64,000 nucleotides of DNA from an uncultured Acidobacteriota bacterium. GTDB taxonomy: Bacteria > Acidobacteriota > Terriglobia > Terriglobales > Acidobacteriaceae. Where the stretch lies: NCBI GenBank assembly GCA_903851035.1, contig CAINND010000037.1, forward strand, positions 62,001 through 126,000. The letters run 5' to 3'. Position numbers and translations under genes: made by a program. Every line of letters starts with the position of its first letter. Within the stretch, counting starts at the first letter, position 1. The notes beneath the pieces are model-generated. The model did not search any database. It was given only the letters and a program-made list of their open reading frames with translations, and was not told the DNA's origin. Shown here piece by piece: positions 1-64,000 of this stretch.

Positions 1-89
1 GCGATCTCGTCGCGCTGGTGGTGGTCATAGAAGAGCCAGGCGTCAAGACCCTGCTCGCGCAATGCCTGCTGGATATCGGTCAGTTTCAT
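1..89 (-). CDS. M24-family metallopeptidase (Xaa-Pro aminopeptidase-like), N-terminal fragment
   Basis: The first 29 codons of a minus-strand gene that runs off the left edge of the window. The peptide opens MKLTDIQQALREQGLDAWLF and continues YDHHQRDEI, which matches the start of the creatinase-like N-terminal domain of M24 aminopeptidases that remove N-terminal residues before proline. The start codon is at 89-87. No catalytic residue lies in the visible part, so the call rests on the N-terminal sequence alone. The next gene is 57 bases away on the same strand and may be co-transcribed. Confidence 0.6.
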   Translation of the reverse strand, partial: MKLTDIQQALREQGLDAWLFYDHHQRDEI

Positions 90-146
90 AGGCGATATTG
101 TACCCCGGCGCGGCTGGCAAGTCCGGTGCGGTCCGTTCCCCCGGAG

Positions 147-1712
147 CTACTTGCGGCGTGGCACATAGATGGTGCAGTCTCTCTCCGTCAGCGCCGCCTG
201 GTAGTAGCGCGCAATCGCCAGCACCACTCCCGGCGTGTAACGGTCCACCTGCGCGTTCGGCGAACCATCGGCCAGCGCGCGGCGGTTGAATTGTATGGCT
301 CCGTAGCGTTGCGCGGCGATGTTGGCAATCAACTCATTCTCGTCCAGGTGGCCGGCGCGGATGAGGCTGGCGGCGCTGAAGGGATCGAAGATGTAGGGCT
401 TGCCTGCGTCGTAGCAGCGCAGGATGCTTTCGCACAGCGCCGGGCCGGGCTGCGCCCGCAAAAAGTCCACCTGCCGCCCGTAGCGCTCCTGCTGCGCGTG
501 CAGGCTGCGCCAGGTTTCCACGGGGAAGAAGGCATCCTCGCAGGCCAGCGGAATCAGCATCCACAAAAAGAGCAGCGCCGTGGCCCCCGCGCGCCACTGC
601 TCGCCCGTGCCCGGCCATCCCGGACGCGGCACGTCAAAGTCATGCAGAAAGATGCCCAGCAACATGGCCAGCGCCAGCGTGGCGGAAAAATATGCGTTCA
701 GCGACACGCCCTCGCCGCCGGAGAAGTAAAGCCCCACCACCAGCGAGACGGCGAAAAAGATGGAGAGCAATCGCCGCCGCGGATCGTGCCGCATCCGCCA
801 CGCCATGTAAATGCCCACCGCCAGCGGAATCAGTTGTGGCGCAAAGTAATCAAATCCCTGCGGCAGTATCTTGCCCGCCACATAGCGCCGCGCCACCAGT
901 ATCTGGTGCAGAAACTCCGGCCCGCCCACATGCAGGTTGATCCAGTACAGGGGAATCTCCCACAGCAGCATCAGGCCCACAAAGCCCGCCATCCGCCGCC
1001 GGTTTACCAGCGCCAGCTCCACGGCCACGGCAATGGGAAAGTCGATCAGGTTGTGCTTGGTGTTGCCGCCAATCACAAACAGCAGCGCCGTCAGCGCCAG
1101 GGCCCAGGGACGCTCGCCCCGCAGAAAGTACAACAGCAGCCCGGCCATGAAGAAGCCCTGGGCAAAAATCTGCGGATCGTCCTGCCCCGCGTAGCACTGT
1201 CCGGAGGTGCAGAACATGACCAGGCAGAACAGTCCGGCCATCGCCCCAAAGCGCCGGCTGCCCGTCAGGTGCGCCACTATGGCGCTCGCGCACAGGCAAC
1301 ACACGGTCATCCCTAGCCAGCTCAGCAGCCGCCCCGCCCACAGGTAGTCATGTGTCAGGCGGCCCACCTGCGAGACGGCCACAAACGACAGCACCGGGTA
1401 GTTTGCCATCGTCCATCCGTAGCGCACCGGATAAACCCACTGATGGTGCGCAATGGCCGCCGCGTTGTAGGCGTTCCAGCCCTCGTTGTACTTCACCTCC
1501 AGCCGCATGGTGGAGCGCAGCAGCGGCCAGAAGGCGCAATAGGCCGTCACCGCCACGGCCACCCAGCGCGCATGGGCCATGGTCAGCAGCCGCAGCAGCC
1601 AGTTGGAGGATGGATTACGGTGCAAGGCCTCAGGCATTCGTCGCTCTTTCATCCTGCGTTGGAGTTCAATTTCGCAGCCCGTGTCTGCCGCCTGCCCGTC
1701 CGTGTGCCACAT
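147..1712 (-). CDS. Polytopic membrane protein, GT-C (GT39/PMT-like) glycosyltransferase family
   Basis: A 521-residue protein with about ten hydrophobic segments. The loop after the first segment carries YNEGWNAYNA, the acidic motif expected in the first external loop of GT-C glycosyltransferases that use lipid-linked sugars. The last 130 residues are soluble and periplasmic in character. The likely role is transfer of a sugar to a cell-envelope glycan or protein; donor and acceptor cannot be read from the sequence. The start is uncertain: Met1 (1712) gives a 20-residue hydrophilic extension, and Met21 at 1652 is an alternative. The next upstream gene on the same strand (1786-3291) is another membrane protein of similar plan, so the two may form one unit. 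Confidence 0.65.
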   Translation of the reverse strand: MWHTDGQAADTGCEIELQRRMKERRMPEALHRNPSSNWLLRLLTMAHARWVAVAVTAYCAFWPLLRSTMRLEVKYNEGWNAYNAAAIAHHQWVYPVRYGWTMANYPVLSFVAVSQVGRLTHDYLWAGRLLSWLGMTVCCLCASAIVAHLTGSRRFGAMAGLFCLVMFCTSGQCYAGQDDPQIFAQGFFMAGLLLYFLRGERPWALALTALLFVIGGNTKHNLIDFPIAVAVELALVNRRRMAGFVGLMLLWEIPLYWINLHVGGPEFLHQILVARRYVAGKILPQGFDYFAPQLIPLAVGIYMAWRMRHDPRRRLLSIFFAVSLVVGLYFSGGEGVSLNAYFSATLALAMLLGIFLHDFDVPRPGWPGTGEQWRAGATALLFLWMLIPLACEDAFFPVETWRSLHAQQERYGRQVDFLRAQPGPALCESILRCYDAGKPYIFDPFSAASLIRAGHLDENELIANIAAQRYGAIQFNRRALADGSPNAQVDRYTPGVVLAIARYYQAALTERDCTIYVPRRK

Positions 1713-1785
1713 ATGTGCAGCCTAACAACCGGCGCACGCGGTGGGCAATCACCGCGCATTTTGCATCAATGCCTAAACACGATTA

Positions 1786-3291
1786 TCAGTCCACAGCTTG
1801 CACCGCGCTCCCACCCATCGCCTCGTACAGCCACCAATCGCCCTCATGAGCCTTCAGTCGCACGGTCACCGGAGCCCGGGCAAACAGTGCCGCGCCTTTT
1901 TCGGCGGAGGAGCGCACCACGAAGTAACGGTAGCGCCAGCCCTCATGGCGTTGCCAGTCAAAGTCTCCCGGGTGGAACTCGAAGTCGGCAAAGCGCACGC
2001 CGGGCAACGCGTCTTTGCGATACAGCACCAGGTCCACGTTGCCGCAGGCAAAGCTCGGGTCCACTACGCCGCCGCGCAGCGCGGAGTACCACGCCGGCAG
2101 GTGCAGCAGCGGAGCGCCGGCAAAGACCTTCGAGCGCGGCTCAAAGTTCATGCTCAACGCGCGTTGTCCCGGGGCCATCTTCTCCATCAGCCGCGCAAAG
2201 CCCTGCGCCTCGCGGTTGAACACCGTCATGCGCCAGGCCAGCAGCCCGGTCGAAGCCAATGCAAACACCGTCACCCACAGGATCGCCGCGCGCGCCCGTC
2301 CCGCCGTTGCCTCATGCGGCCGCCGCAGTGCCAGCGCCAGGCAGGGCAGCACGAAAACCGCGTAGCGCTGGTACACCGCATCCACGCCGAAGATGCTGTG
2401 CGGCGCAAGCAGCGCAATGGCCAGGCAGGCCGCCAGCGGCAGGCTGGCGCGCCACTGCCTCCGCCAGCCCAGCAGCGCCGCCACCGGCCCCACGGCCAGC
2501 AGCACCAGTGCGGCGGAAATTCCGTCATCCGGCCAACCCGCAATATCCACCATCAACTTAGGAAAGCGATCCAGCCCAAGCTCCCACTCGGTGGGCTTGT
2601 GCGTCAGCGTCAGTCCGGCAATCGAGTGCAGCCACCACAGGCCCAGCAGAGTCAGCAGAAACACTGCCGGCACTCCAAGCAGCAACTCGCGGCGCCATTG
2701 ACGCCAGTGACCCACGGCGCTGGCGCCGGCCAGCACGGCAGCCACGGCGGCCACCATGGCGTGGCACAGGAAGAGTCCGAGCAAGGCCAGTGCCAGCCAG
2801 AATCCTCTCAGCAGCGTGGGCCGCTGTTGCATCCGTTGCGCCATCGCCAGAAAGCAGATTGCCAGCGGCGCGGCTGCCAGGTAGCCCAGGAATCCCCAGT
2901 TGAAGGCGAAGCCATACAGCCCCGGCACCACCAGCAGGGCTAGCCGCGGATCGCCCCCGCCAACACCGCTCGCCTCCTCCGCGTCCTGTGCGATCAGCCA
3001 CGCCGTGGCCATCACAAAGCCCGCCAGCGCCAATGAGGCGATCAGTTTACTGGCCGCCACCACGCCCATGAATGAGCTGAACAGGTAGAGCGATCCGTAG
3101 CCCAGCAGGTTGGGGATGCGCAGGTGACGCACAAACTGATCCGCAAACGGAAAGCCGCCGTGCTCGATGGCGCGGAAGATCTCCACCTGCGCGGCGTGCT
3201 GCGGCACATCCGTCATCGCCGGAAAGCCAGGCATCCAGAGCGGCAGCACGGCCACCGTGGCCACCAGGGCTACCAGCGCCCAGGCCTGCAT
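1786..3291 (-). CDS. Polytopic membrane protein, GT-C glycosyltransferase-like
   Basis: About 501 residues with ten or more hydrophobic segments and a soluble C-terminal third. After the first membrane segment comes TDVPQHAAQVEIFR, an Asp-containing external loop of the sort seen in GT-C transferases. The open frame extends about 80 codons upstream, but that part is Arg/Pro-rich and lacks membrane character, so I place the start at 3291, where MQAWALVALVATVAV begins the first hydrophobic helix. No good ribosome binding site is visible there. It is followed 73 bases downstream by a similar membrane protein. Function beyond envelope glycosylation is inference; the divergent neighbour at 3565 is a small secreted protein. 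Confidence 0.55.
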   Translation of the reverse strand: MQAWALVALVATVAVLPLWMPGFPAMTDVPQHAAQVEIFRAIEHGGFPFADQFVRHLRIPNLLGYGSLYLFSSFMGVVAASKLIASLALAGFVMATAWLIAQDAEEASGVGGGDPRLALLVVPGLYGFAFNWGFLGYLAAAPLAICFLAMAQRMQQRPTLLRGFWLALALLGLFLCHAMVAAVAAVLAGASAVGHWRQWRRELLLGVPAVFLLTLLGLWWLHSIAGLTLTHKPTEWELGLDRFPKLMVDIAGWPDDGISAALVLLAVGPVAALLGWRRQWRASLPLAACLAIALLAPHSIFGVDAVYQRYAVFVLPCLALALRRPHEATAGRARAAILWVTVFALASTGLLAWRMTVFNREAQGFARLMEKMAPGQRALSMNFEPRSKVFAGAPLLHLPAWYSALRGGVVDPSFACGNVDLVLYRKDALPGVRFADFEFHPGDFDWQRHEGWRYRYFVVRSSAEKGAALFARAPVTVRLKAHEGDWWLYEAMGGSAVQAVD

Positions 3292-3564
3292 GTTGCAATG
3301 AACCTGCGGCGTGGCCGCATGGGATGGGCTCGACAACGGCGGCTCCGGTGTTACACAGATGGCAAAAGATGGAAGTGCAGGTTGCAGGAAATTGGCCGGA
3401 TAAAATGCATGGGCCAATTTCGAATAGTTGCATCCTATCCCACGTCGCGGCGTGTGTACAGTGCGCGGCGCAACCCACGGCCGCCGCCGGAGTTGCGTGC
3501 CTGGCGAAAAATATACTTCGCGCCACGGCCGCAACTTGTTGCCGCAAATCCCGTTTCTACGCCC

Positions 3565-3945
3565 ATGAAACGTACAACGCTACTCTCAATCGCTACCCTG
3601 GCCCTCGGCGGCATGCTTGCCGTCCCGGGCTTCGCCCAGAACCCCAACACGCAGGGCGCCGGCCCTGGAGTCGTCGATCCCGGCCACCCGCGGGTGAATG
3701 AAGTCAACGCCCGCCAGCAGAACCAGCAGGACCGCATCGCCAACGGCGTCAAGAGCGGCGAGCTCACGCCCAGGGAGACCGTCAAGCTGGAAAAGCAGCA
3801 GCAGCACATTGACAACCAGGAGAAGCGCGACATGGCGGCCCACAACGGCCACCTCACCAAGGGCGAGCAGAACAAGCTCAATCGCGAGCAGAACCGCGCC
3901 AGCAAGGATATCTACAAGGACAAGCACAACGCGGCCGTGCGTTAG
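3565..3945 (+). CDS. Small secreted protein with two helical G-x-LT-x-x-E repeats
   Basis: A 126-residue protein with a clear signal peptide (MKRTTLLSIATLALGGMLAV, cleavage likely after GFA). The mature part is hydrophilic and rich in Gln, Asn and Lys. It holds two related helix-turn-helix units: NGVKSGELTPRETVKLEKQQ and, 35 residues later, HNGHLTKGEQNKLNREQNR. The spacing resembles a degenerate EF-hand pair, but the Asp-rich calcium loops are absent. Homologues of this plan are common as hypothetical proteins in soil bacteria; the function is unknown. The ATG at 3565 is the only start that leaves the signal peptide at the N-terminus. It ends 35 bases before a strong terminator. Confidence 0.75.
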   Translation: MKRTTLLSIATLALGGMLAVPGFAQNPNTQGAGPGVVDPGHPRVNEVNARQQNQQDRIANGVKSGELTPRETVKLEKQQQHIDNQEKRDMAAHNGHLTKGEQNKLNREQNRASKDIYKDKHNAAVR

Positions 3946-3980
3946 GAGGCGCGCAACCCGCACTGTGAACGTCAGCAGAA

Positions 3981-4014
3981 AGCCCGCCGGGCGAACCGGC
4001 GGGCTTTTTCTTTT
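3981..4014 (+). terminator. Rho-independent terminator
   Basis: Nine-pair GC stem (AGCCCGCCGG with CCGGCGGGCT) around the loop GCGAA, followed by TTTTTCTTTT. It lies between the small secreted gene and the convergent OPT transporter gene. On the minus strand the stem is followed by TTTC only, so it serves mainly the plus strand. Confidence 0.9.
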
Positions 4015-4031
4015 GCAGTGTTGCGAACCGC

Positions 4032-6050
4032 TTACATGATCGCCGTCGGCGGAGCCGGTTCATCCGGATGCCCCGCGTTGCGCAGCGGCACCTGCACCAT
4101 CAGCACGAACAGCAGCACCAGCGCGATCAGTCCGCTCAGAATGTGCGGATGCTCGAAGACCACCGGCAGGTCGAAGTTGATCTTGTGGCTGGCCTTCAAT
4201 CCCTTGATGGCCGCCACGCCCAGTCCGCACAGCGCTTCGCCGGCGATTAAGCCGCTGGCGGTCAGCACTCCGGCGTTGTCAATGCGGGCCTTCTGCGCCT
4301 CGTTAAAGACGCCCTTGTCGCGCATGATGTCCGTGACCCAGCGGATGACGCCGCCGATGAAGATGGCGAAGGTCGTCTCCAGCGGAAGGTACATGCCCAC
4401 GCTGAACAGCATCGGGCTCTTCACCTCCACCATGATCAGGGCAAAGCCCATCAGCACGCCCACAATCACCAGCGGCCACGCCATGTTGCCGCCCACAATG
4501 CCCTGTGCCAGTGAGGCCATCAGCCCGGCCTGCGGCGCAGGCAGGTCCTTGCTGCCAAAGTGGTAGGCCTGGTCCAGAATCATCAGCACCGGGAACAACG
4601 CCAGCGAGCTGATCACCACGCCCATCAAATCGCCAATCTGCATCTTGGATGGCGTGCCGCCCAGGATGTGACCGACTTTCAAGTCCTGCAACATCTCACC
4701 GGCCACCGCCGAGCTGACGCAGATGACCGCCGCCACGCCCAGCACGGCAATGACTCCGGCCGTGCCCTTTACGCCGATGGCGATCATCAGCAGCGCCGCA
4801 ATCACCAGCGTGCACAAGGTCAATCCGCTCACCGGATTGTTCGAGCTGCCGATCATGCCCACCAGGTTGCCGCTCACGGCAGCAAAGAAGAAGCCGAGCA
4901 CGATCATCACCACGGCCGCCACAATGGCGCCAATGATGACCTTGGTGAAGAAGAAGTACAGGGCGATCATTGCGCAAAACACCACGCCCAGGCCGATGAA
5001 CACCACCTTGGCGTTCAGGTCCTTCTCATAGCGCAGTGCGCTGACCTTCGTCTGGCCGGTCTTCTTCAAATCGCTGATCGCCCGCTGGATGCCGATGCCC
5101 AGTGACTTTCTCATGCGGAAGAGCGTAAAGCTGGCGCCCACCAGCATGCCGCCCACCGCGATGGGGCGCACAATGGAGAACCACACGCCGTTGCTCACCG
5201 AGGCCCAGTCCACCGTCGTCCCGGCCGCCACGGCGTTCGCCTGTATCTGCGGGCCGAGGAAGTAAGTAAGCAGCGGAACCATCAGTCCCCAGGCCAGCAG
5301 TCCGCCGGCAAAGTTCAGGGCCGCCAGCCGCGGTCCAATGATGTAGCCCACGCCCAGGTATGCCGGGCTAACGGCCGGAGCGCTGAAGGTCGTTGCGCCG
5401 CCCGTGGCCACAATCGGAGCCGTCTTCGCCCGGCCCAGCTTAAGGCCGTAGCTCAAGGCCGGTATGTTGACGAAAAATTCCTTGCTGGCGTTGAAGATGT
5501 TCAGCGCACCAGCCAAAAAGATTGCCGCGCCCACGCCCATGTTTGCGAACAGAATCTTCGCTGCCCGCGAACCCTGCTGCCCGGCCTTGTGAATCTCACT
5601 GGCCGCCACCGACTCCGGGAAGGGAAGCTCGGGGTCTTCCACCATCACGCGCCGCAGCAGCGTGACGAACAAAATGCCCAGCGTGCCGCCCACCATCATC
5701 AGGGCCACGCCCTGCCAGTAATTTGCGGCGCCCAGCGCCGGCCACATCCCGCTGATGACAAATGCCGGAATGGTGAACGTGGCGCCCGCCGCAACCGACT
5801 CGCCAATGGAGCCGATGGTACGGGCCATGTTCTCTTCCAGCAGGCTGCCCTTCACCAGCTTCAGCAGGGCCATGCCAATCACGGCGGCCGGATAGGTGGC
5901 GGCAATGGTCATGCCGGCGCGCAGGCCAAGATACATATTGGCTGCGCCCAGTACCACGGTCATGATCAGTCCCAGCAGCACGGCGCGCAGGGTAAATTCG
6001 CGCATATCGCGGTCGGCGGGTACATAGGGGCGGAAGGGCTGTGAGCTCAT
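4032..6050 (-). CDS. OPT-family oligopeptide transporter
   Basis: A 672-residue inner-membrane protein with about 14-16 hydrophobic segments, the size usual for bacterial OPT transporters. The N-terminal part reads REFTLRAVLLGLIMTVVLGA and NMYLGLRAGMTIAATYPAAV, the conserved OPT entry helices; SSNNPVSGLT near residue 400 is the conserved central motif. Family members carry peptides, or metal-chelate compounds in the YSL branch, into the cell by proton symport. The start at 6050 is followed by a short cytoplasmic segment, MSSQPFRPYVPADRDMRE, also typical. It appears to be transcribed alone; PEP carboxykinase lies upstream on the same strand but 215 bases away and with its own terminator. Confidence 0.93.
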   Translation of the reverse strand: MSSQPFRPYVPADRDMREFTLRAVLLGLIMTVVLGAANMYLGLRAGMTIAATYPAAVIGMALLKLVKGSLLEENMARTIGSIGESVAAGATFTIPAFVISGMWPALGAANYWQGVALMMVGGTLGILFVTLLRRVMVEDPELPFPESVAASEIHKAGQQGSRAAKILFANMGVGAAIFLAGALNIFNASKEFFVNIPALSYGLKLGRAKTAPIVATGGATTFSAPAVSPAYLGVGYIIGPRLAALNFAGGLLAWGLMVPLLTYFLGPQIQANAVAAGTTVDWASVSNGVWFSIVRPIAVGGMLVGASFTLFRMRKSLGIGIQRAISDLKKTGQTKVSALRYEKDLNAKVVFIGLGVVFCAMIALYFFFTKVIIGAIVAAVVMIVLGFFFAAVSGNLVGMIGSSNNPVSGLTLCTLVIAALLMIAIGVKGTAGVIAVLGVAAVICVSSAVAGEMLQDLKVGHILGGTPSKMQIGDLMGVVISSLALFPVLMILDQAYHFGSKDLPAPQAGLMASLAQGIVGGNMAWPLVIVGVLMGFALIMVEVKSPMLFSVGMYLPLETTFAIFIGGVIRWVTDIMRDKGVFNEAQKARIDNAGVLTASGLIAGEALCGLGVAAIKGLKASHKINFDLPVVFEHPHILSGLIALVLLFVLMVQVPLRNAGHPDEPAPPTAIM

Positions 6051-6208
6051 CGGGAATCCTCAATTACGGTAGTAGAAACTGCTGCCGGTCGGCGCAACTT
6101 AACACGCGGCCCGCGCGGCGCACAAGTCGATCAACCCATGATAAACGCACCGGCCGTTTGGTGGGAGACTTTACCCCGCGATTTATCCGCCCAGTAGCCG
6201 TCGCGCAA

Positions 6209-6243
6209 GAAAAACGCCGCCACCCCCTGCGGGGCAGCGGCGC
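6209..6243 (-). terminator. Rho-independent terminator of pckG
   Basis: On the minus strand an interrupted GC stem (CGCCGC...CCCC with GGGG...GCGGCG) is followed by TTTTTCTT. It begins 22 bases after the pckG stop codon. Confidence 0.8.
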
Positions 6244-6264
6244 CGGTTTCTGTTGCTCTCTGCC

Positions 6265-8100
6265 TTACAACCGGCAGATCAGCAGTTCGCGTTCGTACAC
6301 CATCTCCTGCGGCAGGTGGGCATGCAGCTTGATGAACAGCTCCTCGTGCCCGATGACTTCCTGCTTCCAGGTCTCGCGGTCCACCTTCTGCAGTTCGTCA
6401 AAGGTCTCTTTGGAGAAGTCCAGTCCCGTCCAGTCGATGTCCTCGTAGCGCGGCAGCCAGCCGATGGGGGTCTCCTTGCCGCGGCGGCGCCCATGCACGC
6501 GGTCGATCACCCACTTCAGCACCCGCATGTTCTCGCCGTAGCCAGGCCACAGGAACTTGCCGTCCTCGCCCTTGCGGAACCAGTTCACGTGGAAGATGCG
6601 CGGCGTTACGTCCAGGTTGCGCCCCATCTTGATCCAGTGCCGGAAGTAGTCGCCCATGTGATAACCGCAGAAGGGCAGCATCGCCATCGGATCGCGGCGC
6701 ACCTTGCCGATGGTTCCGGCTGCCGCGGCCGTCATCTCGCTGCCCATGGTCGCCCCGGTATAAACTCCGGCGCTCCAGTTGAAGGCCTGGTACACCAGCG
6801 GCATCGTCGTCGGGCGCCGCCCGCCAAAGATGAACGCGCTGATCGGCACCCCGTTCGGAGCCTCCCAGTCGGGATCGATCGTGGGGCACTGCTTGGCCGG
6901 AGCCGTAAAGCGCGCATTGGCGTGTGCCGCCGGCTTGCCCGTCTCCTTGCCAATCGCGGGAGTCCAGCGGTTGCCCTGCCAGTCCGTGCACTCCGCCGGT
7001 GGCTCGTCCGTCATGCCCTCCCACCACACGCCGCCCTCGGGGGTCAGCGCCACGTTGGTGAAGATCGTGTTCTTCGCCAGCGCAATCATGGCATTCGGGT
7101 TGGTCTTCATCGACGTTCCCGGCGCCACGCCAAAGAAGCCGGCCTCGGGATTGATCGCCCGCAGCCGTCCCTTGTCGTCCGGCTTGATCCAGGCAATGTC
7201 GTCGCCGATGGTGGTGATCTTCCAGCCCTTCATCCCCTCGGGAGGAATCAGCATGGCGAAGTTCGTCTTGCCGCAGGCGCTCGGGAAGGCCGCCGCGACA
7301 TACGTCTTTTCGCCCTCGGGACTCTCCGCGCCCAGGATGAGCATGTGCTCGGCCATCCAGCCTTCGTCGCGGGCCATGGTGCTGGCAATGCGCAGGGCAA
7401 AGCACTTCTTGCCCAGCAGAGCGTTGCCGCCGTAGCCCGAGCCGAACGACCAGATCTCTCGCGTCTCCGGGAAGTGGACGATGTACTTTTCCTTGTTGCA
7501 GGGCCAGGCCACGTCTTTTTCGCCCGGCGCCAGCGGCTTGCCCACGCTGTGGATGCAGGGCACGACGCGCTTCTCGTCTTTGTCGATCTCGGCGATTACC
7601 GGCAGTCCAATGCGCGTCATGATGCGCATATTGACGACGACATACGGCGAGTCCGTCAGTTCCACGCCAATCTGAGACATCGGCGAGCCCACCGGCCCCA
7701 TACTGAACGGCAGCACGTACATCGTGCGTCCCACCATGCAGCCGTCATACAGGCCGCGCAGCTTTTTGCGCATGCTGAACGGATCTTCCCAGTTGTTGGT
7801 TGGCCCGGCGCTGTCTTTGCTATGAGAGCAGATGAATGTACGGTCTTCCACGCGCGCCACGTCGCTGGGATCGCTGGTGGCGTAATAGCAGCCCGGCCAA
7901 AGCTTCTCGTTCAGTTTGCGGAAGGTGCCGCTGGCCACCAGTTGCGCGCACAGTTCCTCGTATTCTTCCTGGCTGCCGTCCACCCAGTGAATGGCGTCAG
8001 GCCGTGTCATGGCGGCCATCTTCTCCACCCAGCGCAGCAGGTGCTGGTTTTTGCTGAGCGGTGTGGAGTACTTGGTTGCGTTCGTTGTCTTTGTGCTCAT
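6265..8100 (-). CDS. pckG: Phosphoenolpyruvate carboxykinase (GTP)
   Basis: A 611-residue enzyme that converts oxaloacetate and GTP to phosphoenolpyruvate, GDP and CO2, the entry to gluconeogenesis. The kinase P-loop [16 protein letters not shown] lies near residues 272-287 with Lys278, and [10 protein letters not shown] and [20 protein letters not shown] are the conserved GTP-form motifs further on. The reading frame opens further upstream, but [20 protein letters not shown] at 8100 is the likely start: an AGGGGGGAT binding site sits just before it, and the extra residues upstream have no family counterpart. It looks monocistronic, ending in a terminator. The strong GC codon bias creates a long empty frame on the opposite strand that should be ignored. 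Confidence 0.97.
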
Positions 8101-8220
8101 ATCCCCCCTGCTTTCGTCCGCCGTATCCATGGTTTCCGCCGGCGGATCGATGTGTTCGTAAACCGACTGCTGAAGCCTGTTACCCAAACCTTGTAGCCCA
8201 AATCTACTGCCCAATTGACT

Positions 8221-8245
8221 CTGCCCGGGTGCTTGGCCCGGGCAG
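8221..8245. terminator. Strong hairpin between pckG and the 117-residue gene, possible terminator
   Basis: Perfect nine-pair stem CTGCCCGGG / CCCGGGCAG with loop TGCTTGG, six bases past the stop of the minus-strand gene at 8252. The T-tract (TCTTTG) is on the plus-strand side, so as a terminator of the minus-strand gene it is atypical. Confidence 0.5.
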
Positions 8246-8251
8246 TCTTTG

Positions 8252-8605
8252 TTACCGGGCCGTTACGCCTTCTTCGCGCAACACGGCCTCCAAATGCGCC
8301 AGGGTCTCGGCCGTGGTCAGCGTGTACAGTTCGCGCCCGCTCTCCTCGCCGTTCTCCAATATGGTGCGCAGGTAGTGGCCCGCAATCTCCGCCGCCAGTG
8401 GGTCGGTGATTACGTGGCCGGTCTTTGCCTTGTGCTCGGCCCACGCCGGCAGAGCCAGGGCAATCCACACCGTGCGGCCATTCACCAGGTACTTCACGTC
8501 CACCGCGTCGGCATGACGCGTGGCAATGGCCATCACAATGCATTGGTAAACACAATGAACCGGCGTCCCGGTCCAACGTTCGACGGTATTGAATTCTTGA
8601 TACAT
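8252..8605 (-). CDS. Conserved hypothetical protein (117 residues)
   Basis: A soluble 117-residue protein without signal peptide or membrane segment. It opens [20 protein letters not shown] and has the segment [20 protein letters not shown] in the middle, then a helical C-terminal half rich in Glu, Ala and Leu. I do not recognise a family with confidence. The start at 8605 is preceded by a weak purine stretch. The coding character is supported by strong third-position GC and by a hairpin directly after the stop. It lies divergent from pgeF, with a 180-base gap that must hold both promoters. Confidence 0.6.
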
Positions 8606-8787
8606 AGCCTAGAAATCTATTCTGCGCGGGCACCGCGTGGCAACCACCCGCCGGTACAATTGCTGAATACAGCCCCGTTAGCTTACTGCAAATCCCCGGC
8701 CTTGGCACCAACTTCCGCGCGTAATCTCTCCACGCCCCGGCCAAGAGGAATGCCGCCCGCCATCGGCTACAATCAATAGCTGTGAGC

Positions 8788-9951
8788 ATGAAGAAACCCG
8801 CCAAAACCTCTCAGCAGCCCACTCCCCGCGCGGCCGCCAAGCCCGTGGCCAAGCCTGCGGCCAAGCCCTCACGCAAAGCACCGGCCAAATCTGCGCCCAA
8901 GCCTGTGGCTAAGCCTGCCCGCGCCAAATCCTCTGCCAAGCCCGCCGCCAAGCCGCCCGCCAGCACCCTGAAAACCCAGCGCGCCCTCCGCGACCGCGAG
9001 CGCGCCACCCGCCGCCCCAGCCGCACGCCCGGCGTGCAGGTGCTTTCCGCTCCGCAGCTTACGGCCATTCCATGGCTCGTCCACGGCTTCAGCACCCGCA
9101 CCGGCGGCGTCAGCACAGAGTACGGCTCGCACCAGCTCAACCTCGGCTTTACCGAGGAGGACACGCGCCCCAACGTCGAGCGCAACCGCCAGAAATTTAT
9201 CGCCAAGGTTTTAGCCGCCAGCCCGGTCGCCAAGCTAAAGGCCGCACCGCCCGCCAAGCCCTGGCCGCTTGTCCTGCTCAACCAGGTGCACTCCGGCGCC
9301 ATCCACCGCGTCTGGGGAGCCAATCCGCCGGAAGACGCACGCCTCACCCTGCGCGATGCCCGCCGCGGCTCCGCCCCACAAACCGCCGGGGATGGCCTCA
9401 TCACCAACGCGCGCGGCGTATTGCTCGGAGTCAAAGTTGCGGATTGCTACCCCATCATCCTGGCCGACCGCCGCAAAAAGGCCGTAGGAATCTTTCACGC
9501 CGGATGGCGCGGCACCGTCCAGCGTATCGTGGAAAAAGGTGTGGGAGAGATGCGCCGCCACTTCAGATGCCGCCCGCAGGATCTGGTCGCCGTCATCGGC
9601 CCCGGCATCGGAGCCTGCTGCTATGAGATTGGCGAAGAGGTGGAGAGCCGCTTCGAGTCGCAGTTCGCCTACGCGCCCACGCTCTTCGAGGATGTCTTCG
9701 ACAGTTGGAGCCTCAAGACCAAGTACCCCATGCTCTTCCTCAACCAGCGCGCCCCGGGACACGGAGAGCCGGCGCTCAGCCGCCACCTCGACCTGGTCAA
9801 GGCCAACCGCCAGCAGTTGCTCGACGCTGGTTTGCCAGCGGAGAACATCCACGCCCTCGGCCTCTGCACCAGTTGCCGCACAGACATCTTCTTCAGCTAC
9901 CGCAAGGAGCGCGTCACCGGCCGCATGTTGGCCGTCGTAGGCATAAGGTAA
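8788..9951 (+). CDS. pgeF: Peptidoglycan editing factor PgeF (laccase-domain, YfiH/YlmD family) with Lys/Ala/Pro tail
   Basis: The region from about residue 75 onward is a full polyphenol-oxidase/laccase-domain protein. ADCYPIIL (Cys220), HAGWRGT (His237) and GPGIGACCYEIG (from residue 271) supply the metal-binding His and Cys. Family members remove wrongly incorporated amino acids from UDP-MurNAc peptide precursors, and some act as adenosine deaminase/phosphorylase. The first 70 residues are odd: repeated KP, AK and KPAA units (for example AAKPVAKPAAKPSRKAPAKS), like a histone H1 or SPK tail. The ATG at 8788 is chosen; a GTG at 8782 is in frame. The family is usually about 240-270 residues, so the tail and a longer linker explain the 387 here. 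Confidence 0.93.
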   Translation: MKKPAKTSQQPTPRAAAKPVAKPAAKPSRKAPAKSAPKPVAKPARAKSSAKPAAKPPASTLKTQRALRDRERATRRPSRTPGVQVLSAPQLTAIPWLVHGFSTRTGGVSTEYGSHQLNLGFTEEDTRPNVERNRQKFIAKVLAASPVAKLKAAPPAKPWPLVLLNQVHSGAIHRVWGANPPEDARLTLRDARRGSAPQTAGDGLITNARGVLLGVKVADCYPIILADRRKKAVGIFHAGWRGTVQRIVEKGVGEMRRHFRCRPQDLVAVIGPGIGACCYEIGEEVESRFESQFAYAPTLFEDVFDSWSLKTKYPMLFLNQRAPGHGEPALSRHLDLVKANRQQLLDAGLPAENIHALGLCTSCRTDIFFSYRKERVTGRMLAVVGIR

Positions 9952-10058
9952 AAACTAGGTGTGTTAGTAAGACAAATATCTTCTTGGGTAAGTAAGCCAG
10001 TTAAGTGGTACTGCTTGGAATAGTGAGTTACTCGGCGATGTTTGTGACACGTATCGCC

Positions 10059-10106
10059 GGGTGCCCTACCCTTCCGCCCGCCTTTTGGGCGGAGGGTGGG
10101 GTAGTT
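10059..10106 (+). repeat. REP-like hairpin at the 3' end of the RAYT gene
   Basis: Outer arms GGGTGCCCTACCC and GGGTGGGGTAGTT frame an inner stem CCGCCC/GGGCGG with loop GCCTTTT. It is the inverted mate of the element at 10691-10738. The RAYT stop codon lies inside it, so the last dozen residues of that protein are encoded by the hairpin. Confidence 0.85.
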
Positions 10107-10644
10107 CGGTTTTGTTCTTAAGAGCCACCTTCGGATTATCCCCAAGCATCTCTCTCTTCCGTGCCGTCCAATGAGATTCGACTTCCACCACTCCATCCTC
10201 CCCTAGCAGGTAATGGCGAAAGCTGCTCCAGGGCCAGTCCTCCGGCTTTTCCACCAACCCGCGCTCGACGGGATTGCGGTGCATGTAACGCAGCTTCTCA
10301 ACGCGCTTGCTCTCGCCGGAAACATTGAAGTCGTAGTAGCGGCGCTGCCAGAACGCCCCATCGGAATGGAGCGTGCGCAGCCGCCTGGTGACCGCCTGTT
10401 TCAGCATCTGGATGACGATTGGCAGAGTCTTCCGCCCCGGCTCGCTGATTAGCAGGTGCACATGCTCTGGCATAACCACATACCCGGTGACATAAAAGCC
10501 ATACCAGTTACGGGCACGCTCCAGTGCCTCCTCAAACGCGCGCCGGGCTTCAGGCTCAGCTAACAGAGGTTGCCGATGGTAGCAACTGAAGGTTAGGAAG
10601 TGCAGATCGCGGGTTTGCTGATACCGCTTCAGACTCCATGGCAT
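10066..10644 (-). CDS. REP-associated tyrosine transposase (RAYT, IS200/Y1 family)
   Basis: A 192-residue Y1 HUH nuclease. MPEHVHLLI at about residues 58-66 is the HUH (His-x-His) metal site, and FWQRRYYDFNV near residue 100 supplies the catalytic Tyr; YMHRNPVERGLV and WPWSSFRHY are typical of the RAYT branch. RAYTs bind and cut REP hairpins and are usually single-copy, domesticated genes. Two hairpins in opposite orientation flank it (10059 and 10691). The C-terminal residues ELPHPPPKRRAEG are read straight through the left hairpin, so the natural C-terminus may have been earlier. It starts at 10644 with MPWSLKRYQQTRDLHF, a common RAYT opening. It is probably the processing enzyme for the hairpins at 20-27 kb. 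Confidence 0.9.
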   Translation of the reverse strand: MPWSLKRYQQTRDLHFLTFSCYHRQPLLAEPEARRAFEEALERARNWYGFYVTGYVVMPEHVHLLISEPGRKTLPIVIQMLKQAVTRRLRTLHSDGAFWQRRYYDFNVSGESKRVEKLRYMHRNPVERGLVEKPEDWPWSSFRHYLLGEDGVVEVESHWTARKREMLGDNPKVALKNKTELPHPPPKRRAEG

Positions 10645-10690
10645 GGCTAGGAGTATTTCGTTCTGGTCAGGAAGGGGTCAAGAGAAAATC

Positions 10691-10738
10691 AACTACCCCA
10701 CCCTCCGCCCATCAGCAGGGCGGAAGGGTAGGGCACCC
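10691..10738 (-). repeat. REP-like hairpin upstream of the RAYT gene (inverted mate)
   Basis: Reverse complement of the 10059 element apart from the loop: AACTACCCCACCC, inner stem CCGCCC/GGGCGG with loop ATCAGCA, then GGGTAGGGCACCC. It stands 47 bases before the RAYT start codon. Confidence 0.85.
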
Positions 10739-10817
10739 AACATTTCGCATCGCACAAGAGCACCCATTGTCTGCCTCTCGCAACCTCCGAAACTTCCGCA
10801 ACCTCCGCAACTAGCTC

Positions 10818-10890
10818 TTACGCGTAAATCCCTCGCGTCCGAACGGTCGAAGCCACGCGGTCCATCGCCACCGTGCAGGCCGCAATGCGG
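10818..10890 (-). pseudogene. Decayed 3' end of a second glutamate dehydrogenase gene
   Basis: Seventy-three bases aligned without gaps to the last 73 bases of the intact gdh gene (12659-12731), with seven mismatches by my count. Read in the gdh frame on the minus strand it gives RIAACTVAMDRVASTVRTR followed by GIYA and TAA, against [19 protein letters not shown] and GIYA in the intact gene. The seven base changes produce five mostly conservative residue changes, so the copy diverged under coding constraint before it was cut down. Nothing upstream in the same frame resembles gdh. Confidence 0.8.
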
Positions 10891-11093
10891 CCGCCGGACG
10901 GCGTTCCATGCGTGAAGGCGGGCGCAGGCGGGGCGCTCTCAAAAACCGCTGACAAAACCTGCCCGCAAATCGCGCGTCAGCAGTATAATCCGGGCGATTC
11001 AGAGCTAAGGGGGAGATTCCAGTTGACGCACAACAGGCTCATCTCGCGCTGTCTCGAGTGAGAGGCAGTTTCGATTCAGGAAAGGAAATGTGC

Positions 11094-12551
11094 ATGCGTA
11101 CGTTAGGGCGATTATTTATATTTTTCTCGTTATCTATCCTTCTCATCTGCGGCTGCAAATCACAATCTCAGGGACCACTTCAGTTGACTTCCGTCAATGC
11201 TCCCCATGGTGGCCGAATTCGCTATGGCGTGGTGAACGGAGCTACCACCCAGGGGGCGGCGCTCACCAGGTTGCTGAGCACCATCCATACCGACTGCGGA
11301 GAGAAGCCGCAAATCGGCAAGCCCTTCCAGTTCCAGGGCAGCAATTCCATCGGCGTGTTCTTCACGGTCACGGACCACCCGGACGGAAACGTCCAGCTCG
11401 CGGGTCTGGTGATTGCCAATGCAACTGGGCCCAACCAGGTGGACGGGGCCATGCTCTTTGACGAAGCGTCGCGCTTTGGGACCACGGTGAACCCGCTGCT
11501 CCAGCAACTGCCCAGCCTCTGGAGCCAGCTCGCTGCGCAGGCGCCCTCCGGTGCGATGGCCGGCGGGAAACCTGCGCCAACTGCGGGCGGGGCGGTGTCC
11601 GGCATGAGGAAGTATGCGTTGCCCGATGGCACCGCCAGCGTGAGCATGCCCGCCAATTGGACGGTCAATCCTCAGAGCGGCGGCGGGACCATGATGCTCA
11701 ACGGCCCGCATGGTGAAATGGCTGTCCTCGACAATATGTTCCTGGCGCAGGACCCTAACTCGCCAGGCTACAAGGACTTGATGAGGCGGGGCATGAAGCC
11801 TCTCAAGGGACAGATCATCTATCCCAGCAACTTCGACTTGGTGAAGTCGTTCGCGGATGTCATTCAGCAGTTTCGCAAGTCGAATGGCATGGGACCGGCT
11901 CCCATCAAGCTCGCCACCGTGGAACCGGTGGCCCCGCCCCAGGACGCGGCAGTCCAGGGTGAGCGTTGCGCCCAGGCCACGGGCCAGATTAATCCCGATG
12001 GCAGGGGTATGCAGGACATGTTCAGGGTGATCTGCGTAAACCCTGCGCACGATGGCCTCTACAGCTTCCTTGACTCCGTTGTGGAGTACCCTCTCTCCGA
12101 AGCCGGCCAGATGAATACGATCGCTCCGGCCATCATCGGCAGCTACCAGGTGAACATGGCGCTAATCACGCGGAATGCCAATGCCCAGTCCGCTCCGTTT
12201 ATTGCTCATCTCAAGCAGGTGGATGCGCAGCAGCGGCAGGCGGCGCAGGCCTTCACGCAGAATGCCGTCAACAACATTCACGCCATCGGCGCCGCGGCCA
12301 CTGCCCGGATGAACGCGACGGAGGCGGCCAACGACGCCCAGCATGCGTCCTGGAACGCCGGCCAGACGGCCAACGCGCAGAACGCGCAGGGCTTCAGCAA
12401 CTATCTGCTGGACCAGAACGTGGTGCAGAACAACTACACGGGCGCGCACTCGACGCAGTGGAACTCGGCCGCCGATGCGATGGTGCAGTCGAATCCGAAC
12501 AAGTATTCGTATGTCAGTAACTCAAACTTGGTTCCCGGGAAGGATTATTGA
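11094..12551 (+). CDS. Secreted lipoprotein-like protein of unknown function
   Basis: About 485 residues. The N-terminus MRTLGRLFIFFSLSILLICG is followed by CKS, a signal peptide with a lipobox-like ICGC. Residues 20-150 resemble no family I can name; a middle part (MRKYALPDGTASVSMPANW, then LNGPHGEMAVLDNMF) recalls domains of acidobacterial hypothetical proteins that measure a fitted exponential or effector output. The C-terminal 110 residues are Ala/Gln/Asn-rich and probably helical. The ATG at 11094 is preferred because AGGAAA precedes it by a good distance; upstream in-frame starts at 11058 and 11088 would spoil the signal peptide. A TATAAT at 10983-10988 is a possible -10 element. The gene sits between the decayed and intact gdh 3' ends. 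Confidence 0.7.
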   Translation: MRTLGRLFIFFSLSILLICGCKSQSQGPLQLTSVNAPHGGRIRYGVVNGATTQGAALTRLLSTIHTDCGEKPQIGKPFQFQGSNSIGVFFTVTDHPDGNVQLAGLVIANATGPNQVDGAMLFDEASRFGTTVNPLLQQLPSLWSQLAAQAPSGAMAGGKPAPTAGGAVSGMRKYALPDGTASVSMPANWTVNPQSGGGTMMLNGPHGEMAVLDNMFLAQDPNSPGYKDLMRRGMKPLKGQIIYPSNFDLVKSFADVIQQFRKSNGMGPAPIKLATVEPVAPPQDAAVQGERCAQATGQINPDGRGMQDMFRVICVNPAHDGLYSFLDSVVEYPLSEAGQMNTIAPAIIGSYQVNMALITRNANAQSAPFIAHLKQVDAQQRQAAQAFTQNAVNNIHAIGAAATARMNATEAANDAQHASWNAGQTANAQNAQGFSNYLLDQNVVQNNYTGAHSTQWNSAADAMVQSNPNKYSYVSNSNLVPGKDY

Positions 12552-12612
12552 TCCCGAAGTCCTATGGCCCGTAGTTGGGAGGCTTCCAACTCCGGAGGCT
12601 CCGCACAAACAA

Positions 12613-12637
12613 AGAGGCCGGGCATCGCCCGGCCTCT
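12613..12637. terminator. Shared bidirectional terminator
   Basis: GAGGCCGGGC / GCCCGGCCTC, ten pairs around ATC, between the convergent lipoprotein and gdh genes. On the minus strand it is followed by TTTGTTTG, on the plus strand by a weak T-tract. Confidence 0.8.
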
Positions 12638-12658
12638 CGCTATCTTACCGAACCTGAC

Positions 12659-13927
12659 TTACGCGTAAATTCCTCGCGTCCGAATCGTCGAAGCCACGCG
12701 GTCAATCGCCAGCATGTAGGCCGCAATGCGGTTGTTCACCTGGTGAGCCTCCGCGTAGTGCATCACCGCCTGGAACGAGTCCACCATGATGTGTTCCAGC
12801 TCGGCGTTCACATGCGCTTCCTTCCAGAAGTATCCCTGGCGATCCTGCACCCACTCAAAGTAGCTGGTCGTCACTCCTCCGGCGTTGGCCAAAATGTCCG
12901 GAATAATGAAGACGCCCTTCTCCTGCAGAATGTCGTCGGCCGCCGCCGTCGTCGGACCGTTCGCGCCTTCGACGATGATCTTCGCCTTGATCTTGGCCGC
13001 GTTCAAGGTGGTGATCTGGTTTTCCATCGCCGCCGGAACCAGCACATCGCACTCGCTCACCAGCAGCTCGTTCTGGTCTGCCGCGTCCGCTCCGGGGAAG
13101 CCCTGGATGCCGCCCGTGGCTGCCTTGTACTCAAACAGCTTTTTGATGTCGATGCCGTTCGGGTTGTGCAGTCCGCAGTTCCATTCGGCAATGCCAATCA
13201 CCTTGAAGCCCTGCTCGTGCAGCAGCAGCGCCGCGTAGCTGCCCACGTTGCCAAAGCCCTGCACCACCACCCGGGTGTCCCATGGTAGTCGTCCCAGCTT
13301 CTTCACCGCCTGCAGGGTCACCAGCATCACGCCGCGGCCTGTGGCCTCGCGACGACCGCGCGAGCCGCCGATTTCAATCGGCTTGCCGGTCACCACGGCC
13401 GTCACCGTCTGCCGCATGTGCATGCTGTAGGTGTCCATCATCCACGCCATGGTCTGCTCGTTGGTGTTCACGTCGGGCGCGGGCACGTCTTTTTCGGGTC
13501 CAATCACTTCGATCAGCTCGGCCGTAAAGCGCCGTGTCATGCGCTCCAGCTCGCCGCGGCTCATCTTCTTGGGGTCGCAGATGATGCCGCCCTTGGCGCC
13601 GCCAAAGGGAATGTCCACCACGGCGCACTTCCAGGTCATCCACGCCGCCAGCGCGCGCACCTCGTCCAGGTTCACCTCCGGAGCATAGCGGATGCCGCCC
13701 TTGGCCGGGCCCCGCGCCATGCTGTGCTGCACCCGGTATCCGGTGAACAGCTCAATGCGGCCGTCGTCCATCTGCACGGGAATGTGCACGGTAATCTCGC
13801 GCGCCGGCTGGCTCAAAATCTTCCACAGGCCGGGATCGAGGTTGAGCTTTTTCGCGGCCAGTTCAAAGCGGGCGGCCTGTGCCTCCCACGGATTCGTTTC
13901 AGTATGCTGATCGTGTACTACGGACAT
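12659..13927 (-). CDS. gdhA: Glutamate dehydrogenase (Glu/Leu/Phe/Val dehydrogenase family)
   Basis: A 422-residue enzyme, the length of the hexameric small GDHs, interconverting glutamate and 2-oxoglutarate plus ammonia. [13 protein letters not shown] (Lys76) and [18 protein letters not shown] (Lys100, catalytic Lys112) form the substrate site; the Rossmann part carries [14 protein letters not shown] (residues about 220-233). The start at 13927 has GGAAGG ten bases before it. It reads toward a terminator it shares with the lipoprotein gene. NAD rather than NADP use is likely from the family branch but not provable here. A diverged copy of its last 24 codons lies at 10818. Confidence 0.95.
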
Positions 13928-14268
13928 GCCGATCTTCCTTCCAGTGCGGCCTGGGTCTTTTTAGGAGTGCGCGTGGGCGCAGAACTTTCCCACCTCTCCC
14001 AGGGCCATATGCAAACCCGGTAGTATATGCACCCACAAGGCAGGGAAGCAAGCACCATCCGGCCGTGCAACGTATGGCTCATTGCCAATTCAGATTCTGC
14101 CCGCAAAGGTCGGCGCGCCGCATCCACCCACGGTGAAAAGCCGGTAAATTTTACCGGCGAAAAAACGCGCCCGCCGTAGAGAGTGTCGGCGAGCGCGAAA
14201 GTAGTTCGTTCCACTTGCGTTTTGCATATCAACTTCTGCTGCACTTGTCCTGGCTGGGACAAATTTCG
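13928..14268. other. Intergenic region upstream of gdhA
   Basis: No gene seen. It lies between gdhA and the CpxP-like gene, both on the minus strand, and must hold the gdhA promoter. A small hairpin TTGTCC / GGGACAA at about 14247-14265 lies just past the stop of the CpxP-like gene and may be a weak terminator. Confidence 0.5.
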
Positions 14269-14910
14269 CTAAATCTCGGCCTCAATCTCCTGGGCCGCGG
14301 CTTCCATCGGGCCGCCCGGCGGCGCAAGGTCAGGAGGAGCCGTCAGCTCTCCGCGCGGACCACCCGGCGCCATGCGTGGACCACCGGCGGGGCGCGGAAA
14401 TGCTTTATGCTCCTGGCGCAGCGCGCGCAGCTTCTTCCACTGCTCGGGCGTCAGCACGCGGCGGATGGCGAATGCCATCTGCGCGTTGCTCTTCTCCACC
14501 GCGGCGCGCGCGGCCGTAATGCGGTCGATCGCCGCCAGCACCGCGGCTTCCTCCGGAGCGTCGCCTTCCAGCAGCGGCTCCAGTTGCAGCTCTTCCTTCT
14601 GCAGCGCGGCGTGGGCGTCCACCAGCTTCATGCGGCTGTCCAGAAAGATCTGCTCAATCTTCTGCACCTGTGCATCGCTCAGTCCAACTTCCTTCACCAC
14701 CTCGGCGCTCTTCCACCAGCGGCCGTGGGGCAGCAGCGGACGCAGGCCTTCTCCGCGCGGCTCCATGCGCTGCTCAAAGCGAGCCCTCGGGTGCGGAGGT
14801 GGTTGCGGGCCGGGCGTGCTCTGCGGAGGTTGCGGCTGCGCCAGCGTGGCCATTGCCGTGCATAAAATCGTGGTGCACAACATTGCTGCCATCAAAACTT
14901 TGCGATTCAT
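14269..14910 (-). CDS. Periplasmic Spy/CpxP-like helical protein
   Basis: About 213 residues with a signal peptide (MNRKVLMAAMLCTTILCTAM, cleaved near TLA-Q), a Pro-rich linker and a long helical domain. VGLSDAQVQKIEQIF and IRRVLTPEQWKKLRALRQEH are the two LTxxQ-type helices of the Spy/CpxP/ZraP periplasmic family, which act as chaperones or metal/stress sensors for a membrane partner. The start at 14910 is chosen because AAGGAG lies nine bases upstream; the in-frame Met at 14928 has none. It is last in a likely operon after an ECF sigma factor and a zinc-finger anti-sigma factor, so it probably feeds an envelope-stress signal to that pair. Confidence 0.8.
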   Translation of the reverse strand: MNRKVLMAAMLCTTILCTAMATLAQPQPPQSTPGPQPPPHPRARFEQRMEPRGEGLRPLLPHGRWWKSAEVVKEVGLSDAQVQKIEQIFLDSRMKLVDAHAALQKEELQLEPLLEGDAPEEAAVLAAIDRITAARAAVEKSNAQMAFAIRRVLTPEQWKKLRALRQEHKAFPRPAGGPRMAPGGPRGELTAPPDLAPPGGPMEAAAQEIEAEI

Positions 14911-14937
14911 CACTACGTTCTCCTTCATGCCTGTCTG

Positions 14938-15441
14938 CTACTGATTGTTGTTGTCTGCGGCCTTTGTTACTGCCGCCATCTGGTTGCGTGCCAGCGTCAG
15001 CGTTCCCACCGGAGCCAGCGCCTGCGGCACATCTCGATCCAAATCCTTGTCCACGGCATCCAGCAGCTCGTCGTCGCTCATCTTTACTTGCGACCCCATC
15101 TGCGACCCCGCCTGCGCCGTCTCGGTCACCGCGCTGGGCTGTCCCGCCGGTGCCGCGTGCGGACGCATCACCCACGCCGTCGGAGCCGCCAACAGCACGG
15201 CCAGTGCCACGGCCGCCCAACCCAGCCTCCGCCGTGCCAGCACATGGCTCACCCGCAGCGGAGCCGGCTTCACCGCTTCCGCAGCTTCACGCCGAAGCGC
15301 CAGTGCATAGCGGGAGATGCCGTCGCGCACGGCCATGGCCTCCGTGCGGCACTCCGCGCATTCGTCCACATGCGCCTGCGCTTCCACCGTGGCCTCTCCT
15401 GCCAGCCACTGCGCTAGTTCCTCGTCGTTAAGATGCCTCAT
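14938..15441 (-). CDS. Anti-sigma factor with zinc-finger ZAS domain
   Basis: A 167-residue single-pass membrane protein. The N-terminal part contains HVDECAEC, the H-x3-C-x2-C zinc motif of ZAS anti-sigma factors, in a sigma-binding helical domain (residues 1-60). One membrane helix, GWAAVALAVLLAAPTAWVM, follows at about 74-92, then a periplasmic tail of 75 residues. It overlaps the sigma-factor gene by four bases (ATGA), the usual coupling for sigma/anti-sigma pairs. The periplasmic tail or the CpxP-like protein made just downstream would be the sensor side. Release from the membrane by proteolysis is the family mechanism, not something the sequence shows. Confidence 0.88.
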   Translation of the reverse strand: MRHLNDEELAQWLAGEATVEAQAHVDECAECRTEAMAVRDGISRYALALRREAAEAVKPAPLRVSHVLARRRLGWAAVALAVLLAAPTAWVMRPHAAPAGQPSAVTETAQAGSQMGSQVKMSDDELLDAVDKDLDRDVPQALAPVGTLTLARNQMAAVTKAADNNNQ

Positions 15442-16109
15442 TCCTGCTTCTCCGTCCCTTGCTTCTCAATCTCTCGCAACGCCTGCACCGCGCGGGAAAG
15501 GTGGCTCTTCACCGTTCCCACCTCCACGCCCATCGCCTGCGCAATCTCTTCCAGCGCCATCTCCTCCACAAAGCGCAGCCGAAACACCGTCTGCTGCTGC
15601 GGAGAGAGCGCTCCCACGGCCGTCATCACCCGCTCCAGCCGCTCCCGTGCCAGCAGCCTTCGGTCGGCCAGCGGAGCGCCGTCTTCGGCCACATCCACCG
15701 CCCGCTCGCTCTCTTCCGCGTTCACGCCCATCAGCCTGCGCCAAAATCCCTGCCTCCGGCTGCGCTGGTAATCCTTTGCCAGGTTCAAGGCGATCCGCAC
15801 CAGCCAGGTCTGCACGCTGCTCTCGCCGCGGAAGTCGTTGCGCGCGCGATAGGCCTTCAGGAAGCACTCCTGCGTCAGCGTCGCCGCGGCCTCTTCGTCG
15901 CGCAGCTCGTACCACAGCACGCGTTGTATCCGCGACTGGTGATCGCGCACCAGGCCGTCGAACTCCTCGGCCGTCCATCCGGTGCGGCCCAGGGCCGCTG
16001 CTCTCAATGTGTCTTCCATCCTGCTCATACCGTTGGACGCCATCCCCGCCCCCGGGTTTACACCCGGCTTATCCATGCTTGGGAAGCGTTGCCCGCGACT
16101 CCATTCCAA
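15438..16109 (-). CDS. ECF RNA polymerase sigma factor
   Basis: A sigma-70 family group 4 factor. Region 2 is seen in EEAAATLTQECFLKAYRARND and SSVQTWLVRIALNLAKDYQR, and region 4 in LSPQQQTVFRLRFVEEMALE followed by EIAQAMGVEVGTVKSHLSRA, the helix-turn-helix that contacts the -35 element. Full length to 16109 is 223 residues; the first 30 are Gly/Pro-rich and not part of the fold, so translation may begin at Met31 (16019). Neither start has a strong binding site. It is first in the sigma/anti-sigma/CpxP-like operon and is divergent from comF. It probably activates its own operon, but I did not find a repeated promoter motif. Confidence 0.9.
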   Translation of the reverse strand: MEWSRGQRFPSMDKPGVNPGAGMASNGMSRMEDTLRAAALGRTGWTAEEFDGLVRDHQSRIQRVLWYELRDEEAAATLTQECFLKAYRARNDFRGESSVQTWLVRIALNLAKDYQRSRRQGFWRRLMGVNAEESERAVDVAEDGAPLADRRLLARERLERVMTAVGALSPQQQTVFRLRFVEEMALEEIAQAMGVEVGTVKSHLSRAVQALREIEKQGTEKQE

Positions 16110-16440
16110 GCTATAGTTTGTCCTGCATTGTCGGCCTCCTGGCCTGCGGGTATGTCCGGCGCAGGTTCAGCGCGGCTAGTGCCGGGTGACCTCTCACTTT
16201 CTGCCGCCGACAATGTCTTATAACCCAGCTTTCCCCCGCACGACGCATTGGCCGCCCTCCAGCCGCCTCACGCCGCCACATGAAAAGCCTGTAAAAGCCG
16301 CTTCCAGCCCGGAATAGCTGGTATATACTCGTTTCTACAAGGCAGCGGGTCCACAGTGGGGAAATTCCTCCCCCTCGCGAAGCATCCGCCGCCCCTGGCG
16401 TTTCCAAAGGAGGCCAGTCTTCAGCAGTAGCTGGGACAGC
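16110..16440. other. Divergent promoter region of the ECF operon and comF
   Basis: No gene seen in 331 bases. It contains a TATACT box at about 16323-16328 that could be the -10 of comF and an inverted GGGGAAATTCCTCCCC near 16357. Both divergent genes must be controlled from here. Confidence 0.4.
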
Positions 16441-17364
16441 ATGCCGACAGGGAAGCCGCTGGCGCCGCGAATAGCGGGCGATGCGGTACGGAGCCTGCTT
16501 GCGGCCTTGTTTCCCTCCGATTGCCGATTCTGCCACGCCTCGCTCTTCACTCTTTCACGACTTCCCGTCTGCAACTCCTGTCTCGCCTCCATTCAGCCCA
16601 TCGCCCAGCCGCGCTGCACCCTCTGCGGAGATCTTCTCCACGGCGAGGATGCCCGCCACGGCGACGCCTGCTGTCCGGAGTGCGCCATCGAGCCTCCGGC
16701 CTTCGCCCGCGCCGTCAACCATGGAGCCTATACGGGAGCTCTCCGCCAGCTCATCCATCTTCTTAAGTATGAGCGCGTGCGCACCGCCGCACGCCTGCTC
16801 GGCCATCTAACGGCCCAGGCCGCCCTGCAACTGGAAGGCGATATCGACGCCGAATCCCTCCTGCTCATCCCCGTGCCGGTGCACAAGATTCGCCTTCGTT
16901 CGCGCGGCTTCAATCAGGCGGAGCTCATCGCCCGCCGCGCCCAGCGCGAAATGGCCCGCAACATTGGCCGCACCCTCGAGCTGGAGACCACGGCTCTCCT
17001 TCGCGTGCGCTTTGCCGACTCGCAGGTCGCCTTCACCGCCGAGGAGCGTCGCGAGCAGATTCGCGGAGCCTTCAAGGTCGCCTCGCGCTCTGTGGTCAAG
17101 GGCCGCGACGTTCTTCTGGTGGATGACGTGATGACCACCGGCGCCACGGCCGCCGAGTGCGCCCGCGAGCTGCTCCATGCCGGAGCCAAACGCGTCTGGG
17201 TCGTCACTCCCGCCCGCGCCCTCGGTCAGGCCGCAGAAGCCCTTGAGCCATTGCATCAGGGCGACATACAAGGTTTTGGTCATGCCGGGTCCACTCGGCA
17301 ATCATCTGTTTCATCGGATGCAAAGCAACCCGGCGGGCAAGCAGAGGGTGCCCGCCTGCAATAA
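16441..17364 (+). CDS. comF: ComF-family phosphoribosyltransferase-like protein
   Basis: A 307-residue ComF protein. Residues 28-81 carry cysteine pairs (Cys28/31, 44/47, 59/62, 78/81) of a double zinc ribbon. The phosphoribosyltransferase fold follows, with [31 protein letters not shown] and the PRPP loop [13 protein letters not shown] at residues 224-236. ComF proteins take part in DNA uptake and replication-linked processing; the reaction is unknown. The last 35 residues are a hydrophilic tail beyond the fold. The start at 16441 has a modest GGGAC site. The HNH nuclease gene follows by 13 bases, so the two are probably one transcript. Confidence 0.93.
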
Positions 17365-17377
17365 GAGGGATACTCCC

Positions 17378-17947
17378 ATGGAGAGTCACAGGAAATTCCG
17401 CTATCACGGCGAATACACCGAACGGGGCTACGCCGCCATGCATGCGCCCGTGCTGGTGCTCAACGCCAGCTACGAGCCCATCAACATCTGCGCCGCCCGC
17501 CGCGCCATCGTGCTGGTGCTCAAGGGCGTGGCCTCCACCGAGGAGATTAACGGCTTCCTGCTGCACAGCTCGCGCAGCTCGCTCCGCGTCCCCTCGGTCA
17601 TCCGCCTGTTGGAGTACCGTCGCATCCCGCACCAGACGCGCGCCCTCTCGCGTAAAAACATCCTGATGCGTGATCGCAACACCTGCCAGTACTGCGGACT
17701 CTCCTTGCCCTCCGGCGAGATGACGCTCGACCACGTCATTCCGCGCTCCCGCGGCGGCCTATCCACCTGGGAAAACCTCGTCGCCTGCTGCCACGAGTGC
17801 AACCGCCGCAAGGGTAACGCTCTGCCCCACGAGTGCGGCATGAAGCCCGCCAAGGAGCCCAAGCCCTTCTCCATGCACACCAGCCGCCACCTCATGCGCA
17901 TGATGGGACGCAGTGACGCCAAGTGGCGCAAGTACCTCTTCTATTAG
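17378..17947 (+). CDS. HNH endonuclease
   Basis: A 189-residue protein of the widespread HNH family that opens [20 protein letters not shown]. The nuclease core is [10 protein letters not shown] (first zinc knuckle), LTLDH-type [12 protein letters not shown] with the catalytic His, and [15 protein letters not shown] with the second Cys pair and the Asn. The cysteines CxxC...CxxC hold a structural zinc. Orthologues are single-copy and found in many phyla; the role is thought to be in DNA repair or processing but is not settled. ATG at 17378 follows AAGAGGGAT; the frame continues upstream into comF without meaning. It ends before a strong terminator. Confidence 0.9.
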
Positions 17948-18003
17948 TCGCGAGTCCGTTCGTGTCGGCGTTTTACTCCACCGATGCTTTCCGTACAGCA
18001 AAC

Positions 18004-18031
18004 GGGCGCCCTCTCGGGGCGCCCTCGCTTT
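18004..18031. terminator. Terminator between HNH gene and convergent LolA-like gene
   Basis: Perfect seven-pair stem GGGCGCC / GGCGCCC with loop CTCTCGG, followed on the plus strand by TCGCTTTG. It stands 57 bases past the HNH stop. Confidence 0.65.
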
Positions 18032-18065
18032 GCGCGCGTGAATTTGCGTGTATGTTGCCACGCGG

Positions 18066-18959
18066 TTACGGCTTCTTCGGTGTCTCGTCCGGCAAATCTT
18101 TTCCATCGTAGATGGCCCGCGTCGTGCTGCCGAACCTCTTGTAGTTTTCGTACTTCACAATCTGCCGTATGTGAATGTCGCCCAACTGGAAGTGCAGGTT
18201 GTCGTCCACTCTGGTGTAGGTGGGGAACCAGTACTTACCGTCAATCTGTTCGCGCCACGTCGTAAAGCGCGGAAACAGATTCTCCTCGCCGCGCTTGCGC
18301 TGCACCACGTCGGGAACGTTCTTCCCGTATGTCTTCACAATCTGGTAGTCGTGGTCGTCCACCCAGATGCGTCCTTCAAAGTAGCGCTTGCCCTTCTCCA
18401 TCTTCTTTGGCGACAGCTCAAAGACGTAGCAGTTCAGCTCGTCCTCCTGCTGCTGGCCGACGTAGCGCACGTCGTAAAACGGCAGATCGTCGCTGGTCAT
18501 CGTAAACGGCATGCGTTTTTCAATGTCCTCAAAGTCCTCGCGCGTCATCGTCAGCCGCGTCAGCGTGTTCTGCGGCGCGTACTTCACCAGTTGGATGCGA
18601 CGTCCCCGCTCGTCGAACAGCACGTCGGCCACCTGCACGTACTCGCCATCCACGGTGTGGCCCTCCAGGGTCTGCACCTTCACCGTCTGCGTCCAGGTGT
18701 ACTTCTCGCGCGCCACGCTGAACTCTTTTTCCTTGGCCGCAAAGCGCTGCACGACCTCGTCCACGCTGATGCCCTTGGGCGGCACATAGCGGATCGGCCC
18801 CTCACCCTCCTGCGCCACCGCCGCCACGGCCGTCATCATCAGCCCTGCCAGCGCCACCCGGCGCAGAGCAAGTTGTAGAGTGCGGCCCAGCCCGCCATCC
18901 TTATTCAATGTAGTCAACGCGCCCTCGTTCCTCGCACTCATCCGCATGGTCATCATCAT
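18066..18959 (-). CDS. LolA-like outer-membrane-lipoprotein-sorting family protein
   Basis: About 297 residues, exported. A hydrophobic signal stretch (VALAGLMMTAVAAVAQ) lies at about residues 35-50, and the mature part is beta-rich with the segments YTWTQTVKVQTLEGHTVDGE, YFEGRIWVDDHDYQIVKTYG and RQIVKYENYKRFGSTTRAIYD, a pattern of acidobacterial proteins related to the LolA/LolB fold. These bind acyl chains or lipids in the periplasm, but the exact task of this branch is unknown. The true start is uncertain: the ORF begins with a row of Met codons (18959, 18941), and neither has a binding site. It is transcribed toward the HNH gene and divergent from the PLP-binding protein. Confidence 0.7.
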   Translation of the reverse strand: MMMTMRMSARNEGALTTLNKDGGLGRTLQLALRRVALAGLMMTAVAAVAQEGEGPIRYVPPKGISVDEVVQRFAAKEKEFSVAREKYTWTQTVKVQTLEGHTVDGEYVQVADVLFDERGRRIQLVKYAPQNTLTRLTMTREDFEDIEKRMPFTMTSDDLPFYDVRYVGQQQEDELNCYVFELSPKKMEKGKRYFEGRIWVDDHDYQIVKTYGKNVPDVVQRKRGEENLFPRFTTWREQIDGKYWFPTYTRVDDNLHFQLGDIHIRQIVKYENYKRFGSTTRAIYDGKDLPDETPKKP

Positions 18960-19159
18960 CCATTACTCGCGCGCTGTTTCCGTCTGCTGGCAGGCCTTCG
19001 ACGCCGTGGATTCCTGTCTGCCACCGCGCGCCCTCTATTCTGTCACGCCCGCCGCTAACTGCAACCCATCCAACGCCCGCCGCGCAAATTCCCCATCGCG
19101 CCATTCCTTCTTCGGAGCCCGTTCTCAAAACGCCCGCCCGCTCGATTACAATCCTCTGC

Positions 19160-19921
19160 ATGAGCATCGCCCAGCAACTGGCCCAGGTAAAGGAGCGCGT
19201 CGCCCAGGCCGCCCGCGCCGCCAATCGTGCTCCCGAAGATGTCCGCCTCATGGCCGTCAGCAAGACCCACCCACCCGCGGCCATCCTCCAGGCCATCTCC
19301 TGCGGCCAAATACTCTTCGGAGAAAACCGCGTGCAGGAGTGGGAGTCAAAGCGCGAAGAAGTCCTTGCCTCGCCTTTATTGGTCGCCGCGTCCTCCAGTT
19401 CGCCTGCTCCCAAAATCCAGATGCACCTCATCGGCCACCTGCAATCCAACAAAGCCGCCAAGGCCGCCGAGCTCTTTGATGCCATCGATAGCGTCGACAG
19501 CCTGCGCCTCGCCGAGCGCCTCAACCAATCCGCCGCGCGCCTCAACAAAATTCTCAACATCCTCGTCGAGGTCAACGTCGGCGGCGAACTCAGCAAGGCC
19601 GGGCTGGCCCCCACCTCGCCCGAGCTCCTCGCCCTCTTCGACGCCTCCTCGCGCCTCACCCACCTGCGCCTGCTGGGGCTTATGACCGTGCCGCCCTTCA
19701 CCACGGACCCCGCCGGCGCGCGCCCCTACTTCGTGCAGCTTCGCCAGCTGCGCGACCAGCTCCGCCAGCGCACCGGACTGCCCCTGCCCGAGCTTTCCAT
19801 GGGCATGTCGCACGACTTCGAAATCGCCATCCAGGAAGGCTCCACCTGCGTCCGTGTCGGCACCGCCATCTTCGGCCAGCGCGACTATTCTTCGCCAACC
19901 GCTGCGCCCTCGGAGTCATGA
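19160..19921 (+). CDS. yggS: YggS/PROSC-family pyridoxal-phosphate-binding protein
   Basis: A 253-residue single-domain alanine-racemase-like barrel that carries PLP and helps keep B6 vitamers and amino-acid pools in balance. Lys35 in MAVSKTHPP is the Schiff-base lysine; FGENRVQEW, HLIGHLQSNKA and LSMGMSHDFEIAIQEGSTCV followed by RVGTAIFG are the family signatures, the last binding the phosphate. The start at 19160 lies 13 bases past a weak purine run. Its stop overlaps the next start by four bases (ATGA), and the coupling to a DUF167 protein is the arrangement seen in many bacteria as yggS-yggU. Confidence 0.96.
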   Translation: MSIAQQLAQVKERVAQAARAANRAPEDVRLMAVSKTHPPAAILQAISCGQILFGENRVQEWESKREEVLASPLLVAASSSSPAPKIQMHLIGHLQSNKAAKAAELFDAIDSVDSLRLAERLNQSAARLNKILNILVEVNVGGELSKAGLAPTSPELLALFDASSRLTHLRLLGLMTVPPFTTDPAGARPYFVQLRQLRDQLRQRTGLPLPELSMGMSHDFEIAIQEGSTCVRVGTAIFGQRDYSSPTAAPSES

Positions 19922-20214
19922 CCATGCCCGTTGACCTTCGCGCCACCAAGGACGGAGTGCAGTTCGCCCTGCGCGTGCAGCCCCGCGCCAGCCGCACCGC
20001 CCTCGCGGGCACCATAGGCGAGGCCATCAAGCTGGCCATCACCGCTCCGCCCGTTGAAGGCAAGGCCAACCAGGCGGTCGTGGACTTCTTCGCCAAGCTC
20101 TTCGGCGTCAGCAAATCATCGGTAGAAATCGTCAGCGGAGAAACCGGCCGCAACAAACTCGTCCGCGTCCGCGGCATCACCCTCGAACAGGCCCGCCACG
20201 CCCTCGACGTCTGA
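19918..20214 (+). CDS. DUF167 (YggU) family protein
   Basis: A 98-residue protein of the DUF167 family. VQFALRVQPRASRTAL, ITAPPVEGKANQAVVDFFAK and VSKSSVEIVSGETGRNKLVR are the conserved blocks in the usual order. The fold is a small alpha/beta domain, cytoplasmic; its function is not established. It is translationally coupled to yggS by ATGA. The transcript ends without an obvious terminator, but REP-like hairpins begin 17 bases past the stop and may end or protect the message. Confidence 0.93.
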   Translation: MTMPVDLRATKDGVQFALRVQPRASRTALAGTIGEAIKLAITAPPVEGKANQAVVDFFAKLFGVSKSSVEIVSGETGRNKLVRVRGITLEQARHALDV

Positions 20215-20230
20215 ATTCTTATTGGCAGCT

Positions 20231-20420
20231 GGGTGCCCCATCCTAGCCGTAGTTGCTAGGGTGGGGAAGTTGCTTTTGCATTTGTTCTTGTTTTTGAAGT
20301 GTTATCCTGAGCGCAGCGAAGGACCCCCGCGCGGCTGACACCATCAGTGCCGCTCCAGGTCACCGATCACAAATTTACGGGTGCCCCATCTCTGGGCTGC
20401 ATTTGGCCCGACGTGGAAGG
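20231..20420 (+). repeat. REP-like hairpins and conserved 27-base block
   Basis: The first hairpin (20231-20272) is GGGTGCCCCA, inner stem TCCTAGC/GCTAGGG with loop CGTAGTT, and TGGGG. A T-rich spacer follows, then the block TGTTATCCTGAGCGCAGCGA with GAAGGACCC (20300-20326), then a shared stretch GGCTGACACCATCAGTGCCG, and a second, more diverged hairpin from about 20378. The same order of parts recurs at 21.5 and 24.4 kb. Confidence 0.8.
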
Positions 20421-20437
20421 CAGAGACGCCTGGTTAC

Positions 20438-21265
20438 TCAGTACTCTGTCTCAGTTTTATCCGATGGCGGCTGCAGGAAGCTGTCAATACACTGGGACAA
20501 CTGCGAGTCCACTTCGTCTGCAATCAGCATAACGTCGGGCAGCACACGGCTGAAGTCAACGCCATTGAGGTTGCGCTGGATCGTCTCAAAGATGCTGACT
20601 TGGAGGATGCGCGATTCCTGAATAATGAGCGCCGCGCTGTAGCCCTGCCGTTTACGAACAACTCCATGGGCCACGGCCGCCGGAGAATGGAGCGCCGCGG
20701 CTTCAATCTCACGGGTCTTGCGGAGGCGCGTAACGATGTTCCCGACTATCTCAGGCACAAAGCTCGTGCGGTCAGCGGTAGAAAGCTGAATCGCGGCAAG
20801 CTCCTCATTTTGCTCTACGCGCCACAGCCACCGCTCAACCGTGGTGCCCACTTCGCGCTCCAGGATGCTGGCGACGGTTTCCTTCGTTAGCGTTGCCCTG
20901 GGCACTCTGTCGTTGTTCTTGCTGTGAATCATTTCAGAGAGTGCCCTGATGCCAATCGGCTTGGAGAGAACGCGATCCGCATCAAGAGCGATGGAGTCCA
21001 TGGCCCTTTCCACGTCGGGGAAACCGCTCACGATGATGGTCTGCGCGTTGGGATGGACATGGCGCATGGCGGTGACAAGCCCGAAGCCGTCTCCCGCATC
21101 CGGTAAATGAAGGTCCGTTACCAGTACGTCAAATTTTTGAGAAACAATTTGCTGGAGTGCATCTTTGACGCTGCCCGCCGCTACAACTTCAAACCCCATC
21201 AGTGCCAGTCCCTCTTCAATCGAAGCGCGGACATGGTCATCATCATCAACTAATAGAATTCTCAT
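20438..21265 (-). CDS. Response regulator with RsbRD-like helical C-terminal domain
   Basis: A 275-residue cytoplasmic protein. Residues 1-115 are a CheY-like receiver: RILLVDDDDHVRASIEEGL gives the acidic pocket, FDVLVTDLHLPD the phospho-Asp, and KPI the conserved Lys. There is no DNA-binding domain. Residues 125-275 are helical (VASILEREVGTTVERWLWRV ... VPEIVGNIVTRLR) and resemble the N-terminal domain of RsbR co-antagonists and some sensor kinases, so it may work through protein contact. ATG at 21265 has GGAG upstream; a longer frame to 21313 lacks one. No kinase gene is adjacent, and hairpin repeats lie on both sides. Confidence 0.8.
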   Translation of the reverse strand: MRILLVDDDDHVRASIEEGLALMGFEVVAAGSVKDALQQIVSQKFDVLVTDLHLPDAGDGFGLVTAMRHVHPNAQTIIVSGFPDVERAMDSIALDADRVLSKPIGIRALSEMIHSKNNDRVPRATLTKETVASILEREVGTTVERWLWRVEQNEELAAIQLSTADRTSFVPEIVGNIVTRLRKTREIEAAALHSPAAVAHGVVRKRQGYSAALIIQESRILQVSIFETIQRNLNGVDFSRVLPDVMLIADEVDSQLSQCIDSFLQPPSDKTETEY

Positions 21266-21486
21266 ATTGTCTCCGGGCGATCTCGAAATTTCATCTCCCG
21301 TGACCTCATACATGGCGACAGATTTATTGAGTCCATAGCACGTTTATCTGGCCCATAGCGCGAACAACGTGAACCCGGCATTTTTTCCTATCCATCACCT
21401 ATATCAGACACCTGTGAATATCCATAATCAAATCTAAATGGGTGACAAAAAGGCAGTTGTCTCACTTCTGGAATCTTCATATTTAA

Positions 21487-21830
21487 GGCACGGGTGCCCT
21501 ATGTCTGGCCTGCATTTGGCCAGCCGTGGGAGACAGCCAAGCCGGGTGCCCCATCCTTCCGCCTTCTGTTGGCGTAGGGTGGGGTAGTTGCCTTTGCCTT
21601 TGCTCTTGCTCTTGATGTTGTCTTTGCTCTTGAAGTGTCATCCTGAGCGCAGCGAAGGACCCCCGCGCGGCTGACACAATCAGTGCCGCTCCAGGTCACC
21701 AATCAAGAATTGCCGGGTGCCTTATCCTGGCCGTAGTTGCCAGGGTGGGGTAGTTGACGTTGCCTTTGCTCTTGTTCCTGAACTGTCATCCCGAGCGAAG
21801 TCGAGGGACCCCTATCCCATCCGTTACACC
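21487..21830 (+). repeat. REP-like hairpin cluster
   Basis: Three hairpins: 21490-21525 (diverged, GTCTGGCC/GGCCAGCC), 21544-21590 (TCCTTCCGCC/GGCGTAGGG) and 21715-21756 (TCCTGGC/GCCAGGG). Between the last two are the block TGTCATCCTGAGCG...GAAGGACCC (21636) and the shared GCGGCTGACACAATCAGTGC stretch. A variant of the block with CCGAGCGAAGTCGAGGGACC follows at 21784. It lies upstream of the symporter gene. The part 21266-21486, upstream of the response regulator, shows nothing recognisable. Confidence 0.8.
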
Positions 21831-21893
21831 CCATCCCCACCCGATTCCCTGTAAACTAAATCCCATCGGATTCCCGCCTCTTCAGGAGCGCAG

Positions 21894-23366
21894 ATGTTGA
21901 ATCTTTACGCCGTGGTCCTCACGGTCATCGTGGTAGCTCTGCTCACCGTCAGCCTGTGGCAGGTGCGCAAGGTGCACACCAAGGCGGACTACCTTGTCGC
22001 CGGGCGTTCTCTCCCGGCCTACGTTCTGGTCTTCACTCTTTTGTCTTCTTGGATCGGTGCCGGCTCGCTCTTTGCCGGGGCGGAGAACGCATTCCGCAAC
22101 GGCTTTGCCGCCCTCTGGCAGCCCGCCGGAGGCTGGCTCGGCCTGCTCATCATCTTTTTTGTCGCGCCCCGCGCTCGCAAGTTCGCCCAGTTCACCATTC
22201 CAGATCTGCTCGAGGCGCGCTACAACACCGCCGCTCGCATCCTCGGCACCATCGCCATTTTGTTTGCGTACACGGCCATCACCAGCTACCAGTTCCGCGC
22301 CGGAGGTGACATCCTCCACCTCATCTTTCCCGACGTCGCCAAGGCGCAGGGCACCATCATCATCGCCATCTTCGTCGTCGTCTTCACCGCCCTCGCCGGC
22401 ATGGCCAGCGTGGCTTACATGGATGTCTTCATCGGCGTGTTGATTACCGTCACCGGCTTCATCGCCCTGCCCGCCATCTTCCATCAGGTCGGCGGCTGGG
22501 CCGGATTGCACCAGGTCCTGCCCGCCACGCACTTCACCCTCTTCGGCGAATGGGGCCTCGCTCCCGGCCAGTGTGGACGCAATCGCCACGAGGCCCTCAT
22601 CAAGGCCATGGAATACTTCCTGCCGACCTTTCTTCTCATGATCGGCAACCAGAGCATGTACCAGAAATTTTTCTCCGCCAAAACCGAGCGCGATGCCAGC
22701 GTCGCCGTCGTCGGCTGGGTCTTCGGCACCGTCGTTCTTGAGACGCTCATCGTCTCGCTCGCCGTCGTCGGCTCGGCCTTGTATTTCCATTCGCCGCTCG
22801 CCACGGCCGACTTCGCACCGCGCGAAATCATCCCCTTCACCGCCCGCCACTTCCTCCCCGCCGGTGTCGGAGCGCTTCTCATGGGCGCCGTCTTCGCCAA
22901 GGTCATCAGCACGGCCAACAACTATCTCTTCTCGCCCGCGACGAATCTCATCAACGACGTTTACACCCGCTTCCTGCGCCCCAACGCCAGCCAAAAGAAT
23001 GTCCTTCTGGTCTCGCGCTTTCTCGTCGTCGGACTCGGAGCCTGGGCCCTGTTGCAGGCCATCCAGTTGACCAGCGTCCTGGCCAAGGCCATGTACGCCT
23101 ACACCATCTACTCCGCCGCCATCACGCCCACCGTCATGGCAGCCTTCTTCTGGCCGCGCGCCACCAAGCAAGGTGCCGTCGCCTGCCTCCTCAGCGGCAC
23201 CGCCATCACCGTCGCATGGGACGCCCTCAAGCTCCACCTGCCGCGCCTCATCGGCGAGCGCGACGCCATCTTCCCGGCGCTCATCGTCAGCCTTGTTGCG
23301 CTCGTCGCGGTCAGCCTGCTCACCCCGCCGCCGCCCAAGGAGCAGATCGCCCAGTTCTACGAGTAG
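21894..23366 (+). CDS. Sodium:solute symporter family protein
   Basis: A 490-residue inner-membrane carrier with about 13 hydrophobic segments, the usual size of the SSS family. The conserved entry is ADYLVAGRSLPAYVLVFTLL and SSWIGAGSLFAGAENAF, with the family GRS and the Na-site helix; GVGALLMGAVFAKVISTANN around residue 320 is the conserved helix 8 region. Substrate cannot be told: sugars, proline, pantothenate and short acids are all carried by relatives. It starts at 21894 after TCAGGAGCGCAG, a good binding site. A secreted-protein gene follows by 56 bases and could share the transcript. Confidence 0.92.
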   Translation: MLNLYAVVLTVIVVALLTVSLWQVRKVHTKADYLVAGRSLPAYVLVFTLLSSWIGAGSLFAGAENAFRNGFAALWQPAGGWLGLLIIFFVAPRARKFAQFTIPDLLEARYNTAARILGTIAILFAYTAITSYQFRAGGDILHLIFPDVAKAQGTIIIAIFVVVFTALAGMASVAYMDVFIGVLITVTGFIALPAIFHQVGGWAGLHQVLPATHFTLFGEWGLAPGQCGRNRHEALIKAMEYFLPTFLLMIGNQSMYQKFFSAKTERDASVAVVGWVFGTVVLETLIVSLAVVGSALYFHSPLATADFAPREIIPFTARHFLPAGVGALLMGAVFAKVISTANNYLFSPATNLINDVYTRFLRPNASQKNVLLVSRFLVVGLGAWALLQAIQLTSVLAKAMYAYTIYSAAITPTVMAAFFWPRATKQGAVACLLSGTAITVAWDALKLHLPRLIGERDAIFPALIVSLVALVAVSLLTPPPPKEQIAQFYE

Positions 23367-23422
23367 AGGTTTGTGAGTAAAGTATTCGTATCAGCAGTGC
23401 CCTATATAAGGAGTGGCCATTT

Positions 23423-24247
23423 ATGATTCGGCCCATGCGTTCTGCCATCCTCGCCGCCACCGCTTGCCTCTCGTTCGGCCTCTGCTCGGCTGCGCAGGAT
23501 GCTCCGCCCGCCGCCACTCCCGCCGCCACCGCGCCCACCGCCAAGCCCGCCTGGCCGGATACCATCCAGGTCCAGCGCCCCGGCAAGCCCGTCACCTACG
23601 CCGACATGAACGGCTCGGCCCCCGAGGCCACCGGCACCAAAAAGCATCCCAACCATCGCGTGCCTCCCACCTGGAGCGCCTTCTACAACGCCGACAAGGG
23701 CGCTCTGCCAGACACCTCCACCTGGCGCGTGCTGCACAGCGCCCGCAACCTCGTCGTCAGCCTCGCCCCCGGCGCCGATTGGAGCCATTACTCCAAGGTG
23801 CAGCCCGGCCTCGCCCGCTACACCGGCACGGAAAATGACCTCACGCCCCGTCAGATCGCCAACGTCACCGATCTTTTGCAATCGCAGTTGGAAAAGAAGT
23901 TGCCCAAGGCGCGCCTCGGCACTCCTTCCACGGCCACCGGAACCCTGCAGGTGGACGTCGACCTCACCGACGCCATCGTCAACGATCCCTCCGGCATTGC
24001 CGGCATCGCCGTCAGCATGGCTCCCGCGCGCGAGTGGCGCAGCCAGGTCGTCGCCTGGGTGTGGGACGCGCAGACCCACCAGCCCGTCGCCTGCATTCGC
24101 CTCATCGCCGCCGACGATGCCTACGAAGTCGTCTGGGGCCTGCGTCCCACCGGACGCCTCCGCGCCGCTCTCCGCGCCCAAACCGATCTCCTCGCCGATA
24201 CCCTCGCCCACATCCAGCACAAACTTTCGACGACGCCTGCAAATTAG
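23423..24247 (+). CDS. Secreted protein, DUF3313-like
   Basis: A 274-residue protein with a signal peptide (ILAATACLSFGLCSAAQ) and an Ala/Pro-rich linker up to residue 55. The mature domain has WSHYSKVQPGLARYTG, then LQVDVDLTDAIVNDPSG, and a pattern of beta strands with VVAWVWDAQTHQPVACIRLI. This recalls the DUF3313 lipoproteins, which share the DYSKLKPG motif, but there is no lipobox Cys and the match is weak. A Met four codons in is an alternative start. It is followed by the densest REP-like region of the window. Confidence 0.65.
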   Translation: MIRPMRSAILAATACLSFGLCSAAQDAPPAATPAATAPTAKPAWPDTIQVQRPGKPVTYADMNGSAPEATGTKKHPNHRVPPTWSAFYNADKGALPDTSTWRVLHSARNLVVSLAPGADWSHYSKVQPGLARYTGTENDLTPRQIANVTDLLQSQLEKKLPKARLGTPSTATGTLQVDVDLTDAIVNDPSGIAGIAVSMAPAREWRSQVVAWVWDAQTHQPVACIRLIAADDAYEVVWGLRPTGRLRAALRAQTDLLADTLAHIQHKLSTTPAN

Positions 24248-24274
24248 CCGGCGCCCCATTTCTCATAAGTAGCC

Positions 24275-24399
24275 GGGTGCCCCATTCAAGCCTTCTGTCG
24301 GCTTGAGTGGGGCAGTTGCATCAGATTTTGTTTTCGTCTTTGATCTTGCATTTGCGCGGGTGCCCCACCCTAGCCGTAGTTGCTAGGGTGGGGTAGTTG
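24275..24399 (+). repeat. Two REP-like hairpins with different inner stems
   Basis: 24275-24316: CCCCATTCAAGCC / GGCTTGAGTGGGG with loop TTCTGTC. 24358-24399: CCCCACCCTAGC / GCTAGGGTGGGG with loop CGTAGTT, a perfect 12-pair stem. Both are framed by GGGTG and AGTTG. Confidence 0.85.
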
Positions 24400-24419
24400 A
24401 CGTTGCCTTTGCTCTTGCC

Positions 24420-24985
24420 GGGTGCCCCATCCTTCCGCCCTCTTTTGGCGGAGGGTGGGGTAGTTGCCTTTGCCTTTGCTCTTGTCTTTGTTTTTGTTTT
24501 TGAAGTGTCATCCTGAGCGCAGTGAAGGACCCAAGCACGGCCGACACTAGCCATGTCGCGCCAGGTCACCAATAAGAAATTGCGCGGGTGCCCCATCCTT
24601 CCGCCTCTTTTGGCGGAGGGTGGGGTAGTCGACTTTGCCTTTGCTCTTGTCTTTGTTTTTGTTTTTGAAGTGTCATCCTGAGCGCAGCGAAGGACCCAAG
24701 CACGGCTGACACTAGCCATGTCTCGCCAGGTCATCAACAAGAAATTGCGCGGGTGCCCCATCCTTCCGCCTTCTTTTGGCGGAGGGTGGGGTAGTTGCCT
24801 TTGCCTTTGCTCTTGTCTTTGTTTTTGTTTTTGAAGTGTCATCCTGAGCGCAGCGTAGGACCCAAGCACGGCTGACACTAGCCATGTCGCGCCAGGTCAC
24901 CAATAAGAAATTGCGCGGGTGCCCCATCCTTCCGCCTTCTTTTGGCGGAGGGTGGGGTAGTCGCCTTTGCCTTTGCTCTTGCTCT
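24420..24985 (+). repeat. 166-base tandem repeat array built on REP hairpins
   Basis: Units start at 24420, 24586, 24751 and 24917, periods of 166, 165 and 166 bases; the fourth is partial. Each unit holds a hairpin (CCCCATCCTTCCGCC / GGCGGAGGGTGGGG), a pyrimidine-rich tract of TTGCCTTTGCTCTTG type, the block TGTCATCCTGAGCG...GGACCC, and a spacer with ACACTAGCCATGTCGCGCCA ending AAGAAATTGCGC. Copies differ at few positions, so the expansion is recent. It runs up to within 50 bases of the AlkD-like gene. Confidence 0.9.
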
Positions 24986-25033
24986 TCGCCGTACCCACCC
25001 AACATCTTCCCCTTCGCCCGCCTCTGTGTTTCA

Positions 25034-25786
25034 ATGTCGGGCATGGCAAAGCCCGCCGCCTACATCGCCGACCACCTCCGCCATGTGCTCATCAACGGAG
25101 CCAGCGCGCCGCACACCGCCGAGGTCGAGTGGTTCTTCAAACAGGAAATCCAGTCCCGCGGCTGGTACACCGGAGAGCTCCGCAAACTCGCCCGCCGCTT
25201 CTGCCGCGTCATCCTGCACGATGCCTCGCTCGACTACCTCGTCCAGGTCGCCGACCAGCTCTTCCAGGGCAACGTGTTGGAAGAAAAAGTCCTCGCCGTG
25301 CTGCTCCTCCAGCCGCACGCCGCCAAGTGCACGCCCGCGCACTTCGAACTCTTCTGCTCATGGCTGGATCGCGTCAGCACCTGGGCAGATCACGACGGCC
25401 TCGTGCAATACCTCATCGGCCCCATGATCGTCCTCGACCCTTCGCGCCGCCGCCGCGTGTACGAGTGGGCGGCCTCACCCGACCGCTGGCACCGCCGCGC
25501 CTCGGCCGTCGCCCTGCTGCGCGGCACTAACCTCGGACTCTTCTACCCCGACGTCCGCCGCATCACCAAACTGCTTCTCCACGACGAAGACCTCATGGTG
25601 CAGAAGGGACTCGGCTGGCTGCTGCGCGAAACCGTCCGCTTCGATAACCAGGCCACCATGCCGCTGCTGATGTCCATCCGCAAGACAGCGCCCAGACTCG
25701 TCCTCCGCACCGCCTGCGAGCGCCTGGCCCCCACTCTGCGCGAAAAAGTAATGCAGCGCGAAGCCAAGACCATAAAAGAAAAATGA
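25034..25786 (+). CDS. DNA alkylation repair (AlkD-like HEAT-repeat) protein
   Basis: About 250 residues of helical repeats. WYTGELRKLARRFCR, VLEEKVLAVLLLQPHA, STWADHDGLVQYLIG and RWHRRASAVALLRGTN are the stacked HEAT-like units of the AlkC/AlkD DNA glycosylases, including the W-D pair that contacts alkylated bases in AlkD. It probably removes bulky or charged alkyl purines. The frame runs upstream into the tandem repeats, but that part is translated repeat; I start at ATG 25034 (MSGMAKPAAYIADHLR), or 25043. It overlaps the next gene by four bases, ATGA. Confidence 0.82.
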   Translation: MSGMAKPAAYIADHLRHVLINGASAPHTAEVEWFFKQEIQSRGWYTGELRKLARRFCRVILHDASLDYLVQVADQLFQGNVLEEKVLAVLLLQPHAAKCTPAHFELFCSWLDRVSTWADHDGLVQYLIGPMIVLDPSRRRRVYEWAASPDRWHRRASAVALLRGTNLGLFYPDVRRITKLLLHDEDLMVQKGLGWLLRETVRFDNQATMPLLMSIRKTAPRLVLRTACERLAPTLREKVMQREAKTIKEK

Positions 25787-26430
25787 GAAAAATAAAACTA
25801 TTCGCGTGCGCAGTTCTCTTGATGTTTATGTCGGCAGCTTCCTTAATAGCGCAGCATGTGAGTGGGACACCCGCTTCTCCGACCAGAGCTAAGCAGGTCG
25901 TGGAAGAATTCTGGACCCTTGAGACCTCGGGGAAGCTATTGACGGAGGATGGATGGAAAAGCGCCTGCAAGTATTACAAACAACCAGCTGGCGCAAGAGT
26001 TCGCAATTGGTCAATTATTGTTATTGCGCCTGACTGGTCGGTATGGCCGCCATACATCAGCGGCAATGCTGCTAGCGTCATAATTGGTTTAGAAATAATT
26101 GGGAAAGTGGATTCCCAGATGAACTTCAGCCCTCACCGGTCTGAAGCTGTCAAAGAAGGAGTTCAGTACGCGGTAGCCTTAACGAGGGAATCGTGCAGTC
26201 TTGGGCAGAATGGAAAACAGGTACCCAACGTCGCGGCCACTCCGGATTGGCGCCTCGACCGCCCATTGGGTACAGCCAATATGTATCTCAGCTTAGACGC
26301 CGCACTTCGCTATGTGGCGGGGGTCCACGAGCGGTCTCCTGAAGGCACGTTGAAAGGCAACGCTTCCGCAACGCTTCGCCGCCTTCAACGGTGGAACAAG
26401 ACAAGCTCACGACCCAGGCAACCGAATTAA
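25783..26430 (+). CDS. Secreted hypothetical protein coupled to the AlkD-like gene
   Basis: A 215-residue protein with a signal peptide (MRKIKLFACAVLLMFMSAAS, cleaved near IAQ). The mature part begins TPASPTRAKQVVEEFWTLET, a helix like those before NTF2-like domains, and contains WKSACKYYKQPAGARVRNW and a long beta-rich middle. I do not recognise a family. Base composition is clearly less GC-rich than its neighbour, and the gene sits between two repeat regions, so it may be a recent arrival despite the ATGA overlap with the AlkD-like gene. Confidence 0.6.
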   Translation: MRKIKLFACAVLLMFMSAASLIAQHVSGTPASPTRAKQVVEEFWTLETSGKLLTEDGWKSACKYYKQPAGARVRNWSIIVIAPDWSVWPPYISGNAASVIIGLEIIGKVDSQMNFSPHRSEAVKEGVQYAVALTRESCSLGQNGKQVPNVAATPDWRLDRPLGTANMYLSLDAALRYVAGVHERSPEGTLKGNASATLRRLQRWNKTSSRPRQPN

Positions 26431-26475
26431 CAGAGAGCTGGGTGGGGGCTGGCCCATCCTTTCCAGTACAACTCA

Positions 26476-26605
26476 CCGGGGATGCCCCACCCTTGTCGCG
26501 GATTCTTGCGACAGGGTGGGATGAGGGCGTGGCCGGGTGCCCCACCTTCGCCGCCGCAGTTGCCGGGTGCCCCACCTTCGCCGCCGCTGTTGCGGCTAAG
26601 GTGGG
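26476..26605 (+). repeat. REP-like hairpins with other inner stems
   Basis: 26476-26520: CCCACCCTTGTCGC / GCGACAGGGTGGG with one bulge. 26534-26605: two GGGTGCCCCACCTTCGCCGC copies in a row, of which the second pairs with GCGGCTAAGGTGGG. The first of the two seems to have lost its right arm. Confidence 0.75.
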
Positions 26606-26660
26606 AATCAGTCCGCTCCACCTCAGAGGGTTTTGCTCTTGATTTTGATTTTGTTTGAAG

Positions 26661-27058
26661 TGTCATCCTGAGCGGAGCGCAGCGGAGTCGAAGGACCCCT
26701 ACCCAATCTGTTCCGCAGATGTCGACCAAGGTCACCAATAGCGCCCCTCTAATTTCGAGAGAAATCCCCTCCAAACCCTGCACCAATTTCCAGTTTTCGC
26801 AGAGATTCGGCGGGTGGCCCATTCAAGCCCACAGTTGGCCTGAGTGGCGGGTGCCCCATCCTAGCCGCAGTTGCTAGGGTGGGGTAGTAGCTCTTGTTTT
26901 TGTCTTTGCTCTTGTTCTTGGTGTCATCCTGAGCGAAGCGAAGGACCCCTACCCAATCCGTTCCGCAGATGCCGCCCAAGGTCACCGACCGCGCCCCTCA
27001 AACATCGAAAGAAACCCACTCCAAACCCTGCACCAATTTCAGGTTTTCACAGAGATTC
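26661..27058 (+). repeat. Duplicated ~260-base noncoding unit with REP hairpins
   Basis: Two diverged copies, starting at the block TGTCATCCTGAGCG (26661 and 26922). Each continues through CCCCTACCCAATC, CCGCAGATG, CAAGGTCACC and CCAAACCCTGCACCAATTTC to CAGAGATTC. Between them (26812-26888) lie a hairpin TTCAAGCC/GGCCTGAG and a hairpin CCTAGC/GCTAGG. No coding capacity. Confidence 0.75.
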
Positions 27059-27376
27059 ACCCCTCTGCCCCCTTCCTCGCAGGGTTTTCAGATTTTTCCA
27101 GTTTTCCAAACAGGTTTTCTCGCCGCCACGGCCCAATAAGCCCCCACTCGCGCCAATCCCCTTCAAACCCTGTCGCGGAAAACAGGTTTTGAGGCAAAAA
27201 TCCCCCGCCCAGGCGCAAAATGCACCCCTAGCAGTAGCTCGATTCGATCTTCATCTAGGAAATTGACGCAGAAAAAACCGCAAAACGCCGCGCGCGCGCA
27301 GAGCACGCAAAACCACCACTCGCCAGCGTTAACTCAATCCAGTTCAGTGAGTTACAGGTAATTTACTGGAAAACAA
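27059..27376. other. Noncoding stretch with GGTTTTC-rich repeats
   Basis: No gene. It has scattered words such as CAGGTTTTC and AAACCCTG in both directions, and a CGCGCGCGC run near 27290. It reads as decayed copies of the same noncoding sequence as the unit to its left. Confidence 0.5.
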
Positions 27377-28009
27377 TTACGCCCTGGCCGGCTCCCGGCG
27401 CTTCATGGCCCACAAAACCACGCGCCACAGGAGCAGCACCGCCAGCACCGCAACGTATTGCAGCGCTTCGACTTTGTCCTTCTTCAGCGACCAGAAAAAG
27501 TGCCAGCAACCCAAGGCCGCCGCCACATACACCCAGCGATGCAAACTCGCCCATTTCTTGCCCAAACGTCGTATCGCCGCCTGCGTCGAGGTCACGGCTA
27601 AAGGCAGCAGAATCAGCCACGTAACGGTGCCAATCAGGATGAACGGACGCTTCAAAACATCGTGCGTCATTCGTCCCAGGTCGAAGCTCTGGTCCAGGAT
27701 GAGGTAGGTCAGCAAATGCAGTGTGGCGTAAAAGAATGCAAACAAACCAATTACGCGCCTGTACTGCACCAGCCACTGCACGCCGGTCAGCCGCCGCAGC
27801 GGAGTAATCGCCAGCCCCACCAGCAGCAAAATCAGCGCCGCCTGCCCCGTGCGGTGCGTCACGCGCTCCACGGGATTGGCGCCCAGGTGGCCGGTAAGTC
27901 CTTGATATACAAGCATGCCCAGCCAACGCAGGCACACCAGCCAGACCAGCGGTTTGAGGATCAGGTTGCGAGTCAGAGGCTTCTTGGGAGTCCGTGGCTC
28001 ATTCGTCAT
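27377..28009 (-). CDS. msrQ: MsrQ-type heme-binding membrane subunit (ferric-reductase-like)
   Basis: A 210-residue inner-membrane protein with six helices. NPVERVTHRTGQAALILLL, YRRVIGLFAFFYATLHLLTY and KWASLHRWVYVAAALGCWHF match MsrQ (YedZ), and the His residues in these helices are the b-type heme ligands. MsrQ passes electrons from the respiratory chain to MsrP, the periplasmic molybdenum enzyme that repairs methionine sulfoxide. No msrP gene lies on either side, so the partner must be elsewhere or the protein serves another acceptor. Start at 28009; left of it is the noncoding repeat region. Confidence 0.9.
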   Translation of the reverse strand: MTNEPRTPKKPLTRNLILKPLVWLVCLRWLGMLVYQGLTGHLGANPVERVTHRTGQAALILLLVGLAITPLRRLTGVQWLVQYRRVIGLFAFFYATLHLLTYLILDQSFDLGRMTHDVLKRPFILIGTVTWLILLPLAVTSTQAAIRRLGKKWASLHRWVYVAAALGCWHFFWSLKKDKVEALQYVAVLAVLLLWRVVLWAMKRREPARA

Positions 28010-28690
28010 GCCCCAGATTGTACCGTGCCCCGCGCTGCTTTTTCTTGTGCCGGAGCTAATTTCTCCTTCACTGCACTGCGCGGGCTGTGCAAAGCGGAAT
28101 CTCCATCTGCTTTGCTCTCATGCGGGTGAGCCGCTTTTCCACACTGCACCGTAATTGAGGAATTGACCCTGGGGCGGGGAAGTTCTAGTCTCGCAACTAC
28201 CGCCGGGAGCTGTTGTTCTCCTTGGCGGTACCGGCCGAGCGCGATCCCAAGTATCTGGCATCAGAAAATAGGGAAGCTGTCTCAAGCTGCGCAATGGTAC
28301 TTGGCTTACCTGCCATGAAAGCTGGCGGGTACGCTGAGGAAAAAATAGCAGCCGTGGTAAGGCATGTCGGCGGGCATCGAAAATATATACAATATGTTGC
28401 GGTGGACTATTGACTCCCACAACATATAAGCGCTATCTTTCGTTTCCCAAGGTTGGTTGCGTGGGGCAGGTCATAAGGCGGATACGCTAAAAGGCTTGTC
28501 GCAAGTTGAGATTTACGGCTGTTCCAGCCTGTTCTCACCACCGTGGTTTGCAAAGGTAACAAGGTTTCAGTCTCCGTCATCAGGAATGGCGGCGGCCATT
28601 CAGTTCTCTTTCGCTCATAGGTTATTAAGCCCGCGGCCCTGCGCTCGTTCGTGGAGGCGCTGCTGCCGTGGGGCTCTCTGTGCCGGTCCG
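28010..28690. other. Long gap upstream of nrdJ with no convincing gene
   Basis: Short open frames exist on both strands (for example 28213-28413, TTG start) but lack binding sites or recognisable sequence. The gap separates msrQ and nrdJ, which are divergent. The right end merges into the nrdJ leader. Confidence 0.5.
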
Positions 28691-28694
28691 GAGG

Positions 28695-28815
28695 TGGTCT
28701 GGGCTGGCGTGGCCGCAAGGCCATTGGTATGGAGGGCAAAGTGGTTTGCACGAACTGGCCACCCAGTGCCAGACCGGAGGGTGAGGTGCCCTCCGTGAAA
28801 GTTTTCAGCAAGGAG
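28695..28815 (+). promoter_or_regulatory. Structured 5' leader of nrdJ, candidate cis-regulatory RNA
   Basis: A closing helix pairs GGTCTGG-G-CTGG (28696-28707) with CCAG-T-CCAGACC (28763-28775, one bulged G). It encloses TGGCC-GCAA-GGCCA (28710-28723, a GNRA loop) and GCAAA-GTGG-TTTGC (28736-28749), plus an unpaired GAACTGGCC. Just downstream a CGGAGGG/CCCTCCG hairpin (28775-28795, loop TGAGGTG) and a small TGAAA/TTTCA stem precede the AAGGAG site. The two outer helices share base 28775 and so could exclude each other. The conserved boxes of the cobalamin riboswitch are not seen. Confidence 0.5.
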
Positions 28816-28823
28816 CGTTACAC

Positions 28824-31799
28824 ATGGCAGAACTATCCGCATCCGCCGCCAAGATGGCCGCGTCCCCCGCCGTGGACGCAGCCGCCCCGCGAGCTGCCGT
28901 CAAGCCGGCGCCCAAGCGCCAGGCCCCCGGATTGAGCTTTACCCGTCACTTTACGGAGAAGGGCGTTTCGCCCTACGACCGCATTACCTGGGAGCTGCGT
29001 CACGCTCTCATCGCCGACAAGGATGGCAACGTCATCTTCGAGCAGAAGGACGTTGAGGTTCCGCAGGACTGGTCGATGACGGCCACCAACATTGTGGCCA
29101 GCAAATATCTGCACGGCCAACTGGGCACGCCGCAGCGCGAGACCGGCGTCCGCCAACTGGTGACGCGCGTGGCGGAGACCATCCGCAACTGGGGCGTTGA
29201 GGGCGGATACTTCCGCACGGCCGAAGACGCCGAGACCTTCCACGAAGAGCTGGCGTACCTGCTGCTGAACCAGTACGCGGCGTTCAACAGTCCCGTGTGG
29301 TTTAACGTGGGCTGCGAGCGCATTGAGCCGAACAGCGACGCGCAGAGCTGGCACTGGACTCCGGAATCGAAGCGCATTGAGCACGGCGTGACCGGCTACC
29401 GCTTTCCGCAATGCTCGGCCTGCTTCATCAACAGCGTGCAGGATTCGCTGGATTCGATTCTGACGCTGGCCAAGACCGAAGGCATGCTGTTCAAGTGGGG
29501 CAGCGGCACGGGCACCAACCTGTCTCCGCTGCGCGGCAGCATGGAGATACTGAGCGGCGGCGGCCAGGCCAGCGGCCCGCTGAGCTTTATGAAGGGCTTT
29601 GACGCCTTTGCCGGCGTCATCAAAAGCGGCGGCAAGACGCGCCGTGCGGCGAAGATGGTCATCCTCAACATCGACCATCCGGATATCGTGGAGTTTATCG
29701 AGTGCAAGCAGAAGGAAGAGGCGAAGGCCTTTACCCTGGCGCGCGCCGGTTACGACGCCAGCGGCCCGGACAGCGAGGCCTACAGCTCGATCTTCTTCCA
29801 GAACGCCAATAACTCGATCCGCGTGACCGATGAGTTCATGCAGTCGGTGTTGCAGGATGGCGAGTTCGCGACGCGCTCGGTGCGCGACCGCGAGCCGATC
29901 CACACCTATGCCGCGCGCGAGCTGCTGAACAAGATTGCCCGCGCCACCTGGGAGTGCGGCGACCCGGGCATGCAGTACGACTCGACCATCAACAAATGGC
30001 ACACGAGCAAGAACACGGCGCGCATCAACGCCAGCAATCCGTGTTCGGAGTACATGTTCCTGGACGATTCGGCCTGCAATTTGAGCTCGCTGAACCTGAT
30101 GAAGTTTGCGCCCAGCGGCACGTTTGACGTGGCGGCCTACAAGCACGCGGTGGAGATCATGATCACGGCGCAGGAGATTCTTGTGGACCGCTCGGGCTAT
30201 CCGACGGAGGCGATTGCCAAGAACTCGCACGACTATCGTCCGCTGGGATTGGGCTACGCCAACCTGGGCGGCCTGCTGATGGCGACTGGTTTGCCCTATG
30301 ACAGCGACGCGGGCCGCGACTATGCCGCCGCGCTGACGGCGATCATGTGCGGCCAGGCGTACCTGCAATCGGCACGGGTGGCCGAGCAGTGCCCCACGCT
30401 GGAGCCCGCCACGGACCTGGCCAAGCGCACGACAGATGGCAGCGGCGCCTGCCCGGGCTATGCAGTCAATCGCGAACCCTTCCTGGAAGTGATTGCCATG
30501 CATCGCGCCGAGGTGGCGAAGATTGCGCGCGGCAACGTGCCGACCAGTTTGCTGACGGCGGCACAACAATGCTGGGACGAGGCGCTGGAGCATGGCAAGA
30601 AGCATGGCTATCGCAACGCGCAGGTCACGGTGCTGGCCCCGACGGGAACGATCGGCTTCATGATGGACTGCGACACGACGGGCGTGGAGCCCGACCTGGC
30701 GCTGGTCAAGTTCAAGAAGCTGGTGGGCGGCGGCATGATGAAGATTGTCAACAACACGGTGCCGGAGGCGCTGTTCAAGCTGGGCTACTCGGCCGAGCAG
30801 GCGGACGCCATTGTGGGTTACATTGACGAGCATGGCACCATTGAGGGCGCGCCCGAGTTGAAGCCCGAGCACCTGGCGGTATTTGACTGCGCCTTCAAGC
30901 CGGCGAAGGGCTCGCGCAGCATCAGTCCGATGGGCCACCTGAAGATGATGGCCGCGGTGCAGCCGTTCATCAGCGGCGCCATCAGCAAGACGATCAACAT
31001 GCCGAACGAAGCGACGGTGGAGGAGATTGCCGACGCCTACGTGGAGGCATGGAAGCTGGGCATCAAGGCCGTGGCCATTTATCGCGACGGCAGCAAGCAG
31101 AACCAGGTGCTGACCACCAGCAAGGACGCGGACAAGCCGGCGACGTTGGCCGTGGAAGAAGAGGGCCTTGAGGGTCCGCCGCGCGCGCGGCGCCACAAGC
31201 TGCCCGACGAGCGCTTCAGCGTGACGCACAAGTTCAAGGTGGGTTCGCACGAAGGCTACCTGACGGTGGGCTTGTTCAAGAACGGCATGCCCGGCGAGTT
31301 GTTCATCACCATGGCCAAGGAGGGATCGACCGTCAGCGGCTTGATGGACAGCTTTGCCTGCGCCGTCAGCATTGCGCTGCAGCACGGCGTGCCGCTGCGT
31401 TTGCTGGTGAACAAGTTTGCGCACACCCGCTTTGAACCCAGCGGCTGGACGCAGAATCCCGAGATCGGCTACGCCAACTCGATCATGGACTACATCTTCC
31501 GCTGGTTGGATTTGCGCTTCCTTTCGGGCGAGCAGCAGACGTTGTTCGACGATCTGCGGCCGCATCCGCGGGGGCAGCACACGGCAGCGAAGGTCGACCC
31601 CGTGGCCGCCGCGGTGCAGCCCTCGCTGCTGGAAGATGTGGCCGAGAAGCACGCCAAGAGCGGGCACACGGCAGACGCACTGAGCGAGCTGATCAACATG
31701 GGCGACGCGCCGAGCTGCCATCTGTGCGGCGCCATCATGACGCGCAACGGCAGTTGCTACCGCTGCCAGAGCTGCGGGGAAACCAGCGGCTGCAGCTAA
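28824..31799 (+). CDS. nrdJ: Adenosylcobalamin-dependent (class II) ribonucleotide reductase
   Basis: A 991-residue NrdJ that reduces ribonucleotides using a cobalamin-derived radical. NQYAAFNSPVWFNVG, PQCSACFINSV, NPCSEYMFLDDSACNLSSLN (Cys407 in NPCSE) and LAPTGTIGFMMDCDTTGVEP are the barrel and active-site motifs. The C-terminal tail carries CHLCG...CYRCQSCG, a zinc-ribbon with the redox cysteines that re-reduce the active site. An insertion-like segment at about 790-930 (FSVTHKFKVGSHEGYLTVGL) is normal for the large NrdJ form. Start at 28824 follows AAGGAGCGTTACAC. The long structured leader suggests control before or at translation. It ends with a strong terminator. Confidence 0.97.
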   Translation: MAELSASAAKMAASPAVDAAAPRAAVKPAPKRQAPGLSFTRHFTEKGVSPYDRITWELRHALIADKDGNVIFEQKDVEVPQDWSMTATNIVASKYLHGQLGTPQRETGVRQLVTRVAETIRNWGVEGGYFRTAEDAETFHEELAYLLLNQYAAFNSPVWFNVGCERIEPNSDAQSWHWTPESKRIEHGVTGYRFPQCSACFINSVQDSLDSILTLAKTEGMLFKWGSGTGTNLSPLRGSMEILSGGGQASGPLSFMKGFDAFAGVIKSGGKTRRAAKMVILNIDHPDIVEFIECKQKEEAKAFTLARAGYDASGPDSEAYSSIFFQNANNSIRVTDEFMQSVLQDGEFATRSVRDREPIHTYAARELLNKIARATWECGDPGMQYDSTINKWHTSKNTARINASNPCSEYMFLDDSACNLSSLNLMKFAPSGTFDVAAYKHAVEIMITAQEILVDRSGYPTEAIAKNSHDYRPLGLGYANLGGLLMATGLPYDSDAGRDYAAALTAIMCGQAYLQSARVAEQCPTLEPATDLAKRTTDGSGACPGYAVNREPFLEVIAMHRAEVAKIARGNVPTSLLTAAQQCWDEALEHGKKHGYRNAQVTVLAPTGTIGFMMDCDTTGVEPDLALVKFKKLVGGGMMKIVNNTVPEALFKLGYSAEQADAIVGYIDEHGTIEGAPELKPEHLAVFDCAFKPAKGSRSISPMGHLKMMAAVQPFISGAISKTINMPNEATVEEIADAYVEAWKLGIKAVAIYRDGSKQNQVLTTSKDADKPATLAVEEEGLEGPPRARRHKLPDERFSVTHKFKVGSHEGYLTVGLFKNGMPGELFITMAKEGSTVSGLMDSFACAVSIALQHGVPLRLLVNKFAHTRFEPSGWTQNPEIGYANSIMDYIFRWLDLRFLSGEQQTLFDDLRPHPRGQHTAAKVDPVAAAVQPSLLEDVAEKHAKSGHTADALSELINMGDAPSCHLCGAIMTRNGSCYRCQSCGETSGCS

Positions 31800-31821
31800 A
31801 CGGTTGTGAAGGTAAAAAAAG

Positions 31822-31855
31822 AGGCCGGGGCAAATGCTCCGGCCTTTATTTATTG
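31822..31855 (+). terminator. Rho-independent terminator of nrdJ
   Basis: AGGCCGGGGC / GCTCCGGCCT, ten pairs with one G-T, loop AAAT, then TTATTTATT. It begins 23 bases past the stop. Confidence 0.9.
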
Positions 31856-31894
31856 AGGAGCGCGCCGCACAGGTGACGGCGCGGATGCGCGTGA

Positions 31895-32098
31895 TTACTT
31901 GTTCGACTTTAACGGGCAGGTGCTGAGCCCGAAGATGCTGTAGAGCGGGCACACCTTGAAGGCCGCGGTCCCGAGCGGCACAATGCCAATCAGTCCCAGC
32001 CAGCGCAGGTTGCCCTGCAAAACGAACAAAAGGCATAACAGCGCAAGGCCAATCACCACGCGCACGATGCGATCCAGGCTGCCCACATTTTCACTCAT
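31895..32098 (-). CDS. DUF2892 (YgaP-like transmembrane) protein
   Basis: A 67-residue membrane protein with two helices (IVRVVIGLALLCLLFVLQG and LGLIGIVPLGTAAFKVCPLY). MSENVGSLDRIVRVVIG and the CPLYSIFGLSTC end are the DUF2892 signature, the domain that anchors the YgaP rhodanese in E. coli. Two cysteines (CPLYSIFGLSTC) are conserved. A strong GAAGGAGGAAATCC binding site precedes it. It follows a Crp/Fnr gene by 67 bases on the same strand, a pairing seen in other genomes and consistent with redox or sulfur-linked control. Confidence 0.9.
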   Translation of the reverse strand: MSENVGSLDRIVRVVIGLALLCLLFVLQGNLRWLGLIGIVPLGTAAFKVCPLYSIFGLSTCPLKSNK

Positions 32099-32165
32099 TG
32101 GATTTCCTCCTTCGTCAGGTTGAGCTGAGCATAGGCTGCACTGGCGAGGGGGTCTGCTACTTAGG

Positions 32166-32846
32166 TCACACAGGGGGAGAATCTTGTTTGGCTAGCGCAC
32201 GCAGTGCCGAGGGCTGGAGGATGCAGATGCGCTGGCGGCCAAGCTTAACCCAGCCGCGCTCTTCAAATTCACGCAGCAGGCGGCTGACGACGACGCGCAC
32301 GCTGCCCAGTTCATCGGCCAGCATCTGGTGGCTGAGTGTGAGTTCCGATCCGCTGCGGAGAAGCAAGGCGGCGAGGCGGCGGTCCAGCGGAGCGAAGGCG
32401 ACTTCTTCGACACGCTGCATCAGTTCGGTGACGCGCGCGGAGAAGAGCGAGAAGACAAGCCGGCGGAAATCATCGTGCGCAGAGAGCAGACGGTGGAAGC
32501 AGGCGGGCTCCAGCAGAAGAAGATCGCAGGCGGTCTCTGCCATGCCACGCGCGGGATAGCAGGCCTGGCCGAGCAGGCAACTGGTGGTGAGCAGACAAAG
32601 CTGGCCAGGCGCGATGCGATAGAGAACCATCTCCCGCCCGGCGGCACTGGCCTTGCTGACGCGAACGGAACCGCGCAGCAGAAGAGGATAGGCCTGGCAG
32701 GGAGCGCCATCTTGAAAGAGAGTGGCGGAGGCGGGCACGCTCACATGGCGCGCACCATCGCGCAGTTCACGACGCAGGGACTCGCTGAGGTTGCGGAATA
32801 CGGGAAAGGCCGAGGCCAGCGCGCGCTCTTCGGCCGAGGTGATCAT
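32166..32846 (-). CDS. Crp/Fnr-family transcriptional regulator
   Basis: A 226-residue regulator. The N-terminal cyclic-nucleotide-like domain runs from FRNLSESLRRELRDGARHV to about 120 and contains the RIAPGQLCLLTTSCLLGQAC segment with cysteines that could sense redox state or a ligand; it has no N-terminal Fe-S cysteine cluster like FNR. The C-terminal winged helix-turn-helix is LTLSHQMLADELGSVRVVVS followed by RLLREFEERGWV. Its start codon shares one base with the stop of the upstream glycosyltransferase (TGATG), so the two are translationally coupled, and the DUF2892 gene follows. The likely targets include its own operon. Confidence 0.9.
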   Translation of the reverse strand: MITSAEERALASAFPVFRNLSESLRRELRDGARHVSVPASATLFQDGAPCQAYPLLLRGSVRVSKASAAGREMVLYRIAPGQLCLLTTSCLLGQACYPARGMAETACDLLLLEPACFHRLLSAHDDFRRLVFSLFSARVTELMQRVEEVAFAPLDRRLAALLLRSGSELTLSHQMLADELGSVRVVVSRLLREFEERGWVKLGRQRICILQPSALRALAKQDSPPV

Positions 32847-34636
32847 CAGTGAGCACCGGAGGCGGAGAGAAGCTGACGGTCGGGATGCGTCATGGACATC
32901 ATGGTGAGATACGGCGTGGGGATGCCCCAGGTGCTGCGATCCACGTACCAGATGGTGCGGTTGGGGTAGTAGCGCACGAGTTCCTGATTGGCGGCGGGGC
33001 CCATGTCACGCGCCCAGATGATTTTGGAGCCGTCAATATCCGCTGCGTTGTAAATCCAGTCCTGCGAGGGAACATCGCGGGGATGGTAGTGGACGATCAC
33101 AAGATGCTGTCCCGGCGTGTGCTGCAGCCGGGACTCGATGGTGGCGCGCTGCAACTGGCGGGGGATGGACGCGTAAGGCAGCCCGCGGTTCAGGTCAAAG
33201 GAATAGGGATTCAGCCAGCGGTCGGCGAGCGGCACCAGCATCCACGCAAACAGGCAGAGCACAATGGCCCTGGCCAGCGCCTGGTAGCGCGCCGGTTGTG
33301 TGGTGGCGCCCAGCTTGCGCAAAGCGGAGAGAATCATTAGAAGAATGGCGCCGGCGGCCGGAGCCGCGTAATGACCGTGCGCGGGCCAGAGCTGGAAGGT
33401 GATTCCGGCGAACATGACGAGGGTAGCCGCTAGCGGCAGACGAAGGTTACGGTCGGTGGCGGCCAGTATAAGGGCCGGCGCAAAGAGCAGCAGTAAGGGC
33501 CACACCAGGAAGGTGTAATAGGCGCTGAACTTGCGTCCCTGGATGATCTGGAGCCCCCAACCGGAGCGTGCCATCAGCGCGTCGGGCATCTCATGGAAGA
33601 TGTAGAACGCGCGCATCTCCGGATGGTTGTAGTGCGCCAGAGGATAGGGCTTTTGGAAGATGAAGGGCTTGCTCAGGTGATACTGCGTCTGGTTGACCAT
33701 GTAGGGCATGGAAGTTACATGCCCGGTGCTGCGGAGGTTGTAGTAGCCCATCCAGCCCACCACAACGCAGAGCAACAACGCCCCGGGCAGCACGACGCGG
33801 CGCAACCAGAGATTGCGCTCTACGCCCGCGCCGAGAGCCATCCAGAGCAGGCCAAGCGTCATGGGCAGCGCGAAGAGGAATCCTTCCATGGGACGGCTGT
33901 TGGCCAGGATGGCCAACCCAAGGACGAAGAGCGCCGCTTGCAGCGTGGAGGGCTTGCGCCTCATTCGTATCAGCGAGCCGACGAGCAGGGCTCCGCCGAT
34001 GGCCGCCACAGCGCCGCCGAAGTAGCTGTTGATCCAATAGGAAAATGTGCCGTAACGCACGGCGGCAAAGAGTCCGCCCAACAACGCCCAGTGCGGCGGC
34101 AGATAGGCCTGGAGCATCCAGCAGAAGACGGCGCACATGACGGCCACGCTGAGCACCACTCCGAGCCATGTGCTGTGCAGCAGCACCTGTCCAATGGCGA
34201 TGGCCATGGCCTGCGCCGGGGGATACATGGACTGGTAGGTGGGCAGCATGTTGACGTGGAAGCTCTCGAAGAAAATCCACATGGGGTGCGGCGGGTTGGT
34301 CAGGCGGAAGTGCGAGAAAGTGTCTGCGCCGAGCAGGTAGCTGAACTCGTCGTGCGGAACGGGAATGGGCTCCGGGATGAACGGCAGAAGGGCCAGGCGC
34401 AGCACGAAGACCGTGGCGAAGACCACGGCAATGCTAGCCGTCTGGTGAGCGGCCAGGCGGCGGAAAAGCAGTTCGGCGCGCGTCAACCACTGGGGGCGCG
34501 TGGCCAGCAAAAGGGCCGCCACCAGCAGCACCAGCAGCCAGAAGGCGCACTCCCAGTAGAAGGCCCAGACAATCGAAAGTTCTGAGCCGAGCTCCAGCAG
34601 GTGGTGCAGCAACCCGAGCATCTCATCGTGGCGCAT
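32846..34636 (-). CDS. GT-C (GT39-like) membrane glycosyltransferase
   Basis: A 596-residue protein with about 12 membrane helices and a soluble C-terminus of about 150 residues. The first external loop reads PVPHDEFSYLLGADTFSHFR, with the DE pair typical of this GT-C branch, then NPPHPMWIFFESFHV. It likely moves a sugar from a polyprenyl-phosphate donor to an envelope acceptor; neither can be named. It is the first gene of a three-gene unit with the Crp/Fnr regulator (one-base overlap) and DUF2892. Met6 (34621) is an alternative start. A similar but unrelated-in-sequence pair is at 147-3291. Confidence 0.75.
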   Translation of the reverse strand: MRHDEMLGLLHHLLELGSELSIVWAFYWECAFWLLVLLVAALLLATRPQWLTRAELLFRRLAAHQTASIAVVFATVFVLRLALLPFIPEPIPVPHDEFSYLLGADTFSHFRLTNPPHPMWIFFESFHVNMLPTYQSMYPPAQAMAIAIGQVLLHSTWLGVVLSVAVMCAVFCWMLQAYLPPHWALLGGLFAAVRYGTFSYWINSYFGGAVAAIGGALLVGSLIRMRRKPSTLQAALFVLGLAILANSRPMEGFLFALPMTLGLLWMALGAGVERNLWLRRVVLPGALLLCVVVGWMGYYNLRSTGHVTSMPYMVNQTQYHLSKPFIFQKPYPLAHYNHPEMRAFYIFHEMPDALMARSGWGLQIIQGRKFSAYYTFLVWPLLLLFAPALILAATDRNLRLPLAATLVMFAGITFQLWPAHGHYAAPAAGAILLMILSALRKLGATTQPARYQALARAIVLCLFAWMLVPLADRWLNPYSFDLNRGLPYASIPRQLQRATIESRLQHTPGQHLVIVHYHPRDVPSQDWIYNAADIDGSKIIWARDMGPAANQELVRYYPNRTIWYVDRSTWGIPTPYLTMMSMTHPDRQLLSASGAH

Positions 34637-34763
34637 ATGGGTACTGCTGATTCTATCGAACGGATGGGCCGGCGGGCAAGGAGATTACCGGGACGGGAAA
34701 CCGGATTGCCAACCTGCGGCGATGCTGAGGCGACGGCAATCCTTATATATAAGGAGAAAAGGA

Positions 34764-34792
34764 AAAGCCCCCGGACCACCCTCCGGGGGCTT
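34764..34792 (-). terminator. Terminator of the Tyr/Gly-rich gene
   Basis: AAGCCCCCGGA / TCCGGGGGCTT, eleven pairs, followed on the minus strand by TTTCCTTTTC. Left of it is a perfect palindrome CCTTATATATAAGG (34740-34753) that may belong to the promoter of the glycosyltransferase operon. Confidence 0.85.
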
Positions 34793-34812
34793 GCCAAATT
34801 GAGGCCTGCCAG

Positions 34813-35124
34813 TTAGCGGCGGCCGTAGTGTCCGTAGCCGCGGCCACCATAGTATCCGCGACCGTAATAGGCGTGGCCGTAGTAGCCGCGATAGCCGTAT
34901 CCGTAGCCGTAATACGCCGGGCCGTAAGCATAGGGGTAAACGTAGGGAGCCGGCGCGGCATACACATAAGGAGCCGGAGCACCGAGTACCACCCTGAGGC
35001 CGGGCCGGGGACCAACACCGACCACGACCTGCGCACTTGCCTTTTGCGGCGCGGCCAGCGCCACGCAGAAGACCAATCCCATCAACCCGAGAAACATACT
35101 CTTGAAAATCGTTTGCTTCGTCAT
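34813..35124 (-). CDS. Small secreted Tyr/Gly-rich protein
   Basis: A 103-residue exported protein. The signal peptide (MFLGLMGLVFCVALAAPQKASA) is followed by 30 residues of ordinary sequence with VVVGVGPRPGLRVVLGAP, then 45 residues built of Tyr, Gly, Pro and Arg (for example YGYGYGYRGYYGHAYYGRGY). Such low-complexity tails are found in acidobacterial and proteobacterial surface proteins of unknown role, perhaps in the envelope matrix. The start at 35124 follows a good GGAGGGCTTGCAAG region. It is transcribed away from another secreted protein at 35397 and ends at a strong terminator. Confidence 0.75.
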   Translation of the reverse strand: MTKQTIFKSMFLGLMGLVFCVALAAPQKASAQVVVGVGPRPGLRVVLGAPAPYVYAAPAPYVYPYAYGPAYYGYGYGYRGYYGHAYYGRGYYGGRGYGHYGRR

Positions 35125-35396
35125 CTTGCAAGCCCTCCAAGCTTCACAGATGAAAAACCGGGAGCCGCTAAAAAGTTTCGCGGGGCGGGGCTAAATGCAA
35201 TGTTTGCGGTGGCACTTCCGTGGTGTGGGGCGCGGAGCGGCTTGCATTCTTCGCGGCGCGGACTACAATTCGTTGCAGTTGGAAATGCCCCGGCAATCAG
35301 GGGCTCTGCCCTTCCATTCTGCGCGCCGCCGGCCACACCGGCCGCGGGCGCGGGTACCAAACAATATCCGGGCAGCCGGTATAAGGAGAAAGATCC

Positions 35397-36011
35397 ATGA
35401 TGAAAAAAATGATTGCCACGGCGACCATGGCCCTGCTGTTGGGCGCGACCGCCACGGTTTTTGCGCAGCACGAACATGAAGGAAGAGGAGGCGCACCGGA
35501 AGGCCGCCAGGCGCCTGCGGCCAGGCCTGCACCGGCACAGCGGCCCGCACCACACTCCGCGGGACCAACCTACGGCGGCAACTACCACGGTGGCGTGCAG
35601 CGCAACAACACATGGAACAATGGCGTGCATCCCAGCGGCGTGCCGCAGCACCAGGGACAGGTGCGCAGCGGATTTGTGCAGTCACGCGCCGGGAACTGGG
35701 ATCGCGAGCATCAGAGCTGGGCGCAGCGCGGCGGCTACAACGGCTATCGCATTCCGGAGCGGCGCTTCCACGACTACTACGGCCGTGACCACTTCTTCCG
35801 CATCCACGGACTGCCCATTCTTTTTGTGGGCGGCTATCCGCGCTTCCAATATGACGGCTACTGGGTGACCTTTGTCGATCCGTGGCCGGAGACGTGGGAC
35901 GCCAACTGGTGGGATAACGACGACGTTTACATCGACTACGTGAACGACGGCTACTACCTGTACAGCCGCAGGCATCCGGGCATCGGAGTGGCCATCAGCA
36001 TCGGCTTCTAA
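35397..36011 (+). CDS. Secreted His/Tyr/Trp-rich protein
   Basis: A 204-residue exported protein with a signal peptide (MIATATMALLLGATATVFAQ). A Pro/Ala/His-rich stretch (residues 25-55) and an Asn/Gly/Gln-rich stretch follow; the C-terminal 80 residues (GLPILFVGGYPRFQYDGYWV, then DPWPETWDANWWDNDDVYID) form a conserved aromatic domain that ends VAISIGF. The domain recurs in many acidobacterial proteins without known function. GGTATAAGGAGAAAGATCC before the start is a strong binding site. It is monocistronic, with a terminator 30 bases past the stop. Confidence 0.8.
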   Translation: MMKKMIATATMALLLGATATVFAQHEHEGRGGAPEGRQAPAARPAPAQRPAPHSAGPTYGGNYHGGVQRNNTWNNGVHPSGVPQHQGQVRSGFVQSRAGNWDREHQSWAQRGGYNGYRIPERRFHDYYGRDHFFRIHGLPILFVGGYPRFQYDGYWVTFVDPWPETWDANWWDNDDVYIDYVNDGYYLYSRRHPGIGVAISIGF

Positions 36012-36041
36012 TTGATGTAAGGGCTGTGACGCATAACAACC

Positions 36042-36074
36042 GGCCGGAGGCGATGCCTCCGGCCGCAGTTTTTA
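36042..36074 (+). terminator. Rho-independent terminator
   Basis: GGCCGGAGGC / GCCTCCGGCC around GAT, ten pairs, then GCAGTTTTT. It serves the secreted protein gene at 35397. The rest of the gap to 36372 shows nothing I recognise beyond the promoter space of the kinase gene. Confidence 0.9.
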
Positions 36075-36372
36075 CGGCGACGCGCAGAGGGCCATTCTAT
36101 TTGTTGCAGGTTCAAATGCCGAGAGGATTCACATTGCCATCCACGGCTGCATGAACGCGCGTGATGTATTTTCCAGTGTTATAGAAGTGGCTTTCAGCAC
36201 ATGATTGATTGCGAGCCTCGGGTTGCACGTCCGTAATGCTTCACTGACGCGGGCATCTGCGGTACTATTACGGCGACTGCACAAGAATCCAGGTAATTTT
36301 GCCGAATCGGATTCCAAAGGCCCATTTCCTGGGTACCATGCCCAAGGCGATGGGTGGGCGCTCGAGGGTTGA

Positions 36373-39300
36373 ATGGCACGGAAAGTAGCGGCAAAGCAAG
36401 CCGGGCACCCTCCCAGTATCAAGCTCTCATCGCTGTGGGCGCTCGCCGCTGAATCCTCAGATGCGATTGTCGGCCGAGACAACGATGGCGTGATCCTGCT
36501 GTGGAACGGCGCCGCCGAACGGCTGCTTGGGTACGGCGCGGAAGAGATGCTCGGGAAACCGTTGAGCATTCTCAGCCCATCGGAGAGCGCGGAAACACCC
36601 CTCAAAATCACAAAGGAAGTTCCTCCGGGCGGGGCATTGCGCCACGCCGTTTGCGCCCTTTGCAAAGACGGATCGCGACTGAACACAACGGCCGTGGAGA
36701 TGCCGCTCGGCGACACGGCGGGCGTGCGGCTGGGCACAGTGATCTTGCTTTGCAGCCCGCTGAAGCAGAACCATCTGGAAGAAGGGCTGGGGCGGTCGAA
36801 GGCTTACCTGGATGGCGTGATCAACGCCATACTTGACCCGGTGTTTGTCAAAGACGAGCAGCACAGATGGGTACTGTTGAACGAAGCGTTCTGCCGCTTC
36901 CTGGGATATCCCCGCGATCAACTGATTGGGAAATCGGATACGGATTTCTTCTCGGAAAGTGAAGCGAAGGTTTTCTGGGAAAAGGACGACCATGTCTTCG
37001 AGAGCGGGGAAGACAACGTCAACGACGAGGAATTCACCGACGCACTCGGGGTAACGCACTCGATCAACACTCGCAAATCATTGTTTGTCGGGGCGCGGGG
37101 AGAAAAGTACATCGTCGGCTGCATCCGCGATTTGACGGAGAGCCGGCAGATGGAGAGCGAGCTCAGGCGGACGCATGGCGATTTTGAGCGGAAGGTGAAT
37201 GATCGAACCGCCGAGCTGAGCAAGACCAACCTGGCACTGTCGGCACAGGTATCGCAAACGCAACGGGCGCTGGACGCGCTGCAGAAGTCGGAACAGCGCT
37301 ATCGCCGGGTCGTGGACCATATCATCGACGCGCTATTGGTGAACGACACCGACGGCGAAGTGGTGTATGCCAACGACAGGCTGCTGGAGTTGTACGGGAT
37401 CAGCCGCGGCGACCTGCCCGAGTTCTCCCTGGTGAATTACACGACGCCCGAGTGGCGTGACGAATTGCGTAATTACCTTGGCCAAATCCTGCGGGGCGAC
37501 GAGGTTCCCGTGGAATTCGCTTACGAGGGAGTTCGCAAGGACGGAAGCCGGCTCTGGCTGCAGGCCATCATCACGCCCATTGTGAATGACGGCGAAACCA
37601 TAGGAACGCAGGCGATCATCCGTGACATCACCGAGAAGAGAAGGACGGAAAGACTGCAGTCGGCGCTGTACAGGATCGTCGGGCTGTCGCGCTCGCCCGC
37701 CGAGCTGCACACGGTATATGCCTCGATTCACGCCATCGTCGGCGAGCTGATCTACGCGAAGAATCTATACATCGCGCTCTACGACCCGGATGCCGACATG
37801 ATCAACTTTCCGTACTGGGTGGATGAGAAGGATCCGCCGTCCACTCCGCGGCGATTCGGGAGAGGCCTGACCGAGTATGTGCTGCGCACGGGCGAACCGC
37901 TGATTGCGACACCCGACAAGCTGGATGAGCTGGTGCAGATGGGCGAGTTGAAGCGCCGCGGCAGCGCATCACTGGACTGGATGGGCGTGCCGCTGAAGGA
38001 CGGCGAGGAGACGATTGGCGCGCTGGTGCTGCAAAGCTACGAGCCGATTGTGCAGTACGGAGAAGCCGAAAGGGATATCCTGCTGATCGTCTCGCATCAG
38101 ATTGCCGCGGCGATTGTGGCAAAGCGCAAGGAGACCGCGCTGCAGGAGAGCGAACGCAAGTTCCGCGCCGTGGCGGAAACCAGCCCGACACTCATCCTGG
38201 TCTCGGATGGCGTTCACCTGTCGTACGCGAACCCGGCCACGGAGAGGGCCAGCGGATATAGCCGCGAAGAACTCTTAAACATCGATCCCTGGTCGCTGGT
38301 GCGGGTTGACTTCCGGCCGATGTTGCAGAAGCTGGCACATTCGCGGCTGCGGGGCGAGTCTCATCCCCGCAAGTACGAGTTCCCCATCATCACCAAGAGC
38401 GGGGAAGAGCGCTGGCTGGGATTTTTGGCAACAACGGTTGAGTTCGGAGGCAAGGCCGCCATCCTCGGTTCGGCCGAGGACATCACGGAGCGGCGCTGGG
38501 CGGAGCAACTCCAGTCGGCGCTGTACCGCATCTCCGAGCAGGCCGCGGCGGCGGAAGATTTGCCCCAGTTCTTCGCTTCGCTGCACGGCATTGTGGGCGA
38601 GCTGATGCCGTCGCAAAACTTCTACATCTCGCTTTATGACGACGTGACCGACACGCTGAGCTTTCCCTACTTTGTGGACGAAGAGGACACCACGCCCACC
38701 CGCAAGCAACTGGGCAAGGGCCTGACGGAGTATGTGCTGCACACGGGCGAGCCGCTGCTGGCCTCGCCGGAAGTTTTCGATGCACTGGTGCGCGAGGGCA
38801 AGGTGGAGGGAATCGGCGCGCCATCGGTGGACTGGCTGGGCGTTCCGCTGAAGAGCGGATTGGCGACCATCGGCGCGCTGGTGGTGCAGAGCTACACGAG
38901 CAACGTTCGATTTAACGAGAAGCACAAGGACATTCTTACCTTTGTTTCGCACAACATTGCGACGGCCATCGAGCGCAAGCGAAGCGCCGAGGCCTTGCGC
39001 CGGTCGGAGGTGCGTTACCGGCGGCAGGTGGAGAATGCGGTGTATGGAATTTACCGCTCCAGCGTGAATGACTACTTCCTGGAGGTAAACCCCGCGCTGG
39101 TCTCCATGCTGGGATACGAGTCGATGGAAGAGGTGCTGTCGCTGCGGCTCTCCCGCGACGTGTTTGTGAACCTCAACGAGCTGACGGAGCTTGCTTCCAG
39201 CTACGAGCATCAGGATCAAATCAAGAACATGGAAGTTCTGTGGAAGCGCAGGGATGGCACACCCTTCACGGTCGGGCTGAGCGGACGCATTGTGCGCAAT

Positions 39301-40521
39301 CAGCAGGGCGAGGTCGAGAGCCAGGAAATGATCGTGGAAGACATCACGGAGCGCTGGACGCTGGAGCAGCAACTGCGCCAATCGCAAAAGATGGAGGCCG
39401 TGGGACGGCTGGCGGGAGGCGTGGCCCATGACTTCAACAATCTGCTGATGGTGATCCAGAGCTATGCCGAGATGCTGCAGGACAGCTTGCCGCCGGAGGA
39501 TCCGCTGCAGGCCAATACCCGGGAGATCATGAAGGCGGCGGACCGCGCGGCCAGCCTGACGGGACAGATGTTGGCCTTCAGCCGTAAGCAGATTGCCACG
39601 CCCGTGCTGCTGGACTTGAACACGGTGATCGCGGAAACGGCAAAGATGCTGGAGCGGCTGATTGGCGAGGACATCGAGTTTCGCGTGGAAGCCGCTACGC
39701 CGCTGTGGGGAATCGAGGCGGATCAGGATCAGATTGTGCAGGTGCTGATGAACCTGTGCGTGAACGCCCGCGACGTGATGCCCAAGGGCGGGGCTCTCAC
39801 CATCCGGACGGCGAATTATGCGGTGCACAGCAGCAACGTGGGCGGGCGCTACATAACACCGGGGAATTATGTTCGCTTTTCCGTGATCGATACCGGCCCC
39901 GGCATTCCGCTGGAACTGCACGAGCGGATCTTCGAGCCGTTTTACACCACGAAGGGCGTGGGCAAGGGCACCGGACTGGGACTGGCCACGGTGTATGGCA
40001 TCGTCAAGCAGAGCGGCGGCTATGTGTGGGTGGAAAGTGAGCTGAACAAAGGCGCGGAGTTTGTCGTCATCCTGCCGGCGATTAGCAGCCTGGTTCATTC
40101 CAAGGCCAGCGCCAGCACCGAGGCGCGGCAGGGCGGGACGGAGACGCTGCTGGTGGTGGAAGACGAGGACGCCCTGCGAGAAGCCATGGGCGCCTACCTG
40201 CGCAGCCTGGGCTATACCGTGCTACTCGCCAACTCCGGCCCCCACGCTCTCTCCATTGCCGGGCAGCAGGAACATATTGACCTGCTGATTACAGACATGG
40301 TGATGCCAAAAATGAGCGGTGCGGAGCTGACGGAGACTCTCATCGGGCAGCGCCCGGGACTGAAGGTGATTCAGATGTCCGGCTATACGGATGATGCCGT
40401 GCTGCAACAGGGCGCGCACGAACACATCGAGCAGATGCTGCTGCATAAGCCGTTCAGCCTGAGCGTACTTGCACGCCGCCTGCGCGAAACACTGGACGCC
40501 CCTGGAACTCCCGCCAGTTAG
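36373..40521 (+). CDS. Hybrid sensor histidine kinase, five PAS and two GAF domains plus receiver
   Basis: A 1382-residue soluble kinase without membrane helices. Order: PAS1 (about 20-125), PAS2 (about 140-265), a coiled coil, PAS3 (about 305-430), GAF1 (about 430-595), PAS4 (about 595-710), GAF2 (about 710-870), PAS5 (about 875-1000), HisKA with the phosphorylated His1019 in [15 protein letters not shown], HATPase with Asn1131 and DTGPGIP from 1173, and a receiver with phospho-Asp1308 in LLITDMVMP. The GAF1 and GAF2 units are tandem duplicates. The HDFNNLL box places it with cytoplasmic FixL/NtrB-like kinases. No DNA-binding partner is adjacent. The start at 36373 is the best available; the 24 residues before PAS1 are basic. 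Confidence 0.93.
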
Positions 40522-40829
40522 CTTTCCCATCCCACAAATCACGAGAAAAACTACACGGGCATCCCGTGCCCGCCATCGGTGATGGCTCGCTGTTTCGCCA
40601 AGATGAAGGCGATGACGGCGAATATTGCTCAGTCGCATTCCCGGCGCATGAGCTATGTAGCACAGGCAGAAGCCCCCGCACCTGTCATCCTTGGCCTTAA
40701 GTAATGCTGGCATCCGAATCCGCGCATGCCGCTGGCGCAGCCGGCGGACAAAATGCGGCGCCATGAAGATAGGGAATGATTTCCCGCGGATGAGAGGTGC
40801 CAGCCCTTACAGGACGAAAGGCCAATTCC
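40522..40829. other. Intergenic, no gene seen
   Basis: 308 bases between the kinase and the small membrane protein. Only short frames on both strands, none with a binding site. No hairpin with a T-tract was found after the kinase gene. Confidence 0.4.
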
Positions 40830-41021
40830 ATGCCGCTGATTCAACTTGTAGAAATTCTGATTGTCGTAGGTGTCGTTCTCTGGCTGATCAATCGCTTTAT
40901 TCCCATGCAGCGAACGATCAAGTCAATCCTGAACGCAGTTGTGGTCATCGCTGTTGTTTTGTGGATTCTGAACATTACCGGACTCTTCCATTCGGTATCC
41001 AATATTCGCATTGGGCGTTGA
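40830..41021 (+). CDS. Small Thivi_2564-like membrane protein
   Basis: A 63-residue protein with two hydrophobic helices, IQLVEILIVVGVVLWLINRF and ILNAVVVIAVVLWILNITGL, joined by IPMQRTIKS. The I-P-M turn after the first helix and the second helix N-V-V-V-I-A-V-V match the small Thivi_2564-type membrane proteins of unknown function. The in-frame ATG at 40797 would add 11 unrelated residues; the ATG at 40830 is better placed after AGGACGAAAGG. The next gene, an OmpA-family protein, begins 131 bases later and may share the message. Confidence 0.8.
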   Translation: MPLIQLVEILIVVGVVLWLINRFIPMQRTIKSILNAVVVIAVVLWILNITGLFHSVSNIRIGR

Positions 41022-41152
41022 TTGGCGCCATGCAAGGCGCCGCAACCAATGGGAGCTGTGCATCGCCACGCGCGCACAGCGCAAACGGACAACGTAACAA
41101 CAAAACGTAAAAGCACTGCGTAAGAAGGCAGCCATCTGCCTGGAGAGTTATT

Positions 41153-42805
41153 GTGAACACAAAGTATCTGTTAGCCGCCGGACTCGCCCTCAGCCTGGGA
41201 GCCTTTGCCCAGACCACTACCACTACACAAACCATCGTGGTTGAACACAATCGCCACACCTCGGGCTTCCGGGTCAATGTCATCAGCCGCAGCGTTGTGG
41301 CCGTCAATTACAAGCACCGCAGCGGATCGACCCATGTCGATTTTGCGGGCACCGATCTGATGCCTTCCGCCAACGGCGAGGCCAAGGTGGAAAGCGAGCG
41401 CGGCTCGATCAAGATTCGCGCGGAGTTTGGCAATCTGCAGAGCCCGACAACCTTCGGCAACGAATATCTGACCTACATCCTGTGGGCGATTTCGCCCGAG
41501 GGACGCGCGGAAAACCTGGGCGAAGTGCTGGTTGGCGATAACAGCCGCAGCAAGGTGGAAGTCGCTACCGATTTGCAGGCGTTTGCCCTGATCGTGACGG
41601 CGGAGCCCTACTATGCGGTTCGCCAGCCGAGCAACGTTGTTGTGCTCGAAAACATAATCCGGGACAACACCAAGGGCGCGGCGGAAACCGTGAACGCGCG
41701 CTACGACCTGATGGAGCGCGGCGGTTATATCCCGACGGGCTACAACTTCGATCCCGTGGTTATGAATACAAAGTTGCCGCTGGAATTCTTTGAAGCGCGC
41801 AATGCCGTGCGCATCGCGCAGTCCGAGGGCGCCGAGACCTACGCCAGCAGCAGTTACCAGCACGCCGTCCAGCTGATGAACCGGGTGGATGAGTACGCGA
41901 TCAGCAAGCACATCGAACGCAAGCAACTGATCGCAGTTGCCCGCGAGGCAGTGCAGACCGCCGAAGATGCGCGCGCGATTGCCGTAAAAGAGATTTACAA
42001 GCAGCGACTGGCAGAAGAGCGTCAGGCCGCCGCCGACGCCCAGATGGCAGCGCAGCAGCAGGCAGACAACGCGATTCAGCAGAGGAACCAGGCGCAGAGC
42101 GATGCAGCCATTGCGCTGGCCGCCAAGTCCCAGGCGGAAGCCGACGCACTGAACGCGCAGAATGCCAAGGCGCAGGCCGAGTTTGACGCCGCCGCCGCCC
42201 GCACGGAAGCCACGGACGCACAGTCCGCGACAGCACAGGCGAAGGCACAGTTGGCGGCCAGCCAGGCGGCATCGGCCAATGAACTTGCCGCGTCGCAGGC
42301 AAACGCGGAGGCCTCGCGTTTGGCCGCACAGCAGCAGTCGGATGCGGACAAGGCAGCGCTACGCATCAAGCTGTCAGAGCAGTTGAACCTGATTCTGCAG
42401 ACGCGCGACAGCGCCCGCGGACTCATCGTCAGCATGTCCGACGTATTGTTTGACACCGGCAAATATTCATTGAAGTCCGGCGCACGGGAGAAGCTGGCGA
42501 AGGTAGCGGGCATCCTGCTGGCCTACCCCGGCCTCAACATCGCAGTCGGCGGCTACACGGATAACGTGGGCGGCGACGAGATGAACCAGAAGTTATCCGA
42601 TAACCGCGCCGGCTCGGTGCGTGATTATCTGGTGCAGCAAGGTGTTGCCGGAACATCCGTCAGCGCCGAAGGCTTCGGCAACAGTGCGCCGGTGGCCAGC
42701 AATGAGAACTCGGCGGGACGCCAGCAGAACCGCAGAGTCGAACTAGTCGTCTCCGGCGAGGCCATTGGAACCACAACGACCGTGGCGGCCGGAACCATGC
42801 AGTAG
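41153..42805 (+). CDS. OmpA-family protein with coiled-coil middle
   Basis: A 550-residue exported protein. After the signal peptide (YLLAAGLALSLGAFAQ) comes a beta-rich domain of about 170 residues that ends near AEPYYAVRQPSN, then a helical stretch from about 225 to 420, very rich in Ala, Gln and Glu, that should form a long coiled coil. The C-terminal 130 residues are an OmpA-like peptidoglycan-binding domain: SDVLFDTGKYSLKSGAREKL, GGYTDNVGG, LSDNRAGSVRDYLVQQGV and GRQQNRRVEL, with the Asp and Arg that bind diaminopimelate. It could span the periplasm between wall and outer membrane. The start is GTG at 41153. Confidence 0.9.
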   Translation: MNTKYLLAAGLALSLGAFAQTTTTTQTIVVEHNRHTSGFRVNVISRSVVAVNYKHRSGSTHVDFAGTDLMPSANGEAKVESERGSIKIRAEFGNLQSPTTFGNEYLTYILWAISPEGRAENLGEVLVGDNSRSKVEVATDLQAFALIVTAEPYYAVRQPSNVVVLENIIRDNTKGAAETVNARYDLMERGGYIPTGYNFDPVVMNTKLPLEFFEARNAVRIAQSEGAETYASSSYQHAVQLMNRVDEYAISKHIERKQLIAVAREAVQTAEDARAIAVKEIYKQRLAEERQAAADAQMAAQQQADNAIQQRNQAQSDAAIALAAKSQAEADALNAQNAKAQAEFDAAAARTEATDAQSATAQAKAQLAASQAASANELAASQANAEASRLAAQQQSDADKAALRIKLSEQLNLILQTRDSARGLIVSMSDVLFDTGKYSLKSGAREKLAKVAGILLAYPGLNIAVGGYTDNVGGDEMNQKLSDNRAGSVRDYLVQQGVAGTSVSAEGFGNSAPVASNENSAGRQQNRRVELVVSGEAIGTTTTVAAGTMQ

Positions 42806-42821
42806 CCATTCAGCAGGATTG

Positions 42822-42852
42822 GCGCGGGTCCGCAGCCAGGGCCCGCGCTTTG
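42822..42852 (+). terminator. Terminator after the OmpA-family gene
   Basis: GCGCGGG / CCCGCGC, seven GC pairs around a 13-base loop, then TTTGTTG. It begins 17 bases past the stop. Confidence 0.7.
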
Positions 42853-43037
42853 TTGCGTCCGGATGAATCCCGCTGGCGGTTGGGAAGATTGCAGAAAAGT
42901 GAGCATTACTGCACAGCGCAGAACGCGCGCCAATGGAATCCTATGGATAGATGAATTGTTGCCGTTCACTCCTCGCAACCCGCTGCCGCATTGCACTACC
43001 GGGCAACCGAAGGATGAATTGGTCAAGGTGATTCAAT

Positions 43038-44231
43038 ATGCGCGTTCTACGTTTGCTATTGCTGACAGTACTGATCCTGGCCATACCGGCCGTTACATTT
43101 GCGCAGTTCAGCTTGTCGATTACACTGGCTCCGCCCGCTCTGCCTGTGTACGAACAGCCTGTCACCCCCGGCGATGGCTACATCTGGACGCCCGGTTACT
43201 GGGCCTATGGGCAGGACGGCTATTTCTGGGTTCCGGGTACATGGGTGGAAGCTCCGGAAGTCGGCTTCCTCTGGACCCCGGGCTACTGGGGCTGGAGCAA
43301 CAATGTTTACATCTGGAATGGCGGTTACTGGGGTGAACATGTCGGCTTTTATGGCGGCGTGAATTACGGCTTTGGATATGGCGGCGACGGATACCAGGGT
43401 GGCTACTGGAATCATGGCTCCTTCAACTACAACCGCTCGGTCAATAACCTGCGCGGCGCGAACGTTCACAACGTCTATAACAAGACGGTGATCAACAATA
43501 CGAGCTACAACCATGTCAGCTATAACGGCGGCAGCGGTGGAATCTCAGTGCGCCCGACGCATGAGCAGGAAGTCGTATCGCACGAGCAGCACAGGCAGCC
43601 CACTGCGGCGCAATCGCAGCATGTGCAGGCCGCGGCCGGCAACCATGCTTTGCTGGCATCGGTAAACCACGGGCGGCCGGCAATTGCCGCAACGGCGAAA
43701 CCGGGCGAACTGAGTGGACACGGAGTGGTGGCGGCCAAGCAGGCCGGCGCGCCATATAAGCCCGCTGCCAATCATGCCAGCCCGACGGCCAACAAAGCTC
43801 CGGCTGCAAACAAAACCACGGCAAAGCCGGAGAACAATGCCCGCGCGCAGAGTGCGCGCAGCGTTCCCGCGCAACATGCCAATACGCCGACGCCGGAGAC
43901 AAATAAGCAGAGCGCCACGCGCCCGGCGACTCCGTCGCATGCAGTAGCGGCACCCCGCGCGCAGGAAGCTCAGCGCACGGAGACGCACACGCAGAGCGCT
44001 CCTCGCAGCGCACCTGCACAGCCGGCAGCACGTCAGCAAACCGCTCCTCGTGAGCAGGCAGCACCGCGTCAGCAGGCGGCTCCCCGTGAGCAGGCAGCAC
44101 CTCGTGAGCAGGCGGCACCGCGCCAGCAGGCGGCACCACGTGAGCAGGCTGCACCACGTCAGCAGGCGGCACCGCGCCCGCAGGCAGCGTCTCATCCGGC
44201 TGAGAAGGAAGCCCAGCACCACGAAAAATAA
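43038..44231 (+). CDS. YXWGXW-repeat secreted protein with Ala/Pro/Arg/Gln tail
   Basis: A 397-residue exported protein. After the signal peptide (LLLLTVLILAIPAVTFAQ) there are repeated Y-x-W-x-P-G-x-W units: GYIWTPGYWAYG, GYFWVPGTWVEAP, GFLWTPGYWGWS and VYIWNGGYWGEH, the YXWGXW repeat. A Gly/Tyr/Asn section (residues 110-170) follows, then 230 residues of low complexity. The last 65 are near-identical seven-residue units (QQAAPRE / REQAAPR), seen in DNA as a 21-base repeat from about 44040 to 44200. It is probably a surface or matrix protein. ATG at 43038 follows GGTGATTCAAT, a modest site. Confidence 0.85.
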   Translation: MRVLRLLLLTVLILAIPAVTFAQFSLSITLAPPALPVYEQPVTPGDGYIWTPGYWAYGQDGYFWVPGTWVEAPEVGFLWTPGYWGWSNNVYIWNGGYWGEHVGFYGGVNYGFGYGGDGYQGGYWNHGSFNYNRSVNNLRGANVHNVYNKTVINNTSYNHVSYNGGSGGISVRPTHEQEVVSHEQHRQPTAAQSQHVQAAAGNHALLASVNHGRPAIAATAKPGELSGHGVVAAKQAGAPYKPAANHASPTANKAPAANKTTAKPENNARAQSARSVPAQHANTPTPETNKQSATRPATPSHAVAAPRAQEAQRTETHTQSAPRSAPAQPAARQQTAPREQAAPRQQAAPREQAAPREQAAPRQQAAPREQAAPRQQAAPRPQAASHPAEKEAQHHEK

Positions 44232-44339
44232 GGAATACTCAACCGATGGGGAGGGTGTGGACTAACTTCAGCGATCAATGCACCGGCATTGATCGCTGAC
44301 TTATGTATGGACTGCATGGCTTGCAAGGTGCTGATTTGA

Positions 44340-44572
44340 TGGTGCCGGGATGGGGAAACGAACCACTTAACTCCGTATAGAATCTACAAGATACAGATTC
44401 TATTAGGCCGCTCCTCCGCTCATTTCGACCATTTCATCCTCGTTTGGCCGTGACCGCCCGCGGCATTTAGCCAGCATGTCATTGGAGGAGGTCACGCGGC
44501 GAGTGACCCGACTCCGCGCCCCTGAAATTGCATAGAGATACTGCGGCCAGGTGGCCTGCTACGGGCAGAATC
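44340..44572 (+). repeat. tRNA-3'-end-like direct repeat, copy A (possible att remnant)
   Basis: Read on the minus strand, 44370-44340 gives AAGTGGTTCGTTTCCCCATC then CCGGCACCA, a T-arm and acceptor end with encoded CCA. Next to it is the inverted repeat ATAGAATCT / AGATTCTAT (44377-44403). The matching region to copy B (51900) extends to about 44572, with shared words GGTCACGCGGCGA and CGGCCAG at matching distances. Minus-strand translation of both copies shares ILPVA...LC(N/D)F...SPRD, so a decayed gene end lies here. A full tRNA is not present. Confidence 0.65.
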
Positions 44573-44690
44573 GCGATTTCGGTCATATTCACAAAGAGAA
44601 AAAATATGTTCACTAAAATACATCTTCGCTCGTTCGCAAATCATCAAACAGCCAGTTCCATAAGTAGTATTTTGTGGGCGAGAGGTGGGA

Positions 44691-45950
44691 ATGGGCAGGA
44701 TTGCGGTTATCGGTTCCGGGATTTCGGGGATGTCGGCGGCGTATCTGCTCTCGCGCCGACACCAGGTGACTTTGCTTGAGCGTGAAGAACGCCTGGGCGG
44801 GCACACCCATACCCACGTCATCCAGACCAGCGCCGGCCCGCTGCCAATTGATACCGGCTTTATTGTGCACAACGACCGCACATATCCGAATCTGATTCGG
44901 CTGCTGGGCAAGCTGGGCGTGGAGCGGCAGTTAAGCGACATGTCCTTCAGCGTCGCCTGCATGAAGACAGGTTACGAGTACAGCAGCAATGGGCTGGGCG
45001 GCTTCTTCTCGCAGCCACGCAATCTGTTTCGCCCGCGCCACTATGGACTGCTGCTTCAGATCGCCCGCTTCAACCGCGAGGCGCCCAAGGTGCTCGACGA
45101 TCCCGCCGGCGGCACCATGACGCTGGGCGAGTGGCTACGCGTCAACGACTTCAGCCAGGATTTCAGCCGCTATTACTTGTATCCCATGGCCTCGGCCGTA
45201 TGGTCCACTTCGCTGGAAGAGATTGAGGAGTTCCCGGCGCTGACGCTGGTTCGCTTCTTCTCCAACCATGGACTGCTTAGCCTGACGAACCAGCCGCAGT
45301 GGTATGTGCTGAGTGGTGGTAGCAGCAGCTACATCGCTCCGCTCACCCGGCCCTATCAGGATCGCATCCGCCTTGGGGTGAATATCGAGCGGGTCACACG
45401 CAGCGCCGATTCCGTGCAGGTGCAATTCGTGGGCGGCACCGCGGAGAGCTTCGACGAGGTCGTCTTTGCCTGCCACGCGCCACAGGCTTTGCAGATGCTT
45501 GCCGACGCCACTCCTGCGGAACGCAGCGTGCTGGGCAGCCTGAAAACCAGTCGCAACCAGACGGTGTTGCACACCGATGAGCGGTTGCTGCCAACCCGGC
45601 CGTGCTCACGCGCCTCATGGAATTATCACCTTAAGGATGAAAGTAACGCCGTTGCGCTCACCTACGATATGAACCGCCTGCAGTCGTTGCCGGTGCGTGA
45701 GCGCTACTGCGTCACGCTCAACTCGAGCGAGCTCATCGATCCCTCGCGTGTGCTGCGCGAGCTCACCTATCACCATCCCCTGATGAACCTCGAAGCGATC
45801 CGCGCGCAGCAGCGCTGGCAGGAGATCAGCGGGCACAATCGCACCCACTTCTGCGGGGCTTACTGGTTCTATGGCTTCCACGAAGACGGGCTCAACTCCG
45901 CTATTCGTGTTGCGCAGTCCATGGGCGTGTCCAGTTCGGTGGAGGCATGA
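44691..45950 (+). CDS. FAD-dependent oxidoreductase of the fatty-acid-modifying cluster (COG2907-like)
   Basis: A 419-residue flavoprotein of the amine-oxidase-like family. The dinucleotide-binding loop is IAVIGSGISGMSAAYLLSRR (Gly8, 10, 13), and LDREERLGGH-type LEREERLGGHTHTH follows; the C-terminal FAD end is GAYWFYGFHEDGLNSAIRVA. Relatives sit next to DUF1365 and CFA-synthase-like genes and are thought to act on fatty acyl chains, in one studied case as a desaturase on methylated chains in furan-fatty-acid synthesis. A GTG at 44685 is in frame, but ATG at 44691 is better spaced from GAGAGG. It heads a seven-gene operon and overlaps the next gene by four bases. Confidence 0.88.
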   Translation: MGRIAVIGSGISGMSAAYLLSRRHQVTLLEREERLGGHTHTHVIQTSAGPLPIDTGFIVHNDRTYPNLIRLLGKLGVERQLSDMSFSVACMKTGYEYSSNGLGGFFSQPRNLFRPRHYGLLLQIARFNREAPKVLDDPAGGTMTLGEWLRVNDFSQDFSRYYLYPMASAVWSTSLEEIEEFPALTLVRFFSNHGLLSLTNQPQWYVLSGGSSSYIAPLTRPYQDRIRLGVNIERVTRSADSVQVQFVGGTAESFDEVVFACHAPQALQMLADATPAERSVLGSLKTSRNQTVLHTDERLLPTRPCSRASWNYHLKDESNAVALTYDMNRLQSLPVRERYCVTLNSSELIDPSRVLRELTYHHPLMNLEAIRAQQRWQEISGHNRTHFCGAYWFYGFHEDGLNSAIRVAQSMGVSSSVEA

Positions 45951-46750
45951 TGGAGAGCGCAATCTACACCGGCACAGTCCGTCACCGTCGTTTCCGACCG
46001 GTGCCGCATGAGTTCATCTACCCGATCTTCCTCGCCTACCTCGACATTGATCGCATTGCGGAACTGATGAGCGTCTCCCTTCTGTCCTCCTATGAGCGCT
46101 GGAACTGGGCGAGCTTCTACCAGCGCGATCACTTCGGCGACCCGCGCCTGAGCCTGCGCGAACGTCTAACCCAGGACGCCGCCGACCACGGTTTGCAACT
46201 GCCGGATGGGCCAGTATTCCTGCTCACCCATCTGCGTTACCTGGGATACAACTTCAATCCTGTCTCGTTCTATTTCTGCTTCGACGCAGGCATGCAACTC
46301 CAGATGGTGATGGCCGAGGTCAAGAACACATGGGCGGAGACGCATAACTACTGGATGAGCGCCGCGAACCTTTCAAGCCGCTCGGAACATTCGAACAGCT
46401 ATACCTTTCGCAAGGATTTTCACGTTTCGCCATTTCTCGGCATGGATTGCGAATATCGCTGGACTCTCACGCCCCCGGGCGAGTCGCTGGTGGTCCAATC
46501 CAATCTTGCCGAAGCTGGCCAGCCGACCTTCGATGCCACGCTCGCGCTCACCCGCGCCCCGTGGAGCGCTCAATCCCTGCGCCGCGCGCTCTTCCGCTTC
46601 CCATTGATGACCGTCCAGACCGTCGCGGCCATCCACTGGGAGGCCTTCATGCTCCATCGCAGGAAGGTGCCCTTCATCCCACATCCCGGCCCCGGGCGAT
46701 ATAAGGCGGCAAATACTCGTCCCTTGGGAGCCAACTGGAGCGTTCGATGA
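45947..46750 (+). CDS. DUF1365 family protein
   Basis: A 267-residue protein that fits DUF1365 over its whole length: YTGTVRHRRFRPVPHEFIYP, FLLTHLRYLGYNFNPVSFYF with the conserved NPVSFYFC motif, EVKNTWAETHNYWM, and KDFHVSPFLGMDCEYRW. The function is unknown; the domain travels almost always with the FAD oxidoreductase upstream and the CFA-like methyltransferase downstream, so it likely works on the same lipid. It is coupled to both neighbours by ATGA overlaps. An ATG three bases later is an equal start. Confidence 0.92.
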   Translation: MMESAIYTGTVRHRRFRPVPHEFIYPIFLAYLDIDRIAELMSVSLLSSYERWNWASFYQRDHFGDPRLSLRERLTQDAADHGLQLPDGPVFLLTHLRYLGYNFNPVSFYFCFDAGMQLQMVMAEVKNTWAETHNYWMSAANLSSRSEHSNSYTFRKDFHVSPFLGMDCEYRWTLTPPGESLVVQSNLAEAGQPTFDATLALTRAPWSAQSLRRALFRFPLMTVQTVAAIHWEAFMLHRRKVPFIPHPGPGRYKAANTRPLGANWSVR

Positions 46751-47994
46751 TCCAATCTATGTACAAGAAGATCTTCTTTCAATTGCTCGCCGGAGTGCAG
46801 GATGGCTTCCTTGAGGTTATCTGCCCCCGTGAGACGCTCGGCTTCGGATCGCCATCGTCTAAGTTGAAGGCGATGCTGGTCGTCCACAATGAGCGCTTCT
46901 TCGGGCGCGTAATTCTCGGCGGAGATATCGGCATGGGTGAGACTTTCATGGATGGGGACTGGTCCTCGCCTGACCTGCAAAGCCTGCTGCGTCTGGCCGT
47001 CCGCAACATGGACCACCTTGAAAACGGCATGCGCACCGCAGGGGCACTGCGTTCACTGGTCGAGCGAATCCGCCACTATCTGCGCGGCAACACACTTACC
47101 GGCAGCCGCCGCAACATCAGCCACCACTACGATCTGGGGAATGACTTTTACAGGCTGTTTTTAGATTCCTCGATGGCTTACTCCTGCGCCTGTTTTTATT
47201 CGCCGCAGGACACACTTGAGCAGGCCCAACTGAACAAGTACGAACTGATCTGCCAGAAGCTGGACTTGAAGCCAACGGATCACCTGCTGGAGATTGGAAC
47301 GGGATGGGGCGGCTTTGCCCTGTATGCGTCTGAGCACTATGGGTGCCGCGTCACTACCACCACGATCAGTCGGCAACAGTTTGACTACGCGCAGCAACTG
47401 TTTGCGCAGCGCGGCCTCGCTGATGATCGCGTCCAACTGAAACTGGAAGACTACAGAAAGCTGCGCGGAGAGTACGACAAGATCGTCAGTATTGAGATGT
47501 TTGAGGCCGTGGGCTATCGGTATTACGACGAATACTTTGCCGCCTGCGACCGGCTGCTGAAGCCCGAAGGCAGTATGCTTCTGCAGACCATCACGATCCA
47601 GGAGGCAAAGTTCGAGCGTTACCGCAAGCAGAGCGACTGGATCCGCAAGTACATTTTTCCCGGTGGCGAGCTTGCGTCGGTCGGCGAGATCTTACGCGCT
47701 TTGACGCGCGTCACACGCATGCAGCTCTTCCACCTGGAGGACATTGGCATGCATTACGCATTGACGCTGAAGGAATGGCGACTTCGTTTTCTCGACAAGC
47801 TGGATCAAGTGCAACGCCTGGGATTTGACAAGCACTTTCTGCGCATGTGGGAGTACTACCTTGCCTGCTGCGAAGCAGCCTTTCGCGAACGACAGACCGG
47901 TACCGTGCAGCTCCTGCTGACGAAGGTGCAGAATCTTAATCCCCTGATGAACGAGCCAGTACTGGAGACAGCAGGCAATGAGTGTCAGCGATGA
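46747..47994 (+). CDS. cfa: Cyclopropane-fatty-acid synthase family methyltransferase
   Basis: A 415-residue SAM-dependent enzyme that adds a methylene or methyl carbon to the double bond of membrane phospholipid chains. NISHHYDLGNDFYRLFLDSS and MAYSCACFY are the lipid-side motifs, LLEIGTGWGGFALYASEHYG (from residue 181) binds SAM, and EMFEAVGYRYYDEYF, then KQSDWIRKYIFPGGELASV contain the active-site residues. The N-terminal 90 residues are the CFAS lipid-binding part. It is fully sized, so a functional enzyme is expected. In cluster context it may make methylated or furan precursors rather than plain cyclopropane acids. It overlaps DUF1365 by four bases. Confidence 0.93.
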   Translation: MIQSMYKKIFFQLLAGVQDGFLEVICPRETLGFGSPSSKLKAMLVVHNERFFGRVILGGDIGMGETFMDGDWSSPDLQSLLRLAVRNMDHLENGMRTAGALRSLVERIRHYLRGNTLTGSRRNISHHYDLGNDFYRLFLDSSMAYSCACFYSPQDTLEQAQLNKYELICQKLDLKPTDHLLEIGTGWGGFALYASEHYGCRVTTTTISRQQFDYAQQLFAQRGLADDRVQLKLEDYRKLRGEYDKIVSIEMFEAVGYRYYDEYFAACDRLLKPEGSMLLQTITIQEAKFERYRKQSDWIRKYIFPGGELASVGEILRALTRVTRMQLFHLEDIGMHYALTLKEWRLRFLDKLDQVQRLGFDKHFLRMWEYYLACCEAAFRERQTGTVQLLLTKVQNLNPLMNEPVLETAGNECQR

Positions 47995-48021
47995 CGCATG
48001 GCCAACAGTGTCGAGGTATCT

Positions 48022-49053
48022 ATGAGTGAAGTGACCTATGATGCGGTTCTTGTGGTTTCCTTCGGCGGACCTGAGAAGCCAGACGATGTGATGCCGTTTT
48101 TAGAAAACGTGCTGGCAGGCAAGAACGTTCCCCGCGAGCGCATGTTGGAGGTGGCGAAGCATTACTACCAGTTTGGTGGGCGAAGTCCGATCAATGAACA
48201 GAATCGCCGTCTGATCGCGGCGCTTGAGGACGAACTGGCTCAACATGGGCTGCACCTGCCAGTTTACTGGGGTAATCGCAATTGGCACCCGATGCTGAAG
48301 GAAACCATTGGCCAAATGAAAGCCGACGGGATAAAGCGCGCGCTGGCATTTGTGACCTCGGCATACAGTTCGTACTCGAGCTGCCGGCAGTATCGCGAGA
48401 ACATCGCCGGCGCCCGCGAGGCCTTGGGGCCGGGCGCACCTATCGTGGACAAGATACGCGCCTTCCACAACCATCCAGGCTTTGTGGAGGCGGCAACGGA
48501 ACACATAAGGCAGGCGCTGGAGAAAATTCCTTTCGAGCGGCGCGACGTGGCGCAACTGATATACACCGCGCACAGCATACCCAGCATGATGGCCGCAGGA
48601 TGCGACTACCAGGCGCAGTTGATGGAAACCGGACGGCTGGTGGCCGAGCGGCTGGGGCGAAAGAACTGGCAGCTTGTTTTCCAGAGCCGCAGCGGCCCGG
48701 CAACACAGCCATGGCTGGAGCCGGACATTCTGGATTGCCTGCGCGGGCTGGGATCGCAGGGTGTTCCTGCTGACGTGGTGATTGCGCCGATTGGCTTCGT
48801 TTCCGACCACATGGAGATTCTCTTTGATCTGGATACCCAGGCGCGCCAACTCTGCGAGGAGATTGGCATCAACATGGTGAGGGCCGAAACCGTGGGCACT
48901 CACCCCAGGTTCATCAAAATGATCCGCGAACTGATCTGCGAACGTATGGATGAGACGCTGCCGAGATTGGCGTTGGGAACAATGGGGCCGCGGCCAGACC
49001 TCTGCGCTACGGATTGCTGCCTGCTGCCGTTACGTCCGGCGAGAGTGGGTTGA
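48022..49053 (+). CDS. hemH: Ferrochelatase
   Basis: A 343-residue class of ferrochelatase that inserts iron into protoporphyrin or coproporphyrin. DAVLVVSFGGPEKPDDVMPF, HYYQFGGRSPINEQNRRL, VTSAYSSYSSCRQYREN, IYTAHSIP (His184, the metal-side residue) and VIAPIGFVSDHMEILFDLD are the family signatures. The C-terminus LCATDCCLLPLR keeps a CxxxCC group; in some bacterial enzymes such cysteines hold a 2Fe-2S cluster. The start at 48022 follows GAGG at good spacing; 47998 is an in-frame alternative with no site. Its place inside a lipid cassette, and the expectation of another heme pathway gene elsewhere, suggests a special rather than housekeeping copy. Confidence 0.93.
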   Translation: MSEVTYDAVLVVSFGGPEKPDDVMPFLENVLAGKNVPRERMLEVAKHYYQFGGRSPINEQNRRLIAALEDELAQHGLHLPVYWGNRNWHPMLKETIGQMKADGIKRALAFVTSAYSSYSSCRQYRENIAGAREALGPGAPIVDKIRAFHNHPGFVEAATEHIRQALEKIPFERRDVAQLIYTAHSIPSMMAAGCDYQAQLMETGRLVAERLGRKNWQLVFQSRSGPATQPWLEPDILDCLRGLGSQGVPADVVIAPIGFVSDHMEILFDLDTQARQLCEEIGINMVRAETVGTHPRFIKMIRELICERMDETLPRLALGTMGPRPDLCATDCCLLPLRPARVG

Positions 49054-49081
49054 TTCATTCTGCATGCAAGGGAGTGTCTTG

Positions 49082-49480
49082 ATGTTTTTTAAGCTATACG
49101 CAATCGCGTTGCCGATCTTCTTCGCCATGGACATGCTGTGGCTGGGTGTGGTGGCGAAGAAGTTTTACGCTCAACACATTGGGATGCTGCTGAAGTCCAA
49201 CATAAATTGGGCAGCGGCCATTCTCTTTTACCTTCTTTTTCTGGTGGGACTGGTCATCTTCGTGATTGGCCCTGCCGTTGAGCGCGGCGGATGGTCGCGC
49301 GCGATGATGCTTGGGGCGCTATTCGGTTTGATCACCTATGCGACATACGACCTCACCAACCTGGCGACGATGAAGAATTGGCCGCTGGCATTGACGGTGG
49401 TTGACATGCTCTGGGGAATGGTGCTGGCGGCCTCGGTTTCCAGCCTGACCTGCGTGATCGCAGCGAAGTTGCGGATATGA
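49082..49480 (+). CDS. DUF2177 membrane protein
   Basis: A 132-residue membrane protein with four helices. FFAMDMLWLGVVAKKFYAQH, LFGLITYATYDLTNLATMKN and VDMLWGMVLAASVSSLTCVI are the DUF2177 blocks. The function is unknown. It recurs in light- or oxidative-stress clusters with CFA-like genes, photolyase and DUF1295 as far as I recall. The frame is open further left, but ATG at 49082 after AAGGGAGTGTCTTG is clearly right. It overlaps the DUF1295 gene by four bases (ATGA). Confidence 0.9.
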   Translation: MFFKLYAIALPIFFAMDMLWLGVVAKKFYAQHIGMLLKSNINWAAAILFYLLFLVGLVIFVIGPAVERGGWSRAMMLGALFGLITYATYDLTNLATMKNWPLALTVVDMLWGMVLAASVSSLTCVIAAKLRI

Positions 49481-50244
49481 TGTACTACCTGACACTGGCA
49501 ACCGGTTTATGGGCTTATATGAGCCTGTGGTATCTGGTGTCAGTGTGGAAGAAGCGGAATGACGTTGCCGATGTCGCCTGGGGTTTGGGCTTCGTCCTGC
49601 TTGCGTGGGCGTCGTTCTTTCTCTCTGGTACGGCGGGTCTGCGGGGAATCCTAGTGAGCACGCTCGTCAGCGTGTGGGGCTTGCGGCTAGCGTGGCACAT
49701 TGGTAGCCGCCATCGAGGCAAGTCAGAGGACTATCGCTACGCGGCCTGGAGACAAGAGTGGGGCAAGTGGTTTCACCTGCGTTCGTACCTGCAGGTTTTC
49801 GTGCTACAGGGAGCATTCCTCTTCGTCACCGCAACGCCGGTACTGATCATCAATCGAAGTGCCGTAGGAAAACTTGGCGCTCTCGGCGGCATAGGTGTTT
49901 CAATCTGGATGTTCGGATTTATCGTCGAGGCCCTGAGTGACGCCCAGCTCGCACGATTCATGCGAAATACGCAGAACCGCGGCAGTATGATGCAGAGTGG
50001 ATTATGGCGATACTCGCGGCACCCCAACTATTTCGGCGAGATTGTGCAGTGGTGGGGCATTTGGATGGCAGCGCTCGGTTGCGCCGGAGGTTGGTTAGGA
50101 ATAATTGGGCCCCTCACAATCACATTCCTCATCGTTAAGGTGTCAGGAATCCCCATGCTGGAAAGAAAAATGGCTGGGCGCCCTGACTTTGAAGATTACA
50201 AGAGGCGAACGAGCGTACTGATTCCTTCACTTCCGAAGAACTAG
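49477..50244 (+). CDS. DUF1295 membrane protein (steroid 5-alpha-reductase-like)
   Basis: A 255-residue membrane protein with about six helices. RNDVADVAWGLGFVLLAWAS, GLRLAWHIGSRHRGKSEDYR, WQEWGKWFHLRSYLQVFVL-type sequence and SGLWRYSRHPNYFGEIVQWW are the DUF1295 signatures. SRHPNYFGE is the NADPH-site motif shared with steroid 5-alpha reductases and isoprenyl methyltransferases. It may reduce a double bond in a lipid made by the cluster; that is inference. Two Met codons in a row begin it; the first overlaps the DUF2177 stop. Confidence 0.92.
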   Translation: MMYYLTLATGLWAYMSLWYLVSVWKKRNDVADVAWGLGFVLLAWASFFLSGTAGLRGILVSTLVSVWGLRLAWHIGSRHRGKSEDYRYAAWRQEWGKWFHLRSYLQVFVLQGAFLFVTATPVLIINRSAVGKLGALGGIGVSIWMFGFIVEALSDAQLARFMRNTQNRGSMMQSGLWRYSRHPNYFGEIVQWWGIWMAALGCAGGWLGIIGPLTITFLIVKVSGIPMLERKMAGRPDFEDYKRRTSVLIPSLPKN

Positions 50245-50271
50245 TACAACCGGGTCGAAGGACCCTTTCTT

Positions 50272-51732
50272 ATGGAACTCTCCACTACAGATCGCAGACT
50301 TATCTTGCTAACCGGAGCAACCGGTTATATTGGCGGGCGGCTGCTCAAAGCGCTCGAAGAAGCCGGCTGCCAAGTGCGCTGCCTGGCTCGGCGCCCGGAT
50401 TATCTCAAAGCGCGAGTTGGCCCCGGCACACAGATCGTTCAAGCCGATTGCCTGGCTCCCGAAACGCTGGTGGCCGCAATGGAGGGTGTACAGACTGCTT
50501 ACTACCTGGTGCACTCTATGGGTGCGGAGGGAGAGTTCGAGGAAAACGACCGTCGGGCGGCACACAATTTTGCAACCGCCGCGCGTGAGGCAGGTGTAAA
50601 GAGGATTGTCTACCTGGGCGGCCTTGGAGAAGCAGAGCACGGTTTATCCGCTCATCTGCGCAGCCGTCAGGAAGTGGCTAACATTCTAAGATCGTCGGGG
50701 ATTCCCACCATCGAGTTTCGTGCCTCCATTGTGATCGGTTCAGGAAGCCTGTCCTTCGAAATGATTCGTGCACTCGTGCAGCGCTTGCCGGTGATGATCT
50801 GTCCCCGCTGGGTTGCCGTGAAGGCCCAACCGATTGCCGTGGAAGACGTGATTGCGTATCTACTGAATGCGCTGAACCTGCCCTCCGGTCAAAGCGCCAC
50901 CTTTGAGATTGGTGGCGCCGATCAAGTCAGCTATGGCGAGATCATGCAGGAATACGCGCGTCAGTGTGGTCTTCATCGATGGATGATATCGGTGCCGGTA
51001 TTGACCCCGCGCTTATCAAGTCTATGGCTGGGATTGGTGACTCCGGTCTATGCGAAGATCGGACGAAAACTCGTCGATAGCCTGCGGAACCCAACCCTGG
51101 TCAACAATCCATCGGCGCTCGCCCAATTCAAGATTCAACCCATGGGGCTGCGAGAAGCGATTGCAAGAGCCAATGCGAGTGAAGACCATGAATTCGCCCA
51201 GACGCGATGGTCGGACGCCTTGTCGTCCGCCGGGGTCAGCCCACAATGGGGTGGAGTTATCTTCGGCACCAGACTGGTCGATTCGCGCACCGTGCAGGTC
51301 GCTGTTCCACCCAGCGCGGCATTCGCTCCAATCCGCATGATTGGTGGCGCCAACGGATGGTATTTCGCCAACTTTCTATGGAAGCTCCGGGGAGCTTTGG
51401 ATCTGCTTGTTGGCGGAGTAGGTATGCGACGTGGCCGCCGCGATCCTCACAATCTGATGGTGGGCGATACTCTGGATTTCTGGCGCGTGGAGTCCATTGA
51501 TCAGGATCGTTCGCTGAGACTTGCAGCGGAGATGAAAGTTCCTGGACGTGCGTGGCTGCAATTTGAAGTCACGCCCAATACATCTGGATGTGTCATCCGG
51601 CAGACGGCGATCTTCGATCCCGCCGGCTTGGGAGGCCTCCTGTACTGGTATGCGCTTTATCCCGTCCACAAATGGATATTCGGCGGCATGCTACGGAATA
51701 TTGCTGCCGCGGCCAAGCAGTCTACGAACTAG
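50272..51732 (+). CDS. SDR-family NAD(P)-binding protein with DUF2867 domain
   Basis: A 486-residue two-domain protein. Residues 5-300 are an atypical short-chain dehydrogenase: LLTGATGYIGGRLLKAL binds the dinucleotide, and AYYLVHSMG plus GVKRIVYLGGLGE follow, like the complex-I-assembly/NmrA type. Residues 330-480 are DUF2867, a START-like lipid-binding fold (MIGGANGWYFANFLWKLRGA, then RRDPHNLMVGDTLDFWRVES). Such proteins are thought to work on or carry a hydrophobic ligand. It follows DUF1295 by 27 bases and is the last gene of the operon. No terminator with a T-tract is visible before repeat copy B, 167 bases on. Confidence 0.88.
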   Translation: MELSTTDRRLILLTGATGYIGGRLLKALEEAGCQVRCLARRPDYLKARVGPGTQIVQADCLAPETLVAAMEGVQTAYYLVHSMGAEGEFEENDRRAAHNFATAAREAGVKRIVYLGGLGEAEHGLSAHLRSRQEVANILRSSGIPTIEFRASIVIGSGSLSFEMIRALVQRLPVMICPRWVAVKAQPIAVEDVIAYLLNALNLPSGQSATFEIGGADQVSYGEIMQEYARQCGLHRWMISVPVLTPRLSSLWLGLVTPVYAKIGRKLVDSLRNPTLVNNPSALAQFKIQPMGLREAIARANASEDHEFAQTRWSDALSSAGVSPQWGGVIFGTRLVDSRTVQVAVPPSAAFAPIRMIGGANGWYFANFLWKLRGALDLLVGGVGMRRGRRDPHNLMVGDTLDFWRVESIDQDRSLRLAAEMKVPGRAWLQFEVTPNTSGCVIRQTAIFDPAGLGGLLYWYALYPVHKWIFGGMLRNIAAAAKQSTN

Positions 51733-51899
51733 GTGCGGAGTATGCAGTATGGACACTGCAGGGCGATGATAAAGGACAATTCGCTTTATCGTTTGCAACG
51801 GATTCGCGCCACATTACGCCGGATAAACAACATGTTTATGCCTCTAAACGTCAGTTTGGACTACAACTGGACTACAAGGCTTGTAACGGATTGTTTTGC

Positions 51900-52127
51900 T
51901 GGTGCCGGGAGGGGGAATCAACCACTTAAGTCAATTTAGATTCTATAAGTACAGAATCTATTATGTCGCCATTTCGGCCATTCCATCCTCATTTGGCACG
52001 CGACTGGCACACGGCAATCAGTGTGCATTTTCTCCATAGATGGTCACGCGGCGAATATCCCGGTGCAGCAGGCCAGAAGTCGCAAAGGTTGAGACCGCGG
52101 CCAGTGGTGCACGCTACAGGCAGAATC
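51900..52127 (+). repeat. tRNA-3'-end-like direct repeat, copy B (possible att remnant)
   Basis: Same orientation as copy A. The minus strand of 51930-51900 gives TTAAGTGGTTGATTCCCCCT then CCCGGCACCA, with one T-loop base lost. The inverted repeat is TAGATTCT / AGAATCTA (51937-51960), perfectly paired but with one A-T pair reversed relative to copy A. Similarity to copy A runs to about 52127. Confidence 0.65.
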
Positions 52128-52334
52128 CACGAACTTTGGCGGATGTTACCGGGTGTCACTAAAAAGCTTCACCAGGCACTCCAATTGCTTGACCAATGCA
52201 GGATCGATCACAAGATGAATTTGAAGCGCCGCTTCGACCACCGCATCCCAGTGATCTTCCGTAAACTACCGCATCAAATATCTCAGTCGTCGGACCAATA
52301 CCCGTCTTGACACATACTCCACTCCTAAACGCAA
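52128..52334. other. Possible decayed minus-strand gene fragment
   Basis: On the minus strand 52252-52146 reads EDHWDAVVEAALQIHLVIDP and then ALVKQLECLVKLFSDTR before a stop, coding-like in composition but cut off upstream by a stop codon. I do not recognise the protein. It abuts repeat copy B. Confidence 0.3.
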
Positions 52335-52366
52335 CTATGGTCCGCCGCTTAGCGACGGACCATAGC
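52335..52366 (-). terminator. Long hairpin past the PKD-OmpA gene, possible terminator
   Basis: CTATGGTCCG / CGGACCATAG, ten perfect pairs, with a further CGC/GCG pair set inside. It begins 24 bases past the stop of the minus-strand gene. There is no clear T-tract, so it may instead be a processing or stabilising hairpin. Confidence 0.5.
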
Positions 52367-52389
52367 CGTGTAGTGCAAGCAGGAAGGGG

Positions 52390-54162
52390 CTACTTCACCA
52401 GGCTTCCCCGCTTGCGGGTTTTGTGGGTGGTTGTCTTACCAGTCTTCTCAGTATCGAGAAGGGCAAGGGAATCCGACGCGTTGAACGGGTACTCGCGAAT
52501 CGAATTTTGAGACTTCTGGCCGGCGTTGCTCAGCGTGACATCCACGCGGCGATTGCTGGCCAGGAGGATGGTGTTGAGATTGCCAAGTAACTTCTGACGT
52601 TCTTCCGTGCTCAGCTCAGGATTGCGTTCTACCGCACTCCTCACTTCAACCTCGGTCAGTTCCTGCTGCTTGCCAAAGGCCTCGGTCTTGATGCTGGCTT
52701 CGGGAACGCCCTTCTCGACCAAAAAGCGCTTGGTGCGATCGACGCGACGCTCCGTGAGGGCCTGGTTGTATTCCACCGAACCGCGGGGATCGGCGTGTCC
52801 TTCCAGAGTAAGTTGAGCGTCAGGCTTGCTTTGCAGATAGGTCTGGAAGTCGGCGGCAAGAGTTGCGAGCGTCGCTTCCTGGCTGGGCAGCAAGCCGGCG
52901 TCAGGCTTCTCACGCGTGGGCTTGGCCGTTGCAAAGTAGATGCTGTGCAGGGCAAGTCGCTTTTCCATGGGGGTTGCTACGGTCTGCACGGGCGCAGGAG
53001 CCAGCACATTTACCGTGGTAGTGGCAGCGGCCGTAAGCGGCGTGCGGCGATCGTCACTTACATTGCACGTCACCGTAATGGTGCCGGGCTGCGTGCCGGT
53101 GGTGCTCAATGCGGCCGTCGCGTAATTGCCGCTGATGCTTCCGGCGCTGGCGGTGTAGCTGTAGGTCAGGCTGCGGCCATCGGGACTGCTGGCCATCGCG
53201 GTGATCGTCGAGCTCTGGCCAATCTGCACGCTGGACGGATCCGCCGAGCAGGCGATGGACGGAGGATTATAAGGCTTGACGTTGAAGCGAACGTTGCAGG
53301 AAGCGGTGCCTGCATGGCTGCCATCACTTAGATTTGCCGTGACCTGGTAGGAACCCGGGGCAAGGCCCGTGGTGTCAACACGAGTGGAGGAGCCGTTGCC
53401 GGACACCGTTACGCCCGTGCCGGACCATGCGTACCGCACCGTGCGGCGCGGAGTGAATGCCGTTCCGCTGGCGGTGACCGTCACCGGTTCGCCGGCGAAG
53501 ACATCCGACGGTTGCACCGTACAGGCCGCGCTGGGCGATACTGCGACCGCTCCGCCAAACATGAACACGAGACCAGTCTGTAGCCTTACGCCATGCAGCA
53601 TGGTGGACGGAGTCGTGGAAGATGGCCCGTAGCGGTAGCTTGAGGCTACATAGTCAGCGCGGAATAACCGCCATTCAAAATGTTTGGATAGTTTAAGGTC
53701 CAATCCACCACCAGCCATGCCGCCAAACTTATCAATATGGTGAAATGCTTCCGGATAGAGGCGCTGGTCGCCACCCAATACTTCCAAGAATGGCGAGAGG
53801 CGAGAAAAGCGCCAAGTGAACTTGGGGCCAATCGACAGGTTGGAGAAGTCGGCGTGATCAAACCGGTTTGCGCTGATGCCCCAATGATCGCTGGCATCAA
53901 TTGTAAGGCCGAAATGGCGGCTGAAATTATATGTTGCGCTGGCACCCGCTCCACGCAAATTCCAGTCCAGATGGCTGCTCTGCGGGAACATACCTATTGG
54001 TAGATTTCCATGCACTACGGCGCCGGGATTGAAGAATGAATATCCGCCGTAAAGTTCCCATGTGGGGTTTTGCTGCTGAGCAAAGGCCAGTGTGCCAAAT
54101 GCGCACAGGACCACGAGCGTTGCGAATAAGTGATTGAAGCGATTCTTGAATTGAAGTGACAT
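52390..54162 (-). CDS. Outer-membrane protein: beta-barrel, PKD/Ig-like repeats and OmpA domain
   Basis: A 590-residue exported protein. Signal peptide LFATLVVLCAFGTLAFA; residues 30-200 are an OmpA-like beta-barrel (WELYGGYSFFNPGAVVHGN ... SIGPKFTWRFSRLSPFLEVL). Two Ig/PKD-like units follow, each opening with a CTVQPSDVFAGEPVTVTASG or CSADPSSVQIGQSSTITAMA pattern. The C-terminal OmpA domain has ALHSIYFATAKPTREKPDAG, LTLEGHADPRGSVEYNQALT and NRRVDVTLS, binding peptidoglycan. Acidobacteria encode many proteins of this architecture. The basic tail (THKTRKRGSLVK) is unusual. Start at 54162. Confidence 0.9.
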   Translation of the reverse strand: MSLQFKNRFNHLFATLVVLCAFGTLAFAQQQNPTWELYGGYSFFNPGAVVHGNLPIGMFPQSSHLDWNLRGAGASATYNFSRHFGLTIDASDHWGISANRFDHADFSNLSIGPKFTWRFSRLSPFLEVLGGDQRLYPEAFHHIDKFGGMAGGGLDLKLSKHFEWRLFRADYVASSYRYGPSSTTPSTMLHGVRLQTGLVFMFGGAVAVSPSAACTVQPSDVFAGEPVTVTASGTAFTPRRTVRYAWSGTGVTVSGNGSSTRVDTTGLAPGSYQVTANLSDGSHAGTASCNVRFNVKPYNPPSIACSADPSSVQIGQSSTITAMASSPDGRSLTYSYTASAGSISGNYATAALSTTGTQPGTITVTCNVSDDRRTPLTAAATTTVNVLAPAPVQTVATPMEKRLALHSIYFATAKPTREKPDAGLLPSQEATLATLAADFQTYLQSKPDAQLTLEGHADPRGSVEYNQALTERRVDRTKRFLVEKGVPEASIKTEAFGKQQELTEVEVRSAVERNPELSTEERQKLLGNLNTILLASNRRVDVTLSNAGQKSQNSIREYPFNASDSLALLDTEKTGKTTTHKTRKRGSLVK

Positions 54163-54652
54163 TGTGAATATCCCTCTCGAAACGTGAATTACATGAACTT
54201 GTACAGTTGAGACTAAGTGGCACTGCGCGACTTAATTGCTGTAAGCGGCTCTGGGACGCGCATTTGCTTTGAATGGGAGGGCGAGAGCTATACCGGGCAA
54301 ATCTACTAGTGTGGCCTGGACTAACGCTTACCTCGTGGCGAGGTCGAGCAGATAGGACATTCGGAGCATCTTTGAGGATTGCCTCATGCGGCCTCGTCTC
54401 TGCACGGTGTAGTACCTCGTTGCAGTTGCAATCGTAGCGATTCTTCGCGCGTCAATCTGCTCAACATTGCTCACGATGATGTTCTGTGTATGCGCTATAG
54501 ATTCGGCGTACACGAAGTGGTATATCAAGATTTTGATCATTTGTGCCATTGGCACATTCATGCGCGACAATCAGAATGCACTCTTGCCCCTTGAGAGTTC
54601 GCCACGCCTTTTCTAGGTGGAAATACATGCACATTAAACGCAGAAGACGGCC
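54163..54652. other. Intergenic, no convincing gene
   Basis: 490 bases, less GC-rich than most of the window. Overlapping short frames on both strands (54328-54570 minus, 54379-54594 plus) have no binding site or family resemblance. It must hold the promoter of the PKD-OmpA gene. Confidence 0.4.
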
Positions 54653-56053
54653 TTATTGCTCATTTCTCCATCGCAAGAGGGAAATCATGGAAGGTGCAAT
54701 AGTCTGGTTGGCAAAAGGGCTGTTCCCTGATGCTTGCACTGGGCTATTTACGCGCGACGAGTCAGGCTCAATGCATTGATATGCAGCACTTGCAGCACGC
54801 GCGCTCCGGGTGCGCACAAATGTGTTCATGTAAGATTCCGCGATCTTGCCCCATACCATTTCGCGAGAGTGGAGATAGGCGCGTTTACGCATGGCCTGGC
54901 AGGCCGCCGGGTTGTCAAGAAGCTGGATCGCAGCTGCGGCGATGGCGCGCGAATCCTCGAACGGCACAAGAACTCCACGCTTACCAGCCAATAACTCCGT
55001 CGCGTGCCAATACGGCGTTGAGATAATCGCCTTGCCCGCACCCAGGGCATAGGCAAGCGTTCCAGATACGGCCTGCGCCTCGTGGGGATATGGGGTTATG
55101 TATATATCTGCGGCGCCGACATAATTAGCCATTTCCTTCGGGCTCACAAACCGGTTGTGGAAGACCACATTGCCCTCCACGCCAAGCTTAGCCGCCAAGG
55201 TCTGTAGATGAATTCGGTACTGGTCGCCTTCGCGTTGCCGGACATGCGGATGGATCGCGCCCACGATAAGGTACACAACCTTCGGATGGCTGGCGACAAT
55301 CTGCGGAAGGGCCTCAATCACGCGCTCAATCCCCTTGTTCGGAGAGAGAAGCCCCAATGTAAGCAGTACCGTCTTCCCATCTGTTCCAGTAGCGCTCTTG
55401 TACCAATCAGGATTTACGAATGGGAGATCAGGAACTCCGTGCGGGATAAGATCAATTTTCTCCTCCGAAACACCAAACACTTCTTGCAACACCCGTGAGG
55501 AATGGCTGCTCATGACAATCAAGCGATCCGACAGCGCGGTGATCTCTTCCATCACAATTCTCTGATCGGCATCTGGCTCGCGAAGGACCGTATGCAGCGT
55601 GGTTACGACGGGCATTGTAAGATGCCGTAATAAGCGCAAGATGTGGCCGCCGGATGCCCCGCCATAGATCCCATACTCATGCTGAAGAGAGACAACGGCG
55701 ACGCTGCTGGAGTTGAGAAACGCGGCTGCGCCCTCGTAAGATCTAGCATCCTGCTCCTCCAGTTCGAACCTAACGCGCGATGAGTAATCGTAATGAGCCC
55801 CGGGATCATTAACCGCGACAACCATCAGTCGAGCTTTAGCGTATTCCTGGCATACTGCATCGCAGAGGTCTGTGGTGAATGTGGCAATACCACACTGTCG
55901 CGGTAAGTAGTTTCCAATCACCGCGATCCAGCTGGGAGGCAACGCGCCGGCTTTCAGACGCAGTGACGACGTAAATATGTCTTGAATCGTCAACGCACGG
56001 CTCTCCTGCCGCGCCAACGCCCCGCATTGCAGTGCACTCTCCCGCGATGCCAT
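54653..56053 (-). CDS. GT4-family glycosyltransferase
   Basis: A 466-residue cytoplasmic enzyme of the GT-B fold. IAVIGNYLPRQCGIATFTTDL is the N-terminal donor-domain loop, VVSLQHEYGIYGGASGGHIL and VVTTLHTVLREPD the acceptor part, and TLGLLSPNKGIERVIEALPQ, PYPHEAQAVSGTLAYALGAG and WHATELLAGKRGVLVPFEDS the nucleotide-sugar site with the family E-x7-E region. Relatives lengthen glucan or mannan chains. The first 40 residues are an extension before the domain, so a later start is possible. It is a single gene between the PKD-OmpA and CsbD genes on the same strand. Confidence 0.9.
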   Translation of the reverse strand: MASRESALQCGALARQESRALTIQDIFTSSLRLKAGALPPSWIAVIGNYLPRQCGIATFTTDLCDAVCQEYAKARLMVVAVNDPGAHYDYSSRVRFELEEQDARSYEGAAAFLNSSSVAVVSLQHEYGIYGGASGGHILRLLRHLTMPVVTTLHTVLREPDADQRIVMEEITALSDRLIVMSSHSSRVLQEVFGVSEEKIDLIPHGVPDLPFVNPDWYKSATGTDGKTVLLTLGLLSPNKGIERVIEALPQIVASHPKVVYLIVGAIHPHVRQREGDQYRIHLQTLAAKLGVEGNVVFHNRFVSPKEMANYVGAADIYITPYPHEAQAVSGTLAYALGAGKAIISTPYWHATELLAGKRGVLVPFEDSRAIAAAAIQLLDNPAACQAMRKRAYLHSREMVWGKIAESYMNTFVRTRSARAASAAYQCIEPDSSRVNSPVQASGNSPFANQTIAPSMISLLRWRNEQ

Positions 56054-56158
56054 CTTTCGCTCCCAAATGTGAAGTCAGCAGACAAGCCAACGAATGCCTT
56101 GGCTGCCGACCTCCTGCGCTTGCTCACCTGACTTCAATAAACAAGCTGATCTTGTAAG

Positions 56159-56347
56159 TTACTTCTTCGCCTTGTTGATGGCTTCTTCCGCAACGCCCAC
56201 CTGGTGCTGCAGCTTACCCACGTTCTTCTCGACGTTTCCCTTTGCTTCCAAGCAGCAGTCGCCGGTGACTTTTCCGGCCACCTCTTTGATTGCACCCTTT
56301 ACTTCGTGGCCGGCTCCCTGGATCTTGTTTTCCGTGCTGGATTTCAT
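56159..56347 (-). CDS. CsbD-family stress protein
   Basis: A 62-residue hydrophilic helical protein of the CsbD family, abundant under general stress in many bacteria, function unknown. ENKIQGAGHEVKGAIKEVAG, KVTGDCCLEAKGNVEKNVGK and LQHQVG form the usual repeated K-G-x-x-K-E pattern. The pair of cysteines (DCC) is unusual for the family. CTAAGGAGCTCT before the start is a strong binding site. It stands alone between the glycosyltransferase and the metallothionein-like gene. Confidence 0.92.
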   Translation of the reverse strand: MKSSTENKIQGAGHEVKGAIKEVAGKVTGDCCLEAKGNVEKNVGKLQHQVGVAEEAINKAKK

Positions 56348-56660
56348 AGAGCTCCTTAGACCTCACAAACCCTGATATTGCGGTTTTGAGGGCTGTCTGT
56401 TTATAGCTTCCAGAGCATGCCGAAGTCTGAGCGAGATTGACCACCGCCACATTCGTGCGAATCTCAGCCGGAGGTATTGCCTGAAAATATCTGTGGCCTG
56501 AGCAAGACGGTACAGCCCGCTCAACCTGTCGATGCAATGCTCCTCGTAACGTGTGCAGGAGGATGGCATGGTGACATGCATATCCTGTCTTGCGTGGTCT
56601 GCAGTTTCCCTGCGAAACCACTTCTCTTAAACGAGGCACGCGCCATCACAAGGAGAACCT
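56348..56660. other. Intergenic between CsbD and the Cys-rich peptide gene
   Basis: 313 bases of divergent promoter space with no gene seen. An AAGGAGAACCT site at 56650-56660 belongs to the Cys-rich peptide. Confidence 0.4.
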
Positions 56661-56819
56661 ATGAACGCAACTTCGAAGTGCGCCCACCCTGCTTGTAGCT
56701 GTGCACCCGCCGCCGACAAGAAACATTGCAGTGATGCCTGCGCGGATACCAAGAATGCGGCTAAAACAACCTGCGAGTGCAAGCATCCGGTCTGCCAACA
56801 CAGTGCGATCAAGGCATAG
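56661..56819 (+). CDS. Metallothionein-like Cys/His-rich peptide (52 residues)
   Basis: A 52-residue peptide with eight cysteines (7, 12, 14, 23, 27, 38, 40, 45) and four histidines (9, 22, 42, 47), no hydrophobic core and many Lys and Ala. KCAHPACSC and CECKHPVCQH form an inner pseudo-repeat, and HCSDACAD lies between, which is the C-x-C/C-x-x-x-C layout of bacterial metallothioneins such as SmtA/BmtA. It would bind zinc, copper or cadmium in the cytoplasm. AAGGAGAACCT stands directly before the ATG, so expression looks efficient. It is too short for common gene finders. Confidence 0.8.
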   Translation: MNATSKCAHPACSCAPAADKKHCSDACADTKNAAKTTCECKHPVCQHSAIKA

Positions 56820-57009
56820 AGAAAACGCGCTCTGCCTCATCCGCTAACGTCACTCCAGCGCGGAGCCCATATGCCAACGGCAGGTGGCCGCCGTACAAGG
56901 TCTGCACAGACGCGCATTGGCTGATCTCGATGCCGCGGCGAACTAACGCGGATGAGGACTCTGTTCCACAGAAACAGCAAGTCGCTCCCCAGAGCCCAGC
57001 AGGTAGCGG

Positions 57010-57207
57010 GTGAGGATGGTGTCATACATGTCAAACACACGCGGTCCACAAACATATGTGGATGCGAAGGCGTCCGTTCAAATGGAACTGGACAGAATTG
57101 TCGATGGATTCGGCAAGTCGCTCCGTAAAGGCAATAAGGCTGCCGGAATCCTCCAGATGAAGGCCGGCCCACGGCTGGTATCCCCTCAGAGCGCGATACG
57201 ACGGTAA
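57010..57207 (+). CDS. Possible small hypothetical protein
   Basis: A 65-codon frame with GTG at 57010 and ATG codons at 57016 and 57028. The peptide is basic and partly helical (AKASVQMELDRIVDGFGKSL, then RKGNKAAGILQMKAGPR). GGTGAGG precedes the 57016 start closely. No family recognised. It lies in the 485-base gap 56820-57304, in which I see no other gene. Confidence 0.3.
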   Translation: MRMVSYMSNTRGPQTYVDAKASVQMELDRIVDGFGKSLRKGNKAAGILQMKAGPRLVSPQSAIRR

Positions 57208-57304
57208 ATCTGCACGATCTCCAGAGATGCTCCCACGCTGTAAATCATTTAAGCAGCTTCCGGATATAGGCAGCCTCGGCTGTTCATATCCGGAAGGCTG
57301 CGGT

Positions 57305-58906
57305 TCATGCTTTGATGTCATGCAGGGCGGTAAACGCCTTGTACAGGACACGCGGGTCATACACGCCCTTGTAGACCGGCGGCGGCTCCAGGTTTAATCC
57401 CAGCAACGCATAGACCGCGGTTTGTGCCGAACGGATGGAGTATTCCACGGTGAAGACCACGTCATCCGGAATCTCACAGAATTGACCGGTAAAGGCCAGC
57501 CGCTTCGTTCCAGGCGGCACAACCAGTGGGCGATCACCCATCTCTCGCCGCAGGAACTGGCTGGTGGTGAACGGTAACATGCACGGAATGCAGATGGCCG
57601 CATTCATAATCTGCGCAGCCTCTGCTTCAATGTGCAACTGTCCGAGAATCTCCGTCAGGATTTCGCGCCCGGAGCAGGCCGACATTGGCTTCTTCACGAA
57701 GTCGCCCGGCTTGTCGACGAAGAGGCCGTATCCCCAGAAGACGTTGACGTCCTCCGGCTGCCCGATGAAGTGCGGCTGATGCGGCAACACGATGGAGGTG
57801 AGCCAACTGGAGTCGGCGAAGGTGATCAAGCCGCCTTCTCCAGGTACGTTACCGGTAAAGTCGCGCACCAGGCGGAAAAATGTCGGATCATGCAGCGTCG
57901 CGGTGAAGGACATCCACTTTGACTCCTCGACGTGATCGTCGAAGACCGTTGGACGCCCGAACTCCGGACGGCCAGCGGCAATCTTCTCCCATAGGGTCCA
58001 TGCGCCGCCATCGGCTTTGTCCCGCTGCACGGGTGCGGATTCCATGGAGCCGAGGCTCGAAGACTCCGTCATGGAGCCCAGCGTCGCGATCACGAGATCC
58101 TTATCGCCAACCGCAATCTCGCCGGAGATTCCGCTGCGGATATACGCAATGCGCTCCACTGCTTTGCTATCGGCATCCTCACGAAAAATAAGATCGGTGA
58201 CGCAGGTGTTCAGTTCAAACTTGACTCCATGCTCCTCAATCCACTTCTGCAGCGGGCGGACCATCGAATCATATTGGTTATAGACGGTGCGCATGATGCC
58301 CCGGAGATGGCTGAAGCCGCCAACCATGTGGGTAAAACGCACCAGGTAGCGTTTGAATTCAACTGCGCTGTGCCAGGGCTGAAAGGCAAAGGTCGTGCAC
58401 CACATCAGCCAGAAGTTCGTCTCAAAGAACGAGGGCTCGAACTCGTCGGCAATGGTATGCCGGCCCAGCATGGATTCCGGCTCGGCGGCCAGGCGCTCCA
58501 AATTGAGGATATGCTTTTCGCTCAGGCCAAACTCCGGACCGTCAATTCGCTTGCCCCGGCGGACGAGTCGGGAGTGCGAGTTGGTCTTTATGATCTCGTT
58601 CCACTCGAAGATCTCCTGAGTAACCGTTTTGCTTCCATCCAGCGTGGGAATGGAGGAAAAGAGGCCGTAGGTGCAGAGGTACTTGCTCTCCACCATTCGA
58701 CCGCCGCGCATGACGTACCCGGACGTGGGCGAGCCGACGCCATCCAGGCTGCCACCCAGGCGGTCAAGTTGCTCGAGGATGGTGATGTTCTGGCCGCGCA
58801 TGCCTCCATCGCGGATGAGAAAAGCGGCGGCGGCCAGCGAGGCGATGCCGCCTCCGATCAGATAAACATGTGGGTCGTTATTGCGGAAAGACGGTCGGTT
58901 TTCCAT
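57305..58906 (-). CDS. ohyA: Oleate hydratase
   Basis: A 533-residue FAD enzyme that adds water to the cis-9 double bond of oleic and related acids to give 10-hydroxy acids. VYLIGGGIASLAAAAFLIRD (Gly18-20) and LEQLDRLGGSLDGVGSPTSG bind FAD; RGGRMVESKYLCTYGLFSSI, FNLWCTTFAFQPWHSAVEF-like LMWCTTFAFQPWHSAVEFKR and FTGQFCEIPDDVVFTVEYSI are oleate hydratase signatures. Full length for the short branch of the family. It detoxifies unsaturated fatty acids or changes their fate, fitting a lipid-stress region. Start at 58906 follows GGAAGGGACTAA. Confidence 0.95.
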   Translation of the reverse strand: MENRPSFRNNDPHVYLIGGGIASLAAAAFLIRDGGMRGQNITILEQLDRLGGSLDGVGSPTSGYVMRGGRMVESKYLCTYGLFSSIPTLDGSKTVTQEIFEWNEIIKTNSHSRLVRRGKRIDGPEFGLSEKHILNLERLAAEPESMLGRHTIADEFEPSFFETNFWLMWCTTFAFQPWHSAVEFKRYLVRFTHMVGGFSHLRGIMRTVYNQYDSMVRPLQKWIEEHGVKFELNTCVTDLIFREDADSKAVERIAYIRSGISGEIAVGDKDLVIATLGSMTESSSLGSMESAPVQRDKADGGAWTLWEKIAAGRPEFGRPTVFDDHVEESKWMSFTATLHDPTFFRLVRDFTGNVPGEGGLITFADSSWLTSIVLPHQPHFIGQPEDVNVFWGYGLFVDKPGDFVKKPMSACSGREILTEILGQLHIEAEAAQIMNAAICIPCMLPFTTSQFLRREMGDRPLVVPPGTKRLAFTGQFCEIPDDVVFTVEYSIRSAQTAVYALLGLNLEPPPVYKGVYDPRVLYKAFTALHDIKA

Positions 58907-58952
58907 TTAGTCCCTTCCAATTACTGCGTTGCTGATGCTCGATGTACCCGGC

Positions 58953-59858
58953 TCAGGCGACGAGAATGATCTTTCCCAGTCCACCTTTTTCAGCCTCTGG
59001 ATCAGCGTAGTGGATGTCGGAGAGTTTGAATGTTCTGCGGACGGGTATCGTGAATCGGCCAGCGGCGACTTCCTGCGCAAGCCGTTCCAGTCTCGCGGAG
59101 TCCGGCTGCGCCCAGACTTCTTCCACGCGGACGTCGCGGCCATTCGCTGCTTCCGGCCTGCCCAGCACGGTCGCCAGTACTCCATTCTTCTTGATGTGCG
59201 GAATGAGAGCGACAATCACCTCATGCCCAACTGTGTCGGCAACGGCGTCGAGCTCCTTCAGGGCGGCAACCTCTGCCGCGTCGTCCAGGGCCACAATACG
59301 GTCGGCTCCCAGACTCTCCGCGTCTTTCCTCTGCGAGGCGCGAACGCCGGCAATCACATGCACGCCATGCTGGCGCGCCACATGTACCGCGGCTCTTCCA
59401 ACTCCGCCCACGGCGCCGGTAATCAATATGGTTTCTCCCGACCTCGGCCGGACACCTATTTCGATGAGCTGAGCTCCGGTGAGAACCACCAAGGGCAGTG
59501 CCGCGGCCTGCTCATAGCTCATGCCCGCGGGCATCAGCGCCAGTTCCTCTGGACTGCAAATCACATAGTCGGCATAGGCGCGATTCACCAGACCGAGCAC
59601 AGGGTCGCCAATCTTGTGCCTCGAAATCCCTTCGCCGACTTCCACCACATCGCCGGCGAGATCGCGTCCAAGGATTGCCGGAAACTCCAAGGGCATAAAG
59701 CTCTTCAAATCACCGCGGCGCAGCTTCCAGTCAATCGGGTTAATGCTGGTTGCTACCATTTTGACCAGGATCTCCCCTACGCCTGGCCGAAGCTCCGGAA
59801 CGCTTCCGTAATGAAGCTGATGGACATCACCGTACCCAAGTACCTGCACTGCCTTCAT
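58953..59858 (-). CDS. NADP-dependent oxidoreductase, quinone-oxidoreductase-like MDR family
   Basis: A 301-residue medium-chain dehydrogenase/reductase without zinc-binding cysteines. MKAVQVLGYGDVHQLHYGSV, INPIDWKLRRGDLKSFMPLE, LGRDLAGDVVEVGEG and LILTGAVGGVGRAAVHVARQ-like ILITGAVGGVGRAAVHVARQ (NADPH loop) are the family blocks; it ends GGLGKIILVA. It reduces quinones or reactive carbonyls. The frame opens 35 codons further upstream, but ATG 59858 with GGGAGAG before it gives the normal N-terminus. It follows the SpoIIAA-like gene on the same strand and precedes oleate hydratase by 46 bases, so co-transcription is likely. Confidence 0.92.
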   Translation of the reverse strand: MKAVQVLGYGDVHQLHYGSVPELRPGVGEILVKMVATSINPIDWKLRRGDLKSFMPLEFPAILGRDLAGDVVEVGEGISRHKIGDPVLGLVNRAYADYVICSPEELALMPAGMSYEQAAALPLVVLTGAQLIEIGVRPRSGETILITGAVGGVGRAAVHVARQHGVHVIAGVRASQRKDAESLGADRIVALDDAAEVAALKELDAVADTVGHEVIVALIPHIKKNGVLATVLGRPEAANGRDVRVEEVWAQPDSARLERLAQEVAAGRFTIPVRRTFKLSDIHYADPEAEKGGLGKIILVA

Positions 59859-59994
59859 CTCGGACTCTCCCGGGGAGCTTCCATCCCCACTCTTGCTTGC
59901 GATCGATGATTCCGCGCACCCTGAGACAGCCCGCGCCGCGCTGCGTGCTTCGCGCTTTCGCATACGGCCACCTCATGCGTCCAAGGCCAGGTAC

Positions 59995-60450
59995 TTACAC
60001 GTCCATGTATTCAGGCTGGTAACCCTTCCAGATTCCTGTGGCCGGCGAGATGATATGGATGGGCCATTCCTCCGCGTATTTTGCGGTCCGCGCCCACTGC
60101 CAGGCGCGCTCCATCTCAGAGGCCTCGAAGTAGCGAGTCTCCGACTCCAGGATCGCGCCGCCGGAGGTCAGCAGCGCCGCAAAGGCATTCCACCCATGCG
60201 CGCCAACGATGGCCATGCGGGCGATGTGATCGGTGTGCTTCTGCAAAAAGCGCAGGTCCTCCCAACGGGCCTTCCATTCCGCGCCGCTCATCGCCGTCAT
60301 GTCCATCAGGATGCCGATGGGACGCTTCTTGTGGTTTTCGATGAATATCTCAAGCTGCGGCTCAATTTCATGCAGATCTTCGTTAGTCAATTTGCCCGCC
60401 ACGCGAAAGCCGATCGCAGCTCCGCCGGATTCATTCATACGCTCAATCAT
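59995..60450 (-). CDS. SpoIIAA-like STAS-domain protein
   Basis: A 151-residue soluble protein of the SpoIIAA-like family. IGFRVAGKLTNEDLHEIEPQ opens it, followed by LEIFIENHKKRPIGILMDMT and FLQKHTDHIARMAIVGAHGW, the conserved blocks of this STAS-like fold. Such proteins are single, constitutive and of unknown role, perhaps binding lipids or a partner. AAAGAGGTGAATCC precedes the start. It leads the MDR and oleate hydratase genes on the same strand. Confidence 0.88.
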   Translation of the reverse strand: MIERMNESGGAAIGFRVAGKLTNEDLHEIEPQLEIFIENHKKRPIGILMDMTAMSGAEWKARWEDLRFLQKHTDHIARMAIVGAHGWNAFAALLTSGGAILESETRYFEASEMERAWQWARTAKYAEEWPIHIISPATGIWKGYQPEYMDV

Positions 60451-60706
60451 GGATTCACCTCTTTGCTCGCGACCATCTTGGCGAGATAGCGATCAGTATC
60501 CGTCCGCGGGCGGAGTAAATCCGTGCAGTTTTGCTCATAAACCCCGCGAGAGGTATGGACAATTAATCGCCAGGTGGATCAACGCACATAGGATTAGCCA
60601 CCCGGAATGCTATGGCACGTGCACCTATACACCAGATTCAATTGTGCGGCACGGTGTTCTGGAACCCGGCGGCCCTTTCTTGCAGAAACACAAAACCAAG
60701 GCCATG

Positions 60707-60943
60707 CTAATCACTAACGTGGAAGAGGCACTGCGCTCTTGAGATACGCTGCTTAATCGTCTCCCACGCAGCAAGAGCTGCCTTGTCCGCCATCGCCATT
60801 GCAGTTGATATCAGGCCAAGGCACTCACTATCCGGATCCTGAAATTCTCGATTTTCGACCCCGCTTCCAGCCAGCAGTATCGATAACGGTGTCTGTGTTC
60901 CAACAGCGAGCAGCGCCCAGTCTAGAGAGGACTGATATTCCAT
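60707..60943 (-). CDS. Possible small hypothetical protein
   Basis: A 78-codon frame, MEYQSSLDWALLAVGTQTPL and further IKQRISRAQCLFHV, helical, no binding site upstream, no family recognised. A plus-strand frame over the same bases is equally unsupported. Listed only because the gap 60451-61188 otherwise holds nothing I can identify. Confidence 0.25.
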   Translation of the reverse strand: MEYQSSLDWALLAVGTQTPLSILLAGSGVENREFQDPDSECLGLISTAMAMADKAALAAWETIKQRISRAQCLFHVSD

Positions 60944-61188
60944 GACTTTCGCAGGACCGCAGATGGGAGCCTCAGAAGGGCAGGGGCAGCAGAGAGTGTA
61001 ATTATGAAGATTGGAGGCTGGTATACCCGGTCAGTATTTGAGCGCTATGCGTGTGTCTCCCAGAGCGACAGTGCCGATGCTATGCAGAAACTACAGGTCA
61101 TCCATACATACGTTCATAGTACGGGGGGAGGAAGCAGACACTACCAAATCACCTAAATCTGCAAGTCACTGAGAATACAAAACTTTAG

Positions 61189-61260
61189 TGGTGCCGAGAG
61201 GGGGAATCAAATCACTTAAGTCTATTTAATATCTATAAGATACAGATTCTACTATGTAGT
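61189..61260 (+). repeat. tRNA-3'-end-like direct repeat, copy C (possible att remnant)
   Basis: Third copy in the same orientation: minus strand of 61219-61189 gives TTAAGTGATTTGATTCCCCC then TCTCGGCACCA. The inverted repeat TAATATCT / AGATTCTA (61227-61251) is imperfect, with six of eight pairs kept. Similarity to A and B stops soon after, so this is the shortest copy. Confidence 0.6.
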
Positions 61261-61334
61261 CATTCCGCTCGCGCTTGAGGCTACTTTCTTTTAGGCTCTC
61301 GTCTAAATGACAAACAGAGTGTGGCTGCCATGAG

Positions 61335-62183
61335 TCACTGCCGAAAAATATGGTGGCGAATGTCAGGCCAAAATTCCTTCACCACGTTGGAGATTCCATC
61401 AATGCTGATTTGGGTCACCCACCTCTGACCTACCTTGGTCCATGTGCGCTCGCCCCGGGGATAATAGAGGCAGCCAACGCCCGCTCCGGCACCGTTGCCG
61501 ACAATCTCCGAAAAATTTATGGAGCTGCCGCCTGAGTCCGTTCGAGTGACGGCGAGCCGGTCCAGTGCGTACACAGTCCGTCTCAATACTCCTCCATGAA
61601 AGCGTGTGTAATAGCGTGGATCCTCATGGGTCACCGTAGGCATGATGAATTCGGTGAAGTAGTTGCCGACAGCCTGATCGGCAAACGAATGCCACAGGTA
61701 GCGGGAGTAGCCGAGACCGCCCTGGTGAAATTCAGGCGTGGAATTTCCTGCCTGCCCGATTCCGGCCATGAATCCCGCATACACCAGAGAGGAATAATCG
61801 AAGCTGTCCTGGGTGGCGAGAACCAATTTGCTCTTAGAGCTGAGCGGAGGCAGTTGAACGTCCGCACTGACGGCACGATAGTTTGGAATCACCCACAGAA
61901 TACGCTTGGACTGATCGCCCTCGGCGCTAGCCGGCAGTGGCGCATTGGGCAGCGGATGCGATTGGTCATCCCCGGGCAAGGATTTGAAGGCCGGGCGCTG
62001 GGCTGGCGGCATGTCGGCGGATTGCTCTTCAAGTTGTAAGACGGGCTGTGCGGTCAACGCGTTCGCCTCCATGCTCTGTGCGAATATCACGGTTGATGCG
62101 AAGAGTATGAGGAAAAACAGGGCTACAAGTCTGCGCAATGGCAGAAATCCGGCGGCGGAATTTATGTTCAGTATGTTCCACAT
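61335..62183 (-). CDS. Predicted outer-membrane protein of unknown function
   Basis: A 282-residue exported protein. The signal peptide is LRRLVALFFLILFASTVIFAQ; the mature N-terminal part is Pro/Ser-rich, then RILWVIPNYRAVSADVQLPP and GLGYSRYLWHSFADQAVGNY, FIMPTVTHEDPRYYTRFHGG and GNGAGAGVGCLYYPRGERTW follow. This pattern recurs in acidobacterial outer-membrane proteins without assigned function. It is soluble-beta in character. The start is at 62183; the universal stress protein gene ends 19 bases upstream on the same strand, so the two are likely co-transcribed. Confidence 0.75.
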   Translation of the reverse strand: MWNILNINSAAGFLPLRRLVALFFLILFASTVIFAQSMEANALTAQPVLQLEEQSADMPPAQRPAFKSLPGDDQSHPLPNAPLPASAEGDQSKRILWVIPNYRAVSADVQLPPLSSKSKLVLATQDSFDYSSLVYAGFMAGIGQAGNSTPEFHQGGLGYSRYLWHSFADQAVGNYFTEFIMPTVTHEDPRYYTRFHGGVLRRTVYALDRLAVTRTDSGGSSINFSEIVGNGAGAGVGCLYYPRGERTWTKVGQRWVTQISIDGISNVVKEFWPDIRHHIFRQ

Positions 62184-62202
62184 GGTCGTTTGCAGACTTT
62201 CT

Positions 62203-63162
62203 TTAGTGATTTCTCAATGTTAGGACGGGACATTGGACCGCGCATACCACCTCGTAAGCACTCGACCAAGGAAGGTGTGAGGCCGTTTCAACGTGCGTTT
62301 TGTGGTTCAATCCAAGGATGATCACCCCGGCGTGCAGAAAAGTTGCCGCCCGAATAATCCCCTCGGCAGGCTCTCCAAATTCAACCATGTAGGCCGGCTC
62401 TTGGTTCAATGCCGCCTGCTGTGGAATCAGCCGAGCCAGCTTTTCAATCGTTGTGGCTTTCAAGCGGTCACGTAGTTTGATGACTTCCAGTGCCTGGACC
62501 CAGTGATCCCCCGGATCCGGGACGTCGGAAAGTACATGGAGTAAGGCAAGCCTTCTCCTAAGCTGGTTGGCGAGTGAGATTGCTCGCGGAAGCGCTTCCA
62601 GGGATGCAGGCCCGAAATCCGTTGCAAAGAGTACGGGCCGCTCGGTTGCCGCTGACTCGGTGTGCCATTCTGCGGTCATTCGAGGACCAACGGTTAAAAC
62701 AGGGCATGAAGAATTACGAAATACCTGCTCGGCAACCGAGCCGATAAAGAGACGCCCCAATCCTCTGCGGCCGTGGGTACCAACGACGATCAAATCAATG
62801 TTCTCGCGCCGCGCTACGCTTTCGAGTTCCTCATAGACGCATCTCGTGCTGACAATGCACGAGGCATTGACACCTTGCAGCAACCGGTTGAGCGAGAGAT
62901 ATTCTTCCAGCCGCGCCGTATCACGCCAGGCCGCCTCCGTGGCCGCAGCCATTGCACCTGCGCCGCTCAATCTAATCCCCAGCGACGAGACGATATTGAA
63001 GACGTGCAGCTTTGCGCCATAGTGGCGGGCGATGGAAACGGCCTCGGCGATGGCGCGGTCAGAGGCTGGTGAGAAGTCGGTTGCGGCCATAACCGAGCTG
63101 ATGTGTAAACTCTCCCTCTGCGCGGAATTTTGAGGGAGCCCAGTCATTGTGCTCACTTCCAT
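62203..63162 (-). CDS. Universal stress protein with tandem Usp domains
   Basis: A 319-residue cytoplasmic protein of two Usp domains. Domain 1 (about 20-160) has VMAATDFSPASDRAIAEAVS and the ATP loop VVGTHGRRGLGRLFIGSVAE with SCPVLTV; domain 2 (about 170-319) starts VLFATDFGPASLEALPRAIS and ends CAVQCPVLTLRNH, but its loop reads ILGLNHKTHVETASHLPWSS, so the G-x2-G-x9-G nucleotide site is lost there. One binding and one degenerate domain is a common Usp plan. It is a general stress-response protein. Start at 63162, with an alternative Met6. Confidence 0.92.
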   Translation of the reverse strand: MEVSTMTGLPQNSAQRESLHISSVMAATDFSPASDRAIAEAVSIARHYGAKLHVFNIVSSLGIRLSGAGAMAAATEAAWRDTARLEEYLSLNRLLQGVNASCIVSTRCVYEELESVARRENIDLIVVGTHGRRGLGRLFIGSVAEQVFRNSSCPVLTVGPRMTAEWHTESAATERPVLFATDFGPASLEALPRAISLANQLRRRLALLHVLSDVPDPGDHWVQALEVIKLRDRLKATTIEKLARLIPQQAALNQEPAYMVEFGEPAEGIIRAATFLHAGVIILGLNHKTHVETASHLPWSSAYEVVCAVQCPVLTLRNH

Positions 63163-63384
63163 CTCCTGTCTTTACCAATCTCGATAAGCTTTATAGGCCC
63201 TGCTTTGCCGCGCCGGTTCCACGGACATTGCAGAAGCAGCTTCATTGCATCCGCTGTCTTCTGCGCCTCGTGAACTCATGCATGCAGTGGCTGCCGAGCC
63301 GCTCGGGACTACGCTCAGCGAACGGCAGCCACCACACTGCCAGGAGACAGCCGACAGCGGCCGTCCCTGGCGCACTCCGTCGCA

Positions 63385-63963
63385 TCAGAAGGTAAAGACC
63401 AAGCCTGCAGAGGGCACCGCTGAGTGCGTGAATTTGTCTGTCTTCAGGTCGCTGCGATCAAAGTCCGGAGCCTTGTAGACGAGCCCACGGTACTCGGCGC
63501 GAAGCGCGACGTGTTTGGTGACCGGCACATCAACTCCACCGCCGTACACAAAGGCTCCACGCGCCTGCGTCTCAAGGGACTTCGCGTCGTGAGGATTGAA
63601 GATGATTCCACCGCCGCCGGCGAGAGCAAAGGGTCTCACCTTCTTGAATTCCGGCAACTTCACCACGGCCGCGCCGGTGATGGCGCTAACGTTCGTCTTG
63701 ATCTTTGTGTCGGACTTGGGATAGTCCTGCGAGTTGCGAAAGTAGTCGTAGTCGCCTTCGAGCGCGAAGCGATGATTCAGGTTGTAGCGATACCCGGCGA
63801 GGAAGCCTCCGGAGTATGTGGGGTTGTTCTCAACACCCTTGCCTGTCGAGTCCTTGGTAAAAAATCCCTCTCCCTGAATGGTCACTTCATTCTTAGCTTC
63901 CTGGGCCCAGACAAAAGAGCCAAAAGCCAACAAGAGGCAGAGTACGACAACAGTCCGTTTCAT
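63385..63963 (-). CDS. Outer-membrane beta-barrel protein (OmpA/Opa-like porin domain)
   Basis: A 192-residue exported protein with a signal peptide (VVVLCLLLAFGSFVWA) and eight predicted strands: GGFLAGYRYNLNHRFALEGD, AGGGGIIFNPHDAKSLETQA, GGGVDVPVTKHVALRAEYRG and the C-terminal SAVPSAGLVFTF ending in Phe, the outer-membrane sorting signal. It is the usual small barrel of unknown cargo. The start is at 63963, with GGAACTAAAG before it. It may lead a unit with the stress protein, although 222 bases separate them. Confidence 0.85.
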   Translation of the reverse strand: MKRTVVVLCLLLAFGSFVWAQEAKNEVTIQGEGFFTKDSTGKGVENNPTYSGGFLAGYRYNLNHRFALEGDYDYFRNSQDYPKSDTKIKTNVSAITGAAVVKLPEFKKVRPFALAGGGGIIFNPHDAKSLETQARGAFVYGGGVDVPVTKHVALRAEYRGLVYKAPDFDRSDLKTDKFTHSAVPSAGLVFTF

Positions 63964-64000
63964 CTTTAGTTCCCTCCATGCAAATCAGTAATGTCTTGCA

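Follow-up and report, generated by a model that had tools for sequence, protein, structure and literature searches.

Hairpins and a RAYT gene in the window

The window (the whole stretch of DNA that was analysed, 64,000 nucleotides) carries a gene for a REP-associated tyrosine transposase (RAYT) and a series of hairpins, which were assigned to classes with specific inner arms as follows.

10059-10101, plus strand: class B' hairpin at the RAYT 3' end, with the stop codon of the gene inside its CCCTACCC arm
10066-10644, minus strand: RAYT gene P0001, 192 aa; HuH residues 61-63, catalytic Tyr120
10696-10738, minus strand: class B' hairpin past the 5' end of the RAYT gene, in inverse orientation to the 10059-10101 copy
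20231-20266, plus strand: class A hairpin, CCTAGC/GCTAGG
20379-20416, plus strand: class H hairpin, decayed, CTCTGGGC/GCCCGACG, read from the sequence
21492-21530, plus strand: class H hairpin, GTCTGGCC/GGCCAGCC
21544-21584, plus strand: class B hairpin, CCTTCCGCC, mutated in one arm
21715-21750, plus strand: class A hairpin, variant CCTGGC/GCCAGG
24275-24312, plus strand: class C hairpin, TTCAAGCC/GGCTTGAG
24358-24393, plus strand: class A hairpin
24420-24460, plus strand: class B hairpin, copy 1 of a 165-166-bp tandem array
24586-24625, plus strand: class B hairpin, copy 2 of the array
24751-24791, plus strand: class B hairpin, copy 3 of the array
24917-24957, plus strand: class B hairpin, copy 4 of the array
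26480-26520, plus strand: class E hairpin, CCTTGTCGC/GCGACAGGG
26535-26559, plus strand: class F hairpin, truncated
26565-26605, plus strand: class F hairpin, CTTCGCCGC/GCGGCTAAG
26812-26847, plus strand: class C hairpin, GTGG tag, 3' edge cut short
26849-26884, plus strand: class A hairpin

The hairpins are real. What stays constant in them is a basal stem (CCCA/TGGG or CCCG/CGGG) with a 4-nt tag (GTGC or GTGG) directly 5' of it; unlike this frame, the inner arms are specific to each class. An initial annotation had described at least ten elements sharing one outer frame between 20231 and 26888. The family was confirmed and every inner arm named there was found, but the strict string GGGTGCCCCA...TGGGGTAGTTG occurs in only four copies of that interval (21544, 24358, 24420, and 24751). 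The edges vary, with TAGTCG at 24586 and 24917, TAGTAG at 26849, AAGTTG at 20231, CAGTTG at 24275, and GGGTGCCTTA at the 5' edge of the copy at 21715, and the copies at 26565 (CCTTCGCCGC) and 26480 (CCTTGTCGC) lack TGGGGTAG at the 3' end. The family also reaches beyond the interval, to the two hairpins beside the RAYT gene. Self-complementarity of every inner arm, another element of that description, did not hold, since the class B stem carries a bulged T and the class F stem a conserved mismatch (CTTCGC/GCTAAG). Exactly one T.G wobble was present in 93 of 127 stems, summed over six classes with class D left out.

P0001 scored 48.3 bits against PF01797 and 111.8 bits against the curated RAYT model (NCBIfam NF047646 REP_Tyr_transpos; cut-off 80), and its nearest relative among solved chains was E. 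coli TnpArep (4er8; E 9.8e-7). The score against the IS200 model was 36.5 bits, below the cut-off of 55. The protein contains HuH and a single catalytic Tyr within YxxxNP (H61/H63, YMHRNP at 120); all 47 clade rows in the alignment have HuH, and the Tyr is present in all 36 rows in which its column is filled, the 11 others being gapped there. At the position of NP(L/V)(R/K)xG, described in PMC2817692 as the motif of gammaproteobacterial RAYTs, P0001 has NPVERG and the second RAYT of the genome NPVSRG, neither of which matches that motif. This second gene, on contig C92, has inverted class C hairpins on either side, just as the window RAYT sits between inverted class B' hairpins. Each of the two Y1 transposase genes found in the genome thus has an inverted pair of a single hairpin class at its sides, and the earlier label of a REP-like family is largely borne out.

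The frame and the arm classes among relatives

With one mismatch or fewer, GGGTGCCCCA was found 21 times in the window, against a mean of 7.05 and a largest value of 17 in 100 dinucleotide shuffles. A tag-stem pattern gave 125 matches genome-wide, and its reversed control gave 4. The words are short and GC-rich DNA readily forms CCCC/GGGG stems, which would suit a frame common to the copies by convergence or chance in GC-rich spacers. Such an origin is practically negligible in view of the longer frame GGGTGCCCCA-N10..40-TGGGG, which occurs 59 times in the genome of the window (3.26 Mb) and 0 times in its reversed control, and which is linked to one RAYT clade. Its matches in 20 of 25 genomes of the same family versus 2 of 14 of the neighbouring family, a tally in which some single matches may be chance, point the same way.

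The palindrome search gave 202 matches on both strands, reduced to 131 copies after strand choice, from which the subsets used below were drawn: 119 with an accepted tag (neighbours), 116 (gene context), and 113 (pair cells and loops). The palindrome lies directly 3' of the tag and is of the length expected for a REP (about 21-65 nt, as given in PMC6006769). The tag itself departs from the REP tetranucleotide GT(A/G)G, as GTGC was found in 104 of 131 copies and GTGG in 7. Among the primary RAYT-flanking hairpins, 25 tags were GTGC, 7 GTGG, and 1 GTAC, and the GTGG-tagged members fall in the same RAYT clade as the GTGC-tagged ones.

For the comparison among relatives, 84 of 88 transposase matches were retrieved, the 4 left out being from the neighbouring family, and 30 of 40 matches of a second transposase set were examined as loci. 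One frame-linked clade (support 99/99) comprised 28 RAYTs, including all 24 marked as frame-flanked, and RAYTs outside it have other inverted repeats. By a strict rule, an inverted pair on both sides of the gene was present in 26 of 49 clade records and not in the other 23. Arm distance grew with RAYT distance, from a mean of 0.13 at less than 20% amino-acid difference (6 pairs) to about 0.5 above 30%. The Mantel r was 0.166, reached in 7 of 2000 permutations; the correlation is weak once RAYTs are no longer closely related, and near-duplicate RAYTs from a single genome contribute to it; 5 of 36 RAYT records had been dropped from this set for want of a hairpin by the strict rule or for a short domain. 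The arm-label tree was built from records with at least 76 aligned residues, excluding second-set records below 100 bits as well as L202, L208, L211, L213, and L218, which have no frame hairpin. On it, 12 groups (11 arm labels chosen by the analyst plus the 13 unlabelled rows) needed 19 changes versus a shuffled mean of 31, a value as low being reached in 0 of 200 shuffles, and the labelled rows alone needed 12.

The RAYTs with class C hairpins formed one clade (99/97) drawn from seven genomes of four genera, and the labels GTTCGC, GTCTCG, CTTGC, TTTCTCG, B, and A were not single clades. The class E arm of the copy at 26480 recurs on one side of each of the RAYTs L083 and L097 of a relative (G008), in which the arms differ between the two sides of each gene; the class F arm of the copy at 26565 also flanks RAYT L049 of a sister genome (G003). 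Class A accounts for 24 of 119 tagged copies. In neither of the two class A-rich genomes, G000 and G001, was a RAYT of this class found. Hairpins with CCTAGC arms were seen next to a RAYT in G024 and close to one in G057 only, and there the loop is shorter and the base is CCCG. Across relatives, arm class follows RAYT lineage, though imperfectly. The earlier proposal that each class may track a distinct RAYT is thus largely supported, with exceptions; class A could be linked to no RAYT here. The hairpins are several separate REP families, tied to different RAYT genes where this was testable, and for this reason their unlike inner stems look like old coexisting lineages rather than fresh swaps.

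Changes in the arms and arrangement of the copies

The initial annotation had named template switching or hairpin-end repair as a possible source of the "exchanged inner stems", holding that simple point covariation would not give such unlike words. The inner arms would then be replaced in place in one event within a fixed frame, either by a polymerase that rebuilds one arm by copying from the other, or by resection of a hairpin end and its resynthesis into a new arm pair. Hairpin creation and repair by template switching have been described (PMC8794818), the arms are less variable than loop positions 1-5, and a few two-sided changes do exist (8 paired cells); the two-armed L083 and L097 would also suit such an event. 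Against it, one-sided arm changes prevail over two-sided ones (56 versus 9 in 113 copies), and inverted loops, one footprint of template switching, were found in 0 of 113. Within class A, the pairs T-A/C-G and A-T/G-C covary and the intermediates A.C and G.T also occur, and a sister genome (G002) holds the arms TTCAAGCC, TTCAACC, TTCAACG, TCCAACG, CTCAACG, CACAACG, and CCCAACG, from a search whose 51 matches include some elements twice and some unrelated ones (reversed control 9). The CAAGCC core was retained in 10 of 11 class C RAYTs across the four genera, and at the one orthologous region compared (yggU to a DNA-alkylation-repair-like gene), genomes differ by whole insertions, not by arms only. 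Replacement in place is accordingly very improbable. A continuum of point changes, which the initial annotation had named as what would refute its reading, was seen within lineages, but inside this single genome none was seen that links the major classes. Deviation from the consensus was found in 20 of 856 pair cells of classes with a resident RAYT versus 45 of 545 of classes without one.

Among the 119 tagged copies, neighbours within 400 bp were on the same strand in 61 cases and on opposite strands in 1, so that inverted doublets of the REPIN/BIME type, which usually form the mobile unit of REPs, made up 1 of 62 neighbour pairs; RAYT-flanking pairs lie more than 400 bp apart and hence outside this count. 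The strand bias of the elements tracked GC skew (rho -0.78, 20 stretches), evaluated on 109 copies with the four RAYT-flanking ones excluded, 91 of the 109 being in stretches with genes on both strands. Ribosomal L2, a leading-strand marker, was not found in the genome.

The copies are numerous and mostly intergenic (94 of 116, with 8 in predicted genes and 14 at stretch edges). This placement would also be expected of hairpins acting mainly in RNA as intrinsic terminators or mRNA stabilisers, with arms free to vary as long as the stem is stable. The stems are strong, the 3' side is T-rich in many copies, and of the 94 intergenic copies, 33 are in convergent gaps and 7 in divergent ones, versus 31 and 32 among 160 background gaps that are 60 nt or longer. 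Yet in co-directional gaps the element strand agreed with transcription in 27 cases and opposed it in 27, and a terminator as the main role was set aside because of this even split. Arm sequence is moreover conserved beyond mere pairing, and inverted pairs flank RAYT genes. A known structured RNA was likewise set aside because an Rfam search of window positions 19800-27400 gave only three unrelated, implausible matches, all below gathering score. A mainly RNA-based role is therefore unlikely.

Proposed explanation and relation to known systems

We consider, with a probability of roughly 0.9, that the hairpins are GTGC/GTGG-tagged REP-type elements that belong to a RAYT clade found for the most part in this bacterial family. 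This reading starts from what was observed, namely that the hairpins are linked to RAYTs and track their lineages, that arms covary, that the copies show a strand bias, and that they are arranged as single units in direct orientation. The constant frame would represent what the RAYTs of the clade have in common in their hairpins, and the diversity of inner arms would come from a number of RAYT lineages with an arm class each that have lived side by side in the genome or passed through it. Class B/B' would go with the window RAYT and class C with that of contig C92; the arms of classes F, H, and E are like those flanking RAYTs in relatives, and for class A no RAYT was found in the genomes where the class abounds. 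Each RAYT is presumed to bind its cognate hairpin as single-stranded DNA, possibly reading tag, basal stem, and loop, and would nick it and spread copies, probably behind the replication fork. The arms may shift slowly along RAYT lineages by covarying point changes, and also by lengthening or shortening of the stem at the loop end.

The RAYT stop codon lay inside the hairpin in 12 of 29 cases. The window RAYT ends in TAG on the minus strand (10066-10068), taken from GGGTAGGG of the class B' hairpin, and the class C RAYT in TGA from GGCTTGA. It is conceivable, though we hold it only tentatively, that this clade has a life cycle unlike that of REPINs, in which single hairpins are mobile in one orientation to the fork and the hairpin also codes the RAYT tail and stop. 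If true, the overlap would tie the enzyme tail to the arm sequence, and could be why class C arms have hardly changed across genera.

As in the gammaproteobacterial REP/RAYT systems (REPtrons) described in PMC3686654 and PMC2817692, the RAYT gene lies between two inverted hairpins, a 5' tag precedes a variable palindrome, many copies are dispersed between genes, a genome holds several classes, and some classes seemingly outlive their own RAYT. Unlike in those descriptions, the tag is mostly GTGC, the stem base is conserved too, copies away from RAYTs are single or directly clustered and hardly ever inverted doublets, and strand follows GC skew. The REPINs of Pseudomonas fluorescens are likewise short RAYT-linked hairpins with tandem arrays that include flanks, but are inverted REP doublets according to PMC3116915, in contrast to the same-strand neighbours found here. 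Class 3 TnpA-Y1 of Acidobacteria and Planctomycetes also has atypical high-copy hairpins beside a Y1 enzyme (PMC6006769). This identity was rejected because tag and Y motif differ: CnGA-footed hairpins and a Y motif without NP are reported there, compared with GTGC/GTGG and YMHRNP here. IS200/IS605 ends (IS608, ISDra2) share the HuH Y1 enzyme and the hairpin with a 5' tetranucleotide, and a replication-tied strand bias is reported for that family (PMC6006769, PMC8266576); unlike them, P0001 fell under the IS200 cut-off, and no IS-like unit was seen at the RAYT flanks. Among the titles and abstract openings of the literature matches listed, no description of this hairpin family was found.

Related RAYTs beside different palindromes resemble the "orthoswitch" REPs (PMC3686654, PMC2817692), in which palindromes change yet stay palindromic and RAYT-matched, and on whose mechanism the authors of PMC3686654 state that they can only speculate. 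The present family offers a graded series for this question: an arm class that persists across four genera, a sister genome in which many stepwise variants occur, and RAYTs whose two ends carry different arms. With its strand bias and its copies arranged as single units, it can serve for testing whether RAYTs work at the replication fork in the manner of IS200/IS605 enzymes. In genome annotation, it accounts for a large number of puzzling hairpins between the genes of one bacterial family.

Hairpin frame, arm classes and arrangement

The motif GGGTGCCCCA (at most one mismatch) was found 21 times in the window, compared with a mean of 7.05 and a maximum of 17 in 100 shuffles. Across the own draft genome (3.26 Mb, 121 contigs), the pattern GGGTGCCCCA-N10..40-TGGGG gave 59 matches and its reversed control 0, and the shorter-frame pattern GTGSCCYAY-N14..34-GTGGG gave 125 (77 on one strand, 48 on the other), with 4 in its control. 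The same genome yielded no match to ribosomal protein L2 (PF00181), despite a listed completeness of 98.93%. Folding indicated a single hairpin per element with a loop of mostly 7 nt. The strict outer string with TGGGGTAGTTG proposed in the initial annotation fits four copies in its interval, and the remaining copies differ from it at the edges. In hairpins flanking REP-associated tyrosine transposases (RAYTs) of other genera, the 4-nt tag immediately 5' of the hairpin was GTGC in 44 of 57 and GTGG in 13 of 57, by a scan demanding GT[A/G][C/G]; the basal stem covaried, being CCCA/TGGG in 29 and CCCG/CGGG in 21. We read the frame as a GTG[C/G] tag plus this basal stem, the tag being comparable to the GT(A/G)G of known REPs. 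The inner arms fall into the following classes.

Inner-arm classes of the hairpin family
Class A: CCTAGC
Class B: CCTTCCGCC, with a sub-form B' of base CCCTACCC
Class C: TTCAAGCC
Class D: CCTAACC
Class E: CCTTGTCGC
Class F: CTTCGCCGC
Class H: TCTGGCC

Neighbouring copies no more than 400 bp apart shared a strand in 61 cases and opposed each other in 1, singlets made up 24 of 119 copies, and four class B copies formed a tandem of 165–166-bp units. By genes from a simple hexamer model, 54 of 116 copies lay in co-directional gaps (27 with transcription, 27 against); convergent gaps contained 33 copies and divergent ones 7, a further 8 fell inside predicted genes and 14 at stretch edges. Background gaps of at least 60 nt numbered 97 co-directional, 31 convergent and 32 divergent. 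The strand of the hairpins tracks GC skew, not gene direction, in the own-genome stretches (L019–L040 and the window). Its rank correlation with coding-corrected third-position skew was −0.78 over 20 stretches (p 5e-5), some of them lying on a common contig and so not fully independent. Signs agreed in 15/19 stretches for third-position skew (p 0.019) and 17/21 for intergenic skew (p 0.007), and more weakly when counted per element (63/91).

Other repeats accompany the hairpins. Degenerate hexamer tracts lie 3' of many of them, and 25 of the 27 tracts with at least four units begin within 110 nt 3' of a same-strand hairpin; a looser TTG-period-6 sign followed 12/50 hairpins in G001, 4/8 in G002 and 0/23 in G003 (compared genomes, the latter two sisters). 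A second repeat, which we take to be a widespread bacterial one, stands downstream of many hairpins and is included in the 165-bp array unit. A motif GGTGGCCC(A/G)..CTTTTGA, perhaps a further part of the element, occurs about 40–50 nt 5' of the tag at L093 and L113 (G009) and L087 (G008).

Positions of repeats accompanying the hairpins
21588–21630, 24464–24505, 24795–24840 and similar: (TTGNNY)n tracts
20300–20326, 21636–21662, 24506–24532, 26661–26698, 26922–26948: second repeat, TGTCATCCTGAGCG..GAAGGACCC
10780–10815, also L034:7931–7976: degenerate tracts of type CAACCTCCGAAAC or GGTTTCAAAG near hairpins

Arm classes and their RAYTs

Y1 transposase matches numbered two in the own genome, namely the window ORF at 10066–10644 (− strand; protein P0001) and one on contig C92. 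P0001 scored above the cut-off of NCBIfam REP_Tyr_transpos (111.8 bits against 80) and under that of the IS200 model; among solved chains it is closest to E. coli TnpArep (4er8). Two mutually inverted class B' hairpins stand on either side of the window RAYT and two mutually inverted class C hairpins on either side of the C92 RAYT, so each RAYT found here is paired with an arm class of its own, a relation that the initial annotation had put forward for testing. Deviating pair cells (one stem base pair of one copy against its class consensus) numbered 20/856 in the classes whose RAYT is resident (B, B', C) and 45/545 in the others (A, D, F, H), a wobble slot forming part of the class A share. 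Several of the remaining arms lie beside RAYTs elsewhere: class F at L049 and a variant at L094, both in G003, H-like arms at L115 (G001), and class E at L083 and L097 (G008). The chief gap in this linkage is class A. Of 200 genomes of the family, three contain it (21, 7 and 3 copies), and no RAYT for it was found in either the own genome or G001; hairpins with CCTAGC arms but a different loop and base stand on the flanks of a RAYT in G024 and close to one in G057.

The frame was present in 22 of 41 genomes (own family 20/25, neighbouring family 2/14, further ones 0/2), where some single matches may be chance because five genomes give one control match each. Transposase matches numbered 88 from 25 genomes, of which 84 were fetched. 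In a tree of 54 domains, each of at least 100 bits in a purpose-built profile, one clade of 28 RAYTs (support 99/99) contained all 24 previously marked as frame-flanked. Beyond these it held L090, L093b and L051, with frame hairpins, and L109, where tag and stem base are visible without a folded hairpin; L069, also in this clade, comes from the neighbouring family. The RAYTs that fall elsewhere in the tree carry different inverted repeats, several showing GTAG or GTGG. A second tree, with loci of seven further genomes added, comprised 47 clade rows and 3 outgroup rows, and its 12 groups (11 arm labels plus 13 unlabelled rows) needed 19 changes against a shuffled mean of 31, a value as low being reached in 0/200. 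Class C RAYTs, represented by 11 rows that span seven genomes in four genera, grouped as a single clade (99/97), and CAAGCC is kept in 10 of these rows. Mean arm distance was 0.13 at RAYT differences below 20% (6 pairs), 0.31 at 20–30% (15 pairs) and about 0.5 beyond 30%, random 9-mers giving 0.66. The Mantel r of 0.166 between arm and RAYT distances, to which near-duplicate same-genome RAYTs contribute, was attained in 7 of 2000 permutations. The labels GTTCGC, GTCTCG, CTTGC, TTTCTCG, A and B were none of them a single clade, which counts against a clean one-to-one map of arm and RAYT.

In E. coli TnpArep, the GTAG tag is contacted by residues around a WQ motif, according to PMC6006769 and PMC8266576. 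With positions assigned by aligning P0001 with the 4er8 chain, E100 is replaced by Asp in 37 of 38 filled clade rows, and H101 is Phe in 24, Arg in 11 and His in 2 clade rows, with His in 8 of 16 sister rows. The tag change may be a consequence of these substitutions.

A flanking hairpin also encodes the last RAYT residues and the stop (window 10059–10101; L034:8616–8653). The gene stop lay within the downstream tagged hairpin in 12 of the 29 RAYT records having one, and for class C in 6 of 7 records at the identical place, L111 being a broken copy. Class C proteins end in LPHSSQ..A (L034, L085, L212, L214), LPPHSSQNRA (L207) or LPRSSQRMA (L204). The TGA of L034 is supplied by GGCTTGA, and the TAG of the window RAYT, which ends ELPHPPPKRRAEG, by GGGTAGGG. 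REPs near or directly downstream of stops (PMC2817692) and RAYT genes with in-frame REP insertions (PMC6006769) are described in the portions of these papers available to us, where we met no report of a REP overlapping a RAYT stop.

Changes within arms and between genomes

Among 113 properly tagged copies in 383 kb of own-genome sequence, made up of the window and 22 stretches, 1336 of 1401 pair cells were unchanged; one-sided changes left 29 paired and 27 broken, and two-sided changes 8 paired and 1 broken. Loops ended in TT in 99 of the 113 copies and started with AA in none, indicating that inverted loops are absent from this set. Variability per site was higher at loop positions 1–5 than in the arms for all six classes measured. 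Class A has two variable stem positions (CTAG, CTGG, CCGG, CCAG), with A.C and G.T intermediates, and G002 contains the arm series TTCAAGCC, TTCAACC, TTCAACG, TCCAACG, CTCAACG, CACAACG and CCCAACG (51 pattern matches, some nested or unrelated, against 9 for the reversed control). The G002 RAYT copy of the class C clade is short, with an ORF of 115 aa. Two RAYTs of G008 each carry CTTTCGC at one flank and GTCGC at the other. Hairpins tagged GTGG, whose arms are of the CATCCGCC type and which share a conserved C.A mismatch, were also seen at L089 in G003 and at several sites of G002.

Such arm variation fits the "orthoswitch" of PMC3686654, on whose mechanism the authors state that they have no more than speculation to offer. 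The initial annotation had suggested template switching or hairpin-end repair as possible causes of exchanged inner stems within a constant frame. Template switching, as described in PMC8794818, is possible for single steps and is not needed for the unlike arm words.

One region was compared between genomes. The gap between yggU and the symporter gene holds hairpins and an extra gene in the own genome, spans about 80 bp in G002 and contains different repeats in G001; in G003, a class C pair enclosing a putative RAYT remnant follows yggU. The interval from the symporter gene to the DNA-alkylation-repair-like gene measures about 43 bp in G001 and is occupied by a gene and the array in the own genome. 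Since whole insertions differ between genomes, this single region favours elements having been gained and lost over an exchange of arms in place.
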